A stretch of DNA of 64,000 bases. Origin: a virus. Both the position numbers and the translations under genes were made by a program. The first letter of the stretch is position 1. Each line of letters opens with the position of its first letter. Positions 1 to 64,000 of the stretch are shown here, piece by piece. The notes below the pieces were generated by a model. That model did no database searches. It was not told the origin of the DNA and worked only from the letters and a program-made list of their open reading frames with translations. The stretch lies in IMG/VR virus record IMGVR_UViG_3300021963_000069, positions 1 through 64,000 of that record; one strand, 5' to 3'.

Positions 1-250
1 GCTTGATTAACCAATAGGCATTATCAATTGATTTTGCCGCCCACTGGGTACAGGGATGATTACGAAATGCCCCCTTTTCTGTAGCGTATGGCATTCCATC
101 TTTTTTAGCGAGAGTTCCATAATTATGATACCATTTGGACGCTACTATTGCCAATAGTTGGCAGCATTCAACAGGCATTTTATTTATGTGGCGGTCGGGA
201 AGTACGATAGCACTTTCTGCTGGATATGGGGAAGTGGCAAATATGTTGAT
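1..250 (-). CDS. Pyrimidine-dimer-glycosylase-like phage protein, N-terminal part
   Basis: This partial gene runs off the left edge. Read from 250 it gives I/M-NIFATSPYPAE..., then DRHINKMPVECCQLL and a later RNHPCTQWAAKSIDNAYWL. The D-x-H-x-x-K-M...E...Q-L block followed by HPC..W....S..N..WL is a pattern I know from small cyanophage proteins often annotated as pyrimidine dimer DNA glycosylase; a role in excising UV damage is therefore inferred from family memory only. The start is odd: the codon in the ATG position (248-250) is ATC. The Shine-Dalgarno-like GAGGA lies 7 nt upstream and overlaps the stop codon of the HNH gene before it. An intact ATG copy of the same start region lies at 821-834, on the far side of the HNH gene. 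Confidence 0.6.
   Translation of the reverse strand, partial: MNIFATSPYPAESAIVLPDRHINKMPVECCQLLAIVASKWYHNYGTLAKKDGMPYATEKGAFRNHPCTQWAAKSIDNAYWLIK
237..247. repeat. Right copy of 11-bp direct repeat flanking HNH insertion 1
   Basis: The 11 bases gcaaatatgtt recur exactly at 821-831. On the minus strand both read AACATATTTGC, codons 2-5 of the glycosylase-like gene. Including the start codon the match is 13 of 14 bases (ATG at the far copy, ATC here). Confidence 0.85.
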
Positions 251-260
251 GGTAGGTTCC

Positions 261-782
261 TCAATTCATTAATTTAGAATAGTATTCTACCAGCATTCGT
301 AAGTCCTCAACAGAACCGTTATTTTTCATAACATTTGCTTTTCTTGACACAACAACAATATTTTCGGGAATATAACCTTTTGTATTATCAATTCTATCAA
401 GAGAGGGCGCATACTCTGTTCTCTTTACAAGAGGAACTTTAAATACTGGACACAATTCTGGAATGTGAATATCATTTTGAGTGATTGTACATTCCATATC
501 TTTTTGTTTTGCTCTTTGTCTGGCACTTCTCAACAACTGACTTTCTGGACATTTTTTAGTCCATTTTTTTTGATAATCTGGATTGTTTTTTCTCCATTCA
601 GTCATCAGTTGTTTATAGTGTTCTTTTCTTTCAGAAACATATTTTTTAGTGTGCTCTCTTTTTTCTTTTTTCCTGTAGTTTTTTCTACAGGATTTACACA
701 TACCATCACGACCTCTGACTGAATAATACCAATCAGTTTCTATAATATCAGAAGAACATTTGCGACAGAAGAATGTTTTCAT
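261..782 (-). CDS. HNH homing endonuclease 1 (free-standing)
   Basis: The 173-residue protein begins MKTFFCRKCS. It has an N-terminal zinc-finger-like segment with paired cysteines (C-x2-C near residues 6-9 and C-x2-C near 29-32), a very basic middle, and a C-terminal block SLDRIDNTKGYIPENIVVVS followed by ANVMK, the usual ending of phage HNH nucleases of the LDRID..KGY..xN type. I chose the ATG at 782; a longer frame exists only from a TTG at 824 and would run through the hairpin. The gene lies between an HExxH gene and the glycosylase-like gene and splits off the latter's original start. It probably cleaves phage DNA at the uninterrupted site to spread itself. The preceding hairpin holds a late promoter, so expression is probably late. 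Confidence 0.88.
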   Translation of the reverse strand: MKTFFCRKCSSDIIETDWYYSVRGRDGMCKSCRKNYRKKEKREHTKKYVSERKEHYKQLMTEWRKNNPDYQKKWTKKCPESQLLRSARQRAKQKDMECTITQNDIHIPELCPVFKVPLVKRTEYAPSLDRIDNTKGYIPENIVVVSRKANVMKNNGSVEDLRMLVEYYSKLMN

Positions 783-787
783 TTTAT

Positions 788-820
788 GAATATCTTTTAT
801 TTTATTTATAAAAGATATTC
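788..820 (-). promoter_or_regulatory. Stem-loop with late promoter in front of HNH 1
   Basis: A perfect 13-bp inverted repeat (788-800 with 808-820) encloses a 7-nt loop. The minus-strand late promoter octamer TATAAATA lies at 803-810, spanning the loop and the edge of the upstream arm. The 3-prime arm ends 5 nt before the ATG at 782. Long transcripts from upstream would form the hairpin; late transcripts would start inside it and lack the 5-prime arm. Confidence 0.75.
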
Positions 821-834
821 GCAAATATGTTCAT
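821..834 (-). repeat. Left copy of the target-gene start region (ATG plus codons 2-5)
   Basis: Minus strand reads ATGAACATATTTGC, the expected start (MNIFA) of the glycosylase-like gene, 9 nt after the stop of the HExxH gene. Translation from this ATG now meets a stop after ten codons inside the HNH leader, so this is a stranded remnant of the pre-insertion start. Confidence 0.75.
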
Positions 835-843
835 AATAATTTA

Positions 844-1269
844 TTAAAAACAATACTTTTTGACTACATATTTTACTTCATTTGGTTTATCTTCCATCCA
901 AAATGCTTCCATTTCAATTTGCCGAATACTGGGACCAATCAATTTTACAGCAGATTCCACATCTTGCCTTCTTCTGTCAGAAAGATTCATATTAGAAGAT
1001 GAGATTCCCAAGGGAGTCAAAGATTTGTTCTTACAATATTGAGCCAAATGAACTGACTCGTGTAGTAATGTTTCGTTGATATAATATTTTACATTATCTC
1101 TCGAAACAATTCTGTCGGTACAGATATTCATAGTTTTCTTTGTGGGGTCAAACCACCCATAAATATCGTGTTTTCTACAAATTGGAGCATTTTCAACTAC
1201 TCGAATCTTGCGGGAAACCATTTGATAGATTTCCATAGATTGAGGAGAAAGATAAAATAAGAAATCCAT
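844..1269 (-). CDS. HExxH zinc-metalloprotease-like protein
   Basis: The 141-residue protein contains HESVH at residues 70-74, a zinc-binding HExxH motif, within LLHESVHLAQYC, and a later acidic stretch (EMEAFW near 118-123) that could provide the third ligand. The motif arrangement resembles minimal metallopeptidase (SprT or ImmA-like) folds, but I cannot assign a family. Its ATG overlaps the stop of the sliding clamp gene (TAATG), so the two are translationally coupled. No signal peptide or membrane segment is seen. A peptidase role is inferred from the motif alone. Confidence 0.75.
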   Translation of the reverse strand: MDFLFYLSPQSMEIYQMVSRKIRVVENAPICRKHDIYGWFDPTKKTMNICTDRIVSRDNVKYYINETLLHESVHLAQYCKNKSLTPLGISSSNMNLSDRRRQDVESAVKLIGPSIRQIEMEAFWMEDKPNEVKYVVKKYCF

Positions 1270-1937
1270 TACTCAAAGGTAGAATCGGGTTCCATCGCAA
1301 TCCAATAAGAAAGATTGTATTTGGTGTTTGTAAATTGAGAAAGAAGTTTTTCTGACAGAACTACATCATAAGCACCAGAAATAATCTTACTGAGATTCTC
1401 TACTTTGAAATTAAAAGTAAAGACATTATCAGTCTCTCCCACAACGATAGAATACTCATTAGAGGTATTATTCTTTTTATCACGAACCACCAGACGAATT
1501 ACTCCTGCTTCACCAATCGCAGAAATATCGGGAAGTTGATAGACAGATGCTGCCTTAACAAGTCTTTCGGTAATTCCACTTTCGAGTTGAAAAGAAACAT
1601 CTTTGGAAGGAAGATTGATTTGCTTTTCTGGTGGAGAGACGATTACATTTGGATCTGAATAGAAATACTTGACCCTCCGCTTTCCATCACGAATTGTAAT
1701 GTAACTATCTTCAGAAAAGTCCAAATCAGGATCCTGATGAAGACTCAATCCATTCAGAAACTGATTTAGGTCATAAATCGCAAAGTCACGGGGAAAGTTT
1801 TCGGCAATTTCTGCTTCGGAAAGAATATTTTTGGCGATTGAGATTGTCCTCAATTTATTTCCTTTCTTAACCAAAATAGATTGATTAATACCAGAGAAGT
1901 TTTTGAGAATAGTAATCGTGTTTTCAGAGAGTTTCAT
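1269..1937 (-). CDS. 45: Sliding clamp (T4 gp45 homologue)
   Basis: The product begins MKLSENTITILKNFSGIN, aligning with T4 gp45 (MKLSKDTTALLKNFATIN), continues with AIYDLNQFLNGLSL, and ends YWIAMEPDSTFE against the T4 ending VALEADSTHDF. About 222 residues against 228 in T4. It is the trimeric processivity clamp of the phage polymerase and, in T4, also the activator that tracks along DNA and contacts gp55 for late transcription. The start at 1937 is chosen by alignment; in-frame starts also exist at 1958 (ATG) and 1964 (TTG). It follows the DUF3310-like gene with overlap and is followed by the HExxH gene. Confidence 0.95.
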   Translation of the reverse strand: MKLSENTITILKNFSGINQSILVKKGNKLRTISIAKNILSEAEIAENFPRDFAIYDLNQFLNGLSLHQDPDLDFSEDSYITIRDGKRRVKYFYSDPNVIVSPPEKQINLPSKDVSFQLESGITERLVKAASVYQLPDISAIGEAGVIRLVVRDKKNNTSNEYSIVVGETDNVFTFNFKVENLSKIISGAYDVVLSEKLLSQFTNTKYNLSYWIAMEPDSTFE

Positions 1938-1960
1938 AGTTTTGTCTTTAAGTTTCATAA

Positions 1961-2386
1961 TCAACGGAATTCAGAGAGACCATTATCCTTACGAGAATAA
2001 TGCTTATCAAAGTGAAGTAGTAGCATAGCATAGTGAATGACCTTCAGCAAATCTCGTTTGTTGCGTCCGTCCTTATTCCCATAGCGACTACCATACTTGA
2101 GAATATTTGATTGACAAAACCCGGCGGCAAGTTTTTTAGCTGCCATCAGGTCAATAGTTTGTATGTCCGCGTAATCTTCTTCATCTCCGCAGTAATGCCC
2201 GCTGTATGTGCTGCTGACATAATTTTCAACATCCTTAAGGATTTTATCTTCATTATATTTCCAAAGATGATTTTTTGGTTCGTTCATAGCAGGAGTTTTT
2301 GTCAAATCAACATATCCAGAGTGTTCGTTCATAGTCATTTTATACTCAAGTGATTGCCTTTCATTTTCGGCATTAGAGAAAGCCAT
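1961..2386 (-). CDS. DUF3310-like protein
   Basis: The 141-residue protein ends in a helical region IQTIDLMAAKKLAAGFCQSNILKYGSRYGNKDGRNKRDLLKVIHYA (key elements D-L-M, F..x-N-I-L-K-Y, RY..K, DL.K..HYA), the pattern of DUF3310, a small domain found in many phages and sometimes labelled nucleotide kinase. Function is unknown. The ATG at 2386 is 21 nt from the nearest Shine-Dalgarno (GAGAGAGG); that signal is better placed for an out-of-frame ATG at 2402 opening a 9-codon frame. The start region is duplicated at the beginning of the upstream HNH gene. Confidence 0.65.
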   Translation of the reverse strand: MAFSNAENERQSLEYKMTMNEHSGYVDLTKTPAMNEPKNHLWKYNEDKILKDVENYVSSTYSGHYCGDEEDYADIQTIDLMAAKKLAAGFCQSNILKYGSRYGNKDGRNKRDLLKVIHYAMLLLHFDKHYSRKDNGLSEFR

Positions 2387-2399
2387 AATTAAGAAAAGT
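2382..2399. repeat. Downstream copy of direct repeat flanking HNH insertion 2
   Basis: gccataattaagaaaagt matches gccataattaccgaaaagt at 2929-2947 apart from a/cc. Each copy contains the start codon of a gene (DUF3310-like here, HNH 2 there). Confidence 0.75.
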
Positions 2400-2429
2400 C
2401 ATAATTAACCTCTCTCAATTATAGCAGAT

Positions 2430-2933
2430 TTAAGGTTGTTGGTCAAGTTGTTTCTGAATGAGTTTTTGTCGCTCGTCAAAAGAAAGATTTATCCAATAAC
2501 TATGTTTTACTGCCATTTCAGCATCACTATGTTTTTTGTGACAAGTTCTACAAAGGAGACGACACTTCTCAACTTCTTTCCACCACAAGTCTAAAGAACA
2601 ACCAATATTTCCAATAGTTAGGGTTTTATGTGCTGGGTCAATATGGTCAAACTCAAGATTTTCAGTTTTTCCACACCAAACACATTTTCCTCCAAGTTTT
2701 TCTTTTGCTTGTTCTTTTAATCGTTTTCTTCGGTTGTTATTATTTTTAGTGTTTTGTTCTTTTAATTTTTCTTTGTTTTTTTCATAATACTTTAAATGCC
2801 TATCATTACATTTTTCTTTATTTTTGGAATAATATTCTCTATCAGCAAGGCGTTTTGCTTCTTTTTGCTCCTCCGTCATTTTTTGACGATATTTTTTATT
2901 GTATTCTGATTTTTCTTCTTTTGTAAGTGCCAT
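2430..2933 (-). CDS. HNH homing endonuclease 2
   Basis: The 167-residue protein has a Lys/Glu-rich basic coiled N-terminal half (residues about 1-80) and a classical HNH domain: GGKCVWCGKTENLEFDHIDP, then C-R-L-L-C-R-T-C-H-K-K-H. The zinc-binding CxxC pairs and the D-H pair are all present, so the nuclease looks intact. It lies between the cobS-like gene and the DUF3310-like gene, with its ATG inside a copy of the latter's start region. Its leader is a stem-loop holding a late promoter. A site-specific, self-spreading role is inferred from the family and the insertion signature. Confidence 0.9.
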   Translation of the reverse strand: MALTKEEKSEYNKKYRQKMTEEQKEAKRLADREYYSKNKEKCNDRHLKYYEKNKEKLKEQNTKNNNNRRKRLKEQAKEKLGGKCVWCGKTENLEFDHIDPAHKTLTIGNIGCSLDLWWKEVEKCRLLCRTCHKKHSDAEMAVKHSYWINLSFDERQKLIQKQLDQQP

Positions 2934-2947
2934 AATTACCGAAAAGT
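2929..2947. repeat. Upstream copy of direct repeat at HNH insertion 2
   Basis: Matches 2382-2399 (see that entry). The copy supplies the start codon of HNH 2 and part of the 3-prime arm of its hairpin. Confidence 0.75.
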
Positions 2948-2981
2948 GCTATTAATATTTATACGAATAACACTTTTCAGT
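2938..2981 (-). promoter_or_regulatory. Stem-loop with late promoter in its loop, before HNH 2
   Basis: Arms 2938-2953 and 2966-2981 pair over 16 positions (14 Watson-Crick, 2 G-U on the RNA). The 12-nt loop holds TATAAATA (2956-2963, minus strand). The 3-prime arm ends 5 nt before the ATG. Confidence 0.8.
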
Positions 2982-2993
2982 AAAAAAGTTTTA

Positions 2994-4124
2994 TTAGAAA
3001 AGAACTTCGTGACCACCCTCAATAGTCAGTTCAAGTTCGGTGGGCATCTTAAAATCGGCATCTACTTTATCATACAGTTCAAGAAAAGCAGTTTTAGTTT
3101 CATCATCAAAACGATTAGTACAAACCTGAATTGCCTTTGCCTTATCGCCAAAAATAGCATAAGCACGAATGATATGAACCAAACGACGAGTGCTGATGAT
3201 TTCTTCAATACCGCCATCATAGAAGGTTTTACGAATAATATCCCCCCAATCGCACAATTTCTTACAGAAATCATCAATCTCAGTCAGACCCAGAGTGGCA
3301 GCAATACCCTGAAGAATACGGATTTCCACAGAACTGGCGGGATAAGGTTGCTCGAAAGTGACCGGGAAGCGTTCCAAGAATGCCTCATTAAGCACGTTGG
3401 TGCCGATAAAGCGACCATCATCAGAACCCTTACCCTTGGTGTTTGCGGTCGCAATCACATTAAATCCGGCAGCGGGTTTGACGAAGCGACCAATCTTCTT
3501 CAGGAAGACACCTTTACCTTCCAGAACAGACTGAAGACACAGGATTTTATTGGAAGCAAGGTCAATCTCATCGAGAAGCAATACGGCACCACGCTCAAGT
3601 GCTTCGATGACTGGACCATTATGCCACGCGGTTTCACCATTCACAAGGCGAAATCCACCAATCAAATCGTCCTCATCTGTTTCGATAGTCACATTCACCC
3701 TAATCATTTCACGCTTCAGCTGAGCACACGCCTGCTCCACACTAAACGTTTTGCCATTACCCGAAAGACCCGTAATGAACGTAGGGTAAAAGAGACGGGA
3801 CTGAATAATGCGTTTAATGTCAGCAAAATTACCAAACTTGACGAAGGTATCATCTTTATCAGGAATAAGGTCTTGTTGATGGTCGGGAAGAACGGCAACA
3901 CTCTGAAAAGAACGCTCGATTTCTTCTACTTTATCTTGGGTGATTTCTAGGTTCCACTTACCACGACCAATCTTATGGTGAGAAAGTTTGTTGCTTACGG
4001 TTTGGTAGTTAAGACCACGAGAGGCACAAAAACCTTTGAGGTCGCCAGAAGTGATTTCTGGACCATAAAGTTCTTGAATGCTTTCAATAAGTTGCTGGTC
4101 GTTCACGGATGATTTACGAGGCAT
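2994..4124 (-). CDS. cobS: MoxR/CobS-type AAA+ ATPase
   Basis: The 376-residue protein has Walker A GLSGNGKT at 119-126, Walker B LLLDEID at 182-188, a sensor-1-like IATANTKG near 223, and an ERFP arginine-finger-like element, all typical of the MoxR branch. Cyanophage homologues are labelled cobS after the cobaltochelatase subunit. Residues 1-60 look like a helix-turn-helix-like N-terminal extension. The gene shortly upstream encodes a VWA protein with HExxH; MoxR ATPases usually work with VWA partners to remodel or insert a metal cofactor, so the two probably act together. A terminator and TATAAT-like element separate them, giving this gene its own transcript. Cobalt chelation itself is not shown by the sequence. 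Confidence 0.85.
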   Translation of the reverse strand: MPRKSSVNDQQLIESIQELYGPEITSGDLKGFCASRGLNYQTVSNKLSHHKIGRGKWNLEITQDKVEEIERSFQSVAVLPDHQQDLIPDKDDTFVKFGNFADIKRIIQSRLFYPTFITGLSGNGKTFSVEQACAQLKREMIRVNVTIETDEDDLIGGFRLVNGETAWHNGPVIEALERGAVLLLDEIDLASNKILCLQSVLEGKGVFLKKIGRFVKPAAGFNVIATANTKGKGSDDGRFIGTNVLNEAFLERFPVTFEQPYPASSVEIRILQGIAATLGLTEIDDFCKKLCDWGDIIRKTFYDGGIEEIISTRRLVHIIRAYAIFGDKAKAIQVCTNRFDDETKTAFLELYDKVDADFKMPTELELTIEGGHEVLF

Positions 4125-4173
4125 AATGTAGTTAGGTCGTTTTGTTTAACTGAAGTTATTATACGACAAAAAA

Positions 4174-4191
4174 GGGGGTCGTGGGACCCCC
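4174..4191 (-). terminator. Intrinsic terminator after the 61-residue ORF
   Basis: Minus strand: GGGGGTC, loop CCAC, GACCCCC, then TTTTTT. It is followed by GTATAAT, a likely -10 box for the cobS-like gene. Confidence 0.85.
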
Positions 4192-4196
4192 GGTGG

Positions 4197-4382
4197 TCAG
4201 TTTGCCAACTGGTTCTTCAGGGTTTCAAGGTGCTCCCGACTTACAATTTTCCCAGTATATCCGGGATAAAACTTTTTCACAATCGCAGAAACACCCATCG
4301 CAGTAATCGCACTATCACAAATTACACACACCTCTTTGGTGGTGTAATTTACAACGTGTTCGAGTGGAAACTTATATTTCAT
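4197..4382 (-). CDS. Small hypothetical protein
   Basis: The 61-residue product begins MKYKFPLEHVVNYTTKEVCVICDSAITAMG and is not recognised. It starts 4 nt after the stop of the VWA gene and ends just before a terminator, so it is the last gene of that transcript. The start at 4382 is preferred because the longer frame overlaps the VWA gene. The two closely spaced cysteines (CVIC) could bind metal, which is only a guess. Confidence 0.6.
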   Translation of the reverse strand: MKYKFPLEHVVNYTTKEVCVICDSAITAMGVSAIVKKFYPGYTGKIVSREHLETLKNQLAN

Positions 4383-4386
4383 AGTA

Positions 4387-6531
4387 TCAAGCGACCAAAG
4401 AAACGAACTCACCAAGAATACGCCTATTCATTTTCTTGGATTTCAGACTTTTCACAAAAGCGGTTTTAATCTGTGATTTAGAGGCATCTTCAGAAACAGA
4501 AAACTCCGTGTCCTGTGATATGGAGGTAGAAGAAATACCAAAATAAGCGTGATATCCAGAAGTCTTAAGAGTAAAACTCTTTTCTTTCTTCCAGGAGTTC
4601 ATCACATCATCATAATCAGACCCAGAGTATCCACAATACCTGCGAATAAAGTTTCCGGCATCACGGGATTCGATTACACGAATACCAATAAAGTTCGTAT
4701 TCACAAAAGTATCTCTTAAATTGTGAAGAATTACATCCGTAAATTTCCACCAGGAACTACCCAAAGAATAAGTATTTCCGGTTTTTCGGTCTCTCAAAAA
4801 GGAATTAGGTCCAATAGAACACGTTCCCATATAGGGACTTTCTTCCCATTTGCGTATAAACTCGTGATGATATTTTGGAGCATTTGCCTCACCATCCGTC
4901 AAGATTACACACTGGACTTTCTGTAGTTTATTTTGTTTCTGAAATTGTGGAAGAATTTGATGAAGAGAAATTAGTGCCTCATTTAGAGGTGTTCCGGAAA
5001 GACTCAATCCCATGGGAACATTATATTTACAAGAATATGATTCTTGGAAATGATTAGCAAGACGAAAGATATTTTTCATCTGTTCGTCAAGAGTCTTATT
5101 ATTTACTTTACTTGTAAAAAGATTCATCATAGAAAAATGTTCTTCTACTCGAATCAAATTATCTTTCTTTTGATATGAAAGTTGCCTAATATTTGACTTA
5201 CCTTCGGCATCATAAGAGATCAAAGGATAGTCGTGAGTGAAGGCATAAACCTCAAATGGAATAGCAACTTTTTTACAGAACCAGATCAGATTAAAGAGTT
5301 GTTTCACAGTATCCGACATTACACTTGCCATCGAACCAGACCAGTCCAGAACAAATACAAGACCATGATTCTTGCCGTCAGCGAGGGTTGTAATCTTCTT
5401 AAAGAGGTCCTCACTATACTTGTATGAATGAATGCGAGAGCAATCAAGAACCCCTGTGCGGGCGGTTGTGGCACGGGCATAAGAGTCTGCTGCCTTGCGA
5501 CACTCAAACTCTTTCACCAGATAATTGACCTCTTTTTGTGCCGACCTCTTAAAATCAACAAACTTACGATCAACCTCGCCAAAAATATCAGAATACTGAT
5601 ATTCATAATGCTCAAGATAAGAGGACCAGTGTTCTTTACATTTAGAATGAATCTCGGCATTTGGAACAATAACCCGTTTAAGGTCAAGTTGAGGCAATTC
5701 CAGATATACACTTTCTGCCCCAGAACCACCAATCAAGTCTTTAAGGGACTCCTCAAGTGTATCCATCGTTTTGACTTCGGGTTCTGCTTTTTCCGAACCT
5801 TGCTGACCGCCTTGTGATTGGGTGGATTGGTCCTGCTGTGCGGTTCCACCATAAGAATCAGTTTCACCGGGTTCCTCATTTTCAGATTCCTCACCGCCAC
5901 CTTCATCCCGATTCATAGCATCAGAAGCACCACTTTGAGAGGTTTCTTGACTATCGGGACTTGATTCGATTTCTTCTTGTTGTTTTTGCTTACAATACTC
6001 ATAGAGTACCTTTGCGGCGATTAGAACATCATCGAAAGTTTCGGCATTCCCAATCAAATTGGCGATTTCGGTTTCTTCACCAACCTGAATTGGCACATCA
6101 ACATAATTACCAATCTTAAAATAAAGATTTACCCGGTCAGCAAGATTATAGGTTTCGAGATCAGTATCATCGATTAGGAAAAAATCTTGCTCTGCCAGTT
6201 CTTTATAACCAGCATAGAAACTTTTGGGAGAACCGGGATACTTCCTTTTACAGAGTTTTTCGACTCTTACATCCTCACATACATTTATAAATTGTTGAGG
6301 AATCTTATGATTCTTGCTCCAGTCAATATTTGGTGTGAATAAGGAATGGGAGATTTCGTGAAGAACGAGCATATTATAAACACTATCAGTTGCTTTCTCC
6401 CAGAGAGGTAGAATAAGACACCGAGTATGGACGTTAAAGCAGGCAGTATCTACTTTTTTGTGCTCAACTATGATGTTCTCCATCGCAAGACATTTAGCAA
6501 GCATTCCTTTGATTTCAAAATTAACTGCCAT
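4387..6531 (-). CDS. VWA-domain protein with N-terminal HExxH (CobT-like)
   Basis: The 714-residue protein has HEISH at 58-62, a low-complexity acidic Glu/Ser/Gln-rich linker (about 190-265), and a von Willebrand A domain with the MIDAS motif DWSGS near 395 and a TDGEAN strand near 545. This layout resembles VWA-like metallopeptidase-domain proteins and the CobT chelatase subunit. Its natural partner is the MoxR/CobS-like ATPase encoded two genes downstream. The AGGAG signal is 18 nt from the ATG, farther than normal. HNH 3 is inserted 39 nt upstream of its start. A remodelling or metal-insertion role is inferred from the pairing. Confidence 0.8.
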   Translation of the reverse strand: MAVNFEIKGMLAKCLAMENIIVEHKKVDTACFNVHTRCLILPLWEKATDSVYNMLVLHEISHSLFTPNIDWSKNHKIPQQFINVCEDVRVEKLCKRKYPGSPKSFYAGYKELAEQDFFLIDDTDLETYNLADRVNLYFKIGNYVDVPIQVGEETEIANLIGNAETFDDVLIAAKVLYEYCKQKQQEEIESSPDSQETSQSGASDAMNRDEGGGEESENEEPGETDSYGGTAQQDQSTQSQGGQQGSEKAEPEVKTMDTLEESLKDLIGGSGAESVYLELPQLDLKRVIVPNAEIHSKCKEHWSSYLEHYEYQYSDIFGEVDRKFVDFKRSAQKEVNYLVKEFECRKAADSYARATTARTGVLDCSRIHSYKYSEDLFKKITTLADGKNHGLVFVLDWSGSMASVMSDTVKQLFNLIWFCKKVAIPFEVYAFTHDYPLISYDAEGKSNIRQLSYQKKDNLIRVEEHFSMMNLFTSKVNNKTLDEQMKNIFRLANHFQESYSCKYNVPMGLSLSGTPLNEALISLHQILPQFQKQNKLQKVQCVILTDGEANAPKYHHEFIRKWEESPYMGTCSIGPNSFLRDRKTGNTYSLGSSWWKFTDVILHNLRDTFVNTNFIGIRVIESRDAGNFIRRYCGYSGSDYDDVMNSWKKEKSFTLKTSGYHAYFGISSTSISQDTEFSVSEDASKSQIKTAFVKSLKSKKMNRRILGEFVSLVA

Positions 6532-6570
6532 ACAAGGTGTGTTTTTTAACTCCTATTATCATAGCAGTCC

Positions 6571-7314
6571 TTAAGAAATTTTTGATGGAGCATCAGACAG
6601 TTTTTCAACTGTCACAATGTCTTTATGAGTTTTTATTTTTCCCGCATAAATCTTACTTATACTTTGCCTACAATAACCATTTTCTTTAGACCAAGTATGT
6701 ATTCCACACATTATAAGCACATTTCCATTTTTAAATGTAAGTTTCCACCAATTTGATTTTGCATTATTTTCTCCAGTATTTTTTCCTTTTTTTGCCCGAC
6801 TTACTTTATCCCCAAACTCTTGAGAACGGATTATACCTTTTAATGCTTTACTTATTTTATTTTTAGACTGTTGCGAATGAAATTTTCCATAATTAGGATT
6901 TTTTGTTCCTGTTCTACCATACATACGATTATTTTTTCCTCTATTTGCTTTACCTATTTTTTCTTTAGTTTCCGGAGAAAGCGTTTTACCAATAACAGTT
7001 TCAATATATCTTTCTCTTAATGTTTCATAAAGATAAGAATTAAAATATTCATTCTTGGTGTTTTGATTATTCATACACCAGAATGCTGTAATCATTTTTA
7101 TAGTTCTTCTATCTTTTAATCCATATCTTTCAATAAAAATCTTTTCCAATAATGCGTGAGCGATATAATGCTCTCTGCCAGTTAATATCACAATTCTATT
7201 ATTATTTCCAAAGATACTTTTAGGAAATGTATGATGCTTTTCTGTGTAACCTTCAGGAACAACCCTTTTCTCTGCTTTCCTGATTAAGTTACAATAATGC
7301 TTTAGATAGTTCAT
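6571..7314 (-). CDS. HNH homing endonuclease 3 with NUMOD3-type repeats
   Basis: The 247-residue protein has an N-terminal HNH core, YTEKHHTFPKSIFGN then IVILTGREHYIAHALL, and a middle region with short repeats of the NUMOD3 type: SPETKEKIGKANRGKNNRMYG, KNPNYGKFHSQQSKNKISKALKG, SQEFGDKVSRAKKGKNTG. It ends with a probable helix-turn-helix (WSKENGYCRQSISKIYAGKI) that would contact DNA. This is a typical modular GIY/HNH-family homing enzyme with an intact nuclease. It lies between a virion-type accessory gene and the VWA gene and has a hairpin-enclosed late promoter in its leader. Confidence 0.9.
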   Translation of the reverse strand: MNYLKHYCNLIRKAEKRVVPEGYTEKHHTFPKSIFGNNNRIVILTGREHYIAHALLEKIFIERYGLKDRRTIKMITAFWCMNNQNTKNEYFNSYLYETLRERYIETVIGKTLSPETKEKIGKANRGKNNRMYGRTGTKNPNYGKFHSQQSKNKISKALKGIIRSQEFGDKVSRAKKGKNTGENNAKSNWWKLTFKNGNVLIMCGIHTWSKENGYCRQSISKIYAGKIKTHKDIVTVEKLSDAPSKIS

Positions 7315-7321
7315 TTCTATT

Positions 7322-7403
7322 CTAATACAACGGCACTATTATTTATACAGGAAAAGGCACCCGAAAGTGCCTTAACCATCCTAACAGATTGCCGTCGTAT
7401 TAG
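7322..7403 (-). promoter_or_regulatory. Long-range stem with late promoter in the loop, before HNH 3
   Basis: Arms 7322-7335 and 7390-7403 pair at 13 of 14 positions. The 54-nt loop holds a small hairpin (7354-7373) and the minus-strand late promoter TATAAATA (7340-7347). The 3-prime arm ends 7 nt before the ATG at 7314. Confidence 0.7.
7354..7373 (-). terminator. Possible terminator upstream of HNH 3
   Basis: Minus strand AAGGCAC, loop TTTCGG, GTGCCTT, then TTCC. The T run is short, so termination would be weak. Confidence 0.5.
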
Positions 7404-7429
7404 GTTCAACTATTTATTATACGAAAAAA

Positions 7430-7448
7430 GGGTCCTTGTGAGGGACCC
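7430..7448 (-). terminator. Intrinsic terminator after the accessory virion-type gene
   Basis: Minus strand GGGTCC, 7-nt loop, GGACCC, then TTTTTT. As at 4174 it is followed directly by CGTATAATAA, a -10-like element. Confidence 0.85.
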
Positions 7449-7472
7449 CGTGTGCCAGTTTGGGAATTGGTT

Positions 7473-8249
7473 TTATCTACCACTTGCTCTACGCTTACGG
7501 GCCCGATAATCAGTAGGAACCTCCATATAACCAGATTTACCTTTACCATAAGGTTTAGAATGATCAATAGAATTTTCGTAATCACCATCTGCCTGTTTAA
7601 CTTCTATATTTTTTGCAGCATTCATTCTGTTAATGGATTTTTTATTTGCTTTAATTCTTTCGCGATCTCTTCTATCATTCATATTTTCAGTTTCTCCTTG
7701 TCTCCTTAACGCATATCCACGATATTCACGATCTACTTTATTTTCTACATCATCTTTCCATTTTGGCTTTTTATATACAGTTTTTCCTTTTCTAGTAACT
7801 CCACGAATATCATTCCCAGTAATTCTGTCCGCAATAGACCTTCCAGAACCTCTAACTGCCTCGTCAAGAATCTCTTCTCTCCACTCTTCACTCATATTTG
7901 TCATAATCGCAAGTGCCGCTTCTTCGGTGTCGGCAAATCCTTCATCAAGTAGGTGACCTTTAATGATGTCAAAGAGGTCGGTTTCTTCACCTACAGTTGA
8001 TTTTACAACTGGACGATATCCACCACTTGCTTTTGTTGGTGTTTTTCTTCCAGGACCAGCAGAAAGAACTGCACCAATTGCCCGTCCAACTGGATTTGTT
8101 TTTATAAACTTATCAGTTGCCTTAGCACCTGCAGCAAGAGTACGTTCTACGGCACCTTGAAAATCTTCATCAAGTTGCTCTACTTCTTCTTTAGGTTGAT
8201 GAACCTGCAAATATGCTTCCCACAAACCTACAATTTCTTTGTCTCTCAT
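7473..8249 (-). CDS. Cyanophage accessory protein of virion type
   Basis: The 258-residue product begins MRDKEIVGLWEAYLQVHQPKEE and contains DLFDIIKGHLLDEGFADTEEAALAIMTNMSEEWREEIL (residues about 93-130), a short helical module I recognise from several T4-like cyanophage proteins of unknown function. The C-terminal third is strongly basic. The ATG at 8249 is chosen because GGA lies 5 nt upstream; the longer frame starts only at a TTG. A late promoter (TATAAATA, 8270-8277) lies 21 nt upstream, so the protein is made late and may be a virion component; that role is inferred. Confidence 0.7.
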   Translation of the reverse strand: MRDKEIVGLWEAYLQVHQPKEEVEQLDEDFQGAVERTLAAGAKATDKFIKTNPVGRAIGAVLSAGPGRKTPTKASGGYRPVVKSTVGEETDLFDIIKGHLLDEGFADTEEAALAIMTNMSEEWREEILDEAVRGSGRSIADRITGNDIRGVTRKGKTVYKKPKWKDDVENKVDREYRGYALRRQGETENMNDRRDRERIKANKKSINRMNAAKNIEVKQADGDYENSIDHSKPYGKGKSGYMEVPTDYRARKRRASGR

Positions 8250-8264
8250 TTTTTCCAAAACTTT

Positions 8265-8408
8265 TTAATTATTTATAAAAAAAAAACACTCCGGAGAGTG
8301 TTTCTTCTTAAAGGCTTTCAATCGCGCCTTCGCTTGTCGAAGTGCCTGCGGTTTCAGTTTCCGCTTTTGCTCCTTCTTGGAATGATGCTGCCAGTTTGGA
8401 AGTTTCAT
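8265..8408 (-). CDS. Small basic protein, end overlapping a terminator
   Basis: The 47-residue frame begins MKLPNWQHHSKKEQKRKLKPQ and is rich in Lys, Arg and Gln. It is preceded by a good sigma70-type promoter (8430-8458) but lacks a clear Shine-Dalgarno. The frame has no stop before the strong terminator at 8285-8302 and reaches one only at 8265, beyond it. A transcript ending at the terminator would have no stop codon, so this may be a small RNA instead. I consider both open. Confidence 0.42.
   Translation of the reverse strand: MKLPNWQHHSKKEQKRKLKPQALRQAKARLKAFKKKHSPECFFFINN
8270..8277 (-). promoter_or_regulatory. Late promoter octamer
   Basis: TATAAATA on the minus strand, 21 nt upstream of the gene starting at 8249 and directly after a terminator. 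Confidence 0.8.
8277..8302 (-). terminator. Strong intrinsic terminator
   Basis: Minus strand AACACTC, loop TCCG, GAGTGTT, then a run of ten T. Ends the transcript starting near 8424. Confidence 0.88.
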
Positions 8409-8429
8409 CGGTCTTGTGCTTATGAGAAC

Positions 8430-8458
8430 ACAATACTATCTATAATCGCAGTTGTCAA
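8430..8458 (-). promoter_or_regulatory. Sigma70-type promoter
   Basis: Minus strand TTGACA (8453-8458), 17-bp spacer, TATTGT (8430-8435). It lies between the gp46 stop and the small ORF and would make a transcript of about 145 nt to the terminator. Confidence 0.7.
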
Positions 8459-8480
8459 GAGGTCCAGTTGAGAAAGTGTC

Positions 8481-10196
8481 CTATACCTCTGTCTTATAAG
8501 AAAATCCATTTTTTTTCTCAAACTTAATGATACGATCAAACTTATCCTGTATTCCGTCCTTATGAGAAATGACAAAAATATTCGCACCCTTAATTACATA
8601 ACGAATAATCTTAAGAAAACTATCGGTTCCAAACTCATCCAGAGAGGAATCAAAAATCTCATCAAAGATTAATAAGTTCGTATTGCTGGAGTTTTTTAAT
8701 CTAGCGACCTCACGCCAGGCAAAAACAATCGCAAGATTAATTTTTGCCTTTTCTCCTTCACTAAAAGAACTATAAGAAAAGTCTTCGTGAATGGGTGACT
8801 TTACGGACTCATTAAACTCACTATCAAGATGGAAATTAATATAAAAATCCATCATCTGTAAGTATCGATTTACCTGCTGATTGATAAAGGGAAGATACTT
8901 TTTAATAATCTTTGTCTTTACTCCATCATCTTTAAGAAGAGAATAGGCAAAATCATAATGAACGATTTCTTCTTTTTTACTCGAAAGGTCATCATATGTT
9001 TTTTGGAGATTTTCTCTAAACTCTTCTAACTTCTCGTGTTCAGTATTTCTATTTTTAAGTTGTTCGGTAAGAGTTTGAATTTCAGATTCAAGGTCTCGTA
9101 TTTGTCTCTGATTGATAGAAATTCGAGTATTGTTTTGAGAAATATCATGGTTGAGTCTTGTAATCTCCTTGGATAAAGCGATAAATTGACGCTCTCTTTC
9201 TCCCTCATATTTCATAGTCTCCTCAAGTTCCCTAAAACCTTTTTGGAGTTCTTTTGCCTTATTTTGAGAGTCGTCAATTCTATTTAATCTAAACTCCTCT
9301 TCTATGGTTTGGGTACAGGTGGGGCAAACCGTATTTTGTGAGAAAAACTTATGCTCTTTAGTAATCACCGATACTTTTTGAGAGATTTTACCCTTGAGAT
9401 TATTAAGTTTCACTAACTTTTCGGAGGCACCACTCACCTCTTCCTGTTCTTTACAATACTTAAAAATATCCTCCTCAATTCTGGCGTTCGCAATCATATG
9501 AATGCCAACCTCGGCATCCAACTTGGTAATCTTTTCTTTATTGACATTTATATTAGCATTACCACGATTCTCAAGTTCGTCAATAAATCTCTTCTGCATG
9601 ATGACCTTATCGTCCAGATTTTGTTTCCTCAATTCGAGAGATTTTATTTCATCCTTTTTGGAGCGTATTTTTTCCTTAATGATAGTATTCATCACGGAAA
9701 ATATTCTTATATCCAAAAGGTCCTCAATCACCTCACGACGATGTGCCGTTGTAAGTTGCATAAAAGGAACAAAGGTGCTACTACCCAAAATTACAATTTG
9801 AGTAAAACTTCTATAGTTTAGTTTAAGGATATTCTCTTCTAGTACTTTTTGATTTAACCGGTCATCAGATTCCTTATGAAGAGGAGAACCATTCACTTCG
9901 ATATCAAAAATATTTGGTTTGATTCCACGCCTTACCAGATATTCGCGATTATTTACAGAAAACTCAATTTCGACTAAACAATCCTTTTCATTAGTCGTAT
10001 TGATAAGTTGATTCTTATTAATTTTACGAAATGCCCGATTAAAAAGAACAAATGTAAGAGCGTCTATTACTGAACTTTTTCCATTTCCATTTGCGCCAAC
10101 AATAATGTTTGTTTGGTTTTTCTCAAAATCAATTTCTGTAAATTGATTGGGAGATGAAAGAAAGTTCTTATATCTAATCTTGTGAAATACTATCAT
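8481..10196 (-). CDS. 46: Recombination endonuclease subunit gp46 (Rad50/SbcC-like)
   Basis: The 571-residue protein (T4 gp46 is 560) has Walker A GANGNGKS at 34-41, long coiled coils either side of a CPTC zinc hook near 290, the ABC signature FSEGEK near 478, and Walker B LLIFDEIFD near 510, followed by VISHKD. With gp47 it forms the Mre11/Rad50-type complex that resects double-strand ends for recombination-dependent replication and helps degrade host DNA. Its ATG overlaps the end of the DUF3110 gene, which separates it from gp47, as is usual in cyanophages. Confidence 0.97.
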   Translation of the reverse strand: MIVFHKIRYKNFLSSPNQFTEIDFEKNQTNIIVGANGNGKSSVIDALTFVLFNRAFRKINKNQLINTTNEKDCLVEIEFSVNNREYLVRRGIKPNIFDIEVNGSPLHKESDDRLNQKVLEENILKLNYRSFTQIVILGSSTFVPFMQLTTAHRREVIEDLLDIRIFSVMNTIIKEKIRSKKDEIKSLELRKQNLDDKVIMQKRFIDELENRGNANINVNKEKITKLDAEVGIHMIANARIEEDIFKYCKEQEEVSGASEKLVKLNNLKGKISQKVSVITKEHKFFSQNTVCPTCTQTIEEEFRLNRIDDSQNKAKELQKGFRELEETMKYEGERERQFIALSKEITRLNHDISQNNTRISINQRQIRDLESEIQTLTEQLKNRNTEHEKLEEFRENLQKTYDDLSSKKEEIVHYDFAYSLLKDDGVKTKIIKKYLPFINQQVNRYLQMMDFYINFHLDSEFNESVKSPIHEDFSYSSFSEGEKAKINLAIVFAWREVARLKNSSNTNLLIFDEIFDSSLDEFGTDSFLKIIRYVIKGANIFVISHKDGIQDKFDRIIKFEKKNGFSYKTEV

Positions 10197-10455
10197 TTTT
10201 AGGAGGAATTACAATATCATCAGGAGTAATTACAGTATACTTGTAGTTGTAGGTTTTACAAGTCTTTATCGCCAGTTCATCATCAACTTCTATCACATCC
10301 ATCTCTTTCTCATAATCTTCATCATACTCAAGCATCATAGCATAACGAGTGGCATCGTCCTCATCCTCAAAGAGAAATAAGACCTTTTCTCCATATCTAT
10401 CTTGAACGGCATATGCTCCGTCATCTCTTCGATCTTTAAGTGTGAGAAGATACAT
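10174..10455 (-). CDS. DUF3110 protein
   Basis: The 93-residue product begins MYLLTLKDRRDDGAYAV and continues GEKVLFLFEDEDDATRYAMMLE and ends with ITPDDIVIPP, the pattern of DUF3110, a small acidic protein found in cyanobacteria and their phages. Function is unknown. The longer upstream frame overlaps gp47, so the ATG at 10455, 2 nt after the gp47 stop, is preferred. Its constant place between genes 47 and 46 suggests it is co-expressed with the recombination nuclease. Confidence 0.85.
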   Translation of the reverse strand: MYLLTLKDRRDDGAYAVQDRYGEKVLFLFEDEDDATRYAMMLEYDEDYEKEMDVIEVDDELAIKTCKTYNYKYTVITPDDIVIPPKNDSISQD

Positions 10456-10456
10456 T

Positions 10457-11497
10457 TTACTCGATTTCGCAAGATTGCTGATATAAATCTTGAAATATGC
10501 CTTTAATGACATTCTTATCAAAATTACATTCTGATTCGTCAATATAACGATTTAGAATTGAAATAGTATTTTCTTCTTCATCAATTACAAAGTCTTCATT
10601 TTCCTGAATGTCAAAGTTTTCAACAATTTTTAGGTCCTGAATACCTACCTTATAGAGTTTGTCAATAAACTTATCAAACTCTTTTTGTTTTGATTTTTTA
10701 CGGACAATTACCTTAACAATTTTATTCGCATACTCCGTGACATCAAACATTTGATGTGGAGTGTCTTCATAATAAATGTTATAGAATAATTTATAAGGAT
10801 TATTAATTGGAGTGTGCTCTAAAGTTTCAGTATCAAAGATATGAAATCCACGAGTATCATTTACATCCGTCCAGTACATTTCATAAGGATTACCAAGATA
10901 GAAGATGCGTCCATTATCAGAACGAGTATGGTAATGACCAGAAAATACCTTTTGGAACTTTGTAAAAATATTCGGGTCCAGTCCATGTTCCTCCATTATA
11001 AGATGTTTATTTACACGAAATCCCTGTAGTTCCAAATGCCCCATCGCAATCTTTGCCTTGGACTTCTTTATGACTTTTAGTGTTTCATCATAGTTTTCAC
11101 TACAAATCCACGGAATAAAGGTCATATCAATACCACCAACTTTTGTATTTGTTGGAGAACTATAGGTTTTGATATTTGGATAGTCCTTAAGAAGAAGTTC
11201 TGGTGCGTTTATTTCTGTGGAATTACGAAGGAAGATGTCGTGATTACCCACAATCATATGAACCTCATACTTACGAAGAGGTTCCAATACAACTCTTCTG
11301 GTCCAGTCTAATCCCCAGAAATCAATACTTTTGCGATTATCAAAAGCATCTCCCATATGAACGACTATTTCTACTCCCTGTTCTTCTAAAGTGGGAAAGA
11401 AAATATTCTTATAGAATAACTCAAAATAATCGTGAAGATGTCTTGAGGATTTTCGGGCAGTCCAATGGGTGTCCGTCAGGCAAGATATGCGGGTCAT
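10457..11497 (-). CDS. 47: Recombination endonuclease subunit gp47 (Mre11/SbcD-like)
   Basis: The 346-residue protein (T4 gp47: 339) shows the calcineurin-type phosphoesterase motifs in order: D-T-H at 9-11, GDAFDNR at 49-55, GNHD at 84-87, GHLE at 153-156 and GHYH at 187-190. These bind two metal ions for nuclease action. It acts with gp46. The start overlaps the end of gp55 by 4 nt. Confidence 0.96.
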   Translation of the reverse strand: MTRISCLTDTHWTARKSSRHLHDYFELFYKNIFFPTLEEQGVEIVVHMGDAFDNRKSIDFWGLDWTRRVVLEPLRKYEVHMIVGNHDIFLRNSTEINAPELLLKDYPNIKTYSSPTNTKVGGIDMTFIPWICSENYDETLKVIKKSKAKIAMGHLELQGFRVNKHLIMEEHGLDPNIFTKFQKVFSGHYHTRSDNGRIFYLGNPYEMYWTDVNDTRGFHIFDTETLEHTPINNPYKLFYNIYYEDTPHQMFDVTEYANKIVKVIVRKKSKQKEFDKFIDKLYKVGIQDLKIVENFDIQENEDFVIDEEENTISILNRYIDESECNFDKNVIKGIFQDLYQQSCEIE

Positions 11498-12015
11498 CGA
11501 TTTCCGTTTCTATACTGAATGGCATCTTTCATACTATTGAACTCTGAATTGTTTCCAGAAAGCAATCCATCATCTACAGTCATAACCTCATCAAACCCAG
11601 TTTTTTCAATAATCTTGGTTTTTATTTCCAGTTGTCTTTTCTCCTTTTGTATTCTTCTCAAAAAGGCATAATGTATAATTTGAGTAAAATACGCAAAAGG
11701 GTTGGTAGATTTCTCTGGGTCAAAATTATGAATATACTGAACGGAGTTTTCTATTCCATCAGAAATCATATCCTCTCTAAACATATAATTTACAAAGTTT
11801 GGTTTATATGATAAGTGAGTTGCTATTTTAAGAAAACATTCTCCAATATAATTTGGAATAAGTGGTTTTCCTTCCCATGGTTTAGATTTTGGAGGATACT
11901 CATCATATTTTTCATAATATTCTTGAGCAGCCTTCTTTACCTTATTACGATAAACAATAATAGCGTCTAATAACTCTCTATTATTCACATAATGTTCGGA
12001 GTTCTTCTTTGGCAT
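11494..12015 (-). CDS. 55: Late sigma factor gp55
   Basis: The 173-residue protein (T4 gp55: 185) contains NYIGECFLKIATHLSYKPNF, DMISDGIENSVQYIHNFDPEKSTNPFAYFTQIIHYAFLRRIQKEKRQ, the sigma region 2 core in which FAYFTQIIHYAFLRRI contacts promoter DNA. It directs host RNA polymerase to TATAAATA late promoters, which are abundant in this window. A sigma70-like promoter lies just upstream (12043-12071), fitting early or middle expression. Confidence 0.95.
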   Translation of the reverse strand: MPKKNSEHYVNNRELLDAIIVYRNKVKKAAQEYYEKYDEYPPKSKPWEGKPLIPNYIGECFLKIATHLSYKPNFVNYMFREDMISDGIENSVQYIHNFDPEKSTNPFAYFTQIIHYAFLRRIQKEKRQLEIKTKIIEKTGFDEVMTVDDGLLSGNNSEFNSMKDAIQYRNGNR

Positions 12016-12042
12016 GAAATGTATCTTTAATAAGTTATGTTT

Positions 12043-12071
12043 ATTCTATCACATTCTTGAAAGATTCACAA
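12043..12071 (-). promoter_or_regulatory. Sigma70-type promoter of gene 55
   Basis: Minus strand TTGTGA (12066-12071), 17-bp spacer, TAGAAT (12043-12048), 28 nt before the gp55 start. Confidence 0.65.
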
Positions 12072-12074
12072 GGC

Positions 12075-12103
12075 TTGACAAGTATGGAAAATGTCTGTAG
12101 AAT
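12075..12103 (+). promoter_or_regulatory. Divergent plus-strand sigma70-type promoter
   Basis: Plus strand TTGACA (12075-12080), 17-bp spacer, TAGAAT (12098-12103), back to back with the gp55 promoter. No plus-strand gene follows; it would read antisense into the Sm-like gene. Confidence 0.5.
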
Positions 12104-12156
12104 AGGTTTGTTCCGTTTGAGAGTAGGGTGTAAGTAAGCTTAAAGAGATTAAAGTT

Positions 12157-12564
12157 TTATATGGGATTTTGATTGTTCCTATACATCTTTTCTAACTTAT
12201 TACGAGCATCTTTGACTGAATCGATATATCCCATTTTAGAATCCAATTCTACCTTACCTCCTGGTTGATATTCTTCGGTAGAGTTATTTACATAATAATC
12301 ATATAAATCAATAATTCTTTTATTTTTAGTTTCAGTCATGGTGATTACCTTATCTAACTTAATAAAAAAAATATCATCATCGGCAATCTCCATCCAAGGT
12401 TTCATCTTAACGTATGTCTCATGAGTTGGAGTATCAAGCATTTTCATAACTACTGGATTTTGTAATATTATAATAGGGTCCCCATCATTCTCATCTATGG
12501 AAATAAGAGACATTATTTCCTCTGAAGAGACCAATTTAATTATACAATAAAACTCCTTTTCCAT
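12157..12564 (-). CDS. Conserved cyanophage protein, possibly Sm-like
   Basis: The 135-residue product begins MEKEFYCIIKLVSSEEIMSLISID, with IIILQNPVVMKML and a later W...D motif. Strand patterns of the type IKL-SxEEI....-IILxNPV are seen in Sm-like beta-barrel proteins, so an RNA-binding or barrel fold is possible but not proven. It starts at the stop of UvsW (1-nt overlap) and precedes gp55, a placement I remember from other cyanophages. Function unknown. Confidence 0.65.
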   Translation of the reverse strand: MEKEFYCIIKLVSSEEIMSLISIDENDGDPIIILQNPVVMKMLDTPTHETYVKMKPWMEIADDDIFFIKLDKVITMTETKNKRIIDLYDYYVNNSTEEYQPGGKVELDSKMGYIDSVKDARNKLEKMYRNNQNPI

Positions 12565-14027
12565 TAGTTTTTTAGAGGTATGTTTATAATTTCATAGTTA
12601 AAGTTTTCTTCATTATAGATCTTGATCCTTTCAATTAGATGATTGAGCGTATAATTTTTTCTTGACTTATAACTAATATCATCGGCAATATCATATAGAG
12701 TTGCTTTTACTTTATTTTCTCCTTTTCTTAAAACTCTTCCAATTGATTGGAGATTTCGTATTCTTGATTTACTTGGTGAGGCAAAAATCACATTATGTAG
12801 ATTTTTAATGTTAATTCCCGTACTGAAAGTTCCGTATGATGCCACAATAATCGCATTATTCTCTCTCTCGGTAATTTCCCTAACTAATTCTCTCTCATCA
12901 GTATTTACACCACCATGTATAAAGAAAACTTTACGGTCATCAGTAGTATTGCTATTTATTGATTCGTAAAGAGGTTGCCCGTGCCCTTCTACTCTAGCGA
13001 AAAGAACAAGAGTATTTCCCTTTAAGTCTAATGTTAGATTTTTAATGAAGTTGTTTCTCTTTTGATGATTAATAATATACTGGACCTCATCCTCAAATAC
13101 CTCAAATCGATGTGGTGGGTGCTTCAGTAGAAGAACCTTAATATCTAATTTAGCAAGATGACCTTTCTGCATCAGTTCATCTGTTTTGATAATCTTATAC
13201 GAAGGACCAAAGAGACCCTCAAGAACCCACTTATGAGTTTGAGAACCATCAAGTGTTCCGGTAAATCCAAAACGATACTTTGCGTCACAAAGTTTAGTCA
13301 TTATGGATATTAATGACTTGGACTTAAACTGATGTGCCTCATCTCCAACAACAACATTAAATCTGGAAAAGTATTGCTTGGGAAGTTTATAAATGGACTG
13401 CCAAGTAGTAATAATGACTTGAGAATCAGTTTCTCTTTCTTTTCCTGCGTAGATTTTATGACAGTACGAACCAACATCCCATCCATAATCCGCAAAATCT
13501 TTATACATTTGTTCCACGAGAGAAGTGGTTGGAACAACTATTAGAGTATTTTGTTCTTTCTCCACATAATATCTTACAATAGCGTATATCATTAACGACT
13601 TTCCAGAAGCAGTTGGAGATATTAATAACTTTCGATTATGTCTTAAGGCATCATATACTCCCTCAACCTGATAATCACGAGGAGCATGTCTGCTAATCGC
13701 CGTCATATAATCCTTCACACCTTCCTTTGAGATGTTCTCATTTATCTCAAAAGGAAGACCATAGAACTTATTGTCCGTGAATTCATAGGTATAATTATGA
13801 TCCTTACAGAACTGAATTACTCTATCTAAAAGACCAATATAGATTTCTCTTGTATCTACATTAAACAAATAGATGAATCCGTCCCACCACTTATTCTTAT
13901 AAGCAGGTGAAAACTTTGCGTTTGGAACTTCAAATTGAAATGCGTCTTTCAATTCATAGTAGATATGAGGTTCTGCCTCTATTTGCAGATAGACCTCATT
14001 CTTCTTTGATATCACCAAATGAGACAT
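12564..14027 (-). CDS. uvsW: UvsW-type recombination helicase
   Basis: The 487-residue superfamily 2 helicase has Walker A SPTASGKS near 137-144, DEAH near 229, motif III FTGTLDG, and motif VI SIGRVLRKGE. T4 UvsW unwinds R-loops and branched DNA and switches replication to the recombination-dependent mode late in infection. It has a late-type AATAAATA element (14049-14056) 22 nt upstream, matching the late expression of T4 uvsW. Neighbours UvsY and gp46/47 belong to the same pathway. Confidence 0.95.
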   Translation of the reverse strand: MSHLVISKKNEVYLQIEAEPHIYYELKDAFQFEVPNAKFSPAYKNKWWDGFIYLFNVDTREIYIGLLDRVIQFCKDHNYTYEFTDNKFYGLPFEINENISKEGVKDYMTAISRHAPRDYQVEGVYDALRHNRKLLISPTASGKSLMIYAIVRYYVEKEQNTLIVVPTTSLVEQMYKDFADYGWDVGSYCHKIYAGKERETDSQVIITTWQSIYKLPKQYFSRFNVVVGDEAHQFKSKSLISIMTKLCDAKYRFGFTGTLDGSQTHKWVLEGLFGPSYKIIKTDELMQKGHLAKLDIKVLLLKHPPHRFEVFEDEVQYIINHQKRNNFIKNLTLDLKGNTLVLFARVEGHGQPLYESINSNTTDDRKVFFIHGGVNTDERELVREITERENNAIIVASYGTFSTGINIKNLHNVIFASPSKSRIRNLQSIGRVLRKGENKVKATLYDIADDISYKSRKNYTLNHLIERIKIYNEENFNYEIINIPLKN

Positions 14028-14048
14028 TCATAAAGTATCAGTTATGAG

Positions 14049-14056
14049 TATTTATT
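14049..14056 (-). promoter_or_regulatory. Late-promoter-like element before uvsW
   Basis: Minus strand AATAAATA, one base from the TATAAATA consensus, 22 nt upstream of the start. Confidence 0.5.
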
Positions 14057-14693
14057 TGGTATTTTTAGAGGGCGAAACTTTTGCTGTAACTGGTGGTGGT
14101 TTAACTTGCATATAAACCATTCTTTTACCCCAATCTTTTGGAGTTATATTTTTTCCCGCAACATCTTTTGTGATTTGTGGAGAAACGTCGAATGAAACAT
14201 CTCTATTTACATTACCTGTTCTACCAAAATCTCCAACATCATTAATTTTTGCCTTTGTTTCCCTTGTTCTTGTTCCTTGAGGTTCTGCAGTTACTCTTAG
14301 TGTTGATCCATAAGGTATTGATGGTTTTCCTTCCTTTCCTTTTGGTGCCTGTCCTTCTTTATACTTAAACGGTACAGCAGCATTTCTTGTAGTCCAATTG
14401 TGTGGGTCTCCAGTTGCGGTTACTGTGTTTGGAGTAAATGCATCTCCGGGAGCATAAACACTTGCTTTTACTGGTTTCCAACCGTACCTTTTTTGTTCCG
14501 GACCGGTATGTGCTCTTGGAGTAAATCTACCTGTCGTTTTATTTAATTCACCAGGTTTATAATTTTTATATGCTAGAACTCTAGTATCAGGTTTTGGACT
14601 TGGTTTTGCTACCTGCGGTTTTGGTTTCGGCGCAAATGGATTCCAAAACTCTTGGATATTCGCATCAATACAAAACTCCTTAAATGTCTTCAT
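14052..14693 (-). CDS. 3D-domain (double-psi barrel) protein with MKTFKEF leader
   Basis: The 213-residue protein begins MKTFKEFCIDANIQEFWNPF, followed by a Pro/Lys-rich segment (24-80). Residues about 80-200 match the 3D domain pattern: VYAPGD, TVTATGDP, NAAVP, IPYGSTLRV, KAKINDVGDFG, VSFDVSP, and WGKRMVYMQV. In MltA and the Rpf-like/YocH proteins this fold binds or cuts peptidoglycan. The Asp set is only partly evident, so catalysis is uncertain. The leader resembles the capsid-targeting tag of T4 internal proteins more weakly than that of its neighbour at 14710. It lies between uvsW and the Arg/Ser-rich gene. A wall-active virion protein is my inference. Confidence 0.6.
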   Translation of the reverse strand: MKTFKEFCIDANIQEFWNPFAPKPKPQVAKPSPKPDTRVLAYKNYKPGELNKTTGRFTPRAHTGPEQKRYGWKPVKASVYAPGDAFTPNTVTATGDPHNWTTRNAAVPFKYKEGQAPKGKEGKPSIPYGSTLRVTAEPQGTRTRETKAKINDVGDFGRTGNVNRDVSFDVSPQITKDVAGKNITPKDWGKRMVYMQVKPPPVTAKVSPSKNTK

Positions 14694-14709
14694 CGGGTTT
14701 TATTTTTAT

Positions 14710-15474
14710 TTAGTTTGCCATCATATCACCAGATCCGGCAGCGCCAGGTCTAAATGATCTAGGAAGTCCAGATCTTTCAGATGCGGAACGTGGTAAAATA
14801 TTTCCGCTAGATGTTCCAGCGTTTCCAGATCTACTTGTAGATCCACCACCTCCTCTTGATCCTGGTTTTGATTGTGCTTTTGGTTTTGGTAAAGGTTTAG
14901 TTGGAGTAACTGCGGACCTCATTACATCAAATGGGTTGTCTCCGGTAGTAACTCCACGTTCAGTTTGCCTCGCAAGTTTTGATCCTTTTGGTGTAGAACC
15001 TGGTCCAGAAAATCCTGCGGCCGCTGCTCTTTGGTCTCTAATTTTTGGTGTTAATGGAGTATTTGTTCTACTGGTTAGACTATTAGTTGGTGGAGTAGAT
15101 CTACTTCTAACAGGTATTGGAACTTCTCTACGTGTAAATGGCACGTTTCTATTGGCGTCTCTTTCATTGTATCTACGAACTATTTCTCTACTTGTAATAC
15201 GTTCTCTTTCTTGTGGTGAAATCCTTACAGGGTCTCCACTTCTAGTTGGAACTCCACTGCCTCCTGATCCTCTTCTGGTACTTGATCGTTCTGGATATGT
15301 ACCACTTGTTCTTTGTTTGGCATTTCTTTCTAAATTCATTAAAACAGTCAAAGAAGGTTGTCCTTGAGGTAAAACACTAAAATCTCTTCTACTGTCCATT
15401 CTTTGTCTAGCAACATCTGCCAACCTTGCCGAAGTTGCTCCTGCTTCTAAAATAAATTCTCGAAAAGTCTTCAT
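14710..15474 (-). CDS. Arg/Ser/Pro-rich basic protein with capsid-targeting-like leader
   Basis: The 254-residue product begins MKTFREFILEAGATSARLADVARQ. The leader matches the T4 internal-protein tag MKTYQEFIAEA at 8 of 11 positions and contains I-L-E before Ala, the gp21 protease consensus (I/L-x-E). The rest is low-complexity, rich in Arg, Ser, Gly, Pro and Thr, strongly basic and probably disordered, fit for binding DNA. AAGG precedes the ATG at 15474; the longer frame overlaps uvsY. I infer a packaged internal head protein cleaved after Glu10 by gp21, which is encoded nearby. No homologue is recognised. Confidence 0.6.
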   Translation of the reverse strand: MKTFREFILEAGATSARLADVARQRMDSRRDFSVLPQGQPSLTVLMNLERNAKQRTSGTYPERSSTRRGSGGSGVPTRSGDPVRISPQERERITSREIVRRYNERDANRNVPFTRREVPIPVRSRSTPPTNSLTSRTNTPLTPKIRDQRAAAAGFSGPGSTPKGSKLARQTERGVTTGDNPFDVMRSAVTPTKPLPKPKAQSKPGSRGGGGSTSRSGNAGTSSGNILPRSASERSGLPRSFRPGAAGSGDMMAN

Positions 15475-15491
15475 TTCCTTTTTATTTTTAT

Positions 15492-15926
15492 TTAGTTGTA
15501 TCCAGCGGTGAACTTGTGCCAATCTATAGCATTCTTGATGGAGTAATTTCTGTTCGTAATCATTTTAATCACTTCCTCCAAAAACTTAAGTATCACATCA
15601 TAATACCTTATCTTTAGATCAATTTTATTCAATCTCTCATCGGCGTCCATATGCCTCTGTAGTGCCTCTTTATCTCTTACCTTATACGGGAATGGTTCTT
15701 CCGCATATACCTCCGCTGTTGCCTTTCCTGTGTAGTAGTTGTAGCGGTCTAACTTAACTTTATTATAAGTCTCTCTCGCTTTTTCACGAAGAAGAATTGT
15801 GGTGTTGTATATTGTATAATACTTGGAATGAAGTTGAGGTATTTTTAGTGATTCATCGTGTAAATTATCTGGGTCTATGACAGAATCTCTCTGCCACATT
15901 TCTTGCACTTCATCAAGACTCATCAT
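15492..15926 (-). CDS. uvsY: UvsY recombination mediator
   Basis: The 144-residue helical protein (T4 UvsY: 137) starts MMSLDEVQEMWQRDSVID and ends with MITNRNYSIKNAIDWHKFTAG, the family's characteristic ending. UvsY loads UvsX recombinase onto single-stranded DNA coated with gp32. Its ATG overlaps the stop of the upstream tail gene (ATGA). UvsX itself is not in the window. Confidence 0.92.
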   Translation of the reverse strand: MMSLDEVQEMWQRDSVIDPDNLHDESLKIPQLHSKYYTIYNTTILLREKARETYNKVKLDRYNYYTGKATAEVYAEEPFPYKVRDKEALQRHMDADERLNKIDLKIRYYDVILKFLEEVIKMITNRNYSIKNAIDWHKFTAGYN

Positions 15927-16477
15927 AAGGGTTTGTTGTTTTTATCTAGAATGTTATAGATAGTATACTTGAAAATTACGTCCGCTGTAAAGTATTGAAT
16001 ATCAGTTTGAGTCGCATCAAACTCTAAAGAACTTAAAGAAATTGGATACAAATCCTTAAACTTAACTACAGCAGTTGTATTATAATTGCTGTTTAGAATA
16101 AAAAGACTTCCATCACTAAACGCACTCTTTGGATCTTGAGATTGTGTAATATCATTATCAATTGTAATTAGATCTTTATATTGCTGTGCCGTTTCTGGAA
16201 AACCAAGTCCATATAACCACTTATGAACTGACATATAATTTTCCATATTCTCATCGACCATAAATCTCAAACTTAAATCGCCAAAAGTGATCTTATCTCC
16301 GGGAACATCAATATCCTTGAGATATGTAGGTTGGAGATTTGTCGATAGTGTTATTTCCGGTATTCTTGCCGTATTACAGAAAAAAACAATTTTTGGATCT
16401 TTTGCTAATGTAAACTTAAATCCAACCGGAGACAGAAAGTTTCTATTGTCAATTTGACCGGGAAAAGAGCAAGCCAT
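15923..16477 (-). CDS. Tail-tube-like protein (tail completion, gp3 position)
   Basis: The 184-residue protein contains FKFTLAKDPKIVFFCNTARIPEITL, PGDKITFGDLSLRFMVDENMENYMSVHKWLYGLGFPE and ends with TADVIFKYTIYNIL, strands typical of the T4 gp19/gp48/gp54 tail-tube fold. In cyanophages the gene after 23 is often labelled gp3, tail completion and sheath stabilizer. I cannot choose firmly between tube initiator and gp3. It follows a terminator after gene 23 and has a late-promoter-like CTAAATACAAATA just upstream of its start. Confidence 0.7.
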   Translation of the reverse strand: MACSFPGQIDNRNFLSPVGFKFTLAKDPKIVFFCNTARIPEITLSTNLQPTYLKDIDVPGDKITFGDLSLRFMVDENMENYMSVHKWLYGLGFPETAQQYKDLITIDNDITQSQDPKSAFSDGSLFILNSNYNTTAVVKFKDLYPISLSSLEFDATQTDIQYFTADVIFKYTIYNILDKNNKPL

Positions 16478-16510
16478 TTTTTATTTGTATTTAGATTAAT
16501 TAGCATAAAA

Positions 16511-16530
16511 AAGACCCCCCGAAGGAGGTC
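16511..16530 (-). terminator. Terminator after the major capsid gene
   Basis: Minus strand AGACCTCC, loop TTCG, GGGGGTCT (one G-U pair), then TTTTTT. Confidence 0.85.
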
Positions 16531-16553
16531 TGTTAGTTCTATGTAAAATAATT

Positions 16554-17963
16554 TTACATAAGATTTGCGACTTTGACTCTCCTGTAGTACACATTAGAGT
16601 TGGTGGTTAGAGCACCTTGTCCCGCATTAAGACCTTCAGCAAAAGGATTGGCGACCATGCCGTAGCGAGTCTTAAATCCAATTTTTGGTTGGAAGGTGTC
16701 CTGACCAACGGCGCGAACCATTTGGAGAGGAACATAAGGACAATAGAAGAGACCAGCATCATAAGCACTGGAACCCTTATAACCAACAACGTAGAACTGA
16801 TTAGGTGATACGTTAGCAGAATAAGGATCGATATATACACGATACTTACCTTGAAGAACACCAGCAAAGGTATTGCCAGTATCATCTACGTTTAGGTTAG
16901 CATTAAGAGCGGGGGTGTAATCAAGTACACCAGCCATTGCGAGCGCAGAAGCAACGTCAGCGGAGCAAAGGATCATATTGCCCTTTCCTCTACGAGTTTG
17001 CTGGGCGATAGCGTTAGCATCTCTTTCAATCTGGAAAATAAGACCCTTGAACTTCTCAACGGACCAACGACCATTTGAGTCAACATCAAGGTCAAAAGTA
17101 CCAGAAGTGGCAACGTTTGCCTGAGCACCTGGCTTGGCAATCTTATAAACGGTACGAATGACTTCGCGGTTAATTTCGGCAAGAATCTCTGTGGAGAGAA
17201 GATTTGCGAGTTCCGCTTCAGCATTCAATCCGTGAATTGCCTTCAGGTCTTGAGCGAGCTCAAGGCTGTATTCTGCTTTTAGAGCGCGGCTCTTGGCAGT
17301 TACAGTAACTTTCTCAATCGAGAAAGCCATTTCGTTGAAGGATGAACCAGAGTCTCCGAGAGCTTCGGAATCGGCTGTATTCATACCTTGACCAACGTTA
17401 TATTGGTCGGCGCCAACTCCGGCGTTAGCCTGTTGTGCAGTGGAACTATTTCCGGCGGCAAGAATAGATGGGTTGGTTCCACTACCTTGTGCAGTAGTAC
17501 CCATACCAACGGAAGCACCGGTAAATCCACCGGTTAGATTACGTTGTGCGTTTTGACCGGAGAAAGCAGAATCAACTTCGTTGTAGAAGGTCTCTGCACC
17601 GCTCTGACTGGTATAACGTGAGCGCATCGCAAAGATAAGTCCGGTAGGACCGTTCATTGGTTGAACGCCACAAAGATCATAAGCAATCAGATTAGGCATT
17701 GAGCGTCTGATTAGAGAAATCAGAACTGGGTCGAAACCTGCAACTTGTGAACTGCCGCCGCCAGGAGCTGTGGCAGGTGAAAAACCTGCGTTGGTTGGTG
17801 ATTCGTAAAGAAACTCGTGTGACTCACGGAGTTCTTTTTCTTGATTTTCTAGCAGGATAGCAGTTACCGATCTACGATGTGAATCTTTGATTTCATCGAG
17901 TCCTTGATAGTCAAGGATTGGTGCCCACTTCTCCTGCAATTGTTCTGCATTGAACATTTGCAT
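16554..17963 (-). CDS. 23: Major capsid protein gp23
   Basis: The 469-residue protein (T4 gp23: 521) has the N-terminal propeptide with KWAPILDYQGLDEIKD and a gp21 cleavage site L-Y-E before Ser at residues 52-55, then the HK97-fold segments such as LIRRSMPNLIAYDLCGVQPMNGPTGLIFAMRSRY and ending RRVKVANLM. AGAGG lies 8 nt before the ATG. Two TATAAATT elements (17997-18010) upstream give it strong late expression, and it has its own terminator. Confidence 0.97.
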   Translation of the reverse strand: MQMFNAEQLQEKWAPILDYQGLDEIKDSHRRSVTAILLENQEKELRESHEFLYESPTNAGFSPATAPGGGSSQVAGFDPVLISLIRRSMPNLIAYDLCGVQPMNGPTGLIFAMRSRYTSQSGAETFYNEVDSAFSGQNAQRNLTGGFTGASVGMGTTAQGSGTNPSILAAGNSSTAQQANAGVGADQYNVGQGMNTADSEALGDSGSSFNEMAFSIEKVTVTAKSRALKAEYSLELAQDLKAIHGLNAEAELANLLSTEILAEINREVIRTVYKIAKPGAQANVATSGTFDLDVDSNGRWSVEKFKGLIFQIERDANAIAQQTRRGKGNMILCSADVASALAMAGVLDYTPALNANLNVDDTGNTFAGVLQGKYRVYIDPYSANVSPNQFYVVGYKGSSAYDAGLFYCPYVPLQMVRAVGQDTFQPKIGFKTRYGMVANPFAEGLNAGQGALTTNSNVYYRRVKVANLM

Positions 17964-17996
17964 TTGTTTTACCTCTGTAAAAAAGTTAGTTTGAAA

Positions 17997-18010
17997 ATTT
18001 ATAATTTATA
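17997..18010 (-). promoter_or_regulatory. Two late-promoter-like elements before gene 23
   Basis: Minus strand has TATAAATTATAAATTT, two overlapping near-consensus octamers, about 35 nt upstream of gp23 and directly after the gp22 stop. Confidence 0.55.
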
Positions 18011-18012
18011 AT

Positions 18013-19224
18013 TCACTTTTTGGCGACTCTGCCTAGAGTCTGAAGATATGATTCCATTCTTCCGCTAACCATAGGTTGTTGGTTTTGAATGTCTGTGCTT
18101 TCAGATAAAGTCTCAGAGTCATCTATTTGAGCACTAGAAGATCTTGAAGGAAAATATGATTCTCTCAAGGTTACTAGTTTCTCACGATAGTTTTGTTCAC
18201 CATCAAACTCAACATTTTCAGCAAGAGAAGCGAGTTTGTCTTTCTGAGAAAGTGCAAGACCCTCAGAAATATCTGCAAAGATTACATCAGCAACTGATTC
18301 CGCCAATCTTCTATTTAGAGCAACGTTCTTTTGAATTTGCTCGTTGAGTTTTTCTTCCATTTCATCAAGGTTATCTACCATACTCTCAATAACATCATAT
18401 CTATCTTCAGGGATTGTTACATAATGATCTTCAAAAAGTTGTTTCATTCCAGAAAGGAATGATTCGGTCATTTCAGTCTTAAGACCGTGTTCGACTGCGA
18501 GAGCATTTTCTTGTACCCACTCATCGGATACATACTCAAGATAAGCATCGACACGCTCAACCAAATCACTCTTAATTGTTTCGATTTCTTCAATAAGAGT
18601 TTCTTCATAAGATGACTGAAGTTCTTCTTTGATTTCAGCAACCTTCGAACGGATCGCTGCCTCAAAGATGGTTCTTGCTTTTTCTTGGAACTCTTCGGAG
18701 AGGTCCTCGCCAGCAAGCAGGGCATTTACATCTTCTTCGATGTCATATTCTTCTTTCTTCATCGCCATATCCCCACCTTCTTCATTATCTTCAGAAGAAT
18801 AATTTTTATTTTTACTTTTACCTTTTTTATTTTTAGAATCTTCGTCCTCGCAAGATTCTTCGGTGACTACTTCTTCGTCTTCATCGACTTCTTCTTCATC
18901 GACAAGATCTTCATCCTCTTCGATTTCCTCCTTAACTCCTTGACCCGGAGTTTTTACCGGAGTTGCCGAAGTTCCTGATGCTTCTGCCTTTGCCGCTTTT
19001 GCATTCACTACATCTCTTACTTGGGCAAGAGTAGCAGCAGGATCTTTGATTTTTGCGGAATCGTCATCGGGACGATAATTTTCTGGAGTAGGACCACCTA
19101 GATCTTCCCAATTTCCGGTTTGTCCAGGTGCAATACCAGTGGACAACTTATGCATTGGTTCTGCAGGTGATGCTCCTTTGGTTACTACGTTTTCCATTTC
19201 TTGTAAATTTCTACCAACGGACAT
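18013..19224 (-). CDS. 22: Prohead core scaffold gp22
   Basis: The 403-residue protein (T4 gp22: 269) sits between protease gp21 and capsid gp23. It has a long acidic low-complexity section (residues about 105-150, runs of Glu/Asp) and a helical C-terminal half with VNALLAGEDLSEEFQEKARTIFEAAIRSKVAEI, recognised from cyanophage gp22. Several I/L-x-E sites suit gp21 cleavage during maturation. TATAAATA lies 30 nt upstream. The start is not certain because another ATG follows at codon 10. Confidence 0.9.
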   Translation of the reverse strand: MSVGRNLQEMENVVTKGASPAEPMHKLSTGIAPGQTGNWEDLGGPTPENYRPDDDSAKIKDPAATLAQVRDVVNAKAAKAEASGTSATPVKTPGQGVKEEIEEDEDLVDEEEVDEDEEVVTEESCEDEDSKNKKGKSKNKNYSSEDNEEGGDMAMKKEEYDIEEDVNALLAGEDLSEEFQEKARTIFEAAIRSKVAEIKEELQSSYEETLIEEIETIKSDLVERVDAYLEYVSDEWVQENALAVEHGLKTEMTESFLSGMKQLFEDHYVTIPEDRYDVIESMVDNLDEMEEKLNEQIQKNVALNRRLAESVADVIFADISEGLALSQKDKLASLAENVEFDGEQNYREKLVTLRESYFPSRSSSAQIDDSETLSESTDIQNQQPMVSGRMESYLQTLGRVAKK

Positions 19225-19253
19225 TTTTGATTAGTTGTGTTATAATCTATATT

Positions 19254-19261
19254 TATTTATA
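19254..19261 (-). promoter_or_regulatory. Late promoter octamer before gene 22
   Basis: TATAAATA on the minus strand 30 nt upstream of the gp22 start. Confidence 0.8.
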
Positions 19262-19263
19262 AT

Positions 19264-19914
19264 TTAAAGATTTGCGAGAAAATCTTGGAACAACTGTACT
19301 TTATGTTCTTGAAGGGTTTTTTCATCAACTAAAGTATTAATTCTACGTTTTGTTGATTCAACAAATTTTTCTCGTAGAATACCTCCCTCCCAGCACCATT
19401 CCTTGCCCTCAAATATTCCCTGTACGAAAGCATCGGGGGCAGAAGGATCAGCTACAATATCAGCGGCAGTCGCAAGCATAAAATCTTCACCGACGATCTT
19501 ATGACCCTCATTAGTCATCTTGAGTGACCCAACACCACGAGAAGAAACACCAAGACAAACACCTTCTTTGATGAGAGACTCGGCAATTTTCCCCATAGGA
19601 GTTCCAAGAAGTTGTGCCTTACCAATAAAATTACATCCTTTTTGTTCCAGGGAAATAATCTTGTGAGAAACACGGTCAAGATTTACCGTAGGTCCATCTG
19701 GATGACCGAGTTCTCCAAGAGCACGACCCTTACCTATGAATGCTTCATTATATCTCTTTACTTCACGAGCAAGAGTCTGCATAGGGTACATTCTACCATT
19801 ACGGTTACAAATGTCTCCCTGAAGGAAAACACCCTGAATAAAGGTTCTTGATACTTCATCTACCTTTTCGGTAATAAACTCTACCTGTGAGACTTCTTCT
19901 GTGATGAGTTTCAT
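19264..19914 (-). CDS. 21: Prohead protease gp21
   Basis: The 216-residue protein (T4 gp21: 212) carries NRNGRMYPMQTLAREV, GELGHPDGPTVNLDRVSHKI with the catalytic His, and GVSSRGVGSL with the catalytic Ser, followed by AADIVADPSAPDAFV. It is the serine protease that trims the scaffold, gp23 and internal proteins at I/L-x-E sites. It starts just after the stop of a beta-rich virion gene. Confidence 0.95.
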   Translation of the reverse strand: MKLITEEVSQVEFITEKVDEVSRTFIQGVFLQGDICNRNGRMYPMQTLAREVKRYNEAFIGKGRALGELGHPDGPTVNLDRVSHKIISLEQKGCNFIGKAQLLGTPMGKIAESLIKEGVCLGVSSRGVGSLKMTNEGHKIVGEDFMLATAADIVADPSAPDAFVQGIFEGKEWCWEGGILREKFVESTKRRINTLVDEKTLQEHKVQLFQDFLANL

Positions 19915-19915
19915 T

Positions 19916-20452
19916 TTACTCTGTGACTAACTGAACGATTTCGGTAATACTTACATCCTGTGATCCGGATGAAGCAAGAACACTTACTTTCACACTTCTA
20001 GCAAGAATTGCATTAGTTGTAGTAATTACTCCAACAATGGATGAACTATTGTGTGCGATTACCACCGAATCATCATATACAGCGGTGACTTCTTTGTGTT
20101 CCGTATTAATTCCTGATGGTTGTGCATTTTGAATGGTAACATAATCACCAACCAAAAATGGATTTCCCGCATTATTATCAAAAGAAACAATCGTCGATGT
20201 TCCTGTTGTGATTCCTGAAGGTACTGCCCTAATCTTCTGTCTGGCAATTCTTTCCTTTAGTACCTCATTTCCATATGGACCAAGATGAAAAGAATTTATG
20301 TTGGCAACAGGAGTTTCTCCGGTTTCAACATAAACTGACGTTCCTCCAGTAGAAACTCTCAAATATCCACTCTTAAGAACGATGGGATTACTAGTGGTAG
20401 CAGTACCAGTAGCAGTAATTCTATTTACATTTTGTACTACTTTAATTGCCAT
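19916..20452 (-). CDS. Beta-rich head-cluster protein, unassigned
   Basis: The 178-residue protein MAIKVVQNVNRITATGTATTSNPIVLKSG is predicted to be mostly beta strand and contains a TIQNAQPSGINTEHKEVTAVYDDSVVIAH segment. It occupies the place of T4 gene 68 between the core protein and gp21 but does not resemble gp68 as I know it. A virion or prohead role is inferred from its place. Its ATG overlaps the previous stop (TAATG). Confidence 0.65.
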   Translation of the reverse strand: MAIKVVQNVNRITATGTATTSNPIVLKSGYLRVSTGGTSVYVETGETPVANINSFHLGPYGNEVLKERIARQKIRAVPSGITTGTSTIVSFDNNAGNPFLVGDYVTIQNAQPSGINTEHKEVTAVYDDSVVIAHNSSSIVGVITTTNAILARSVKVSVLASSGSQDVSITEIVQLVTE

Positions 20453-20619
20453 TACTCCTGTTCCTCTGAATGATCTTCATCTCCAAATAATGATGACGCA
20501 ACTTCTGGTCGAATATAATCAATTTTTTCAGCTGCTTTTGCGAATAGGATATCTTTAATTTTATCTGATATTTCAGATGCAGATTGTTGAGTTGCAATCA
20601 AATCGACAAGTTCTTCCAT
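20452..20619 (-). CDS. 67: Small prohead core protein (gp67 position)
   Basis: The 55-residue protein MEELVDLIATQQSASEISDKIK...IRPEVASSLFGDEDHSEEQE lies directly after the portal gene, as gene 67 does in T4. It is acidic at the C-terminus and helical. Cyanophage homologues share MEEL..LI...SA..ISDKIK and the RP.VA.S.FG ending. It probably forms part of the prohead core cleaved by gp21. TATAAATA lies 25 nt upstream. Confidence 0.8.
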   Translation of the reverse strand: MEELVDLIATQQSASEISDKIKDILFAKAAEKIDYIRPEVASSLFGDEDHSEEQE

Positions 20620-20643
20620 AAAAATAATTTACAAATATATATT

Positions 20644-20651
20644 TATTTATA
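20644..20651 (-). promoter_or_regulatory. Late promoter octamer before the gp67-like gene
   Basis: TATAAATA on the minus strand, overlapping the gp20 stop and 25 nt upstream of the next start. Confidence 0.8.
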
Positions 20652-22311
20652 TCTTGCCGCCTTTAGGTTCTTTTGGAGGTACTTCTTCTGGGGGCACTTC
20701 TTCTGGAGGAACTTCTTCTGGAGGAACGCCATCTTCCATTCCCGGTTCTTGTATTGGATTTCCTGCTTCATCTACGGGAGCATTTGGATCGGGTAGAATG
20801 CCCTTTTCAATCTCATCGTCAATCTGTGCGTCAATCTCAATAATTTCCTCGTCGGTCTGGCGAAGAATTTTTTTCCTGACATATTCAGTAGAAAAGTACT
20901 TGCCAATATATGCCTCCATACTCGTGAGTGTGGAGAGTCTATTTGTGAGCAACTCACTTTCTTTTAGTTCAGCGAAGTGATTGTCATATAAGAAATCATA
21001 TTGAATATGATCGCTCATTCTATTCCAATCTTCTGGAGTAACAATATTTTTGAGAATTAATTGAGTGCGAAGCATATCATTAAAAAGATTGGCAAAACGC
21101 TTTCTCAATCTACCAACAAACTTTGAGAACTTAAGTTCATCTCTTAAGATTTCCGAAGATCGCCCAAGATTAAAACCATCTCCCGAACCGGCAATTCTTG
21201 ATTCTGGAACTCCTAATGATCTATAAAGTTTTTTCTGAAAATATTCAATATCAGATAGTTCTCCCAGATTTTGACCTCCGGGAAGAGTTGTGATTTCAGT
21301 TCCTCTGCCACCTTCTCTACGAGGCAACCAAAAATCTTCCATCATAGACATAAATTTGCGATCATCTCTAACCTCTCCTGTAGAGGCATCATATACTAAT
21401 TTATTTCTATAGCGAGACATAACCTCTTTGAGATATTGCTCCGCTTTTACCTTTGGGAGATTTCCTACATCAATATAAAATATTCTTCTTTCTGGCGCCC
21501 TTGACATTCTGTATATTACCAAAGAATCCTCAATCATTCTCAATTGATTGAGGGGTTTGATTGCCTTATGAAGATAAGAAAGAACAGTTCCTTTAGTTCT
21601 ATCAACTAATCCGGAAGTACAATAGGTAATAGAATCTTTAGCGATTTTTATTGAATTTTTTGCAGAAGAAGTTAGTCCTCCTGCAGGATAATTTGATGAA
21701 GGACTGTAAATAAAATATTCTTCAATTTCTGGATATATAACTTGATTTCCAGAAAGAGAATTAAAATTAGATATATTAGGACCAGATTTGTTGTTTGGTT
21801 TTTTTTCTTGACGAACGTGCTTGATCTTCATAGGATCAATATATCTCAATTCCTTGATTCCCTCTTCGGGTTTCTTTACATCAATTACTTTGAGATAAAA
21901 TACTCGACCGTCAATATACCAATTTCTAAATATTTCGTGACATTTTTTATCAAAGTCCATCACTTCTTTGATAAATTTAAATTCTTCTCTGATTATTTTC
22001 TTAAGTTTATCGCTCGCATTTAAGTTAGATAACTCAATTTCCACCGGAGAATCATATAAATCGCTTACAAGAGCTTCATTTACAACATCTTCAATAGCAC
22101 CATCACATTCTGCGTGAATTGCCATTTCACGATATCTTCTTATTAAATCAGATTCTGTTCTATATACACCCTCAAGATCTACATATTGACCGTAAAAACC
22201 GCTCTGTATATAATAATCACTCCCGTCCTCATTATTTTGAGGAACGGGAGATACTATAGATTTTGATTTTTTGTCATCATCCTCAATTGAAAAACCAAAA
22301 AGTTTTGCCAT
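20647..22311 (-). CDS. 20: Portal protein gp20
   Basis: The 554-residue protein (T4 gp20: 524) has the diagnostic segments YRTESDLIRRYREMAIHAECDGAIEDVVNEA, YRMSRAPERRIFYIDVGNLPKVKAEQYL and FWLPRREGGRGTEITTLPGGQNLGE used in gp20 surveys of cyanophages. It forms the dodecameric DNA channel at the capsid vertex. The C-terminus carries tandem PPEEV repeats (about four, near residues 527-545) that look prone to slippage. Confidence 0.97.
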   Translation of the reverse strand: MAKLFGFSIEDDDKKSKSIVSPVPQNNEDGSDYYIQSGFYGQYVDLEGVYRTESDLIRRYREMAIHAECDGAIEDVVNEALVSDLYDSPVEIELSNLNASDKLKKIIREEFKFIKEVMDFDKKCHEIFRNWYIDGRVFYLKVIDVKKPEEGIKELRYIDPMKIKHVRQEKKPNNKSGPNISNFNSLSGNQVIYPEIEEYFIYSPSSNYPAGGLTSSAKNSIKIAKDSITYCTSGLVDRTKGTVLSYLHKAIKPLNQLRMIEDSLVIYRMSRAPERRIFYIDVGNLPKVKAEQYLKEVMSRYRNKLVYDASTGEVRDDRKFMSMMEDFWLPRREGGRGTEITTLPGGQNLGELSDIEYFQKKLYRSLGVPESRIAGSGDGFNLGRSSEILRDELKFSKFVGRLRKRFANLFNDMLRTQLILKNIVTPEDWNRMSDHIQYDFLYDNHFAELKESELLTNRLSTLTSMEAYIGKYFSTEYVRKKILRQTDEEIIEIDAQIDDEIEKGILPDPNAPVDEAGNPIQEPGMEDGVPPEEVPPEEVPPEEVPPKEPKGGKI

Positions 22312-22346
22312 CTTATAAAATAAACTTGCTTGTTATTATCTATTAT

Positions 22347-22937
22347 TTAGTTGATATCTTCACCGCCAGCGGAAGCAGAGTTACCTTTAACAGCTTCCCA
22401 CCAGAGAATCTGCATTTCTACAGTAAATCTTTGAATTGCATCATTTTCATATGCAAGTTGAATTGCACTAATATTAGTTGGAAAAATATCATAAAAATGA
22501 TATGCTCTTAATGTAGAACCATCACGATCTAGTTGATAAACGAATGCGTCTGCGTGATAAAGTGCCGGATTAGTAACACCAGTATTATCAGAGAGACGAT
22601 TAATTTTATTCATCCAATTTTCAAATGCGGAACGAATTGAAAAATCGGTATCATTAATAACTGTAATAGTCCAGGACTCAAAAGTTCTGTCTCCGGCAAG
22701 TTTTAATGTTCTTCCTCTAAATGCAACATCTAAAGGAGTTATGGCGGATCCGGGAAGAGCCGCTGATTCTACTAAAAATCTTGATTTGTCGAGAACAGTA
22801 ACATCTGCTGGTGCAATATCCGGAAAGGATAAAACCACTTCGAAAAGATTACTTCTAGCGCCGCCGCCCGATAACTTACTCTTAAAGTCAGTAATCTTTC
22901 TTAATGGGGGCGGATTGAGTTGATTTCTGGTTGCCAT
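22347..22937 (-). CDS. 19: Tail tube protein gp19
   Basis: The 196-residue protein (T4 gp19: 163) contains RSNLFEVVLSFPD, AALPGSAITPLDVAFRGRTLKLAGDRTFESWTITVINDTDFSIRSAFENWMNKIN and ends with a beta strand rich region VEMQILWWEAVKG. It polymerises into the inner tube of the contractile tail, sheathed by gp18, whose gene is immediately upstream. Confidence 0.95.
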   Translation of the reverse strand: MATRNQLNPPPLRKITDFKSKLSGGGARSNLFEVVLSFPDIAPADVTVLDKSRFLVESAALPGSAITPLDVAFRGRTLKLAGDRTFESWTITVINDTDFSIRSAFENWMNKINRLSDNTGVTNPALYHADAFVYQLDRDGSTLRAYHFYDIFPTNISAIQLAYENDAIQRFTVEMQILWWEAVKGNSASAGGEDIN

Positions 22938-22957
22938 AATTGATTAACCTCTGTTAC

Positions 22958-25141
22958 TTAAAAGTTTCCGATTACTTCTTCAAAATCAACACCAGTTTTG
23001 GTGGCAATAAAGGTAAGACCGATGAAGTTAATCGATCTTGCTGGTTTAATATAAATATCTGCTTTAAATTCATTTGCATCAATTACAGCAGCAGTGTTGT
23101 TTGTCTCATCGCAAATCACAACATAATCAAAAATACCTCGGTTTGCTTGAACGTCTCTTAAGAAGGGTTCAATCGTATTTACAAAATTGGTTCTTGTAAT
23201 TTCATCGTTAAACTCAAATAGTACATCCTTGGCAGCACGAGAAATCGCATCTTCAAGATAGATGAAAAGTCTGCGAACATTAATTCTATCAAATGCCGAA
23301 GGTCTTCCCAGACCTGTCTTATCACCAAATAGAATAATACCAGCTCCGGGTGAGAAGATAATTGGATTAATTCTATTCGAATAAAGGCGATCTCTTTGAG
23401 ATTTTGTTGGAGCATAGGCAAGTTTTACTGCACCTAAAATTGCACCCCTTGATGTTCCTGCGGGAGAATACCATGGGAAGAAATTAATATCAGTACGAGC
23501 ACAAAGACCTGCGATGTCTCCATTCATTGGAATATAACGATAAGTATTTGCGAACCTATCATACACATACTTATATGTGGAATCAAATACCGCATAAGAA
23601 GACGATGCTATAGGAGAGAAGAAACTTATCACATTTTGAGTAATATCTTCTGCTGCTCTAATTGTAGTATCTCCTTGTACTGGATTATCGGAAAGAAATG
23701 CTCCTCTATAAGGAGTTATGAAGGCAATTGCATCCTTTCTTATTTCGCAAACGGAAATAAGTTTATTCGCAAGTTCCTGTGCGGTCTCTTTGGCATAACC
23801 GGCAGAACCCATTAGAAGAAAGTCCGCTTTAATGTCTTCTGTATTCTCAAACAAATCATATCCATCTTTCAGTTCTGCTAGAGTTGATGTAAGAGCACCC
23901 GCATTAGAAAGATTTGTTCCTCCATCATAATTCAGTCCGCCAGATAAAGTATAGGTATTAGATCCGGCAGATCCAAAAATAACATTTTCGGCATCTTGGT
24001 CCCATCCATTATCAGTTGTTAAATCAAACTGACCCGCATCAAAACCTGTTGTGGTCAGTCCAGTTGGTGCTCCTCCGGCAAAAATGATGGAAGAACCTTC
24101 TGCGATATATTTTCTCCAATAAGCGGTGCTTCCTGCAGAAAACTCGGCATCGGTTGCCTTGGAAAGACCTAAATGCCTTTCGAGAATTGTTCCGGCATTA
24201 CCAGTAACGCTTCCTAAATCATCAATTACTACAACATGAACCTCATCAAATCGAGATCCTCTTGGTTCCGCATAGGATGATGTTCCGGGTGCCGGGGCAA
24301 CATTATTCCACTGAATGGAAGAATTAGTTAGTGTAATTGATTGCTGACTAAACCAGTCAATTTCAGAGGTATAAGTAGTTGATCCAACTCCTGTGCCTAC
24401 ATTATTTACAACACCAAGAGAACCGGTTTCTGTGAAGCAATATGTACCATCTTGCTGATAATCAACGATGGTTTCGGTTCCTGCCGCTGATACACGACTT
24501 AAAATTTTAACAGAGACATCTCTGGAACCGGTTGTAGTTGAAATTCCGGTAATAATTCCCTTCAAGTAAGAACCAGTTAGAGATAATGAAGTTCCGGAAG
24601 AGGAATCCACTTTACCGGCAAGGGATTGTGTTACTCCGTATCCAACTCGAATAACCGGAACTCCGGCACTGGTTGAAATACCACTTAAGATTTGGTCTGC
24701 TTTAGCGTCAATAATTCCAACCTTGATTCCGTTCGCCCAGGAACCAGGATTTCTTGCTGCAACTACAACTCCCGTAATCGTATTCTCATCATATCCAAGA
24801 TCTTCATAATTTTCTAAACTCTTAATCTTTACGCTACTTGCAGATCCAACAAAAGCATTTTTTGCATTTATGTCGTCGGCTCTCACAACTCTTAATGTGC
24901 CACCATACGCAAGATAAGACGAGGCAACTAACCAGCTCTCGTAGTGCTTATCTGTTGGATATGGTTCTCCAAAAATATTTAATAGATCATTTTCGCTCTC
25001 TACTAAAGTCGGTACATCGATAGGACCCTTTGCAAAAGGTGCTACAATTCCTCCTACTTTACCGGAAGATGGTTGAACTCTACCAGAGGTTAAGTCAACT
25101 TCTCTTACTACAATTCCAGGAGATGCTAAATTTAAGGGCAT
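22958..25141 (-). CDS. 18: Tail sheath protein gp18
   Basis: The 727-residue protein (T4 gp18: 659) begins MPLNLASPGIVVREVDLTSG, continues VGGIVAPFAKGPIDVPTLVESENDL, and has the conserved C-terminal core INVRRLFIYLEDAISRAAKDVLFEFND. It is the contractile sheath. The ATG at 25141 is preferred since GGAG lies 7 nt upstream; the longer frame begins with TTG. TATAAATA lies 35 nt upstream. Confidence 0.96.
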   Translation of the reverse strand: MPLNLASPGIVVREVDLTSGRVQPSSGKVGGIVAPFAKGPIDVPTLVESENDLLNIFGEPYPTDKHYESWLVASSYLAYGGTLRVVRADDINAKNAFVGSASSVKIKSLENYEDLGYDENTITGVVVAARNPGSWANGIKVGIIDAKADQILSGISTSAGVPVIRVGYGVTQSLAGKVDSSSGTSLSLTGSYLKGIITGISTTTGSRDVSVKILSRVSAAGTETIVDYQQDGTYCFTETGSLGVVNNVGTGVGSTTYTSEIDWFSQQSITLTNSSIQWNNVAPAPGTSSYAEPRGSRFDEVHVVVIDDLGSVTGNAGTILERHLGLSKATDAEFSAGSTAYWRKYIAEGSSIIFAGGAPTGLTTTGFDAGQFDLTTDNGWDQDAENVIFGSAGSNTYTLSGGLNYDGGTNLSNAGALTSTLAELKDGYDLFENTEDIKADFLLMGSAGYAKETAQELANKLISVCEIRKDAIAFITPYRGAFLSDNPVQGDTTIRAAEDITQNVISFFSPIASSSYAVFDSTYKYVYDRFANTYRYIPMNGDIAGLCARTDINFFPWYSPAGTSRGAILGAVKLAYAPTKSQRDRLYSNRINPIIFSPGAGIILFGDKTGLGRPSAFDRINVRRLFIYLEDAISRAAKDVLFEFNDEITRTNFVNTIEPFLRDVQANRGIFDYVVICDETNNTAAVIDANEFKADIYIKPARSINFIGLTFIATKTGVDFEEVIGNF

Positions 25142-25175
25142 CTTTATTCTCCGTCTATCCAAAACTATCTAAAAG

Positions 25176-25183
25176 TATTTATA
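25176..25183 (-). promoter_or_regulatory. Late promoter octamer before gene 18
   Basis: TATAAATA on the minus strand between the gp17 stop and the gp18 start. Confidence 0.8.
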
Positions 25184-25204
25184 ATTTCCTTCGTTTCTAT
25201 AAAC

Positions 25205-26911
25205 TTATCCATAATCCCACATATACGAGCGGTCTCCATATTCATCAAGATTCCACAATTCTAATGATTCATTCTTATTATCTGGTCCGGCAATCATCCA
25301 TCTGTCCCCAGTATCATTATCGATGGTAATTGGCGTATCATACTCATCTAATCCATCATTAATAAATCCAAAGGGGGACATATCCTGATCTATTTGATTT
25401 TTTTGCTCTTCATATATTCTTTTGCGAACATCATTTTCCGTCATCTCCTTAAAATATTCTTGTGCCACCAACCAAGAAAAGATTACAAGGCAAATCGCCA
25501 AATCATCATTACAACCTTCTTCTGCCTCAAATGTATTATGTTTTTGAATAAAAGTAGTTAATTCCGCAATAATATCATAATCATTAACAATCAATTTATC
25601 ATCTTCGATTAAAAGTTTTAGGTTAGAGCATCCTAATTTTTTAACAGAAGCGGTCATTCTCACTCCCATTTGAGTTCTTTTGCCACTAAATCCGGATCCC
25701 ACAACTTGACCCGCTCTTCCTTTCATAGAACACATTAAAATATTATTATATTCCAGATCATAATGTAATATGTTTGCCACCTGATCTCCAATATCATTAA
25801 TTTCTATTAAAATCCAAGAATTATTATATCCTCTTGCTACTTTCTCAATAATACTTGGAAATAGCATAGGTTTGATTTCATTATTTTTATATTTTGCGAC
25901 TACCTTATATGGAAAATTTGTAATGTCAAAAACAACGAATGCGGAGTAATCATTACCAATTCCTCTTGCCACATCCGCAGTCATCAAATAATCGTGATCT
26001 TCTTTCGGTTCTTCGTATATGTCTAATCCTTTATCACCTCTTTTTATTGGATCATCATAAACAAGTATTTTTAATTTACTTGGATTGATAAGTGTTCCAA
26101 TTGATCCCAAAAACTCGCATAGGTGCTCTGCTCTAAATTGCTCCTCACTTGTATTCGCAATCGTCTGTGCCTTCCACTTCTCATCTCTTCCCGGAACTTC
26201 AGACCAGTGAACTTCTGTGGGAATAAAATCGTTTTTATTTCTCTCGGCATCGTGCCACATTCGATAGAAGTGATTCATACCTTTTGGGGTAGAAACTATA
26301 ATAACTTTAGTGGATTTACCGGATGAAATTGTAGGATAAACCGATGCGAAAAACTCATCCGCAATATGATTTGGAACGAACGCAAATTCGTCCAAGAAAA
26401 TAATATTAAATGACATTCCTCGAACTGCGGATGCCGATGTTGATGCCGCAACAATTTTTGATCCGTTTTCCAATTCTAATGAACCCTTATTCCAAGATAC
26501 AATTCCCTGCTGCATCCATTTCGGAAGATTTTCATAAGATAGTTGTAATCTTCCAAGAAGTTCTCTGGATGTTGATGCCTTGTTGGCGAGAATACCAATA
26601 TTTACATTATCATTAAAGACGATATAATGTAAAAGATAAGAAACTGTTGTAACTGACTTTCCTACCTGCCGAGGCATTTTACAAATATTAAATCTGTGAT
26701 TATGAAAATTTTCAATTAGTTTTCTCTGAAAAGGATACATATTAAACGGGACAAGACCCTCATCTACGTTCACGATTTTGATGTAATTTTCGGCAAAATA
26801 TACGGGGTCTTCCTTACACTTTAGAAACTCAATAACTTGCGCTTCCGTAAACTCAATTTGAGTATTCGCCTTTTTTAATAGTGGATTACCAAGATATACA
26901 TTATCCGCCAT
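25205..26911 (-). CDS. 17: Terminase large subunit gp17
   Basis: The 568-residue protein (T4 gp17: 610) has an ATPase domain with Walker A MPRQVGKS at 79-86 and Walker B IIFLDE at 170-175, and a nuclease domain starting at TADVARGIGNDYSAFVVFD with a second acidic cluster near EINDIGDQVA. It cuts concatemers and drives DNA packaging through the gp20 portal. The small subunit gp16 is encoded about 3.2 kb upstream, with three virion-type genes between. Confidence 0.97.
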   Translation of the reverse strand: MADNVYLGNPLLKKANTQIEFTEAQVIEFLKCKEDPVYFAENYIKIVNVDEGLVPFNMYPFQRKLIENFHNHRFNICKMPRQVGKSVTTVSYLLHYIVFNDNVNIGILANKASTSRELLGRLQLSYENLPKWMQQGIVSWNKGSLELENGSKIVAASTSASAVRGMSFNIIFLDEFAFVPNHIADEFFASVYPTISSGKSTKVIIVSTPKGMNHFYRMWHDAERNKNDFIPTEVHWSEVPGRDEKWKAQTIANTSEEQFRAEHLCEFLGSIGTLINPSKLKILVYDDPIKRGDKGLDIYEEPKEDHDYLMTADVARGIGNDYSAFVVFDITNFPYKVVAKYKNNEIKPMLFPSIIEKVARGYNNSWILIEINDIGDQVANILHYDLEYNNILMCSMKGRAGQVVGSGFSGKRTQMGVRMTASVKKLGCSNLKLLIEDDKLIVNDYDIIAELTTFIQKHNTFEAEEGCNDDLAICLVIFSWLVAQEYFKEMTENDVRKRIYEEQKNQIDQDMSPFGFINDGLDEYDTPITIDNDTGDRWMIAGPDNKNESLELWNLDEYGDRSYMWDYG

Positions 26912-26914
26912 GAA

Positions 26915-28165
26915 TTAATATATCTCTCTCCACCTTAAGGAAACACCAACATTAGTAGATGCATCTCCAATATTAGATACTAAAACCGCAAAAACTTCAG
27001 AATCTGTTGAGTCAAAATTTTGAGATAAGAAGTTTTTCTTTGAAGTTGGTCCAGATTGAATATTTGATGTTGCCGCTGATGGTTTTTGACTATTTTGACT
27101 GTCACCTGAGGCATAACCGCCCAAAAAGTCTTCAGAGTATGATGTCGTAACACCAGTTGCGGATTGATTATATTCAACTACAGACTCACTATTTTCAGTA
27201 ATCCAAGCACCATTAATTCCAGTAGAATTTCTAAGCTTTATGACTTGATATTTTACATTTGCACCTACAGTAAATACAGAAATATCTTCTAATTTTACAG
27301 TTGCTCTATTTGGATATTCTTTAAAATTATTTTTTAATTTAATAGAAATTATTGGAACTGTAGTACCAACCCCAACTGTTCTAAGATTAGTCGCATGAGA
27401 AAATTCTCTACCTGCTTCGGTATAACCACCTTCACTAATCACAGTAGAGCAAATTTGAATTAATGAACCACCAGCACCGACTTGTGCTCCACTATTTCTA
27501 ACTTCACATCTTACAGGAAGATTTGGATTAGACATATAAACAGTATTAAGATTGTTAGAGTTATAAAATTCATGTGCTATAATGTTTTTCCCATCCATAC
27601 TAAATCCACAACGAACCCTGCCAACTCCTAACCATTCAAAATCAGTTAAAAATAATTGTGTTTTAGTTATATCAATATTAAATCCGGATACTCCTGTACC
27701 GTCAAGTTTATCTTTATTCCACTGCGATTGTGGAATTCTTCTTTCAGATGTTCCAATACCAGCAGATACAAAAGAACGAATTACAAAACTTAAAGTCCCA
27801 TTAGGTGCTTGCTCTAAAAAAATACCATCTCTATCATCAAAATATCCAGTTCTTTTAGTTACATTTTGTTGCGCTGAACCAAAATTAAAGGAACTGAAAA
27901 TTAATTGAGATTTTCCGGGCATATAATGATGATATCTTTTAGTCTGGTGAATACAATACCCAGTACTACTTGTTCCAGATTGAAGAATTGCAGCTGCTTG
28001 ATTTCTATCAAAAGATATAGATGCCCCAGTACCTACAGAGATATCAATAAAATCTGGATCAATAGCATATAGATGCTTATAATCACCAAGAGTAAATGGT
28101 TCTGATGTTCTTAATCTACTAAAAGCATCTGTTTCTGGTTTAAATGGTTCGTACAAATGTGACAT
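26915..28165 (-). CDS. Virion structural protein, unassigned
   Basis: The 416-residue product MSHLYEPFKPETDAFSRLRTSEPFTLGDYKHLYAIDP is beta-rich and begins with a segment (DAFSRLRTSEPFTLGD) I know from structural proteins of marine phages. The ATG at 28165 has GGAGG 8 nt upstream and overlaps the preceding stop (TAATG). It lies between small tail-type and terminase genes in the late block. A fibre or decoration role is plausible but not shown. Confidence 0.7.
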   Translation of the reverse strand: MSHLYEPFKPETDAFSRLRTSEPFTLGDYKHLYAIDPDFIDISVGTGASISFDRNQAAAILQSGTSSTGYCIHQTKRYHHYMPGKSQLIFSSFNFGSAQQNVTKRTGYFDDRDGIFLEQAPNGTLSFVIRSFVSAGIGTSERRIPQSQWNKDKLDGTGVSGFNIDITKTQLFLTDFEWLGVGRVRCGFSMDGKNIIAHEFYNSNNLNTVYMSNPNLPVRCEVRNSGAQVGAGGSLIQICSTVISEGGYTEAGREFSHATNLRTVGVGTTVPIISIKLKNNFKEYPNRATVKLEDISVFTVGANVKYQVIKLRNSTGINGAWITENSESVVEYNQSATGVTTSYSEDFLGGYASGDSQNSQKPSAATSNIQSGPTSKKNFLSQNFDSTDSEVFAVLVSNIGDASTNVGVSLRWREIY

Positions 28166-28947
28166 TAAACTATCCTCCAACCGTTTCTATAAACAAAAGT
28201 GAGTGAACCAAAATCATACGCAAGTATTGCTCTATTTTTTTCATCAATTAAATCGGATCCGGATGGTAATATAGTTATATATCTATTTGTTCCCTGAGAT
28301 GCCTGACCTAATTCATCTTTTATAATATATGTCTTCCCATTCTTTTTCGGAGTAGGTAGTGTAATAGTGACTGCCCCCGCATAATTTACACCAATATAAT
28401 AATCCTGCGGTTTAATAGTATATGTAGGTGAAGTTACATAAGTAAGTGGCATATCCATATATGCCAAATTAGTTTCACCACCTCCACCTAATGTAGAGAG
28501 TTGTTGCTGAATACGAGAAAGAAAAAGTTTATAATGTTTTTGTAAATCATCAAGTGTTGCGAAGTTTTGATTAAGTGGTGATAAAGGGTCTGGTGTTTTT
28601 TCTTCTGGTGGAATATTAAGTAATCCTTCCTTTATGGGTTTCTTCTCTACTTTAGATAATCTGTCATAATAATCTGGCAACTCATCAATATGTTGAGATG
28701 CTATTGTAGTTGCCAGTTCTACATCTTTTGTGTGCTCTTTTTCTACTTTAGTTCCTTTTTTGAGTTGATTTTTAATTTGAGAAATAGAAACCTTATGTTT
28801 CTTTGCTAGTTGCTCTGGAGTTTTATGGGGTTTGAGTTGCTCCACAAAAAGTCTATCAAAAGAATCTCCAATCAAAGAATCTATTTCTTCTTTTTTCTTT
28901 TTCTTTTCTTCGGCAACTAATCTAAAAAGATCCGATAAATCACTCAT
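28165..28947 (-). CDS. Virion protein with gp10-like C-terminal domain
   Basis: The 260-residue protein has a charged helical N-terminal half (EEKKKKKEEIDSLIG, then EQLAKKHKVSISQIKNQLKKG, a helix-turn-helix-like tag) and a C-terminal beta domain AGAVTITLPTPKKNGKTYIIKDELGQAS...NRYITILPSG ending FVYRNGWRIV. Such domains occur at tail collar and baseplate fibre N-termini, including T4 gp10. Coupled to the next gene. Structural role inferred. Confidence 0.65.
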   Translation of the reverse strand: MSDLSDLFRLVAEEKKKKKEEIDSLIGDSFDRLFVEQLKPHKTPEQLAKKHKVSISQIKNQLKKGTKVEKEHTKDVELATTIASQHIDELPDYYDRLSKVEKKPIKEGLLNIPPEEKTPDPLSPLNQNFATLDDLQKHYKLFLSRIQQQLSTLGGGGETNLAYMDMPLTYVTSPTYTIKPQDYYIGVNYAGAVTITLPTPKKNGKTYIIKDELGQASQGTNRYITILPSGSDLIDEKNRAILAYDFGSLTFVYRNGWRIV

Positions 28948-28948
28948 A

Positions 28949-30112
28949 TTAACAATTCCATTTCCTCAAAGATAATGCTTTTCTTGTTGGGCGACCTTTT
29001 TCATCTTTCATAGGACCAGGCATTCCACCCATACGAGCACAGAAAGATTTTCTACGCTTTGCTGACTTTGATCCTGGTTTTAGTTTTGATGGTTTTGTTG
29101 TAACAGCTGTTTGTAATTTTGATCCAGGATTTTCTTTTCTATATGAAGCAACTCCTTTGGCATTAAGACCACCTTCGGGATTTTTGCCTTCTTTTCTTTG
29201 CCAAGCGGCAGATGCTTCGTTCATAAATTGTAAAAATGTTATGTTTCCTTCCTTTACACAACGATTATAAGTTTTTCCAAAAAGTTTTTGCGTTCCTTTC
29301 TTCTTATATCCAGGCCAACATTTTTTTGCCTCACTCACTTCCTCGCTATTATCAATATAATCTGCGGCAGTATCAATATAATCCGCCGCTTTGGTAATTT
29401 TTGATTGAACCCAAGCTTCGATATTGCCTTCACCTTTCATTTTTTTGCGAAGTCTTTTTGCCGCAGAAACTATTGTAGAAAGTTCTGATCTAGCCATGGA
29501 GTGCTCGTGATCTGGTTCTTTGGATTCATTTGCCGGATGAACTTGAGCGATACTATATTTTAGTTGATTTGATCCAAGTGCTGATGGCACAGAGAACATA
29601 TCCCAATACTTTGAACCATATCTACATTCACTACGAGTCTCATCTTTACCACATTTGGGACAATATCTAATCATTTGTGTCTCCTCTGTTTTAGTTCCCC
29701 AATTAGCGGCACCAACCTTGCGACATTTTACAAGTGCTCCTGAAGCATAAGCAGAAGGCCAAACATCATATCTTGATTTTACTTTGGAATAGCAAGCATC
29801 TTTTTTGCCACTACCTTTTCCCTTAATGTCCTTTTCTTCGTTCATTTTCTTTTTTGGTTTGTCGGTAGAAACATAAGTTGGTTTTGCGGCACCTGATTTT
29901 GATTGCTGGTTTTTATCTGCTTTCTTTTTTCTTCTTGCTGCCGATAATCTTTGTGCTTTAGTCATACTTTTTCTTTTGTTGGAGGAAACGCATTTGGGAA
30001 CGCCTTCTCCAGGTTCATCACTCGCACAAGTTCCACCGGTTACTACATTCACCCAACCAGGTTTTTTATCAACTGATTTTGATCCCTTAAACCATTTGCG
30101 AAGAGAACCCAT
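28949..30112 (-). CDS. Lys/Cys-containing protein with DUF5872- and DUF6321-like segments
   Basis: The 387-residue basic protein is modular. Residues about 20-45 hold a short GTCASDEPGEGVPKCVS segment; 100-140 the DUF5872-like GKKDACYSKVKSRYDVWPSAYASGALVKCRKVGAANW; 148-160 a zinc-ribbon-like CPKCGK; 285-300 an ITFLQFMNEASAAWQ segment resembling a protein start; and the C-terminus the DUF6321-like GKNPEGGLNAKGVASY and RRKSFCARMGGMPGPMKDE. The modules are known from phages and giant viruses without clear function. It looks like a fusion. It lies between gp16 and tail genes. Confidence 0.6.
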   Translation of the reverse strand: MGSLRKWFKGSKSVDKKPGWVNVVTGGTCASDEPGEGVPKCVSSNKRKSMTKAQRLSAARRKKKADKNQQSKSGAAKPTYVSTDKPKKKMNEEKDIKGKGSGKKDACYSKVKSRYDVWPSAYASGALVKCRKVGAANWGTKTEETQMIRYCPKCGKDETRSECRYGSKYWDMFSVPSALGSNQLKYSIAQVHPANESKEPDHEHSMARSELSTIVSAAKRLRKKMKGEGNIEAWVQSKITKAADYIDTAADYIDNSEEVSEAKKCWPGYKKKGTQKLFGKTYNRCVKEGNITFLQFMNEASAAWQRKEGKNPEGGLNAKGVASYRKENPGSKLQTAVTTKPSKLKPGSKSAKRRKSFCARMGGMPGPMKDEKGRPTRKALSLRKWNC

Positions 30113-30126
30113 TTACCAAATATGAT

Positions 30127-30558
30127 TTATTCTTTATTATTTAGAAACCCTTGCTTTAATAGTTTTGACAATTCTGTAGTTGATCCAATAAAAACAGCAT
30201 TATTAGTTACATTTGTAGTTTTGGATACATCCTCCTCAACTTCCTTAACTTTTTTCTGTAGATCTATTAATTTGTCCGCAACATCTCCTACACTCTTAAT
30301 TAACTGACCGGCAACTTCATATGCTCTTGGAGAACCACCTTCACTCGCAAGTTCCATTATTCCATTTATTGCCTCCTGACCCTTCTCTATCAAAGAATAT
30401 AAATTTGCCCTGGAGTATTCATAATCTTTGATAATATCATCAGATCTGGATGAAGACATATCAATTGGAATATCAATTGATGTAGAAGACTTTTCTACCT
30501 CAACGATACTACTCTCGATATTCAGAGCCTTATCCAAATCTTCATAGTTATTTTTCAT
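30127..30558 (-). CDS. 16: Terminase small subunit gp16
   Basis: The 143-residue helical protein (T4 gp16: 164) contains YSRANLYSLIEKGQEAINGIMELASEGGSPRAYEVAGQLIKSVGDVADKLIDLQKK and ends TNNAVFIGSTTELSKLLKQG, the typical cyanophage gp16 pattern. It recognises DNA and regulates gp17. Located downstream of gp15 as in T4 (15-16-17 order), with extra genes between 16 and 17. Confidence 0.9.
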   Translation of the reverse strand: MKNNYEDLDKALNIESSIVEVEKSSTSIDIPIDMSSSRSDDIIKDYEYSRANLYSLIEKGQEAINGIMELASEGGSPRAYEVAGQLIKSVGDVADKLIDLQKKVKEVEEDVSKTTNVTNNAVFIGSTTELSKLLKQGFLNNKE

Positions 30559-30564
30559 AATCTA

Positions 30565-31365
30565 TCAAATATCCGTTTGTTGAGTTGGGCTATATGTTTT
30601 ACTGTCAAAAAACATTTCTACCGACTCGTTGAATCCAAAATCATCATCAGGTCCGGCATCAATTGGATCTGGAGTGACAGTATATCTCATCTCTCTCTTT
30701 GCGACTTTTGGATCAGTTCCAGTATAATAATCCACCTGAACCTTACGAATGAGTCCATCTGTACTGTCTGCGACAGGACCAAACAGATATGTTTTTGCTG
30801 TAAAATTTAGTGTATATATTAGAGTTCTTCGGGTGGAATAATCTCCTTCATAATCATCCGTAAAGGAAACGCTGTCTAAAACTATTGGAATATCTCGTTT
30901 TTCTCCTATAGAATCCACCAAATCAACGGTCAAATTAAAAGATGGTTGAAAATTGGGAAGAATCTGCTCCACAACTTGTAGGGCATCATCTTGTAATTTA
31001 GTCATAATATTCAACTGAAATCCAATATTATAAGGAACCGGCATATAAACTTTCTTTATAGTATCACCATTTCCGCAAGTCTTAAATGTCTGTATTATAC
31101 TTGCTTTTCTTGTTGAGTCATACTGAATAGATGTCATCTCAAATGACATTCTTGGTAAAGTAATTTGAATTGGTTTATTTAATTCTGCCTGTTGCTCAAT
31201 TCTGGAAAGAAACTTTTGCATAGGTCCATATCCAAGAGGAACCTTCATCTGACTGATTGCTACATCAGATGAATTTTTATGTTCTATGTAAATGTCATTA
31301 AAAAGCGTTCCAAACGCAGTAACCGTCTTTCTTATAATTTGATGGTAGAAGTAGGTTCCTAGCGT
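30565..31365 (-). CDS. 15: Tail sheath stabilizer gp15 with non-standard ACG start
   Basis: The protein contains VVEQILPNFQPSFNLTVDL and DIPIVLDSVSFTDDYEGDYSTRRTLIYTL, matching T4 gp15 (IVEQILPYFQPHFN). The first ATG in frame (31248) would remove 39 residues whose translation, TLGTYFYHQIIRKTVTAFGTL..., clearly aligns with the T4 start GYFYNSSFRRYATLMGDLF. No ATG, GTG or TTG lies between the in-frame stop TGA (31384-31386) and 31248. The codon in the expected start place is ACG (363-365 of 31 kb), preceded by AGGA. With this start the protein has 267 residues against 272 in T4. Confidence 0.9.
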   Translation of the reverse strand, partial: TLGTYFYHQIIRKTVTAFGTLFNDIYIEHKNSSDVAISQMKVPLGYGPMQKFLSRIEQQAELNKPIQITLPRMSFEMTSIQYDSTRKASIIQTFKTCGNGDTIKKVYMPVPYNIGFQLNIMTKLQDDALQVVEQILPNFQPSFNLTVDLVDSIGEKRDIPIVLDSVSFTDDYEGDYSTRRTLIYTLNFTAKTYLFGPVADSTDGLIRKVQVDYYTGTDPKVAKREMRYTVTPDPIDAGPDDDFGFNESVEMFFDSKTYSPTQQTDI

Positions 31366-31403
31366 TTTCCTGTACCCGTTTATTCAATTATTAACACATT
31401 ATA

Positions 31404-31411
31404 TATTTATA
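31404..31411 (-). promoter_or_regulatory. Late promoter octamer before gene 15
   Basis: TATAAATA on the minus strand, just after the gp14 stop and 39 nt upstream of the ACG start. Confidence 0.8.
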
Positions 31412-31414
31412 GTA

Positions 31415-32800
31415 TCAATATGTACCAAATGGATTAGATTCTGAAAAATCCAATATCAAATCAGATTCGGTTTGTACTTGTAAATTATCACCATAAGTAT
31501 CATATGGATTCCAATTACTGTAAGACTCTGTGGAGTACTGGGAGTTAGATATTGATCCCACAATTGTCTCTCCTGGGAAAAATCCTTTTGATGCGACATT
31601 ACTTACAATTGAAACTTTAAGAATCTTTGTATCCAGATCCCAAGACTTAACTCTTGCTGTTGTTCTGGATCTGGAACCGGTTACAATTTCATTAAATACA
31701 TAATTTCCTGTTCCGGTTAAAATTGGTGGTGGATCTATAATAATTTGTGGAGAAATTGTATATCCAACTCCTGGGTTTGTTATTTTTATAGATTTAACAT
31801 TTTGTGCCGATCCAATTCCGGATTCGGCAGTTGCTGTTTCTCCCGCTCCGACATTTCCAATAATTCTTACTCTTGGAGAAGTTGAATATCCTACACCACC
31901 ATCTGTAATATTAATTGATACAATACCGAAATTATTTTTTTCTATAGTACAGGTCGCTGCAGCACCTACTCCATTTCCACTTATAGTAATAATGGGAGGT
32001 ACGGTATATCCGGCTCCGGCATTAGTTAAAGAGATATTTTTAATAGAATAAAATCCAGATTTAAATACTGTGACTACTTCAGCAGTCGCTCTAACCCCTC
32101 CAGAAGGCGCTGTACCGATAGATACTGTGGGTGGAGAGGTATAACCATGCCCGTCGTTGTTTAGAACCACTCTCCTGACATATCCGGATCCGATTCCAGC
32201 GGATGCCGTCGCAATTCTTCCAACTCCTATAAGGTTTAGAGTGGTTATATATCCTTCATCTTTTATTGTATTATCAACTTCTTTAATAGTCGTGTCAATA
32301 ACTTCATCTTCATACTCAAATAATTCACATTTAAGTTCATAGACATATAATTTACCCAATTGATAAAAAGGTTGTTCGTGCTCTACGAACTTTACCTCAA
32401 ACAAACGCTTTCCCAAAGGAAAATATACAATATCTCCTTCTCTTGGTCTCGAAGATAAAACTATTTCTTCATCATTAGATTCTAAAAACGGAGCAATAAA
32501 GTCTTCATATCTTTCTTTTGATATAACTAAACTTAATTCATCCTTTAAACTTACACCAAATTTTGTTAAAATATCTCCCTGGCCACTATAACCATCAAAA
32601 TTATTTAAATATGCTTCTATTAAAAAATTATCATTAAATTTTGAAGACGAAACCTCTTTAAGAATAGTTTCTCTTCTTACGAATTTTCGGGGAATATAAA
32701 TTACTTCCACACCAAAAATTTTTAATTGTTCGTTAATCAGTTCTTGTATTAATCTTTGTTCGTTCGCAGAACCTTGAAGAAAAAAGGGATTTAGTGCCAT
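31415..32800 (-). CDS. 14: Neck protein gp14 with inserted GxGY repeats
   Basis: The 461-residue protein begins with a gp14-type core, LIQELINEQLKIFGVEVIYIPRKFVRRETILKEV, FGVSLKDELSLVISKERY. T4 gp14 has only 256 residues. The surplus lies at residues about 195-370, with four tandem beta repeats: DGHGYTSPPTVSI, AGAGYTVPPIITI, GGVGYSTSPRVRI and PGVGYTISPQIII. Similar modules occur in the large baseplate proteins of this window. With gp13 it seals the head after packaging. Confidence 0.9.
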   Translation of the reverse strand: MALNPFFLQGSANEQRLIQELINEQLKIFGVEVIYIPRKFVRRETILKEVSSSKFNDNFLIEAYLNNFDGYSGQGDILTKFGVSLKDELSLVISKERYEDFIAPFLESNDEEIVLSSRPREGDIVYFPLGKRLFEVKFVEHEQPFYQLGKLYVYELKCELFEYEDEVIDTTIKEVDNTIKDEGYITTLNLIGVGRIATASAGIGSGYVRRVVLNNDGHGYTSPPTVSIGTAPSGGVRATAEVVTVFKSGFYSIKNISLTNAGAGYTVPPIITISGNGVGAAATCTIEKNNFGIVSINITDGGVGYSTSPRVRIIGNVGAGETATAESGIGSAQNVKSIKITNPGVGYTISPQIIIDPPPILTGTGNYVFNEIVTGSRSRTTARVKSWDLDTKILKVSIVSNVASKGFFPGETIVGSISNSQYSTESYSNWNPYDTYGDNLQVQTESDLILDFSESNPFGTY

Positions 32801-32802
32801 TT

Positions 32803-33648
32803 TTATCCAATAAAGTCATAAGGTGGAAGTTCATATTCTGTTGCCATTCTCTGTCTAAGACTTTCTAATTCCTTTTCTGCGTCTTCATAAAGTTCTCTTC
32901 CATTCAATTCAATACCGCCGGGAAGTTTTACTCCTCTAAACTTAATTAAATTTTGCCCCCACTGCCTTTTAATCAAAGAGGTTAAATATATTTTTAGAAA
33001 ACTATCATTATAAACATCCGTGAAGGTATTTGGGTCTAATATTCTGTAACAATCAATTACAATATAGGTTCCAACTTGTTGTGATCCCCAATCAATATCC
33101 AAATACATTCTATTCTGTCTTTTATTAAATCTTATTTGCTTGTCGGTACTTAATAAGAAATCAATATCCTCCAAGTATGTTTTTGTCATAGAATATTGTA
33201 ACAAATCAACAGAATTGAAATAATATAAATCATTCAAAAATAATTGATACTTGATACTAAACATTCCTCTTGAAATTGAACTCGTATCAAATTTAAAGAC
33301 CTTTTCTATTCCAATTACAGAATCTGGAATTTGAATAAAATTAGATGTCTCGTAAAATTTTGATGTAACCGTACCTAGACCTGCAATATTTCCGGATGAT
33401 GCCGTTGTCTCAACTATTCCTGTTCCATTTGTATTTTTTGCTGCTCCTCTATCAATATCTTCTTGAGAAAATTGATGCTTAAGATACATTCTCTCTACCC
33501 CATCAAAATGTCGTTCTTGAAAATATTGTAGAGCATCATCAACCAAATCGTCGATTTGATCGTCTGCAACATTAATTTCAAGAACTGGAGCACCCAGTCT
33601 TCTTAAACAGTAATCTATGAGTTCTTGTCTACTTGCAGGTTTTGACAT
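32803..33648 (-). CDS. 13: Neck protein gp13
   Basis: The 281-residue protein (T4 gp13: 309) contains LIDYCLRRLGAPVLEINVADDQIDDLVDDALQYFQERHFDGVERMYLKH and a C-terminal LYEDAEKELESLRQRMATEYELPPYDFIG, standard for cyanophage gp13. It joins head and tail with gp14 and gp15. It overlaps the preceding small gene by 1 nt. Confidence 0.93.
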   Translation of the reverse strand: MSKPASRQELIDYCLRRLGAPVLEINVADDQIDDLVDDALQYFQERHFDGVERMYLKHQFSQEDIDRGAAKNTNGTGIVETTASSGNIAGLGTVTSKFYETSNFIQIPDSVIGIEKVFKFDTSSISRGMFSIKYQLFLNDLYYFNSVDLLQYSMTKTYLEDIDFLLSTDKQIRFNKRQNRMYLDIDWGSQQVGTYIVIDCYRILDPNTFTDVYNDSFLKIYLTSLIKRQWGQNLIKFRGVKLPGGIELNGRELYEDAEKELESLRQRMATEYELPPYDFIG

Positions 33649-33869
33649 CAGTAAGTTCCCCCATCTATAGCGTTCGATCCGCTTACATAAAGATTTCCGC
33701 TTATATAAACGTCACCAACAAATGTGCTGATTCCGGTTACAGTAAGCGAAGTTACTGATGCAATTCCTCCAATTACATTTCTAGATGCTTGTGAATATAT
33801 CGCAGCAGATCCAGCAGATCCATTAGATAGACCGGAGATTACTCTTATTCCTGAGATATCTTGTGACAT
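33648..33869 (-). CDS. Small fibre-like virion protein
   Basis: The 73-residue protein is rich in Ser, Gly and Val with ASVTSLTVTGISTFVGDVYISGNLYVSGSNAIDGGTY, a short repeat pattern (TSLTVTG.STF.GDV.ISGNLYVSG) common in cyanophage tail-fibre and baseplate proteins. Coupled to genes on both sides. Virion role inferred. Confidence 0.65.
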   Translation of the reverse strand: MSQDISGIRVISGLSNGSAGSAAIYSQASRNVIGGIASVTSLTVTGISTFVGDVYISGNLYVSGSNAIDGGTY

Positions 33870-34210
33870 TATCGAGTAACTCCCTGTTTAACTGAAGCAA
33901 TTCCTTCAAATAGTCTTGTTGAGACCCCAAGAGAACTAATCATTTCGACATTATAGACATACCTTCCTGGAGTTAATAATATAGTTTCTTCTGGTGTTAA
34001 ACTAATCATTATCATTCCTGCAGATGGGTCTAAAATTTCTGTTTGTAAATCTATATAAGTAGAACTACCATTCCATTGTTTAATTTGTGATATAACATTA
34101 TATTCACTTAAATTAAAACTGGAATTAGTAATCGGATCACTTACAAAAAATGTACGATTAAAGTTGCAACCAGTATCAATAGTTAAATTAATTGCATATA
34201 GTTCTGGCAT
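33869..34210 (-). CDS. Small virion protein, paralogue A
   Basis: The 113-residue beta-rich protein contains INLTIDTGCNFNRTFFVSD, QIKQWNGSSTYIDLQTEI and LTPGRYVYNVEM. It is similar over its length to the next upstream protein (34268-34573): LxIxxGxxFxxTFF, LxxWxGSSxYxxFxxxI, GRYVYxxxI. The pair arose by tandem duplication. TATAAATA lies 23 nt upstream. Confidence 0.7.
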   Translation of the reverse strand: MPELYAINLTIDTGCNFNRTFFVSDPITNSSFNLSEYNVISQIKQWNGSSTYIDLQTEILDPSAGMIMISLTPEETILLTPGRYVYNVEMISSLGVSTRLFEGIASVKQGVTR

Positions 34211-34232
34211 TCATCTAATATTCTTTACTTAT

Positions 34233-34240
34233 TATTTATA
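34233..34240 (-). promoter_or_regulatory. Late promoter octamer
   Basis: TATAAATA on the minus strand, between the two paralogous small genes. Confidence 0.75.
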
Positions 34241-34267
34241 TTCACCAAATTTACTCAAACTAAAACC

Positions 34268-34573
34268 TCATCTAACTAACACCATCCCTTCAATTATTTT
34301 ATTGGTAAAATTAAAAGGAGTAGTAATAATTGCGTCATAAACATATCTTCCTTGTTTTAATAATTTAGTTTGTTGATGCGACAGTGCCAATTTTATTGAT
34401 CCTTGACTTGGGTTGATGATTTGAGATTCAAATTGTGTGTAATTTGAGCTTCCATCCCATTTTCTCAATTGTGCCAATAAAGTACACGCAGTCAAATCAA
34501 CATTTTCCAAAAAAAACGTTTCACTAAAATCTGAGCCGGCATTTATTACTAAGTTGATTACATATACTGCCAT
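34268..34573 (-). CDS. Small virion protein, paralogue B
   Basis: The 101-residue protein MAVYVINLVINAGSDFSETFFLENVDL, with RKWDGSSNYTQFESQIINPSQGSIKLAL and KQGRYVYDAII, is the tandem paralogue of 33869-34210. A domain of this shape (baseplate or fibre-associated barrel) occurs in many cyanophage late clusters. TATAAATA lies 21 nt upstream. Confidence 0.7.
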   Translation of the reverse strand: MAVYVINLVINAGSDFSETFFLENVDLTACTLLAQLRKWDGSSNYTQFESQIINPSQGSIKLALSHQQTKLLKQGRYVYDAIITTPFNFTNKIIEGMVLVR

Positions 34574-34593
34574 TTACTTACTTAGTTTACAAG

Positions 34594-34601
34594 TATTTAT
34601 A
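34594..34601 (-). promoter_or_regulatory. Late promoter octamer overlapping a stop codon
   Basis: TATAAATA on the minus strand; it includes the stop codon of the 56-residue gene. Confidence 0.75.
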
Positions 34602-34767
34602 GATCAGTAAGAGTACTCAAAACTTCCTGTTGCTTCAAATATAATTTACAATAAAGTTTAGAAAAAGATCTCAATTCCTCCTCATTTAAAGTGTCAATTA
34701 CCCGTGCATGTTTTTCATACTCGAATAATTTACTAATAGATTCTAATTCAATTTCATCTGGGTTCAT
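34597..34767 (-). CDS. Small conserved cyanophage protein
   Basis: The 56-residue helical protein MNPDEIELESISKLFEYEKHARV ends KLYCKLYLKQQEVLSTLTDL. I recognise MNPDEIELESI.KLFEYEK and LYLKQQE from cyanophage late clusters. Function unknown. It overlaps the end of the 66-residue gene by 14 nt. Confidence 0.75.
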   Translation of the reverse strand: MNPDEIELESISKLFEYEKHARVIDTLNEEELRSFSKLYCKLYLKQQEVLSTLTDL

Positions 34768-34954
34768 TTATTAGTTCTCTCAATAGTGTTTTAATTTCAT
34801 TAATATCTTCTTTAATTTGATCCAGTTCTTTTCTTTGAGATTCTCTATTGTGAATTGTATTTAGATATTGATTATAAGATACAGAATCACAATTCACAAT
34901 TGCTCCACTATTTTCATCTCTATAAAGATTTTGATGCCCCTTTACTCTAATCAT
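34754..34954 (-). CDS. Small conserved cyanophage protein with C-terminal coiled coil
   Basis: The 66-residue protein MIRVKGHQNLYRDENSGAIVNCD then a coiled coil SQRKELDQIKEDINEIKTLLREL. It follows the DUF4815 gene with a 4-nt overlap. The pattern VKGH.NLYRD..SGAI.N.D is common in cyanophages. A small structural or chaperone role is possible; unknown. Confidence 0.75.
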   Translation of the reverse strand: MIRVKGHQNLYRDENSGAIVNCDSVSYNQYLNTIHNRESQRKELDQIKEDINEIKTLLRELINEPR

Positions 34955-37900
34955 CTTACCGCAATTGTTCTGAGTTCTTTAATTCTTGGTGGATATGCCT
35001 GATTGGTTCCGGACATTACGATTTTAATTACATATCCATTAAATAATCCAAGATTATCTGCGGTAAATTCATATTCTTTAAATTGATTTTCTAAACTAGA
35101 ACTTACAAAAGTATCCGATCTTCCACTATTTTTGGAGGGATTAACGACAGAATATCCTGCTGAAGTAGTGTATGATAAGTTATCATAACCAGGAAATAGT
35201 TCAAATGATTGATCGATTTCGCTCGAATCCGGTCTAAACAAACTATAAAGAACTCTAAAATCAGCAGATTCGTGGCGATATGCCGACAAGATTACTTTTA
35301 GTGATGTTGCGGGTTGAACTAGATTTACTGCTCTTGAAACATATGATGCAGAATGTGGATCATCTAGTATTGAATTGACTCTTCCATCTAATGTGTAATC
35401 AGAAATTGGACTATCCAAACGACTAGAAATAAACTCGGTAAATGCCGTATCTAAGAATAATATTGGAGATAAATTAGAATCTGTCGTATTAAAGGTGATT
35501 CCGGTCGTGAATGATTTATTTCTTGGTAGAGCATCAAGATATTCCATTTCATTTTCTTTGGAACATACAAGTCTTACTGATCTTAATGTATTTAATGAGT
35601 TTAATTGAATTGGCTCGTATCCATTATCTAGGAATGAGGTCTCATTTCCACTTATACTTGTTCCAGTAACCGATCTAATTACTGCCGAAGTTGATGTAGA
35701 AGATCCGGGAGTATTAAGATCATATGTGGGAACTATTGAACTATATAAAATATTCTCGGTGGCGAGAACCTTTGAACCTCCTAATTTTGACTCGGAAGCG
35801 AATGATAATTGTGGTGCTCCAGCAATGGGTCCATCAGTATTGCTAGTACCTCTATCAGTTCCGTTTGCTGCTCTATTAACTTTAAGATAATATCCATCTA
35901 TTCCAATATTTAAATCATCAATATCATGTGTTGTATTAATTCTTCGTAAAGAAACTCCATTTAACTCATACTTATATAATAGGGCATCTTTCTCATGAGT
36001 GATTGAAATTGTAGAATCGATACCTCTAACAATAGTTCCTAGTGATCCACTACCAACGGACCCATAACTAATAATCTCATTTCCAATCTTCACATATCCT
36101 GGATATGTTGGAGTTACAGTAATTCCTTCAAAAGTACCAAAGTTTGATGTGTTTCCAATTGAAATTGATGTAGATGTTGAAGGTAAAGAAGAAGTAATCG
36201 GAACTGGTGCATTGCTCGAAATAACATCACTTATTCTAAGTTTATTCGTGTTTCCATACATTTGATGATCAAAATGTTCGACTCTAACATAATTTCCTGA
36301 ATATTCATTTGTTGAATCCGAACGAGTTAGAACATTAATTCCAGTCACAGGAACTATTGTATTCGAATTATTATAATAACTTAATTCATAATCAGTTGTT
36401 GTACCTGTGGCAAATACTCCCTGAACGCCTTCCAAGTATAAAGTATTGATACTATTACCATCTCCGGTAATAGTAATTCTTGCATCACGCCCGCGTACTG
36501 AAGTTCCAGTTCCTACCGTAGAAGTTACAATACCAACAACATCTCCTTTTTTATAACCATTTCCCCTATTTACAATTACCGGTGTACCAGTAATTGTTCC
36601 ATTAGTGGCAGTAACATCTAATACGAGTCCAGAACCATTTCCAATAATATTATAAGTTTCTACATAAGAATCAGTAACGTAATTGCTACCACCTGTGGTT
36701 AGTCCCACACTTGATACTGAACTTCCGGTTCCAACAACATATCCATAAACATAAGTCTTAGATTTATCAACAATTTTTCTACCCACACTTAAATCAGCAA
36801 TTAATGCTGTGTCTGCTGTTGTGGTAATTCCTAGAGTTGTTCTTTTTGGTAGAGTTGTTAGTGGATTTTCAGATAGTCTCTGTACATAACCATTACTTTC
36901 ATCTAATGTTGGATTATTAAAAAATACAGTTCCCGTGGTTGAAGTAAATTTAGCCTTATAAAGTTTAAACTTAAGATCCTGATATTGGTTTGCGGTCCAT
37001 ATGGATCCATTTTGTGATTTAAACAGACTTCCCATCGAAAATTGCTTGGAATATGTAACTGCATCTACATCTGGAAGTGATTTTGTATTTACGGTTTTTT
37101 CGCCCATAACCGCAGTCCACATTTCATACTGATCGCTATTTTCTGAAATAATTACAACTGCATATTCTCTTCCGGGTGGAAGATAAATTGGTTCTTCAAA
37201 TGTAACCTTAGTAGCAACAGAAGCATCGGTTGAAGTATTAACTTGATTGGGTCTTAACGTAACAGGAAATCCAATTACAGTTCTTGTGGGAGTTCCCAGT
37301 TCAACAGTTCTAATTTCAACTTTTACTGGAGCATTTCCTGGGTCTTTTTTAGCAAAAAATAAATCAACAGCAGTTAAAAATGCACCATTTACATCATCAT
37401 TTGATGATGTGGGTGAAGGAGCCTCTACATTTCCACCAACAACAAATGATTGTGCGAGAGGATCAACAAATCTTTGAACTGTTGTTCTTGTATGAGTGTT
37501 TATCGTTGTCTGAGAAGTTGTGGTATTTGTTGTAAGATTTGTAACTGTTTTTGTTGTTAGATTGGATGTTGTTGCGGTTACGGTATTTTCCCACTGTTCT
37601 AATGTTCCATCTGAATTATAATTTGTTTCGGTAGATGAATTGTCCGTACTTCCAGGAAGACCAGGATTATTTGTGGAACTTGAAGTCAATTTAAATGTTT
37701 TAGTTCCTGTGGCAATTCTTACAGTTGGAGGTGGAATTGTATTTGGATCTCTCAGATAAAATGCTCCAATTAAATCTCCAAAATTATCGGAAATTAATCT
37801 TAAATCACTTACATATGCCACAGCACCGCTAGACTGTCCAACTAATTGCATACCCTTAAGCAAATAACCGGAATATTTTCCTTGTGCTTCTTCCGACAGA

Positions 37901-40900
37901 GAAGCAGTATCAATATTCAAAATTTTCGATGATTGACTATACTCAGATGATATCGATTCAGTTCTAATATATGGGTTAATTGTATATGTTGTAGATGGAG
38001 AATTATAAGGACCATACTTATGATCTGACTTGGCAACTCTGAATGAAATTAAATTATTACCATCAGAAGATCCAACAACGGTTTCTCCGACTACAAATGC
38101 TTTAGTAACATCTCTGATCTCAATTAGTTTTGGAATGAAGTCTACGCCACTATTTCCATCAAGGAATTGATAAAATTGAGTAGATGGCTTAAGATTAGAT
38201 CCAGAAAACTGAGTATTTCTGGATCTCATAAATGATTCATCGGAAGAAGATATCAATACATTTCTTATTGTTGTATCAGTATTGCTTACTGTGTCGAAAC
38301 TTTCTGTTGTTGTAGTATTGGAACTGGTATTAGTAACAGTATTTGATGTTGAAGTATTATCTGTACCCGCTACTTCGGTCCAATTTCCTTGTCCGAAAAT
38401 ATCTGGAAGATTAACTGTGCTACTTGTTTGAGTATTAATTTGTGGCAAATTAACCGAGACATTACTTGTTAAATTATTGGTAAGTGTTCTACTAGAATTT
38501 AATGTTACACTGATATTCTTATCGGGAAGTTGAATTGTTCTCACCCAGTTATCAATTTCTGGGCTCAATTTAACATCGCCATTATAAACAATTACATTAA
38601 AAGGGTTTACATTTTCTACTGTTGTGGCAAATGCTTGTTCTATCCACCCAATAGATTCATATTTTAAAGTTACTGCTTTTCCTGTTTTTACTACATTTGG
38701 ATCGGATAGTGGGAAATTCTCCGAAAGGTCCAAATCTTCATCAATAATAGAAGTTGCCGGTGTAATTTGAGATTTAAGTGAATTTCTACTAACTATAGGT
38801 GTAAGTTCATTAGCAGCAGTATTAACTCTAATGGATGACAATCCTCTATTAATAAATGTATAATTTTTAAAGTCATCTACAAAAAAACCACTCTTAAATC
38901 TATTGTTGCCATCGGCATCTTGAATTTGTAATGTCTGTGTATTCACTTCAAGTAGAGATAGTGAGGTTACTCTTTCTAAATTTTCTACCCTATCCTCAAT
39001 TAGACCAATATCCCTCATCGTATATCTTCTATTATCCATTAATGTCACAGTTGCATTTGCTGGATTATAAAGATATGGTGGCAATTTAATAGTCGCAATT
39101 TCCATTACGGCATCACTTTTATCTGGTGCCTTTGGATTCTTTGATGATATTCCTTTTTCAAGAATAAAGTTTCCAGTTTTATCTAGATATAATTTATCGA
39201 TTCTTGGTAAATAATATTCATACCCAAGTAATGAACTTTCATTTGGTGCTAAAATGGGTGCAGAACTTAAAGTTCTTGATGAGAAATCAAATGGAGAAGA
39301 AGTAGTGGATGTAAATACTGGAACTCTTGGTCTAAAATCCAAAGTATCAGATGATTTTACAGATCTTGGTCCAATAAAAGGAATATCGTGTGTATACCTT
39401 TCTTTATCGTAACTCAATACTGTAAATACATCTCCACTATCATTAGACGGTACTGAATAATAGTCAAATACAATTAAAAGTTGTTTAGATGGTTCGGTTG
39501 TATTCTTATTTCTAACAATTCTAGAATAATCATAGTATTGATCTTTTTGTCCCTTGTCAAGAGTATATGAATTTGTAATATCCTTATATTTTCCAGGAGT
39601 GATAGATTCAATCTCCGTAGTTATATTGGAATCTTCGAATACTACAGATTCAGAAATTGAAAATCTTTCAGAATTTAAATATATGATTCCGAGTACGTTA
39701 GAAAATGGTTTAGAAACAACCCTAGCGATTGCCTTACTACCTTTTCCAAAAATATTTTCACCAATAATTGCATTTGTGCTCACATCAGAACTGGCACCGA
39801 ATTGTATTTGGTCTACAACTGGCGCCGAGGAATCAAATGACTCATATACTGATATTATTTTTACTGCATCTGGGTAGTTTAAAGATATTTCTTCATCCTG
39901 AACTCTTAGTCCATAATATTGATTATATGTGAGACCATCTCCGATTGAAGAGCTGATTCCTGTTCCAGATTCGGGATACTTGGATCTTACTACAGTTAAT
40001 AGTTGACTTCTATTATATGTTTTTATTTTACTCTGAATTACGTTCTTAACTAATGTAGTATTTACAACGATATTTGATTGTGAAGGAATTAATCCACTAA
40101 TTGTTACAGTATTTCCACTTATTGAAAATTGATCCGAGGTTACCGTACCAATTCCACCACCACTATAATGTACTGAATATCTCTCTTGATCAAATGATGC
40201 AAAGAATGCACTAGTAATGCCACTAACTGCTGACATATCAAATGACAACACTCCGCTGCCATTTGTAGATTCTCCTGCTATCTGTTCAGAAAGTGTTAAT
40301 AGTGATCCCGAAAGATTTACCGAAGAAATATTAAAATCTGGTAGTTGTGCATATAAAAATCCCGAGTTCTGATTTCTTATAATTGGAGCACCAATAAAGA
40401 TATTACTATAAGTTCCATTTGTTACTGTACCTGAATATACTCCAGAAACACCTGGTGTTGCTGCGATAGTTAATGATGTACCATCAGCAGAAACTGCTGA
40501 TACCCGATTGAATGATTCATCTCCAGTTGTAGTTTGATATCTAACAATTGATCCAATTTTTACACCGGTAAAGAATTTTCCAGGACTTACTAATGTATTT
40601 CCTCCGCTAATAGTTACCTGAGTGATTCCATTTGGAAATCTAAATCTCTCAAGTAAACAATCAGCAGTAAAATCTACCGGAAGTCCAGATACTGCAGTTG
40701 TTTGTTTTACGGATTTGATATCTTCAGTAGAATATGTTGTTACTGTTCTGATACTTCTTGAAAAATCCAGACCATTAACAATTAATTGCTCTCCAACTGA
40801 GAAAGTTCCAGAAGTTTGTCTTAAATTAATAGTTGCAGAACTACCCCCTGCAGCAACAGCAAAACCACTGGCACCACTACTCTTTCCTTTTACAAATGAT

Positions 40901-42321
40901 GTTGCTGGTAATTCTGAATTAGATACTGAGGAATTTAAAACAAGAGTTGTATAAGTTTGAATATCGTAAAGATATAAATCCCAGTTAGTAGCATCATTTG
41001 TATATGGAGCGTCAGTCAAACTAAAACTATATACTCGTGCGTTACCAATTATATTTCCTGTGGAATTTAGTTGATCATATAAATCTATAGTTAGTTTATT
41101 TTTTGGCGTTCCTGATACATTATTAACTCTTATATTATTCCCCATTTCAAAAGGAATACTTGCAGTTTTAATCAGTTCTGTATCTCTTGGCTTCTCTACA
41201 TCGATGATTGTTGTTGATATTTTAGCGACATCATATCCCCTTACATAGGCTTTTCCTGGGGATATTTTCAAACACATCAAATTTTCTGATGGTGTATTAT
41301 TTTGTTCCGTAGTTTCGGTATCAAAAAATAATCCGTTATTTCCTAGTCTATCATTTAGAGAATTATTTACCGTTACATTAAATGGTTCAACAGTATAATC
41401 TCCAGACTCGTCATAGGTTCTTTCTGCAATATAATCTTTAATTATATTATATTGAGTTTTTGTCTCAATTTTTTTAATTTTTCCATCTTCAACTCTCAAT
41501 AATTCAACAAAATCGGTATCATTAGTGTCTGATATTAATTTTTTAGTTAAAGATAAATTAATCTTAAATCTATCTGCTCCTGGTGCAGCATAGTTTGTAA
41601 AACCTTTAGATGGGTCATATAATGAACTATCATCCTTTGCACTAAGAATTAATTCATCAATTTTTAGACCAATTCGGTATGAAGGTGTGCTTGTGTAATG
41701 GTCAAGAATTATAGTTTGTTTAGATACATTTGCAAAATATCCTCTAATAAAGTAAACTCCATCACCAATAGATGCCGAAGATCCCACAGATGTTGCATCC
41801 AATGAAATTAACGATGAAAATGGAGTTCCTGCATTAATTGTGGTGTTTCCATAAGTTATATTTTCTTCTGCAATTAATGATTCGCCATCTTGAAAGGGAT
41901 TAAATTGAAAATTACTATCAGAATCTAAATATTTTACATATATTGTTAGGTCTTCTACATTATTTGCATCTGGTAAAGAAATAAATTGAATTGTTGCGGT
42001 AGTTCCTGATGTCTGACCAATTACCTTTTTACCAATAAAATTATTAATATAAAGAGAAATATCAACTCCAAAATTAGTTGGATTAAGTTTTACTGAATTA
42101 AAATTTCCATCATAGGCAATATTGCCCGGAATCACCATAGAACCTTCTTTAAATACATGGCTTCCAAAAGATTTTACCTGATCTTGTAAAATTGATTGAA
42201 GAGTCGTTAGTTCTCTTGCCTGTACCGGATATCCAGGTTTAAACAAAACTTTATAAAAATTCTTCGAAGAATCAAAATCATCATAATAAGGACTGATATT
42301 TAAATCTGTTTTTTGTGCCAT
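34951..42321 (-). CDS. Large DUF4815 baseplate/fibre protein
   Basis: The 2456-residue protein begins ISPYYDDFDSSKNFYKVLFKPGYPVQARELTTLQSILQDQ, the DUF4815 start, followed by FGSHVFKEGSMVIPG. The long remainder is beta-rich, Ser/Thr/Asn/Gly-rich, with DPLAQSFVVGG near residue 1615 and GxGY modules (GGSNYV, RGNGYKKGDV) near 1870-1925. Cyanophage counterparts are virion proteins placed after gp8. T4 has no direct match by name; gp9/gp10-type attachment is possible. It is likely a baseplate-attached fibre or adhesin. Confidence 0.85.
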   Translation of the reverse strand: MAQKTDLNISPYYDDFDSSKNFYKVLFKPGYPVQARELTTLQSILQDQVKSFGSHVFKEGSMVIPGNIAYDGNFNSVKLNPTNFGVDISLYINNFIGKKVIGQTSGTTATIQFISLPDANNVEDLTIYVKYLDSDSNFQFNPFQDGESLIAEENITYGNTTINAGTPFSSLISLDATSVGSSASIGDGVYFIRGYFANVSKQTIILDHYTSTPSYRIGLKIDELILSAKDDSSLYDPSKGFTNYAAPGADRFKINLSLTKKLISDTNDTDFVELLRVEDGKIKKIETKTQYNIIKDYIAERTYDESGDYTVEPFNVTVNNSLNDRLGNNGLFFDTETTEQNNTPSENLMCLKISPGKAYVRGYDVAKISTTIIDVEKPRDTELIKTASIPFEMGNNIRVNNVSGTPKNKLTIDLYDQLNSTGNIIGNARVYSFSLTDAPYTNDATNWDLYLYDIQTYTTLVLNSSVSNSELPATSFVKGKSSGASGFAVAAGGSSATINLRQTSGTFSVGEQLIVNGLDFSRSIRTVTTYSTEDIKSVKQTTAVSGLPVDFTADCLLERFRFPNGITQVTISGGNTLVSPGKFFTGVKIGSIVRYQTTTGDESFNRVSAVSADGTSLTIAATPGVSGVYSGTVTNGTYSNIFIGAPIIRNQNSGFLYAQLPDFNISSVNLSGSLLTLSEQIAGESTNGSGVLSFDMSAVSGITSAFFASFDQERYSVHYSGGGIGTVTSDQFSISGNTVTISGLIPSQSNIVVNTTLVKNVIQSKIKTYNRSQLLTVVRSKYPESGTGISSSIGDGLTYNQYYGLRVQDEEISLNYPDAVKIISVYESFDSSAPVVDQIQFGASSDVSTNAIIGENIFGKGSKAIARVVSKPFSNVLGIIYLNSERFSISESVVFEDSNITTEIESITPGKYKDITNSYTLDKGQKDQYYDYSRIVRNKNTTEPSKQLLIVFDYYSVPSNDSGDVFTVLSYDKERYTHDIPFIGPRSVKSSDTLDFRPRVPVFTSTTSSPFDFSSRTLSSAPILAPNESSLLGYEYYLPRIDKLYLDKTGNFILEKGISSKNPKAPDKSDAVMEIATIKLPPYLYNPANATVTLMDNRRYTMRDIGLIEDRVENLERVTSLSLLEVNTQTLQIQDADGNNRFKSGFFVDDFKNYTFINRGLSSIRVNTAANELTPIVSRNSLKSQITPATSIIDEDLDLSENFPLSDPNVVKTGKAVTLKYESIGWIEQAFATTVENVNPFNVIVYNGDVKLSPEIDNWVRTIQLPDKNISVTLNSSRTLTNNLTSNVSVNLPQINTQTSSTVNLPDIFGQGNWTEVAGTDNTSTSNTVTNTSSNTTTTESFDTVSNTDTTIRNVLISSSDESFMRSRNTQFSGSNLKPSTQFYQFLDGNSGVDFIPKLIEIRDVTKAFVVGETVVGSSDGNNLISFRVAKSDHKYGPYNSPSTTYTINPYIRTESISSEYSQSSKILNIDTASLSEEAQGKYSGYLLKGMQLVGQSSGAVAYVSDLRLISDNFGDLIGAFYLRDPNTIPPPTVRIATGTKTFKLTSSSTNNPGLPGSTDNSSTETNYNSDGTLEQWENTVTATTSNLTTKTVTNLTTNTTTSQTTINTHTRTTVQRFVDPLAQSFVVGGNVEAPSPTSSNDDVNGAFLTAVDLFFAKKDPGNAPVKVEIRTVELGTPTRTVIGFPVTLRPNQVNTSTDASVATKVTFEEPIYLPPGREYAVVIISENSDQYEMWTAVMGEKTVNTKSLPDVDAVTYSKQFSMGSLFKSQNGSIWTANQYQDLKFKLYKAKFTSTTGTVFFNNPTLDESNGYVQRLSENPLTTLPKRTTLGITTTADTALIADLSVGRKIVDKSKTYVYGYVVGTGSSVSSVGLTTGGSNYVTDSYVETYNIIGNGSGLVLDVTATNGTITGTPVIVNRGNGYKKGDVVGIVTSTVGTGTSVRGRDARITITGDGNSINTLYLEGVQGVFATGTTTDYELSYYNNSNTIVPVTGINVLTRSDSTNEYSGNYVRVEHFDHQMYGNTNKLRISDVISSNAPVPITSSLPSTSTSISIGNTSNFGTFEGITVTPTYPGYVKIGNEIISYGSVGSGSLGTIVRGIDSTISITHEKDALLYKYELNGVSLRRINTTHDIDDLNIGIDGYYLKVNRAANGTDRGTSNTDGPIAGAPQLSFASESKLGGSKVLATENILYSSIVPTYDLNTPGSSTSTSAVIRSVTGTSISGNETSFLDNGYEPIQLNSLNTLRSVRLVCSKENEMEYLDALPRNKSFTTGITFNTTDSNLSPILFLDTAFTEFISSRLDSPISDYTLDGRVNSILDDPHSASYVSRAVNLVQPATSLKVILSAYRHESADFRVLYSLFRPDSSEIDQSFELFPGYDNLSYTTSAGYSVVNPSKNSGRSDTFVSSSLENQFKEYEFTADNLGLFNGYVIKIVMSGTNQAYPPRIKELRTIAVR

Positions 42322-42327
42322 TTTTAT

Positions 42328-43869
42328 TTAAAATTCCAAGATAATTTTAATGTCTTCTTTTTGTCGGATATCCCGTGTTACCAGAGGTCGATTGTCGATA
42401 TAGATTACATCTCCCGTCTTTTTATTTATCTCTGGATTTGCAAGACCTGATGTAAAAGTTACCCCCAAATCTATAACTTTACTTCCAATTGTAACTTTAT
42501 TTGTTGGAGTGGGAGATCCAAAAGTAGTATCAACTGAGCCAGAATATGGAGAAATGGGTCCCCCATTAGATTCAAAATTATAAACCCTAGAATGATCATT
42601 TCGGTCAGTTTGATCTAAACTATTTCCAAAATATAAAGATCTATCTTGAAAATATTTTAAGACCTTAGTTTCACTATCATATGAGGCTACATAACCTCTT
42701 GCAGTTCCATTTGTTACAGTTTGAGTTATTTCATTTCCAATAATTGGAGTTCCAGTAAATCCCGAAGTTAATTTGATTGCTCCAAGAGATGAATACTGAT
42801 TTTCTGTAAAGACAACAGTATCTGATGAAAAAGTAGTTGGATTTTTAATAATTCCAACTTGTGCAAATTTGGTATCAGTTGGAAAATCTTTTGTTGAATC
42901 ATCAAATCTGGCATATACCAATACCTTATCCGTTCCCAATTCACTGTAAATGTCATAACCATGCCCTTTTGATGGTGGAATGATTGGTATTAGTTTTGCA
43001 GCATTTGATATAGTTCCCGGTTGAAGAGTTGACAAATCAACAATCCCCCAAGTATATCCATAACCACCTGCAACCACCTGAGTAGATACAATAGACCCGC
43101 TACTATTGACTGTGATGGATACTCTACCTCCAGATCCATCACCAATAATATCAACAATACCTGATGTATACCCACTTCCTCCATTTGCAATATATACTTT
43201 TTTAATTTGATTTGGATTTACACTCCCAGAATTTCCATTTTCTCTCACACTTACAATTTGAGAATCTGTTGATGTTGCCCAGTTATTTGGAACAACAACA
43301 TATTCTGTTGAATCAAACTTTATAATATCACTTGGCGAAACTGAAAATAGATATTTCCAAACATATCCATCTCCACTTGTTCCTGCTGCCGAGGGTTCTA
43401 AATCTGTAAATGTAGGTTCATCCTGAGATTTAGTTCCCTTTGGCGTTATTGCCGAAGAACCATTATCTATGCAAATATAAACTCTAAAATCACGGTTAAT
43501 TACATAATAATTGGAATCATATAATCTGCTTGAGTTGGAATTTGGTGTCGGATTTTGAATACTATAATCGTGCCTATACATCTCATAAGATGTATTGGAA
43601 GTCCAAGTAACCTTTCTTATAAGTCTTCTAATATTAGCAGATGTAATTTTTTTACCAAATAACGAGGTATCTCTGTAATGACTTAAGTATTCTAAATTAT
43701 CGGTAGGATTTGGAATATCTTCGTTCCAATTAGTAGTTCTTCCAAATCCAACACTTGTAGGATTATCTAAACCCAAAAAAACATAATACGAATCATTTCC
43801 ACTTGTTACGGAATCGATAAAATTACTAGCATTTAATATTCTAAATTGATCCGTTACTATTGCTGCCAT
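42328..43869 (-). CDS. 8: Baseplate wedge gp8
   Basis: The 513-residue protein (T4 gp8: 334) starts with AIVTDQFRILNASNFIDSV and FGRTTNWNED, has the shared DGYVWKYLFSVSPSDIIKFDSTEYVVVPNNW, and ends GDVIYIDNRPLVTRDIRQKEDIKIILEF, aligning with the T4 ending GEMIYMENRPPIIMAMDQTEEINILFTF. The extra length includes GxGY modules (NGGSGYTSGIVDI, AGGYGYTWGIVDL). TATAAATA lies 17 nt upstream. Confidence 0.93.
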   Translation of the reverse strand: MAAIVTDQFRILNASNFIDSVTSGNDSYYVFLGLDNPTSVGFGRTTNWNEDIPNPTDNLEYLSHYRDTSLFGKKITSANIRRLIRKVTWTSNTSYEMYRHDYSIQNPTPNSNSSRLYDSNYYVINRDFRVYICIDNGSSAITPKGTKSQDEPTFTDLEPSAAGTSGDGYVWKYLFSVSPSDIIKFDSTEYVVVPNNWATSTDSQIVSVRENGNSGSVNPNQIKKVYIANGGSGYTSGIVDIIGDGSGGRVSITVNSSGSIVSTQVVAGGYGYTWGIVDLSTLQPGTISNAAKLIPIIPPSKGHGYDIYSELGTDKVLVYARFDDSTKDFPTDTKFAQVGIIKNPTTFSSDTVVFTENQYSSLGAIKLTSGFTGTPIIGNEITQTVTNGTARGYVASYDSETKVLKYFQDRSLYFGNSLDQTDRNDHSRVYNFESNGGPISPYSGSVDTTFGSPTPTNKVTIGSKVIDLGVTFTSGLANPEINKKTGDVIYIDNRPLVTRDIRQKEDIKIILEF

Positions 43870-43885
43870 ATTGATGTTTTTTAGA

Positions 43886-43893
43886 TATTTATA
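43886..43893 (-). promoter_or_regulatory. Late promoter octamer before gene 8
   Basis: TATAAATA on the minus strand; it overlaps the last codons of the giant upstream gene. Confidence 0.8.
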
Positions 43894-46800
43894 AGAGTTT
43901 TGGAAGTGCTCCAGTTTGTCTAATACCTATTCCCCTTCTTTGAATCGTTGGAAAGGTTGATAGTCCAACATCTACAGTATTTCCTGATACTCCTATTGAT
44001 ATTGGAGAACTTGAACGAGTGAACCCGGATAGTTTTCCCCAAGAATATTTACCGATAGGATTTAATGTACTCCCAGAACTTGAAAGACCAACTACTGATG
44101 TATTTGATCTTATGTTACAAGTAATAATTCCAACTGTTCCATTTGAAGAAAATTGATGAATATAATAAACATTATCAACAAAGGTTGTTCCAATTCCAAT
44201 CACCGCAGAATTAGAAGTATCAATAGAAGTTATTCCCCCTCCAACTCTTGTATCAAAGATATAAATCGGATATCCAGTTTGCAATCCAGTATAAGCAGGT
44301 GAATTTAAATAAAATCTAAGTGCTAATGGGTTTCCGCTACTACCAGTAGTAGTTGTAATTCCAGTAATAATTCCAGAGAATCCATCAATTGAAATAATAT
44401 TAGAAATTAATTCGACTGCACCATTCGTGATAGTTGAAATCCCATTAACAATCAGAGAACTAAAAGGTTTTGGATTAATAATATTATCATATTCAAAAAA
44501 TTCTGCATTATCTACAAATATTGTAGTATCTGTGGTTGAGAAATCTTTGATAATTTTTGCTGTCGGATAAATCAAAGACTCAATAGAATCTCTGGTTTTA
44601 TAGACATTTTCTCCATTAATTTTTCTATCAACTTTTTGTTTAATCCAACTTAAGGGTTTATTATTTTCAGAATCTACTCCTTGGTCTGAATATAAATTAG
44701 TTTCAAACTTATCAGAGAAGGATAAATCAAATATTGTTCTCTTATTTTGTGTTAATGTTCCTGAAATTGAATTATTCTTAAGAACTTGTACGGTGTCACC
44801 TCTTTTTAGAGTTTCGTTGATTGAAGTATTTAAAACAGTGTCATCACCACCAGTTCCCTTATAGAAGAAAATTGCAACATTATCCTCTTTCCTTGGAGCG
44901 GTTGTAAATACAAAACTAGTTCCCCCCTCAAATTGATAGGCAACTCCTGGGTCCTGAATCACTCCGTTTATAACAATTAGTAATGCATTTGAAAGATTTA
45001 CTTGAGAATCTTCCAGTGCTTCAAAACTCAATAAATCATTATTATAAAATAGAGGAAATCTTGTTCTAATTCCATCTTGATAATTTTTAATTGAATCTAT
45101 ATAATCAAATTCCCCAAATTGCCAAGCAGCAAAAGAATCTGAAAATGTATCAACAACCGTTAATCTAAACTCCGATAATGGAGATGTCAGTCCTTTAGCA
45201 GTCACCAATCCAACTGGTTTGAATACGTCTCCTCTTCTGAATGAGTAACCCTGTCTAGAAATACTAAATCTAGAAACTTCAAAATATGTTGATCCTATTC
45301 CGGTTGTAGAACTTGCCCCAACTTCAACATTAAGTAAAAGACCTATTCCTGTATCTGTTGTTGCGCCAATTCCCAATCTTGATATTCCAATTACATCAAG
45401 ATTTTCATATGAAGGTTCGGATACAAATATTTTAGGATTTGTATATCCCGTTCCACCAGCACCAACATTGAAGGAAAGTGTTCCTCCCGCTCCAACCGAT
45501 GCAGTTATGATTGCGGTATCTCCAATATGACCACTTTGATATACTGATACTCCTATTGATACAATTCCATTATATCCAGACCCAAGATTATCAGTAGTTC
45601 CTAGTCCAACTGATACTATACTACCTCCGGCACCAACTACAGCAGTCACTGCTGCCCCAACAAGGGGTGCATACCCAAGACCAGTAGAAGATCCTAGAGA
45701 AATAATTATTCCCCCTCTTGGAGTTTGATTTTGATTGATATCATACTCTGAAGTAATAATTTGCAAATCTTCCGGATCCCTAATACCAGAAAATACTACG
45801 CTAGATATTCCAGAGACGGTATTTTCAATAATACTAAAATTATTTTCTGGATTGTTTATTGTTGTCGGAGTCTGAAAAACGCCATTTATGAATAAGATTC
45901 CATTTCCCCCGCTAGTTCCCAATCCTACAGTATTTGCTCCCCCAACAGTTAATGTAAATGTCCTACCAATACCTGTAAATTTATTTGAAATATCATCATA
46001 TAATTGGTTTGATGTATAATTGTTTCTTAAGAAAACTCTTCCGGTAAAGTCAGATGTTTCAAAAGTTAGATTGCTAGAATCTCTGATTATTTGTGGATTT
46101 CCTCTAGGAGATTCTGCAAAGAAAATACTACTATCAACGATATTGTAAGATCCCCTATAAATTCTCACTGAAGATGAATCGGAGTGAGTCGATGCCGATG
46201 ACCCAACAAATGCTCTCTTCACTTCGACTAAACTAATACCTCCACTATTTGTAATTGGTCCAATATTAGTTGTACCTAATCCAACATTAATTATACCCAT
46301 ATATTCATTATCAATTTTTAGAATATCTTTCGGTGCTATTGTAGATATTCCACTCAAAGCAAATATTGAAGATCCTGCACCTATTTGCCCCCCATTTCCT
46401 GACAAATTATAAGATATTGGAGTAAATATTAATGGATATTGGACTATATTATCGATAGTTATGAGTGACTTCTCAAGTTTTTTATTCATTTCCAATTGAT
46501 GTGCATTCCCACTACCATATGAAGTAAATGTAACTCCAATTCCAGAAATAGCATTAGACTTGGTTGTTGCCAGTTTAAATGTATTATCTGATAGTTTGAT
46601 GACATATACCTCAGAAGGTAATAGTGTTGGGCCAGCACCAATTCTCATTGCACTAGCACCAACTCCAATAAATGTAGATTTTGGTGTGTATGTAAGTTTT
46701 TCTAAATCACTAAAGAAATGATTCTGTATCGTAAACACTCCAGTTGATGGATTTAGAGTTGTTGAACTTGTAGGATTGAATGTTTTCGCAAAAATTGGGA

Positions 46801-49800
46801 TATTATTTGATTTTAAGTCAAAATTAGTCCTATTAATTCTTCCACCATTAATTGCATTATATTGTTTAATATCAATAAATTCTGTTATATCTCCATAGTT
46901 TAAACTTGGGGGAGTATTTTGCGTATCCAGAATTGTATATAAGCACTGATTAAATGATAAAATATTAACATTTGAGGTTACCGATGGGTCTGGATAAAAC
47001 TTCAGTATAAAATTACTTCCGGAGTATTCTCCACCAAAAGTTCCAATACCATTGGTACTTCCAACAGAAAGAAAAGGTAGTTGTTGAACATAGATATTGG
47101 ATTCGTCCTGCACCATCATAATTTGGTGAAGAGCACTTGTTGACCCAACACTTACTTCTACTAAAGATTTGACAGCATTAAAATTAGATTTATTTAGAGA
47201 TACTATAGTTGATGCAGAAGAAACTGTGGACGAGTAGTTTGATTGATATATTGCACTTCTTTCGTTTCCGGGAAGTTCTCCCGAAGATATGAATCTATAT
47301 GTACCTATACCAATAGATGTCGTACCAAATCCAACAATTTTAGATCTAATGTCCACAATATTTGGCGAGTTGCTTATATAATCTAAAGATAAAATACCAG
47401 AAGGAGAAATACTTGCCGTAAATATTCCTATATGATTTCCAGAATAAAAATTACTTGAAAATTCAGAATCAAAGTAATATTCTGAAATATAGGTATCACT
47501 ACTTATCCCATTATGATTTAAGTACACCTCGGCAAAGTTCATCTGTTTTGTTACTGAATCAATAATTTGAACATTAGAATATAATGAAGAAAATTTATTT
47601 TTCTGTACGGATATAATTGAAGTTTGTATTCCGGAGGTTGCAGTTCTATTGCAACTATTTAAGTTAACAAATCCTACAGAAGTTGTTCCTATTCCAGGTA
47701 AATCGGAATTAAAATTAGTATTAATTAATTTAATATCATAATCAGTATTAAAAGGATCTTTCGGAACAAATCTCAAATAATTATCATCATTATCATCCGA
47801 AATTAATAAAAATTCTCCTATAGTAGTTTCTTCAAGAAAATGTATAATTTCTGTCCCGGTGTTTACTATTGTTGATTTCTCAGATAAAAATAAATCATTT
47901 CCATTATCAAGTATAATTATTTCTGATAATTGAATTTGAGAATTATCAGCGGTAGAAATTCTAACTAATAAATTAAGATAAGATTCTCCGGGGTTTAATT
48001 CTGCTAAATTAATAAATTCACTCGGATTCCCATCCGCATCAGAAAATTGACGATTTATATTATCTATTTTTAAAACCACATTGGTCTTACACTCAATGTA
48101 ATCAGTTAATTTTTTATTTTTTAGTTTTAAGAACTTTGAAGATGTTCCAACTACATCAATATCCTTTACTAAATCAAAATCATAAATTGTATCTACTCTA
48201 TTTTCCTCAATTATGTCATAAAATATAGTAGTAGCATTCTCTGAAGTTGTAATTCCAGAGTTGGTAGTTGATGTAATTCCAGTATCTGAAAAATTCTTTA
48301 GTCCACTTGAATGAACTAAACTATTAACTGGTGTTCTTAATTCCTGATATGTAATTGGACTTTTTATTGTATAAGAAAGATTTTGATAATAATCATTATC
48401 AGGAATAACTTGATTATCTTGATCTAATTTTCCAACATCATTAGACCATCCAATACTTTTTTCAACTGAATAATCAACATTAAATCTTCCAAAACCAGAT
48501 TTAATTTTATCTACAGTAGCTATATTTCCAGATTCTTTTCCTATAATAACTTCTCCAGTAGACAACTCATATCTTCCTAAGACTTTAATGAATGAATTTT
48601 GATATGAAGAAATTTTTAAATCTCTCTCAATTCCATTTGAAATAAGTTTTTCCCCAATATTAAACGAGGATGGAGTTTTAGTAATATTAAATGATGGGTA
48701 ATCTATACTTTTTATAATATTTCCAATAGAATCCTGAACTGTCTTTGCTATACCAGTATTTGGAGTTAATTTTGAAATATCAATTGTTACTGCAACAAGA
48801 ACTCCTGTATTATTGTAATTACTAATTTTAAAAAATTTATATCCATAGTTTTCTGAATTAAATCCAGAACCATTGATACTAGATTTTTGAATTCCTTCTA
48901 TGAATACTTCATCTCCAATATTAAATGCGGGTGTAGAAAACCCAAGTGTTGGAGTTGTTATAAAACATGTAAAAATTCCAGTTGAACTAGATTCAACTTT
49001 TTGAATACTAATTCCATTAGTGTTGTTAGTAGCATATAATCCCACTGCTGTTTCGGGAATACCCTTTGGTTTTTGTATAATATTAACTGAATTTATCGTG
49101 TTTCCTGATAGAGTTGCCTCTAGTATTCCGCTATTAATTTCTTCTCCGGTCTCGATATTTACGATTACTATAGATGGTACATCCGTGTACCCTCTTCCTC
49201 CATTTGTAACTATTACTGAATCAATTGTATTTGAATTTTTAATAATAATTAGTGGAGATATTGCTGCGATTGGCTGTAAAGTTTTATCCGAGGAATATTG
49301 AAACCCCTCATCAATAATTCTTACTTCCTTTGCATTTCCTATGGATGTCGATTTTGGGATAATGTAGGCATCTTTTCCTGCCAAGGAATTAGATCCTTTA
49401 ATTGATGGAAGTTTTTTATATCCAGATCCACTAGAAATAATATTAATTTTATCAATTGGACCTTTTGCTGATAGTGAGTTTGTGAGATATTGTAATCTAT
49501 CACACTCATTTGAAGTATATGTTAGTTTTTCTGGTTTTTTGGATAAAGAAATATTAAATGTTGTAGTTCCCACTCCAGAAATTTTATAGTTAGAATTGTA
49601 TATACTATCTACAAACAATATTTCAGAATAATTATTTACTTCTTTATCTGAAGTACTGATATATCCAGATTTTTCCAGATTATAATATAATTGAGTTGGA
49701 ATATTGTCGTCATAATTAATAGTAATTGATGCGTTATTCGAAACTCCAATAGTTCCTATTCCCGATAATGGAGTTGATATAAACTCATTTTTATAATCTT

Positions 49801-52800
49801 TATCATAGTAAATCTTAAAGTTATATCCCACCAAAGAATTATCTGATAAATTAAATACTAAATTATTATTTTTAAATGATATAATCTGTGGATTTATTAA
49901 CGAAATGCTTTGATTAGATCCACCAGTACTGTTAATACCTACTATTGTTGGAGGGATTGTTTCAGAATCAATGTATGTTTCGCAAAGTTTTATAGAATTA
50001 TCATTAACCTTATAAACATAATAAAATCCTGTCGATAATCCAGACGCAACTGAATTTGCAGAATACAAGACTTTATCACCAGTTTTTAAATTATGTGAAT
50101 TAATTAAAATTGTATCTGTTTCCGTATTAATTCCACTAGAATTGAATGAAATTGGATTGATTAAAATATTACCAGTTATCAAATCTCTCTTAGTGTAAAT
50201 CGATGTTGATGTTCCAATTCCCACAGAAAGATTTGGTTTAATATTTAATTTAATATTATCTTGATTAGAAAGTTCGTGGGAAGTTGAAACTGAAACAACA
50301 GACTTAATTCTTTCAACCTTTCCAATTATTTGTGGATAAGTACTTTCAAATGAATATTTGTCATTATTGCTCCCATTAATTCTAAAAAATACATCAGAAG
50401 AAATAAGACTAGTTTTAATTCCAATAGTATTAATATTTTTATTCGTTACATATACATTTTGAGGTAAATCAAATGTACCGGAAGTTGGTGAAGTTGAAAT
50501 TGAGATTGGTGTTCCACCATTAGTTGTAAAAACTACTTTCTGATTATTAGAAAATGGATGATTTTCGATATAAATTCCTTGCGTAGGAATATTTCTAGTA
50601 ATATTTGAATCGCCAAATTTGAAGGTTGTTGTAATAGTGGCGCCAGGGGTAGTTCCAATTCCTACTGATTGGACTGGATTAAAAAATACCTTATTATTTA
50701 CTTTAGATTCAAAATAATCTATTTTTTGTGGAATAATAAATGAATCCGGAATAAAGTTTATTTGAGTGGTTGTAGTATGAGATACTCCAGTAGATCCTCG
50801 TTCTACTTTAAGAATATTAAGATTTTTATATACTTCTAATATTGATAGTATTTCTCCACCTATCGAAATACTACTTCCGACAGATACCGTAGTTGGAAGT
50901 TGCGTAACATAAATTTCGGTAGTTAATCCAGATGTTGGTGAAGAAGGAATGTCCTTAAGAACATTCGAATAATAAGAAGAAACTGTAATCTTATATGAAT
51001 TATTTAATTTGGATAAATTAGTAGAAAATCCTGAAATAACAATAAAGTCATTGTTTGATAAGTTATGATTTGGTTTGATTGTAACTTTTACTTCTTCTCC
51101 ATTTTCATATGTAAAAATGGCATTCTCGTAAGTTTCCACAGAAGTATCTATTTTTACGATATCTTTTCCTTCAATTGAAGATACTCTTGCGATTAGACCT
51201 CCACCTAAAGTATTGCTGTCATCAAAATTTAATACATCATTAACTTTATAATTAAATCCGGAATTAACAATATCAAAACCACTTATAAATCCTTCAGAAA
51301 CTGATTCAACAATTGCTTCTTGTGCGGTAATTTGATCTACCTCGTTTACGAAGTCATTTTTTGCATAATCATCAGAAACTTTATAAGGTAGAGTATTTCT
51401 AAGTAAATTTGAGTTATTAAAATCAAATTTTTGATTTAAAGTGGAATTTTCTTTTATTGTGTTTGATCTATACCTGTTTCCAATAAAATATGGAAATGTA
51501 GGATTTGAAGAGATGTCTAGAGTTGAAAAATAAGCATATACGCCATCGGGGAATTCTGGAGTTTTTCCAAATCTTCCATTATTTTCATCCAAATCTCCAG
51601 AATTTGTGTACTGATAATCTTCAACAAAAAATCCTGACGAAAAACTATTGGGTCTGTCAATAATATTTGAAGAATTCAATACATATCCAGATATTAGACT
51701 TTTAGGAATGGAGTTCGAATCCTTTGGATTGGAGTAACCATAAGGTCCGTAAATTGGATTTCCATCATATGCCCACCCAATTATATTAGATACTTTAGAT
51801 TCATTATCATTAAATGAGTTTCTTAAAGTATCAAAATATCCACAAACCGAGTACTGCAATTGATTTTCAGTCTCTCTTAAAATTTCATTACCAAACTTTA
51901 CATTATGATTGAGCGTTAAATCTCTAATATTAGCATCTAAAATAGCACCAGAACCCGCCGGTTTTACTTGAATTGTTGTAGAAGAACTAGAGTATCCAAT
52001 TCCGGCACTTATCACTTTAACGTCTGTTATTCTTTGATTTATAATAACAGGTCTTAAATCTGCTCCAGAACCACTACCGGTTAAATCAGTTACAATCAAA
52101 TCGGGAGTTGAATAATAATCATTTCCACTAGATTCAATATTTACTGAATTAATTTGACCATTTATAATAATTGGAGTTAATCTTGCCTCTCTGCCATTTT
52201 TTATGGATATTGATGGTTTTTTCTCAAGATTTAAAATTGTTGATCCATATCCGGTTCCACCTTGATATAGATAGGCATCAACAATAGTACCCTTAACTAC
52301 AGGAGTTGTCACAAGAGATTGAACTTGTTGAGTTGTCGTACCAAATCCAACAGGAGTATATTGTATAGAAACCGAAATATCAGGATAACTAAAATATTGA
52401 TATCCAGATCCTATGGAAGAAAATCTAACGTAATTTTTTCTGTTGTAGTTTGATATGTTAGTTCCACCAATTCCAGCATCGCAAAGTCTAAATGAATTAT
52501 CATTATTTTTTAAGACATAGTATTGAGATAATGTAGAAATGCCGATTGTGGATGTTTCATATTGATATGTTACAAGTTCTCCACTTTCAAATCCATGTTT
52601 TTGGAAATTAATTGCATGATTACTCGTAGATATTCCCGCAGAAGAAACAATTAATTTTCTATTTGTATATCCACTACCACCATTTAGTACCTTAATCTCT
52701 GATATTGTATTTTTGAATAGTGCAGTTGAAAACTTATGTATTCCGCCGGCATTAATTCCATTAAATTTGACAGTATTAATCCCTGACTGATAATCAGAAT

Positions 52801-55462
52801 TGGACTGATAAAGTCTGATAGTTCTGTTATTATCAATTTTAGGATAATATGTAGAATTATTAACTAAAGTTAAATTTGTAGTTCCGATGCTAATTGGTAA
52901 GTTACCATTAGAATTATAAACTATAGCTTCTCCATTACTTAAATTGTGATCGGATATAAAAGATAATTGATTCGTGGTAGAGCTAATTCCACCAGAATTA
53001 GTTGTTAATCTTCCATCAAATAAAATATCTCTCTTTCTTTTTGTGATAATTGGTTCCAATACACAATCAGATCCATTACCTCCGGTTATTTTGATAGAAA
53101 CAATTGTATTGATGTCATAATCTTGCGAGTCGATGTAAACTTTTTTAATTGATCCTCTAACCACCGGTCTAACCAAAGCAGTATTTCCAAGTCCAGCAGA
53201 AACAACTAGTAGTGGAGGGTTGATAACATCATAGTCATTTCCACCATTTAATACATTAATAGATTTTAGTGGTCCATAATAAACTTTATCATCTGATTTA
53301 TAATTGACAATTTCTACGCCATTAATTAACATTCCAACTGGACCAGGAATTGTTAATTCTCCGGTTCCTGTATCGATACTTTGAGATAATGGAAATTTTT
53401 TTAATAGTTTTTGAGCACCTATTATTCCTGATTTTTGAGAATATAACGTAAATTTGTGAGTTTGATTGGAAAAATTTGAATTAGAAAATGTTAAAAAATT
53501 ATCAGTTCCAACAAATGATCTTGATGAAAATACTCTTATTTTATTAGGTGAATCTAAAACTTGTATATAATAATCTCCAGTATCTAAACCTACAATTGGA
53601 GTTCCTGATGGTTGATAATAAATTCTATCTCCGGTGATAAACGGAACAGTATTTTGAAATACTATACTAGTATAATTGTCATCAATTACATCAGTTATTC
53701 CTACTCCAACAGATGTTTTAATGTCTTTTGTTATTCTATATGTAAAATTTCCAGCATATCCATCTCTTCCCGATGGTAATGAATTGGAAGCTACATACGA
53801 ATACTCACTATCAGTATATAAATTTTGAATATCAGATATAATAACATTATTTCCAAACTGTATTGGAACTATTGTACTATTTGCGGTATTAATTTTTCTC
53901 CTTAAATCGTATTTTGCACCAATTTCTGCAGAAAATCCAGAATTAGTAATAATAACTCTATTTTCTGCTGATACAATATCAGAAATATATGCACCGGATG
54001 ATGAAACTACTATGTTAGTGCCTCTTTCTAATATTTCAACTTCATCTCCAACTTTTAAACTAGATCTATCAATTGGACTTTTTAAAATAAAATTATTAAT
54101 ATTTTCTATTTCATATCTAGATGCGGTGTTGTATATCCAAGAATTTGCAAAAATTTCTTTATATGTTTTATTATTTTGTGGATTTCTGATTAAATCTCCA
54201 ATATTTTTAACAGAAATTATTTGACCCTCATCTAGATTTAAGGTATCGGATACTTGTACAAATTTAGATAATACTCCGGCAAGCCTTATCTCAACCTTTT
54301 TATTTAAATCTCCGTCTTCATAACTAAAATAAATTTCATCGGATCTTATGTTGTCGGTTGATAAAATTACCGATGTAATTCCCACACATCCAAAAAATTG
54401 ATTAATACTTTTACTAGTATAATTAATCTTATTATTTCCGGATACAAGTGCTCCTTTTTCTGGAAATCCAATCGTGGAGTCTACTGAAATTACCGAAGAT
54501 CCAATAGAAACATTTGTTATACATTTTGTATTTGGAGTAATTGTAAAATTTCCAAGAACAGCAGAAAAATTTTCATATCCAACAAAAAGTGAAATTTTAA
54601 AGTATGGAATATTATTTCTGGTAAATATTTCTACTTCAGAAATTGAGGCGCTGATATTTTCATCATTAACTTTTTTAAGTGTTTGTCCCACCAATTTAGA
54701 AGGATCTCCCGAAATTCTCTCTGCGATTAAAACTTCTCTTCTGATAAATTCTGCGGAGGAAGGTTTAATTAAAAAATTCTCTAGGTTTACAACCTGTGGC
54801 GTTACTCCATATAAAATATTAAATAAAATTCTAAATGATTCGTCAGTTCCTTTTGATTGATAAAAAGATTTTGCTTCTTTTATAAAATTACCAACATTTA
54901 AATTTGATACAAAATCATATTCTTCCAATCCAGGAGTGAAAGTATATTTTAATTTTTTATAAAATTCTTTCAAAAATAAAGAACTTAAATTTTGTACTAG
55001 TACCCCACTATTATGAGAAACAGCTTCGGATTCGGAAAATACTAGTTCTTCTTGATTTAAATTTTTATGATAGTCAACAATTCCACTAAATCCACGAATA
55101 CAACCGGTAAATGTATTTGTAGTTAATCCAGTGTAGGTAATAATTTCATCATCAATTTTGAGTAATCCATAAGTTTGAGGAAATCCCTTAGTCGAGGTAA
55201 CCGTAACAATTCCGGAAGAGGATGAAATATTAGTGGATAATCTGACAGAATCTACAATAACTTCGGGAGTTAAATTATCTAATTTTAAATATTGATCTAA
55301 ATTTTCTGCAATATCAATTGGACCACCTTGATATTCCTGAGAAATATAATATTGTTTTAAGAATTCTGCCGTATTGGGACTTTCATCCAAAATAAAATTT
55401 GGAAGTTGACTTTCTATAACTTGTTGAACCTTAACTCTAGATTCGAACCCAGTCTGTATCAT
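43889..55462 (-). CDS. Giant YHYH-domain baseplate protein (gp7 position)
   Basis: The 3857-residue protein begins VQQVIESQLPNFILDESPNTAEFLKQYYISQEYQGGPIDIAENLDQY, a start I know from cyanophage gp7-type proteins. A YHYH motif, GWAYDGNPIYGPYG, lies near residue 1230. Many GxGY modules (LNGGSGYT, SAGIGYSS, SSGSGYKK, NGGRGYTD) and GIGTT loops fill the rest. The C-terminal part has LLIVINGVIQDPGVAYQFEGG. T4 gp7 has 1032 residues, so this is nearly four times longer. It lies between gp6 and gp8 and is surely a baseplate component, perhaps carrying receptor-binding modules. Confidence 0.88.
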   Translation of the reverse strand: MIQTGFESRVKVQQVIESQLPNFILDESPNTAEFLKQYYISQEYQGGPIDIAENLDQYLKLDNLTPEVIVDSVRLSTNISSSSGIVTVTSTKGFPQTYGLLKIDDEIITYTGLTTNTFTGCIRGFSGIVDYHKNLNQEELVFSESEAVSHNSGVLVQNLSSLFLKEFYKKLKYTFTPGLEEYDFVSNLNVGNFIKEAKSFYQSKGTDESFRILFNILYGVTPQVVNLENFLIKPSSAEFIRREVLIAERISGDPSKLVGQTLKKVNDENISASISEVEIFTRNNIPYFKISLFVGYENFSAVLGNFTITPNTKCITNVSIGSSVISVDSTIGFPEKGALVSGNNKINYTSKSINQFFGCVGITSVILSTDNIRSDEIYFSYEDGDLNKKVEIRLAGVLSKFVQVSDTLNLDEGQIISVKNIGDLIRNPQNNKTYKEIFANSWIYNTASRYEIENINNFILKSPIDRSSLKVGDEVEILERGTNIVVSSSGAYISDIVSAENRVIITNSGFSAEIGAKYDLRRKINTANSTIVPIQFGNNVIISDIQNLYTDSEYSYVASNSLPSGRDGYAGNFTYRITKDIKTSVGVGITDVIDDNYTSIVFQNTVPFITGDRIYYQPSGTPIVGLDTGDYYIQVLDSPNKIRVFSSRSFVGTDNFLTFSNSNFSNQTHKFTLYSQKSGIIGAQKLLKKFPLSQSIDTGTGELTIPGPVGMLINGVEIVNYKSDDKVYYGPLKSINVLNGGNDYDVINPPLLVVSAGLGNTALVRPVVRGSIKKVYIDSQDYDINTIVSIKITGGNGSDCVLEPIITKRKRDILFDGRLTTNSGGISSTTNQLSFISDHNLSNGEAIVYNSNGNLPISIGTTNLTLVNNSTYYPKIDNNRTIRLYQSNSDYQSGINTVKFNGINAGGIHKFSTALFKNTISEIKVLNGGSGYTNRKLIVSSAGISTSNHAINFQKHGFESGELVTYQYETSTIGISTLSQYYVLKNNDNSFRLCDAGIGGTNISNYNRKNYVRFSSIGSGYQYFSYPDISVSIQYTPVGFGTTTQQVQSLVTTPVVKGTIVDAYLYQGGTGYGSTILNLEKKPSISIKNGREARLTPIIINGQINSVNIESSGNDYYSTPDLIVTDLTGSGSGADLRPVIINQRITDVKVISAGIGYSSSSTTIQVKPAGSGAILDANIRDLTLNHNVKFGNEILRETENQLQYSVCGYFDTLRNSFNDNESKVSNIIGWAYDGNPIYGPYGYSNPKDSNSIPKSLISGYVLNSSNIIDRPNSFSSGFFVEDYQYTNSGDLDENNGRFGKTPEFPDGVYAYFSTLDISSNPTFPYFIGNRYRSNTIKENSTLNQKFDFNNSNLLRNTLPYKVSDDYAKNDFVNEVDQITAQEAIVESVSEGFISGFDIVNSGFNYKVNDVLNFDDSNTLGGGLIARVSSIEGKDIVKIDTSVETYENAIFTYENGEEVKVTIKPNHNLSNNDFIVISGFSTNLSKLNNSYKITVSSYYSNVLKDIPSSPTSGLTTEIYVTQLPTTVSVGSSISIGGEILSILEVYKNLNILKVERGSTGVSHTTTTQINFIPDSFIIPQKIDYFESKVNNKVFFNPVQSVGIGTTPGATITTTFKFGDSNITRNIPTQGIYIENHPFSNNQKVVFTTNGGTPISISTSPTSGTFDLPQNVYVTNKNINTIGIKTSLISSDVFFRINGSNNDKYSFESTYPQIIGKVERIKSVVSVSTSHELSNQDNIKLNIKPNLSVGIGTSTSIYTKRDLITGNILINPISFNSSGINTETDTILINSHNLKTGDKVLYSANSVASGLSTGFYYVYKVNDNSIKLCETYIDSETIPPTIVGINSTGGSNQSISLINPQIISFKNNNLVFNLSDNSLVGYNFKIYYDKDYKNEFISTPLSGIGTIGVSNNASITINYDDNIPTQLYYNLEKSGYISTSDKEVNNYSEILFVDSIYNSNYKISGVGTTTFNISLSKKPEKLTYTSNECDRLQYLTNSLSAKGPIDKINIISSGSGYKKLPSIKGSNSLAGKDAYIIPKSTSIGNAKEVRIIDEGFQYSSDKTLQPIAAISPLIIIKNSNTIDSVIVTNGGRGYTDVPSIVIVNIETGEEINSGILEATLSGNTINSVNIIQKPKGIPETAVGLYATNNTNGISIQKVESSSTGIFTCFITTPTLGFSTPAFNIGDEVFIEGIQKSSINGSGFNSENYGYKFFKISNYNNTGVLVAVTIDISKLTPNTGIAKTVQDSIGNIIKSIDYPSFNITKTPSSFNIGEKLISNGIERDLKISSYQNSFIKVLGRYELSTGEVIIGKESGNIATVDKIKSGFGRFNVDYSVEKSIGWSNDVGKLDQDNQVIPDNDYYQNLSYTIKSPITYQELRTPVNSLVHSSGLKNFSDTGITSTTNSGITTSENATTIFYDIIEENRVDTIYDFDLVKDIDVVGTSSKFLKLKNKKLTDYIECKTNVVLKIDNINRQFSDADGNPSEFINLAELNPGESYLNLLVRISTADNSQIQLSEIIILDNGNDLFLSEKSTIVNTGTEIIHFLEETTIGEFLLISDDNDDNYLRFVPKDPFNTDYDIKLINTNFNSDLPGIGTTSVGFVNLNSCNRTATSGIQTSIISVQKNKFSSLYSNVQIIDSVTKQMNFAEVYLNHNGISSDTYISEYYFDSEFSSNFYSGNHIGIFTASISPSGILSLDYISNSPNIVDIRSKIVGFGTTSIGIGTYRFISSGELPGNERSAIYQSNYSSTVSSASTIVSLNKSNFNAVKSLVEVSVGSTSALHQIMMVQDESNIYVQQLPFLSVGSTNGIGTFGGEYSGSNFILKFYPDPSVTSNVNILSFNQCLYTILDTQNTPPSLNYGDITEFIDIKQYNAINGGRINRTNFDLKSNNIPIFAKTFNPTSSTTLNPSTGVFTIQNHFFSDLEKLTYTPKSTFIGVGASAMRIGAGPTLLPSEVYVIKLSDNTFKLATTKSNAISGIGVTFTSYGSGNAHQLEMNKKLEKSLITIDNIVQYPLIFTPISYNLSGNGGQIGAGSSIFALSGISTIAPKDILKIDNEYMGIINVGLGTTNIGPITNSGGISLVEVKRAFVGSSASTHSDSSSVRIYRGSYNIVDSSIFFAESPRGNPQIIRDSSNLTFETSDFTGRVFLRNNYTSNQLYDDISNKFTGIGRTFTLTVGGANTVGLGTSGGNGILFINGVFQTPTTINNPENNFSIIENTVSGISSVVFSGIRDPEDLQIITSEYDINQNQTPRGGIIISLGSSTGLGYAPLVGAAVTAVVGAGGSIVSVGLGTTDNLGSGYNGIVSIGVSVYQSGHIGDTAIITASVGAGGTLSFNVGAGGTGYTNPKIFVSEPSYENLDVIGISRLGIGATTDTGIGLLLNVEVGASSTTGIGSTYFEVSRFSISRQGYSFRRGDVFKPVGLVTAKGLTSPLSEFRLTVVDTFSDSFAAWQFGEFDYIDSIKNYQDGIRTRFPLFYNNDLLSFEALEDSQVNLSNALLIVINGVIQDPGVAYQFEGGTSFVFTTAPRKEDNVAIFFYKGTGGDDTVLNTSINETLKRGDTVQVLKNNSISGTLTQNKRTIFDLSFSDKFETNLYSDQGVDSENNKPLSWIKQKVDRKINGENVYKTRDSIESLIYPTAKIIKDFSTTDTTIFVDNAEFFEYDNIINPKPFSSLIVNGISTITNGAVELISNIISIDGFSGIITGITTTTGSSGNPLALRFYLNSPAYTGLQTGYPIYIFDTRVGGGITSIDTSNSAVIGIGTTFVDNVYYIHQFSSNGTVGIITCNIRSNTSVVGLSSSGSTLNPIGKYSWGKLSGFTRSSSPISIGVSGNTVDVGLSTFPTIQRRGIGIRQTGALPKLL

Positions 55463-55463
55463 A

Positions 55464-57374
55464 TTATACTCTTATTAGATTCCCGTTTGAATAACTTGAG
55501 GTGTAGTAGTCTTTGATAAATGCCGTTCCAGATATTTCATCACCAGAAGCGATTACATCTCTTACCATATTTATTGTGCTTTTTTCGATACTAAAATTTA
55601 AATATAGATCTCTTAATCCAACAACATCATTTGATTCCGGAAATGCCTGTATTTCGATAATATCATTTGGTTTAGATGTGGAAATAATATTTAATGGTCC
55701 TAATGTAATTTCACCCTTGGTATAATCGACCGTTCCGGCAGATTTTACAACCACTCTTGTGGACCCGTCACTTAATGGTCTTACTACTGACAATATTCCT
55801 TTTCCACTTCCATCTAAATTTCTACTAGAATCCTTGTTTGGAACATCTGTTAGATATACCGTTTCTGATTCTCCGGAAATTTTAAATCCGGTACTTTTAA
55901 TATTAAATCCATCACAATTAATATGAAATTTGTTTCCAAAACATAATTCATATTGAGTAACTTGATTTATTAGTGCCTTTAGGTCTCTTCTAATTTTAAC
56001 CTTGGTGATATTAGAGGTTATGGAAGTGTCGGTATTATCAATTATTTGAAGAACTTTGCTGTACTTGAATCTTCCACCAAATGAGTTAAGATCAACAGAT
56101 TTCGAGTATTCAGTTAATGAATTTATTACTTTTGTTTTTAGTGATTCTAATGAAGATACTTGATTGTAATTATAATAAATTGATGAATCAATCTCAACAT
56201 ATAGTAGTTTAAGATCAATTATTTCTTGATTAATTCCGGAAATACTATATTGTCTTAGTTTATTTTTAATTTGTTGTTTATTAAAATCTGAAACAAAGGT
56301 TCCATTTTTTGGTTTAATGCTTATAAATACTGTTCCAAATTGCGCAGGAACGAGTTCTTCTCCACCAACAACCGCAACAGATTCGGTATCTGGATATATT
56401 TTTTTTATAATTGCCTCATAATCTCTCGAAGTTACCGCTCTATATTGTGAGGAATAAATTCTCGGAGCAAAATACTTAACAGAATCTACTGATTCTATTT
56501 CTGATCCATTTTGAGATGACTGATTTGTCGTGATGGATACTGAACCTATATTAATTGTTGCTCCTTCTGCATTTCGGATACTTCCGGCAAAAGAAAAAGA
56601 AGATGCCCCATTACCTTCTTTTCCGTCAGTTACGATATAATTTACGGTAATGACAGCATTATTTTCTAATTTTTGTCCAATAATACCATCACCAAAAAGT
56701 AATTCATACTTTTCATCCTGAACTTCTTGTAAAAGATAAATTTTTGAGTTTGATTTTACTTCAAGAATGTTATCAACCGAAAAATATTCTACACCAACAC
56801 CACTATCATTAATTCCTTTCACATAAACGGAGATTGTCGAAGTATCGATGAAAGAATTATTCAATATAAATCTTTGATCTAATGATCCATCAACAATAAA
56901 TTGTTTTGTGAGAAATGTTCCCTGATATGCATCAATACTATTAAAGGATGCCGCTTCATTCACCACATTTGCCGAGATATCATCAGGAATTGAAAATGTA
57001 TAAGAGGTATTATCAACGGACCCCACACACACCAAACCCGCCTGTAAGGTCACTACGGAAGTATTTGTGGTTACTGGTACATTAAAGGATACTCGTGCCT
57101 TTGCTGCTGTCCTGGAGCGAGGTACATAACCAATATTTCTTGCGAGCGAGACTACATTTTCTCTTAATGTTGCAGAATCCAAGAAGGATTCATTCACAAT
57201 CATATTCGAGTTAAATGCGGTAATATAGGTATTATATGCCAGAGTGTCGATTAATACTGAAAAATTAGACCCCTCAAAGTCAAAATCCGTGAATGTGGAG
57301 TTGGCACGGAGATAATCTTTAATCGAGGTCTTTATCTGATCAAAATCCAGATTTGTAAATTTAGTGAAAGGCAT
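55464..57374 (-). CDS. 6: Baseplate wedge gp6
   Basis: The 636-residue protein (T4 gp6: 660) contains FDFEGSNFSVLIDTLAYNTYITAFNSNMIVNESFLDSATLRENVVSLARNIGYVPRSRTAAKA and SRDYEAIIKKIYPDTESVAVVGGEE, both standard in gp6 and gpJ-like baseplate proteins. It forms the inner ring of the baseplate wedges. It starts 1 nt after gp25 ends. Confidence 0.95.
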   Translation of the reverse strand: MPFTKFTNLDFDQIKTSIKDYLRANSTFTDFDFEGSNFSVLIDTLAYNTYITAFNSNMIVNESFLDSATLRENVVSLARNIGYVPRSRTAAKARVSFNVPVTTNTSVVTLQAGLVCVGSVDNTSYTFSIPDDISANVVNEAASFNSIDAYQGTFLTKQFIVDGSLDQRFILNNSFIDTSTISVYVKGINDSGVGVEYFSVDNILEVKSNSKIYLLQEVQDEKYELLFGDGIIGQKLENNAVITVNYIVTDGKEGNGASSFSFAGSIRNAEGATINIGSVSITTNQSSQNGSEIESVDSVKYFAPRIYSSQYRAVTSRDYEAIIKKIYPDTESVAVVGGEELVPAQFGTVFISIKPKNGTFVSDFNKQQIKNKLRQYSISGINQEIIDLKLLYVEIDSSIYYNYNQVSSLESLKTKVINSLTEYSKSVDLNSFGGRFKYSKVLQIIDNTDTSITSNITKVKIRRDLKALINQVTQYELCFGNKFHINCDGFNIKSTGFKISGESETVYLTDVPNKDSSRNLDGSGKGILSVVRPLSDGSTRVVVKSAGTVDYTKGEITLGPLNIISTSKPNDIIEIQAFPESNDVVGLRDLYLNFSIEKSTINMVRDVIASGDEISGTAFIKDYYTSSYSNGNLIRV

Positions 57375-57375
57375 T

Positions 57376-57777
57376 TTATCTTGTTGCCTCTAATATGAAT
57401 GAGTATTCTTGAGTTGGTATTTCTTGTCCTATAATATCAAAAATAATTGTTACATTAAATGTATTATCATCTGGAATAGGATCCACCTGAACGATTACAT
57501 TATTCACTCTTGGTTCAAAGTTATTAATTGATATTTCAATTTGACTTTGTATTACTGATGCAGTACCAAAATCGACAAATTCAAATAAACTTTTTGTAAT
57601 ATCAGATCCTAATATTGAATTGAAGAATCTTTCCGTTGGAATAGTTTCTACAATATTTCTTACTGATCTGCGAATTGCATTTTCATTTTTTAATATTGGC
57701 AGATCCTTTGTTACTGGATGAGGTTCAAAGGATAAACTGATATCTTTAAATGATCTGGATATCCTTTGAATTGCCAT
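57376..57777 (-). CDS. 25: Baseplate wedge gp25
   Basis: The 133-residue protein (T4 gp25: 132) starts MAIQRISRSFKDISLSFEPHPVTKDL and has NAIRRSVRNIVETIPTERFFNSILGSDI, the gp25/W lysozyme-like fold hallmark (no lytic activity expected). It nucleates sheath assembly. TATAAATA lies 20 nt upstream, so it heads the gp25-gp6-giant transcript. Confidence 0.95.
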   Translation of the reverse strand: MAIQRISRSFKDISLSFEPHPVTKDLPILKNENAIRRSVRNIVETIPTERFFNSILGSDITKSLFEFVDFGTASVIQSQIEISINNFEPRVNNVIVQVDPIPDDNTFNVTIIFDIIGQEIPTQEYSFILEATR

Positions 57778-57796
57778 CGAATAAAAGTTTTTTATT

Positions 57797-57804
57797 TATT
57801 TATA
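57797..57804 (-). promoter_or_regulatory. Late promoter octamer before gene 25
   Basis: TATAAATA on the minus strand, 20 nt upstream of the start. Confidence 0.8.
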
Positions 57805-57805
57805 C

Positions 57806-58048
57806 TTACTTCCAGGAAGAACCATAGTTTGGTTCGGTTCCGTAGGTCCAGTCATCGTAATCTTCGTCATTACGAATTTTTTCATGAAGTTCCTGCTGTT
57901 TTTTGAGATCATGTTTTGGTGCGGTATCGTGCATAACTTCTTGAATCACTCTTGTGGGTGGCACTTTTTCATAATCTGTAATCAATCTTGATGTTCCCCA
58001 CATCTCTCTCATGTAATTTTTGTCTCTATCCACGGGTAAATTTGCCAT
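57806..58048 (-). CDS. Small conserved hypothetical protein
   Basis: The 80-residue hydrophilic protein MANLPVDRDKNYMREMWGTSRLITDYEKVPPTRV ends DYDDWTYGTEPNYGSSWK. Not assigned. It precedes the baseplate block. Its Shine-Dalgarno AGGAG overlaps the end of a 9-bp hairpin (58058-58077), which may modulate translation. Confidence 0.7.
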   Translation of the reverse strand: MANLPVDRDKNYMREMWGTSRLITDYEKVPPTRVIQEVMHDTAPKHDLKKQQELHEKIRNDEDYDDWTYGTEPNYGSSWK

Positions 58049-58057
58049 TTTTTGCTC

Positions 58058-58077
58058 CTGTTTTAAAGTTAAAACAG
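58058..58077 (-). promoter_or_regulatory. Hairpin overlapping a ribosome binding site
   Basis: Perfect 9-bp inverted repeat with a 2-nt loop. On the minus strand the 3-prime arm runs into the AGGAG of the gene starting at 58048. Confidence 0.5.
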
Positions 58078-58114
58078 AACTTTTATAAAGGAGGTTCCTA
58101 TCTCCCTGTATTAT

Positions 58115-58456
58115 TTAACGATTTACTTCTCGTAGATTATAATTGTAGGAATTTAGGTATTTAAGTAACTCAATTACAACAAGTCTAGGATTTCCTTCAC
58201 CACAGGTATATACGTCAATTGCCACACAACCATTTTCTGGCCATGTGTGGCATGATACGTGACTTTCGGAAAGAGCGATGACAATAGTACATCCCTGAGG
58301 AACAAAACAATGGGAAAAAATGTTTAAAATTGTCATTTTTGCACGAGTAATACCTTTCTCCATTGCTTCTTGGAGTGATATTACGTCGTTTAGTATTTTA
58401 AAATCTACATCGTACACCTCTAAAAGGAGATGTGTTCCCATTGAATACTGTTCCAA
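58115..58456 (-). CDS. speD: S-adenosylmethionine decarboxylase SpeD
   Basis: The 113-residue protein carries SESHVSCHTWPENGCVAIDVYTCG. By comparison with bacterial class 1B enzymes, Ser65 (in ESH) is the residue converted to pyruvoyl by self-cleavage after Glu64, His70 and Cys85 are the other active-site residues, and all are present. The enzyme makes decarboxylated AdoMet for spermidine synthesis. speD is a known auxiliary metabolic gene of cyanophages. It lies between small late genes and the baseplate block, with a weak AAATAAATA element upstream (58479-58487). Confidence 0.93.
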   Translation of the reverse strand: MEQYSMGTHLLLEVYDVDFKILNDVISLQEAMEKGITRAKMTILNIFSHCFVPQGCTIVIALSESHVSCHTWPENGCVAIDVYTCGEGNPRLVVIELLKYLNSYNYNLREVNR

Positions 58457-58483
58457 TTATAATTTCAATAAAAACTTATTTAT

Positions 58484-58630
58484 TTACGATTTTCCTTGCC
58501 CTCGGTATTTTTTTCTTGCTTTATTTCGTGATGTTGAGGAATATTTTGTATTTAAACCCATTCCTTGCTTTGTTTTTTTGGGAAAAGATTCAATTTCTTG
58601 CTTACCGCCGGATGATTTTTTGATTGCCAT
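58484..58630 (-). CDS. Very small basic protein
   Basis: The 48-residue protein MAIKKSSGGKQEIESFPKKTKQG ends RNKARKKYRGQGKS. Lys/Arg-rich, conserved in cyanophages as I recall, function unknown. AGGAG lies 7 nt before the ATG and the start is next to the stop of the gene before it. Confidence 0.8.
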   Translation of the reverse strand: MAIKKSSGGKQEIESFPKKTKQGMGLNTKYSSTSRNKARKKYRGQGKS

Positions 58631-58632
58631 GG

Positions 58633-58791
58633 TTATTCTCCTATAATTTCGGTTTCAATTTCGTTTGGATTTGGAGAACCTGTCTGATAAAACTCAGCTG
58701 CCAGGTCCTCTATAACATTAAAATACTCTTCTTCCGAGAGATTTGAGTATATTTTTCTACCATTACATAGAATATTATATACTTCTTTCAT
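58633..58791 (-). CDS. Small hypothetical protein
   Basis: The 52-residue acidic protein MKEVYNILCNGRKIYSNLSEEEYFNVIEDLAAEFYQTGSP is not assigned. The pattern YNI...G.....NLSEEEYF...EDLA..FY..G is common in cyanophage small proteins. The start overlaps nothing; a longer frame would overlap the glycosyltransferase gene. Confidence 0.7.
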   Translation of the reverse strand: MKEVYNILCNGRKIYSNLSEEEYFNVIEDLAAEFYQTGSPNPNEIETEIIGE

Positions 58792-58795
58792 TTTT

Positions 58796-59554
58796 TCAGA
58801 TAATTCGTGTTTTTTCGTGCCCGACTCGAATGCGAGGGTCACACCAAATCTCAAATCCTGCTTCTTTTGCGTCTAAACAGAAAGATACGTCCTCTCCACA
58901 CATATCCTGAACCTCTCCGGATTCAAAAACTTGCATTTTTGGAGCAAACCATGGATATTTCATTTCGGAGTGTTCAAAAACTCCTTTTTTAATGAGTAAC
59001 CAACCAAAACCGGCATAATCCACCGTAAATGGTTTGCGTCTTTTGCTGATACTATCAACTGTTTCGTGATTCATGACTCCACCATTATTGCGGAAGTCAT
59101 CTTCTTCCATCCAGTGAGCGACAGATGTGGTATGACCGTCTTCTGTGGCGTACCAACCGGAGGCAATATCCTTATTCATTAGAACAAGTTGCCAAAACTT
59201 TTCACTACTGAATACAATATCTGAGTCAATCCATAATTGCCAATCATAGTTTAGTTTTCCGTCCCATGGAAGTTGATCCGGACCTCTCAGAACATTTGCT
59301 CCAAGGCATTTGCAACGAGCAAAGTTTACCATGGAAGAATAGTCTTGAGAAATCTGAATACTTGCTCCGGACTGAACTAGATCAAAGCAGAGTTGTACAA
59401 AATTCTTAAGATAGGTATAGGATACTCCTCTTCCGGGTAAACAGAATACTATTGATTTTCCTTTTACTATTTCTTTTGCTAAGTTATAGTCCCATTCTGG
59501 TTGACTATCTGATGTAACGGGCGATTTTGCCTTTACTGTGAATCCTTTTGCCAT
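58796..59554 (-). CDS. Glycosyltransferase-like protein
   Basis: The 252-residue protein has IVFCLPGRGVSYTYLKNFVQL, an N-x-A-R-C-K element, and WIDSDIVF with a D-S-D metal/nucleotide-sugar motif at 110-112, then EDVSFCLDAKEAGFEIWCDPRIRVGHEK, the acceptor-site end of GT-A (family 2-like) enzymes. Cyanophages often carry such genes; the target (phage DNA, virion or host surface) is unknown. Confidence 0.75.
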   Translation of the reverse strand: MAKGFTVKAKSPVTSDSQPEWDYNLAKEIVKGKSIVFCLPGRGVSYTYLKNFVQLCFDLVQSGASIQISQDYSSMVNFARCKCLGANVLRGPDQLPWDGKLNYDWQLWIDSDIVFSSEKFWQLVLMNKDIASGWYATEDGHTTSVAHWMEEDDFRNNGGVMNHETVDSISKRRKPFTVDYAGFGWLLIKKGVFEHSEMKYPWFAPKMQVFESGEVQDMCGEDVSFCLDAKEAGFEIWCDPRIRVGHEKTRII

Positions 59555-59602
59555 AAAATTACAATACTCAATTCTTTATTATAACAGATTATCTATAAGA
59601 GG

Positions 59603-59776
59603 TCAATCATCTCTTTCTGAAATCACAATTTCATCACCTTCGAGTCTTATTTTGATTTCGGTATCTTCATACCAAGAGAGATCATTCATAATTTGTTCGG
59701 GAACGATTATAAAGTATTTTCCTGTAATTGGATCGACCTGTATGGAGTCAAAAATTTCTCCGGAATTTTTTTTCAT
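59603..59776 (-). CDS. Small AbrB-like conserved protein
   Basis: The 57-residue protein MKKNSGEIFDSIQVDPITGKYFIIVPEQIMNDLSWYEDTEI ends RLEGDEIVISERDD. The pattern (V.P..G.Y.I.IP..I...L.W...T.I......-.I.I..) resembles the swapped-hairpin AbrB/MazE fold, so DNA binding is possible. Conserved in cyanophages from memory. A TATAAATA octamer lies 68 nt upstream. Confidence 0.7.
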   Translation of the reverse strand: MKKNSGEIFDSIQVDPITGKYFIIVPEQIMNDLSWYEDTEIKIRLEGDEIVISERDD

Positions 59777-59843
59777 GTCTTTGTATTTTGTGCTACCTTT
59801 TATGAATTATATAGTACTGAAAAATTTTTTAAGTGAGATCGGT

Positions 59844-59851
59844 ATTTATAG
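59844..59851 (-). promoter_or_regulatory. Late promoter octamer at the edge of the late block
   Basis: TATAAATA on the minus strand. The AT-rich phage composition ends about here; GC-richer sequence begins near 59.9 kb. Confidence 0.65.
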
Positions 59852-59963
59852 GTCGATCTGGGTCGTTTATAGCTTATACGGTCCCTATAAAATATAAACA
59901 ACCCCCCCGGACCCCTGTCTATACACGAACGAACATAAGTGCGCCCACACGCATATACGAAAA

Positions 59964-59985
59964 GGGAGAGGATTGCGCCTCTCCC
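59964..59985 (-). terminator. Terminator after the DUF6011 gene
   Basis: Minus strand GGGAGAGG, 6-nt loop, CCTCTCCC, then TTTTC. Confidence 0.8.
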
Positions 59986-59993
59986 AGTATATC

Positions 59994-60734
59994 CTACCAC
60001 CCGAACTTGGTCGCGCAGATAGGACCAATCCCCCGCTCAATACTGCGCGGATCGGTTAACTCCCGCCCGCAACATGAGCACTCCCCGCTAACCTTACCGT
60101 AGCGTATTGCTGCGCTAAGGGGATCATTGGCGGCGCCCATTATGATCTCTTTAACTGTATCCGACAGGCGCGAATCGCAGCCCTGAGGTGTAACTTTCCC
60201 CAGGTACTTTGGTTTCATCCCATAATCGCCCTGTTCAAATTCGGTTTGAGATGTAACCCAAAGTGCGCTAAGATCGCGGTTTGGCTTAACATTAACACCC
60301 TCGAATCGTAGAGTTAGGCGCTTGGCGCCCTTAGACTTTGCTGCCTCGAAGGCATTAAACAGTGCCTCAAATTGCGAGGGTTCGTTAGATTTAACCGGCG
60401 CAACCTTAACATTATCAATCGCCAATTTATGCGCCCAAGCGTATTGTGACGCAGACAGTTTGTTAAATTTTTGCGCAAGATTCTGCGCAAAGTTAGAGCG
60501 CATCCCGCGCAGAGTTTCTAACACTTTCGCATCGCTAAGTGTAGAGGTGAAATTGATAGTTTCCCCCCGCGCAGTTACAGTAAAGTTCTGCGCGGCAACC
60601 GGTTCAGAGTTGGCAAGGTCAAACTCTAGGTTTGCCGCTGCCTGCGGATTTGTGCCATGTAGTCCGCGCAGAACCCGCTCCAGTAGGGCGTCAGTCTCAT
60701 TGTGGCGGGCAGCGGTGGCGGTGGTGGTGGTCAT
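59994..60734 (-). CDS. DUF6011-domain protein
   Basis: The 246-residue protein ends CSCCGRELTDPRSIERGIGPICATKFGW, the DUF6011 zinc-binding motif (CxxCGR.LTDP.SI..GIGP.C), known in phage and bacterial proteins without assigned function. The first 180 residues are not recognised and resemble a single-strand nucleic acid or helicase-associated region only vaguely. GC content is higher than in the structural genes. It has a sigma70-like promoter (60759-60787) and its own terminator, so it forms a single-gene unit. Confidence 0.75.
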   Translation of the reverse strand: MTTTTATAARHNETDALLERVLRGLHGTNPQAAANLEFDLANSEPVAAQNFTVTARGETINFTSTLSDAKVLETLRGMRSNFAQNLAQKFNKLSASQYAWAHKLAIDNVKVAPVKSNEPSQFEALFNAFEAAKSKGAKRLTLRFEGVNVKPNRDLSALWVTSQTEFEQGDYGMKPKYLGKVTPQGCDSRLSDTVKEIIMGAANDPLSAAIRYGKVSGECSCCGRELTDPRSIERGIGPICATKFGW

Positions 60735-60758
60735 GGGGAAACCTTACGGGACCCCTAA

Positions 60759-60787
60759 ATTGTACCACCTAGGGCGCCCAACCGCAA
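60759..60787 (-). promoter_or_regulatory. Sigma70-type promoter of the DUF6011 gene
   Basis: Minus strand TTGCGG (60782-60787), 17-bp spacer, TACAAT (60759-60764), followed by TTAGGGGTCCC. Similar -10 sections precede three other genes in this region. Confidence 0.6.
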
Positions 60788-60842
60788 GCAATCTGGAAAA
60801 GTATAGCTAACTCTACGCAAGTTTAATATATTATTATTGCTT

Positions 60843-60876
60843 GGCAGGATGGGTGACCTGGTTTGTATCATCACGC
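60843..60876 (+). repeat. 34-bp repeat, copy 1
   Basis: Matches the reverse complement of 62414-62447 at 27 of 34 positions. Intergenic; contains TTTGTATCATC. Confidence 0.6.
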
Positions 60877-60920
60877 CGCCCGCGTTCGTTTGATTGTCCC
60901 CATACTGTAGCACCGGGATG

Positions 60921-60939
60921 GGGGATCCCGCGACCCCCC
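60921..60939 (-). terminator. GC-rich hairpin after the 66-residue gene
   Basis: Minus strand GGGGGTC, loop, GATCCCCC, then ATCC. No T run follows, so factor-independent termination is uncertain. Matching hairpin at 63306-63325. Confidence 0.5.
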
Positions 60940-60959
60940 TTGTGGAACTTAACAGATCG

Positions 60960-61160
60960 TCACACGGCGGTCCGCGCCGCAAGGCAAGCGCCCCAGAATC
61001 CAACCCAGGACTCGCCCTCCTGGCGCTCTAGAGTGCCCCAAGCGGCGCGGGCAGCGGCACGGCGACGGGCGCGGGGCATGGTGGCACTGGGGCACTGGCG
61101 CAGGGTGTGAAAGTCTGCCACGGCGGCAGCGGAGGCGGAGGCGGGGAAGTGGAAGATCAC
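60960..61160 (-). CDS. Small Ala/Arg-rich hypothetical protein
   Basis: The 66-residue frame starts at GTG and ends WVGFWGACLAARTAV. It is unrecognised and unusually GC-rich. Support comes from context: a -10-like TAGAAT/AGTCAAC element 25-30 nt upstream and, after the stop codon, the same ATCTGTTAAG plus GGGGGTC hairpin as follows the gene at 63345. Codon composition is skewed to Ala and Arg, so spurious coding remains possible. Confidence 0.45.
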   Translation of the reverse strand: MIFHFPASASAAAVADFHTLRQCPSATMPRARRRAAARAAWGTLERQEGESWVGFWGACLAARTAV

Positions 61161-61269
61161 GGGTCGCGGTGCAGTTGACTCTTAAATTCTAGGAGCGGCG
61201 GATCCCCACCGTGGATCGAAACCAGAAAAAACCCATCAGCGATCCTAATGTATCAAACCGTTAAAATGC

Positions 61270-61298
61270 TTGACATGGGCCCCGGATTCCAGTAGAAT
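61270..61298 (+). promoter_or_regulatory. Plus-strand sigma70-type promoter, copy 1
   Basis: TTGACA, 17-bp spacer, TAGAAT. A closely similar copy lies at 63762-63790. No plus-strand gene follows. Confidence 0.5.
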
Positions 61299-61350
61299 TC
61301 TAGAGTACCGCACCTGCCTTGAAATAGTTGGATATAAAGAAAGAAAAAAA

Positions 61351-61371
61351 GCGTTAAGTATAACTTAACGC
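61351..61371 (-). terminator. Intrinsic terminator after the 55-residue gene
   Basis: Minus strand GCGTTAAGT-TAT-ACTTAACGC, then TTTTTTTC. Confidence 0.85.
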
Positions 61372-61378
61372 TTCGCAG

Positions 61379-61546
61379 TTAGATATGCGCTTTGCGCCAT
61401 TCCTCAGGTAATTGTTTATATTTTTCCCTGAAATATGCCGCGATCTCAACTGCACTTGAGACGCCAACATAGGCGCCTGCCCTATACATCGCCCACTCAA
61501 TCTGGCGGGTTTCGATGTTAACAGCGGGAGAGAAAGTTCTTGCCAT
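61379..61546 (-). CDS. Small hypothetical protein
   Basis: The 55-residue protein MARTFSPAVNIETRQIEWAMYRAGAYVGV ends LPEEWRKAHI. Unrecognised, but clear coding pattern, a strong terminator right after the stop, and a repeated spacer cassette before the start. One of a string of short single genes in the accessory region. Confidence 0.65.
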   Translation of the reverse strand: MARTFSPAVNIETRQIEWAMYRAGAYVGVSSAVEIAAYFREKYKQLPEEWRKAHI

Positions 61547-61570
61547 AAACTATAAAGAAAGAAAGAAATG

Positions 61571-61621
61571 GGAAAGTGTAAAGAATGGGGGGATGATTGG
61601 TCCCCCCTTAAGTATAACTTA
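61571..61621 (-). repeat. Intergenic spacer cassette, copy A, with hairpin
   Basis: ggaaagtgtaaagaat, then a hairpin with six G and six C (61587-61607), then ttaagtataacttag. The same order recurs at 61874-61924. On the minus strand the hairpin follows the stop of the 78-residue gene and probably terminates it. Confidence 0.65.
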
Positions 61622-61855
61622 GTGTGCCAGATAATCCTCCCAAAATTCAGCACCAAACTCTAGAGAATTGACCAGGTTGTCATAAATTACCTGCCCGTTT
61701 TCGGTCAGGGAATCATACCCATTCCACGCCATTCCGGGGCGGAAATAGTTACTGATACGTGACAACTTAGCGTAGAGTTCACTACACTGCCCGCCGTGAT
61801 AATCGGCGCAGAAAGCATAATGGGCGGATACTATGTCGAATCGGTCGAAATACAT
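61619..61855 (-). CDS. Small conserved hypothetical protein
   Basis: The 78-residue protein MYFDRFDIVSAHYAFCADYHGGQCSELYAKLSRISNYFRPG ends AEFWEDYLAH. The DIV.AHY.FC.DYHGGQ.S..Y..L.RI..YF pattern is familiar from cyanophage and cyanobacterial small proteins; function unknown. Bounded on both sides by the same spacer cassette. Confidence 0.75.
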   Translation of the reverse strand: MYFDRFDIVSAHYAFCADYHGGQCSELYAKLSRISNYFRPGMAWNGYDSLTENGQVIYDNLVNSLEFGAEFWEDYLAH

Positions 61856-61873
61856 GAGTCTAGAAAGTGTAGA

Positions 61874-61924
61874 GGAAAGTGTAAAGAATTGGAGGGGGAT
61901 TGCTCCCCCTTAAGTGTAATCTAG
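61874..61924 (-). repeat. Intergenic spacer cassette, copy B, with hairpin
   Basis: Same order of elements as 61571-61621, with hairpin GGGGGA-GCAA-TCCCCC on the minus strand. It separates the 103-residue and 78-residue genes. Confidence 0.65.
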
Positions 61925-62232
61925 ACGCAATATCTCCCAACTACGATACGCTCACAGGATTCAATTATCTTAACTACAATCCCGCTGAAAAACGTTTCAT
62001 TCAATATACCTTGCCATCCGTCGCGCAAAATATCACCCTCGGTGCGCATAAAGTCTGCCAGAGTGTACACTTGCCCCCGATAGTTGAAGAACATCGCATA
62101 GGCATAGTCGAAATCTTGATCTTCCATCCAATCATACTCGGCGCGGAGTTTAGTATACTGGGCGCTGGAAAGTTGGAACGCGCTGATGAGATCGCGGGGA
62201 ACGTTGTTAGTCTTGACGGTGATAGTGGACAT
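61921..62232 (-). CDS. Hypothetical protein
   Basis: The 103-residue protein begins MSTITVKTNNVPRDLISAFQLSSAQY and contains RAEYDWMEDQDFDYAYAMFFNYRGQVYTLADFMR. Resembles small proteins I have seen in cyanophages (FDY...FF.YRG..Y.L..FM) but with no known function. The ATG at 62232 is favoured; longer frames run through the promoter-like TACAGT-TTAGGGGTT element (62286-62298). Confidence 0.7.
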   Translation of the reverse strand: MSTITVKTNNVPRDLISAFQLSSAQYTKLRAEYDWMEDQDFDYAYAMFFNYRGQVYTLADFMRTEGDILRDGWQGILNETFFSGIVVKIIESCERIVVGRYCV

Positions 62233-62684
62233 GTCAGCGGTGCGTTTGACTTCATCACAATAAACCCTAGGACCGGATCCCGCAACCCCTAAACTGTAGC
62301 GTCCTGATACCAAAATCGAAACTCGTTTGATCAGCAACGCTAATGGTTCGAGACTCGCGGTTGGGCAGCAGACCGACTAGACTATGGGAACAACAGAAGA
62401 GGGAGCGCAGAGAGCGCGATGATACAAATCTAGTAACTCACCCTGCCATGGTATAATCTCGTAAAATATAAAGAATAAAGAATCAATTAAATGTAAAAAT
62501 ATAAAGAATAACAAATCGAATCATTCTTTATATCTTTATACTTAGTTAAATGTAATTTTATACTTAGTTAAATGTAAAGATATAAAGAATTAGACAGGAC
62601 TGAATGTAAAGAATAAACCACACCACTGACAATAAATTACATTCAATCCTGAGTAGTTCCTTATATCTTTAGATCTTTAGATCT
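62233..62684. other. 452-bp gene-free region with AT-rich inverted repeats
   Basis: No coding frame is supported. The right part of a GC-mixed section (62340-62460) holds the second 34-bp repeat copy. From 62462 the sequence turns strongly AT-rich with tgtaaagaat-type repeats, a 21-bp direct repeat (62535-62555 and 62557-62577) nested in a perfect 16-bp inverted repeat (62523-62538 with 62575-62590), and a second near-perfect 14-bp inverted repeat (62596-62609 with 62637-62650). Confidence 0.7.
62414..62447 (-). repeat. 34-bp repeat, copy 2 (inverted)
   Basis: Its reverse complement matches 60843-60876 at 27 of 34 positions. Confidence 0.6.
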
Positions 62685-62816
62685 TTATACCAACCTCGCA
62701 GGACTTCCGCAAGAGATATAAAACTCTACCATACGTTTTGCCTCTTCTAACGTATTAAATGATTGTCTGCGCCATTCACAATCGCCATACGGAATCTGAT
62801 AAGTTACAATAAACAT
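62685..62816 (-). CDS. Very small hypothetical protein
   Basis: The 43-residue protein MFIVTYQIPYGDCEWRRQSFNTLEEAKRMVEFY ends GSPARLV. The pattern (Y.....W....F.T.EEA..MV.FY...GSPARL) is a typical small cyanophage protein. Function unknown. A palindrome array lies directly upstream. Confidence 0.7.
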   Translation of the reverse strand: MFIVTYQIPYGDCEWRRQSFNTLEEAKRMVEFYISCGSPARLV

Positions 62817-62819
62817 GAT

Positions 62820-62946
62820 GATGTAATGCGTGTCGAGATGATGTAATGAATGTGTGTCGAGATGTATGATATGTTATGATATGATACATCTCACGAGATG
62901 TGTATGTAATCTCGACGAGATTTGTGTATATTCTCGTCGAGATTTG
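62820..62946. repeat. Array of ATCTCG-type palindromes
   Basis: Three small palindromes, 62886-62901, 62908-62922 and 62932-62942, all built on ATCTCG/CGAGAT, followed by two further single CGAGATG copies (near 62834-62840 and 62858-62864) up to the start of the 43-residue gene. It fills the whole gap between two genes. Confidence 0.75.
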
Positions 62947-62957
62947 TATCTTTATAT

Positions 62958-63263
62958 CTACTTTGCTGCCGCCCAGTTCATCACTTCCAGCATCTCTTCA
63001 GTTGTTACCCAACCCCTAACTTGATCACAATCGGGACAACCAGGGAATCCAGTTACAAACTCACCATCAGGGGCGATGACGGCAATCTCAGCATCAGGAG
63101 AATTGTGATCGCTCCACACTTTAACAGTGTCACCAACTTCTAGATCGGAAAACCTGTTTTCAAACCTGTTTTCACAGTAGTTACCAGCGCCAAACATAAC
63201 GCTGACGGTGAAACCGTTCGGGAAAGTTGTTTGGAATCCCTTTTGAGCGAAAGTCTTAAACAT
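62958..63263 (-). CDS. Small conserved hypothetical protein
   Basis: The 101-residue protein MFKTFAQKGFQTTFPNGFTVSVMFGAGNYCENR contains a DxxVGDTV-like strand and two CxxC-type cysteines (PGCPDCD) and ends EMLEVMNWAAAK. The F..KGF..TF.NG.TVSV.FG.GNYC pattern is frequent in cyanophages and cyanobacteria; function unknown. A -10-like TATACT (63290-63295) lies 27 nt upstream. Confidence 0.75.
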   Translation of the reverse strand: MFKTFAQKGFQTTFPNGFTVSVMFGAGNYCENRFENRFSDLEVGDTVKVWSDHNSPDAEIAVIAPDGEFVTGFPGCPDCDQVRGWVTTEEMLEVMNWAAAK

Positions 63264-63305
63264 GGTCGGGTCCGGCGGTTGACTTGTTAAGTATAGGAGA
63301 TGGAT

Positions 63306-63325
63306 GGGGGGTCGCGGGACCCCCC
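63306..63325 (-). terminator. GC-rich hairpin after the KTSC-like gene
   Basis: Minus strand GGGGGGTC-CCGC-GACCCCCC then ATCC; lacks a T run. Preceded by ATCTGTTAAGTGTCAC, as at 60921. Confidence 0.5.
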
Positions 63326-63344
63326 GGTGACACTTAACAGATTG

Positions 63345-63641
63345 TCACACCTCCACCGATTCGATGTCACCGTGGCGCCGAGCATGGGCGATCAGCGACC
63401 CCCAGGAGACGCTGGAACGTGCTTCCGGGTCCCCCAGAAGGTCAAACCACTTAGCAGCGGTCGCATCGTCTTCGACGGCGAACCTGTATACCTTGGGACT
63501 GGTGCGCCACTGGATCAGCGCATCATAAGCGTCGGTGCCATCAGCAGCAGGGACCAGTTCCAGCATCTTGATGGCGCCGGACTCTTCAGGGGTGAAGACC
63601 CAGGAGACTTTCAGGGAGTGGGCGGTGAGCGTTGCGGGCAT
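63345..63641 (-). CDS. Small hypothetical protein
   Basis: The 98-residue protein MPATLTAHSLKVSWVFTPEESGAIKML contains DALIQWRTSPKVYRFAVEDDATAAKWFDLLG. The SPKVYRF.V....A..W..LL run vaguely recalls KTSC-type domains, which I would not insist on. GC-rich. The ATG at 63641 is chosen as the longer frame overlaps the presumed promoter TAGGAT (63671-63676). Confidence 0.65.
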   Translation of the reverse strand: MPATLTAHSLKVSWVFTPEESGAIKMLELVPAADGTDAYDALIQWRTSPKVYRFAVEDDATAAKWFDLLGDPEARSSVSWGSLIAHARRHGDIESVEV

Positions 63642-63761
63642 GGTCGGTTTTGTTTGGAACTCCCATATCCTAGACCATTGGGAACCCATCCGGACGGTCC
63701 AAACCTGAAGAAAACCTGAAGAAAACCTGAAGAAACCAATTGTTAAGAGTTGCTAAAATGC

Positions 63762-63790
63762 TTGACAGGGGCCCCGGATTCCAGTAGACT
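63762..63790 (+). promoter_or_regulatory. Plus-strand sigma70-type promoter, copy 2
   Basis: TTGACA, 17-bp spacer, TAGACT; shares about 30 bp with the copy at 61270, including the spacer. Confidence 0.5.
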
Positions 63791-63847
63791 TGATCCGTAC
63801 CCACCCTGCCCTGAAATAGTTAGATATAAAAAAATATAAAAAAAGAA

Positions 63848-63872
63848 GGGCACTAAGTATAACTTAGCACCC
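63848..63872 (-). terminator. Terminator after the gene entering from the right edge
   Basis: Minus strand GGGTGCTAAGT-TAT-ACTTAGTGCCC, then TTCTTTTTTT. Confidence 0.8.
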
Positions 63873-63891
63873 TTGAGTTTGCTATACTAAC

Positions 63892-64000
63892 TCAGGCAAG
63901 TCTCATACCAGAGAAGAAAGGAATCACACCGTTGCCGGCATAATTTAAGAACCACTTAAAGTTCTTTTGGAATACACCTTCGCCAGGCAATCCGTGAGCG
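63892..64000 (-). CDS. C-terminal part of an unrecognised protein
   Basis: Only the last 36 codons are in the window: ...AHGLPGEGVFQKNFKWFL then NYAGNGVIPFFSGMRLA and stop. I do not recognise it. A strong terminator follows 20 nt after the stop. Confidence 0.6.
   Translation of the reverse strand, partial: AHGLPGEGVFQKNFKWFLNYAGNGVIPFFSGMRLA

Follow-up and report, generated by a model that had tools for sequence, protein, structure and literature searches.

The question raised by this locus is why a late promoter should lie in the loop of a long hairpin directly in front of a putative homing-endonuclease gene, and what the arrangement might do for that gene. The window (the whole stretch of 64,000 nucleotides analysed here) carries it just behind a cobS-like gene, where the following features lie in order of transcription:

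2994..4124, minus strand: cobS-like MoxR ATPase gene (phrog_249, E 2e-130), the gene invaded by the cassette described below
2936..2983, minus strand: hairpin (5' arm 2983-2966, loop 2965-2954, 3' arm 2953-2936; 18 pairs, -20.7 kcal/mol, z -8.5)
2956..2963, minus strand: T4-type late promoter octamer TATAAATA, the whole of it in the hairpin loop and invariant in all aligned homologues
2430..2933, minus strand: HNH 2, an HNH endonuclease of 167 aa and probable homing endonuclease (PHROG HNH families, best E 7e-17; CxxC...FDHIDP...CxxCH motif kept in homologues)

Read 5' to 3' on the minus strand (2983..2936) the hairpin is UUACUGAAAAGUGUUAUU-CGUAUAAAUAUU-AAUAGCACUUUUCGGUAA; it begins 10 nt after the cobS stop, and the ATG of HNH 2 at 2933 lies 2 nt past it. 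An earlier note on this DNA had described 16 pairs with the octamer wholly in the loop; the hairpin is real and slightly longer than first described, with 18 unbroken pairs (two of them G-U) around the 12-nt loop CGTATAAATATT. For the minus-strand RNA the folding energy is -20.7 kcal/mol, with a mean of -4.1 for shuffled sequences (z = -8.5; 0 of 200 dinucleotide shuffles were equally stable), and the hairpin remains the dominant structure when folded in 181 nt of context. The plus strand was rejected as the folding strand because the G-U pairs there turn into A-C and the helix is weaker, so that the minus strand is the relevant one. On that strand it is the second-longest such helix within the 64-kb window. 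An Rfam search with the hairpin gave no matching family. The number of TATAAATA octamers in the window is by itself not significant (15 found, 9.4 expected), but two of the 15 lie in helices of at least 14 pairs and each of these precedes an HNH gene (HNH 2 and HNH 1), the remainder being weakly structured and mostly upstream of structural genes (baseplate, tail sheath, scaffold).

Relatives of HNH 2 were found in 27 IMG/VR loci (70-98% identity), with gene start and leader present in 25. A hairpin with TATAAATA in its loop is kept in 25/25 of these leaders, so that homologues without conserved pairing, which the earlier note had named as the finding that would count against it, were not encountered. 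Among isolate genomes no close relatives of HNH 2 were found, the best tblastn matches spanning just the HNH domain. When distinct cobS 3' flanks were compared, octamer and hairpin were present in all 21 that have the HNH gene and in none of the 89 that lack it; judged from these flanks, the hairpin belongs to the HNH gene. This bears on the reading of the hairpin as the transcription terminator of cobS, for which its position 10 nt behind the cobS stop and the GC-rich hairpin with a T run that follows cobS in uninvaded relatives might speak. However, the stem is AT-rich, no T run follows it on the minus strand, it was not called by a terminator scan, and it accompanies the HNH gene and is missing from uninvaded cobS; we rejected this reading as highly improbable.

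The 46-nt leader core differs between homologues by 7.8% on average; the corresponding figures for the gene are 19.3% (fourfold degenerate sites) and 20% (amino acids). Given this conservation and the z of -8.5, a chance inverted repeat is next to inconceivable, as is a simple border repeat of a mobile element, since the hairpin does sit at the left end of the cassette but the right end carries no matching repeat. Because the helix scarcely varies, covariation is uninformative. Eleven of the 18 stem pairs are invariant across leaders, four show one-sided variation and in one there is a compensatory change, C-G having become U-A in L014; over 22 distinct leaders there was no excess above shuffled controls, and covariation was not used as evidence. 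The RNA-level selection that the earlier note had read from the G-U pairs was thus not brought out by the covariation check it proposed, which yielded the one double change; what stands is that a U-G pair in 18 of the 22 distinct leaders, replaced by U-A in the other 4, fits RNA pairing, and no more than that. The same pair is relevant to a reading in which the palindrome acts as DNA, as an operator or binding site, for example for the endonuclease itself repressing its own late promoter as I-TevI does. Near-invariance of the sequence beyond what pairing needs is in keeping with such an operator, and there are precedents in the I-TevI operator over its promoter, which is proven, and the putative operators of I-TevII and I-TevIII (PMC2988022). 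The U-G pair of the 18 leaders, though, breaks the DNA dyad and leaves the RNA helix intact, and the leader is no more like four uninvaded cobS target regions than shuffled controls are. We regard the operator as unlikely.

We consider it very probable that the hairpin instead acts as a timing lock for a mobile gene that encodes an HNH homing endonuclease. In T4 late promoters TATAAATA lies at about -13 to -6; with the octamer at 2963-2956 this geometry therefore predicts a late start near 2950, at the fourth base of the 3' arm. By its position in the sequence the late promoter, with its octamer in the loop and its predicted start inside the 3' arm, would give a late RNA without the 5' arm. 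Two genes of T4-type late transcription are encoded nearby in the phage:

11506..12012, minus strand: homologue of the late sigma factor gp55 (phrog_234, E 3.7e-65)
1269..1949, minus strand: gp45 sliding clamp, the T4-type late transcription activator (phrog_223, E 1.3e-84)

The reviewed cyanophages have NATAAATA late promoters together with gp55, gp33 and gp45 (PMC2984593). Read-through RNA from cobS would contain both arms and would fold, burying the translation start region so that no endonuclease is made. Once gp55 and gp45 activate late transcription, RNA polymerase would start about 6 nt downstream of the loop octamer, and the resulting RNA, without the 5' arm, could not fold in this way and would allow HNH 2 to be translated. 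Lock and gene would move as one cassette, entering the -35 box at the cobS 3' end. The sequence itself shows the hairpin, the octamer, how exactly both are tied to the gene, and the junctions; the start site, the translational block, the timing and the homing activity are what we infer.

Modelling of the energy needed to open the start region (-15 to +6) gave values that agree with such a lock: 18.2 kcal/mol in read-through RNA against 3.2 in late RNA for HNH 2, and 13.1 against 2.4 for HNH 1. The median gain was 14.2 kcal/mol over 20 HNH 2 loci and 11.2 over 7 HNH 1 loci, compared with 3.4 for 47 other homing-gene leaders and 2.4 for 59 non-homing late genes. T4 controls put through the same calculation behave alike (read-through/late: I-TevII 15.3/9.3, segB 18.9/6.4, gene e 18.4/2.3). 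As a Shine-Dalgarno sequence the HNH 2 leader has only CGGU ahead of the ATG, and most homologues have no G-rich stretch. Since a good Shine-Dalgarno is wanting, what the lock covers would be the start region as a whole and not a consensus site as in T4, and the model would point to start-region occlusion rather than textbook Shine-Dalgarno sequestration. In every homologue the 3' arm overlaps the start region. This also weighs against the idea that the role of the hairpin lies in mRNA protection or processing (stabilisation of the 5' end or an RNase site) and not in translational control; RNase E processing has been described for segB and mobE transcripts, but the late transcript here would be without the 5' arm, and we think this idea very unlikely.

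How the lock and its gene come to lie behind cobS could be seen by comparison with about 90 uninvaded cobS genes, whose 3' end reads ...(A/C/G)TT GAC, about 18 variable nt, TGA TATAATTGGGG... In invaded loci the part from GAC onward, with the variable codons and the intergenic sequence, has moved behind the HNH gene and gives it its last codons and stop. The junctions in the window, 3003|3002 and 2445|2444, delimit a cassette of 558 bp:

2445..3002, minus strand: mobile cassette comprising a substitute cobS tail, the hairpin with its late promoter, and HNH 2 up to ...CAACTT (junctions set against about 90 uninvaded cobS ends)
2994..3002, minus strand: the two codons and the stop with which cobS now ends (CTT TTC TAA), substitutes brought in by the cassette (by comparison with uninvaded cobS ends)
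2430..2444, minus strand: former cobS tail, which now provides HNH 2 with its final codons and stop (97.9% match to the uninvaded locus L217 across 95 nt)
2418..2446, minus strand: sigma70-type promoter serving the downstream gene, TTGACC-17-TATAAT (agrees with the consensus at 11 of 12 bases and has an extended -10), overlapping the cobS end, with the insertion splitting TT|GAC of its -35 box
1961..2386, minus strand: DUF3310 gene downstream of the restored promoter (PF11753, E 8.5e-9)

In other invaded loci the sequence to the right of the junction matches other uninvaded cobS tails; thus L022 and uninvaded L181 match at 57/60 nt to the right and 15/40 to the left, and five other pairs are alike. 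The substitute tail makes cobS end in GGHEV-LF stop in the window and GGHEV-SF stop in many other loci, compared with GGHEV-DLNRTF stop in uninvaded L164. Of 86 uninvaded loci, 84 have a TTG at a distance of exactly 17 nt upstream of the -10; in all 19 of the 19 invaded loci CAACTT, with which the cassette ends, restores TTGAC at this spacing. In the uninvaded alleles nearest to the window lineage (L216, L217, L219) cobS already ends before TTGAC, which leaves the order of events there uncertain. Right behind the sigma70-type promoter, in most uninvaded related loci and here (2446-2382, minus strand, with the hairpin at 2425-2382), a hairpin follows the cobS stop; in relatives it is GC-rich, GGGGAAGGTAAA...CCTTCCCC, and its 5' arm resembles a strong Shine-Dalgarno, with the ATG of what may be a mini reading frame, ending where the DUF3310 gene starts.

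On balance we favour the view that this homing cassette is self-contained and carries control elements at both its borders, the late promoter within an RNA lock on the left and, on the right, the exact bases that rebuild a sigma70-type -35 box, so that cobS would stay complete, the downstream promoter would survive and the old cobS tail would serve as the endonuclease C-terminus. Its architecture is taken directly from the sequence; both promoters would be active and the enzyme would target the -35 box. We know of no phage element of this two-border form, although our search was not exhaustive. The target is doubly constrained, as a coding end and as a -35 box, and the cassette repairs both, which illustrates how a mobile gene can settle within a conserved gene at no evident cost to that gene.

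The median dN/dS of HNH 2, 0.19 across homologues, indicates purifying selection on the HNH motif. HNH 2 genes that are 96-99% identical adjoin right flanks just 49-67% identical, and identity in HNH 2 shows hardly any correlation with that in the right flank (rho 0.17), as against 0.56 with that in cobS. Invaded, uninvaded and decayed alleles occur at one fixed site, the decayed ones being L071 (around 765-900), which keeps the 5' arm and the last codons, and L183 (after cobS), which keeps the last codons only. This pattern, with near-identical genes beside unlike right flanks, is that expected of a homing gene and fits its repeated gain at this site.

The same design occurs a second time near the start of the window:

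783..825, minus strand: HNH 1 hairpin, late octamer 810-803, of unrelated sequence and the same design (octamer/helix scan)
264..782, minus strand: HNH 1, an endonuclease VII-like homing endonuclease candidate (phrog_3322, E 1.9e-30)

Here the octamer is partly buried in the stem, and comparison of 825-783 with the HNH 2 hairpin bore out the earlier note in that the two sequences are unrelated. HNH 1 is found behind gp45, behind another gene and, in the window, behind a gene at 1269-844, with its own hairpin at each site. An independent origin of the design, one of the two possibilities first raised, is supported by these comparisons: HNH 1 and HNH 2 match different endonuclease families, there is no relation between their stems, and in related phages other HNH and GIY-YIG genes carry helices across the octamer whose sequence differs again. 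Behind HNH 1 (264-178, minus strand, and L057-L064) the next gene seems to be without its ATG where HNH 1 is intact; the native ATGAACATCTTTG reads ATCAACATATTTG or ATCAATATTTTTG there, and the gene may start at ATC, ATT or further upstream. Another Endo VII-like homing gene (MYCLECNSS...) lies behind gp45 in L072, L073, L079, L102 and L242, with a wide helix of yet another sequence around TATAAATA or GATAAATA.

We surveyed those TATAAATA promoters of the fetched loci that have a reading frame behind them (138 distinct cases) for helices, at least as stable as -10 kcal/mol, that pair the pre-start stretch with the late leader. Such helices were found in 8 of 22 clusters of homing endonucleases (HNH, Endo VII-like, GIY-YIG) against 3 of 52 other clusters (Fisher p = 0.002, to be taken as indicative, as some of the loci had been retrieved with HNH queries and the clusters are not fully independent). 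The endonuclease leaders of ACG-2014f, DSL-LC02 and RB11-B have no strong octamer-spanning helix; common as it is in the homing genes of cyanophages, the design is thus not universal. HNH 3 (7314-6571 in the window; octamer 7347-7340) and F-CphI of S-PM2 (L246:8600-8685) have a terminator-like hairpin directly before the late promoter, which, from its placement, would be another way of cutting off read-through. Near the window end (62488-62944) long inverted repeats are clustered, with as many as 27 pairs on the plus strand and with sequence repeated in both orientations.

The hairpin-lock design itself is already known from T4-type homing genes, and its mechanism is established for genes of T4, the same arrangement of hairpin and late promoter having been published for I-TevI, I-TevII, I-TevIII, segB and mobE of Aeh1 (PMC2988022; PMC3014915). 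T4 I-TevII (checked here), like I-TevI and I-TevIII (PMC2988022), resembles HNH 2 in having TATAAATA in loop or stem, a 3' arm over the start region and a late RNA without the 5' arm. These three are intron-encoded, with a sequestered consensus Shine-Dalgarno and an unrelated stem sequence, whereas HNH 2 is free-standing and has no good Shine-Dalgarno; sequestration is stated for the three intron-encoded enzymes and is no condition for free-standing members. The leader of T4 gene e (lysozyme), with two late octamers on the 5' side of a start-region helix, follows the same timing logic but belongs to no mobile element (PMC3014915). F-CphI of cyanophage S-PM2 is free-standing, Endo VII-like as HNH 1 is, and has TATAAATA 31 nt before its start; unlike HNH 2 it has no octamer-spanning helix, the terminator hairpin preceding its promoter. 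The present locus extends a control strategy known from three T4 intron genes and two free-standing genes to T4-like cyanophages, and the building of locks from different sequences by unrelated endonuclease families speaks for a general selection in favour of holding the endonuclease back until late infection. T4 segB (checked here) and Aeromonas phage Aeh1 mobE (PMC2988022, PMC3014915) are, like HNH 2, free-standing with a start-region hairpin and late promoter, mobE being HNH as well. T4 segB has tRNA genes on either side and mobE interrupts nrdA, whereas the HNH 2 cassette sits in a cobS that keeps one complete reading frame through the substitute tail; what is new, on the comparison of these loci, is that the lock is the conserved left end of a cassette entering the cobS end without breaking the neighbouring promoter.
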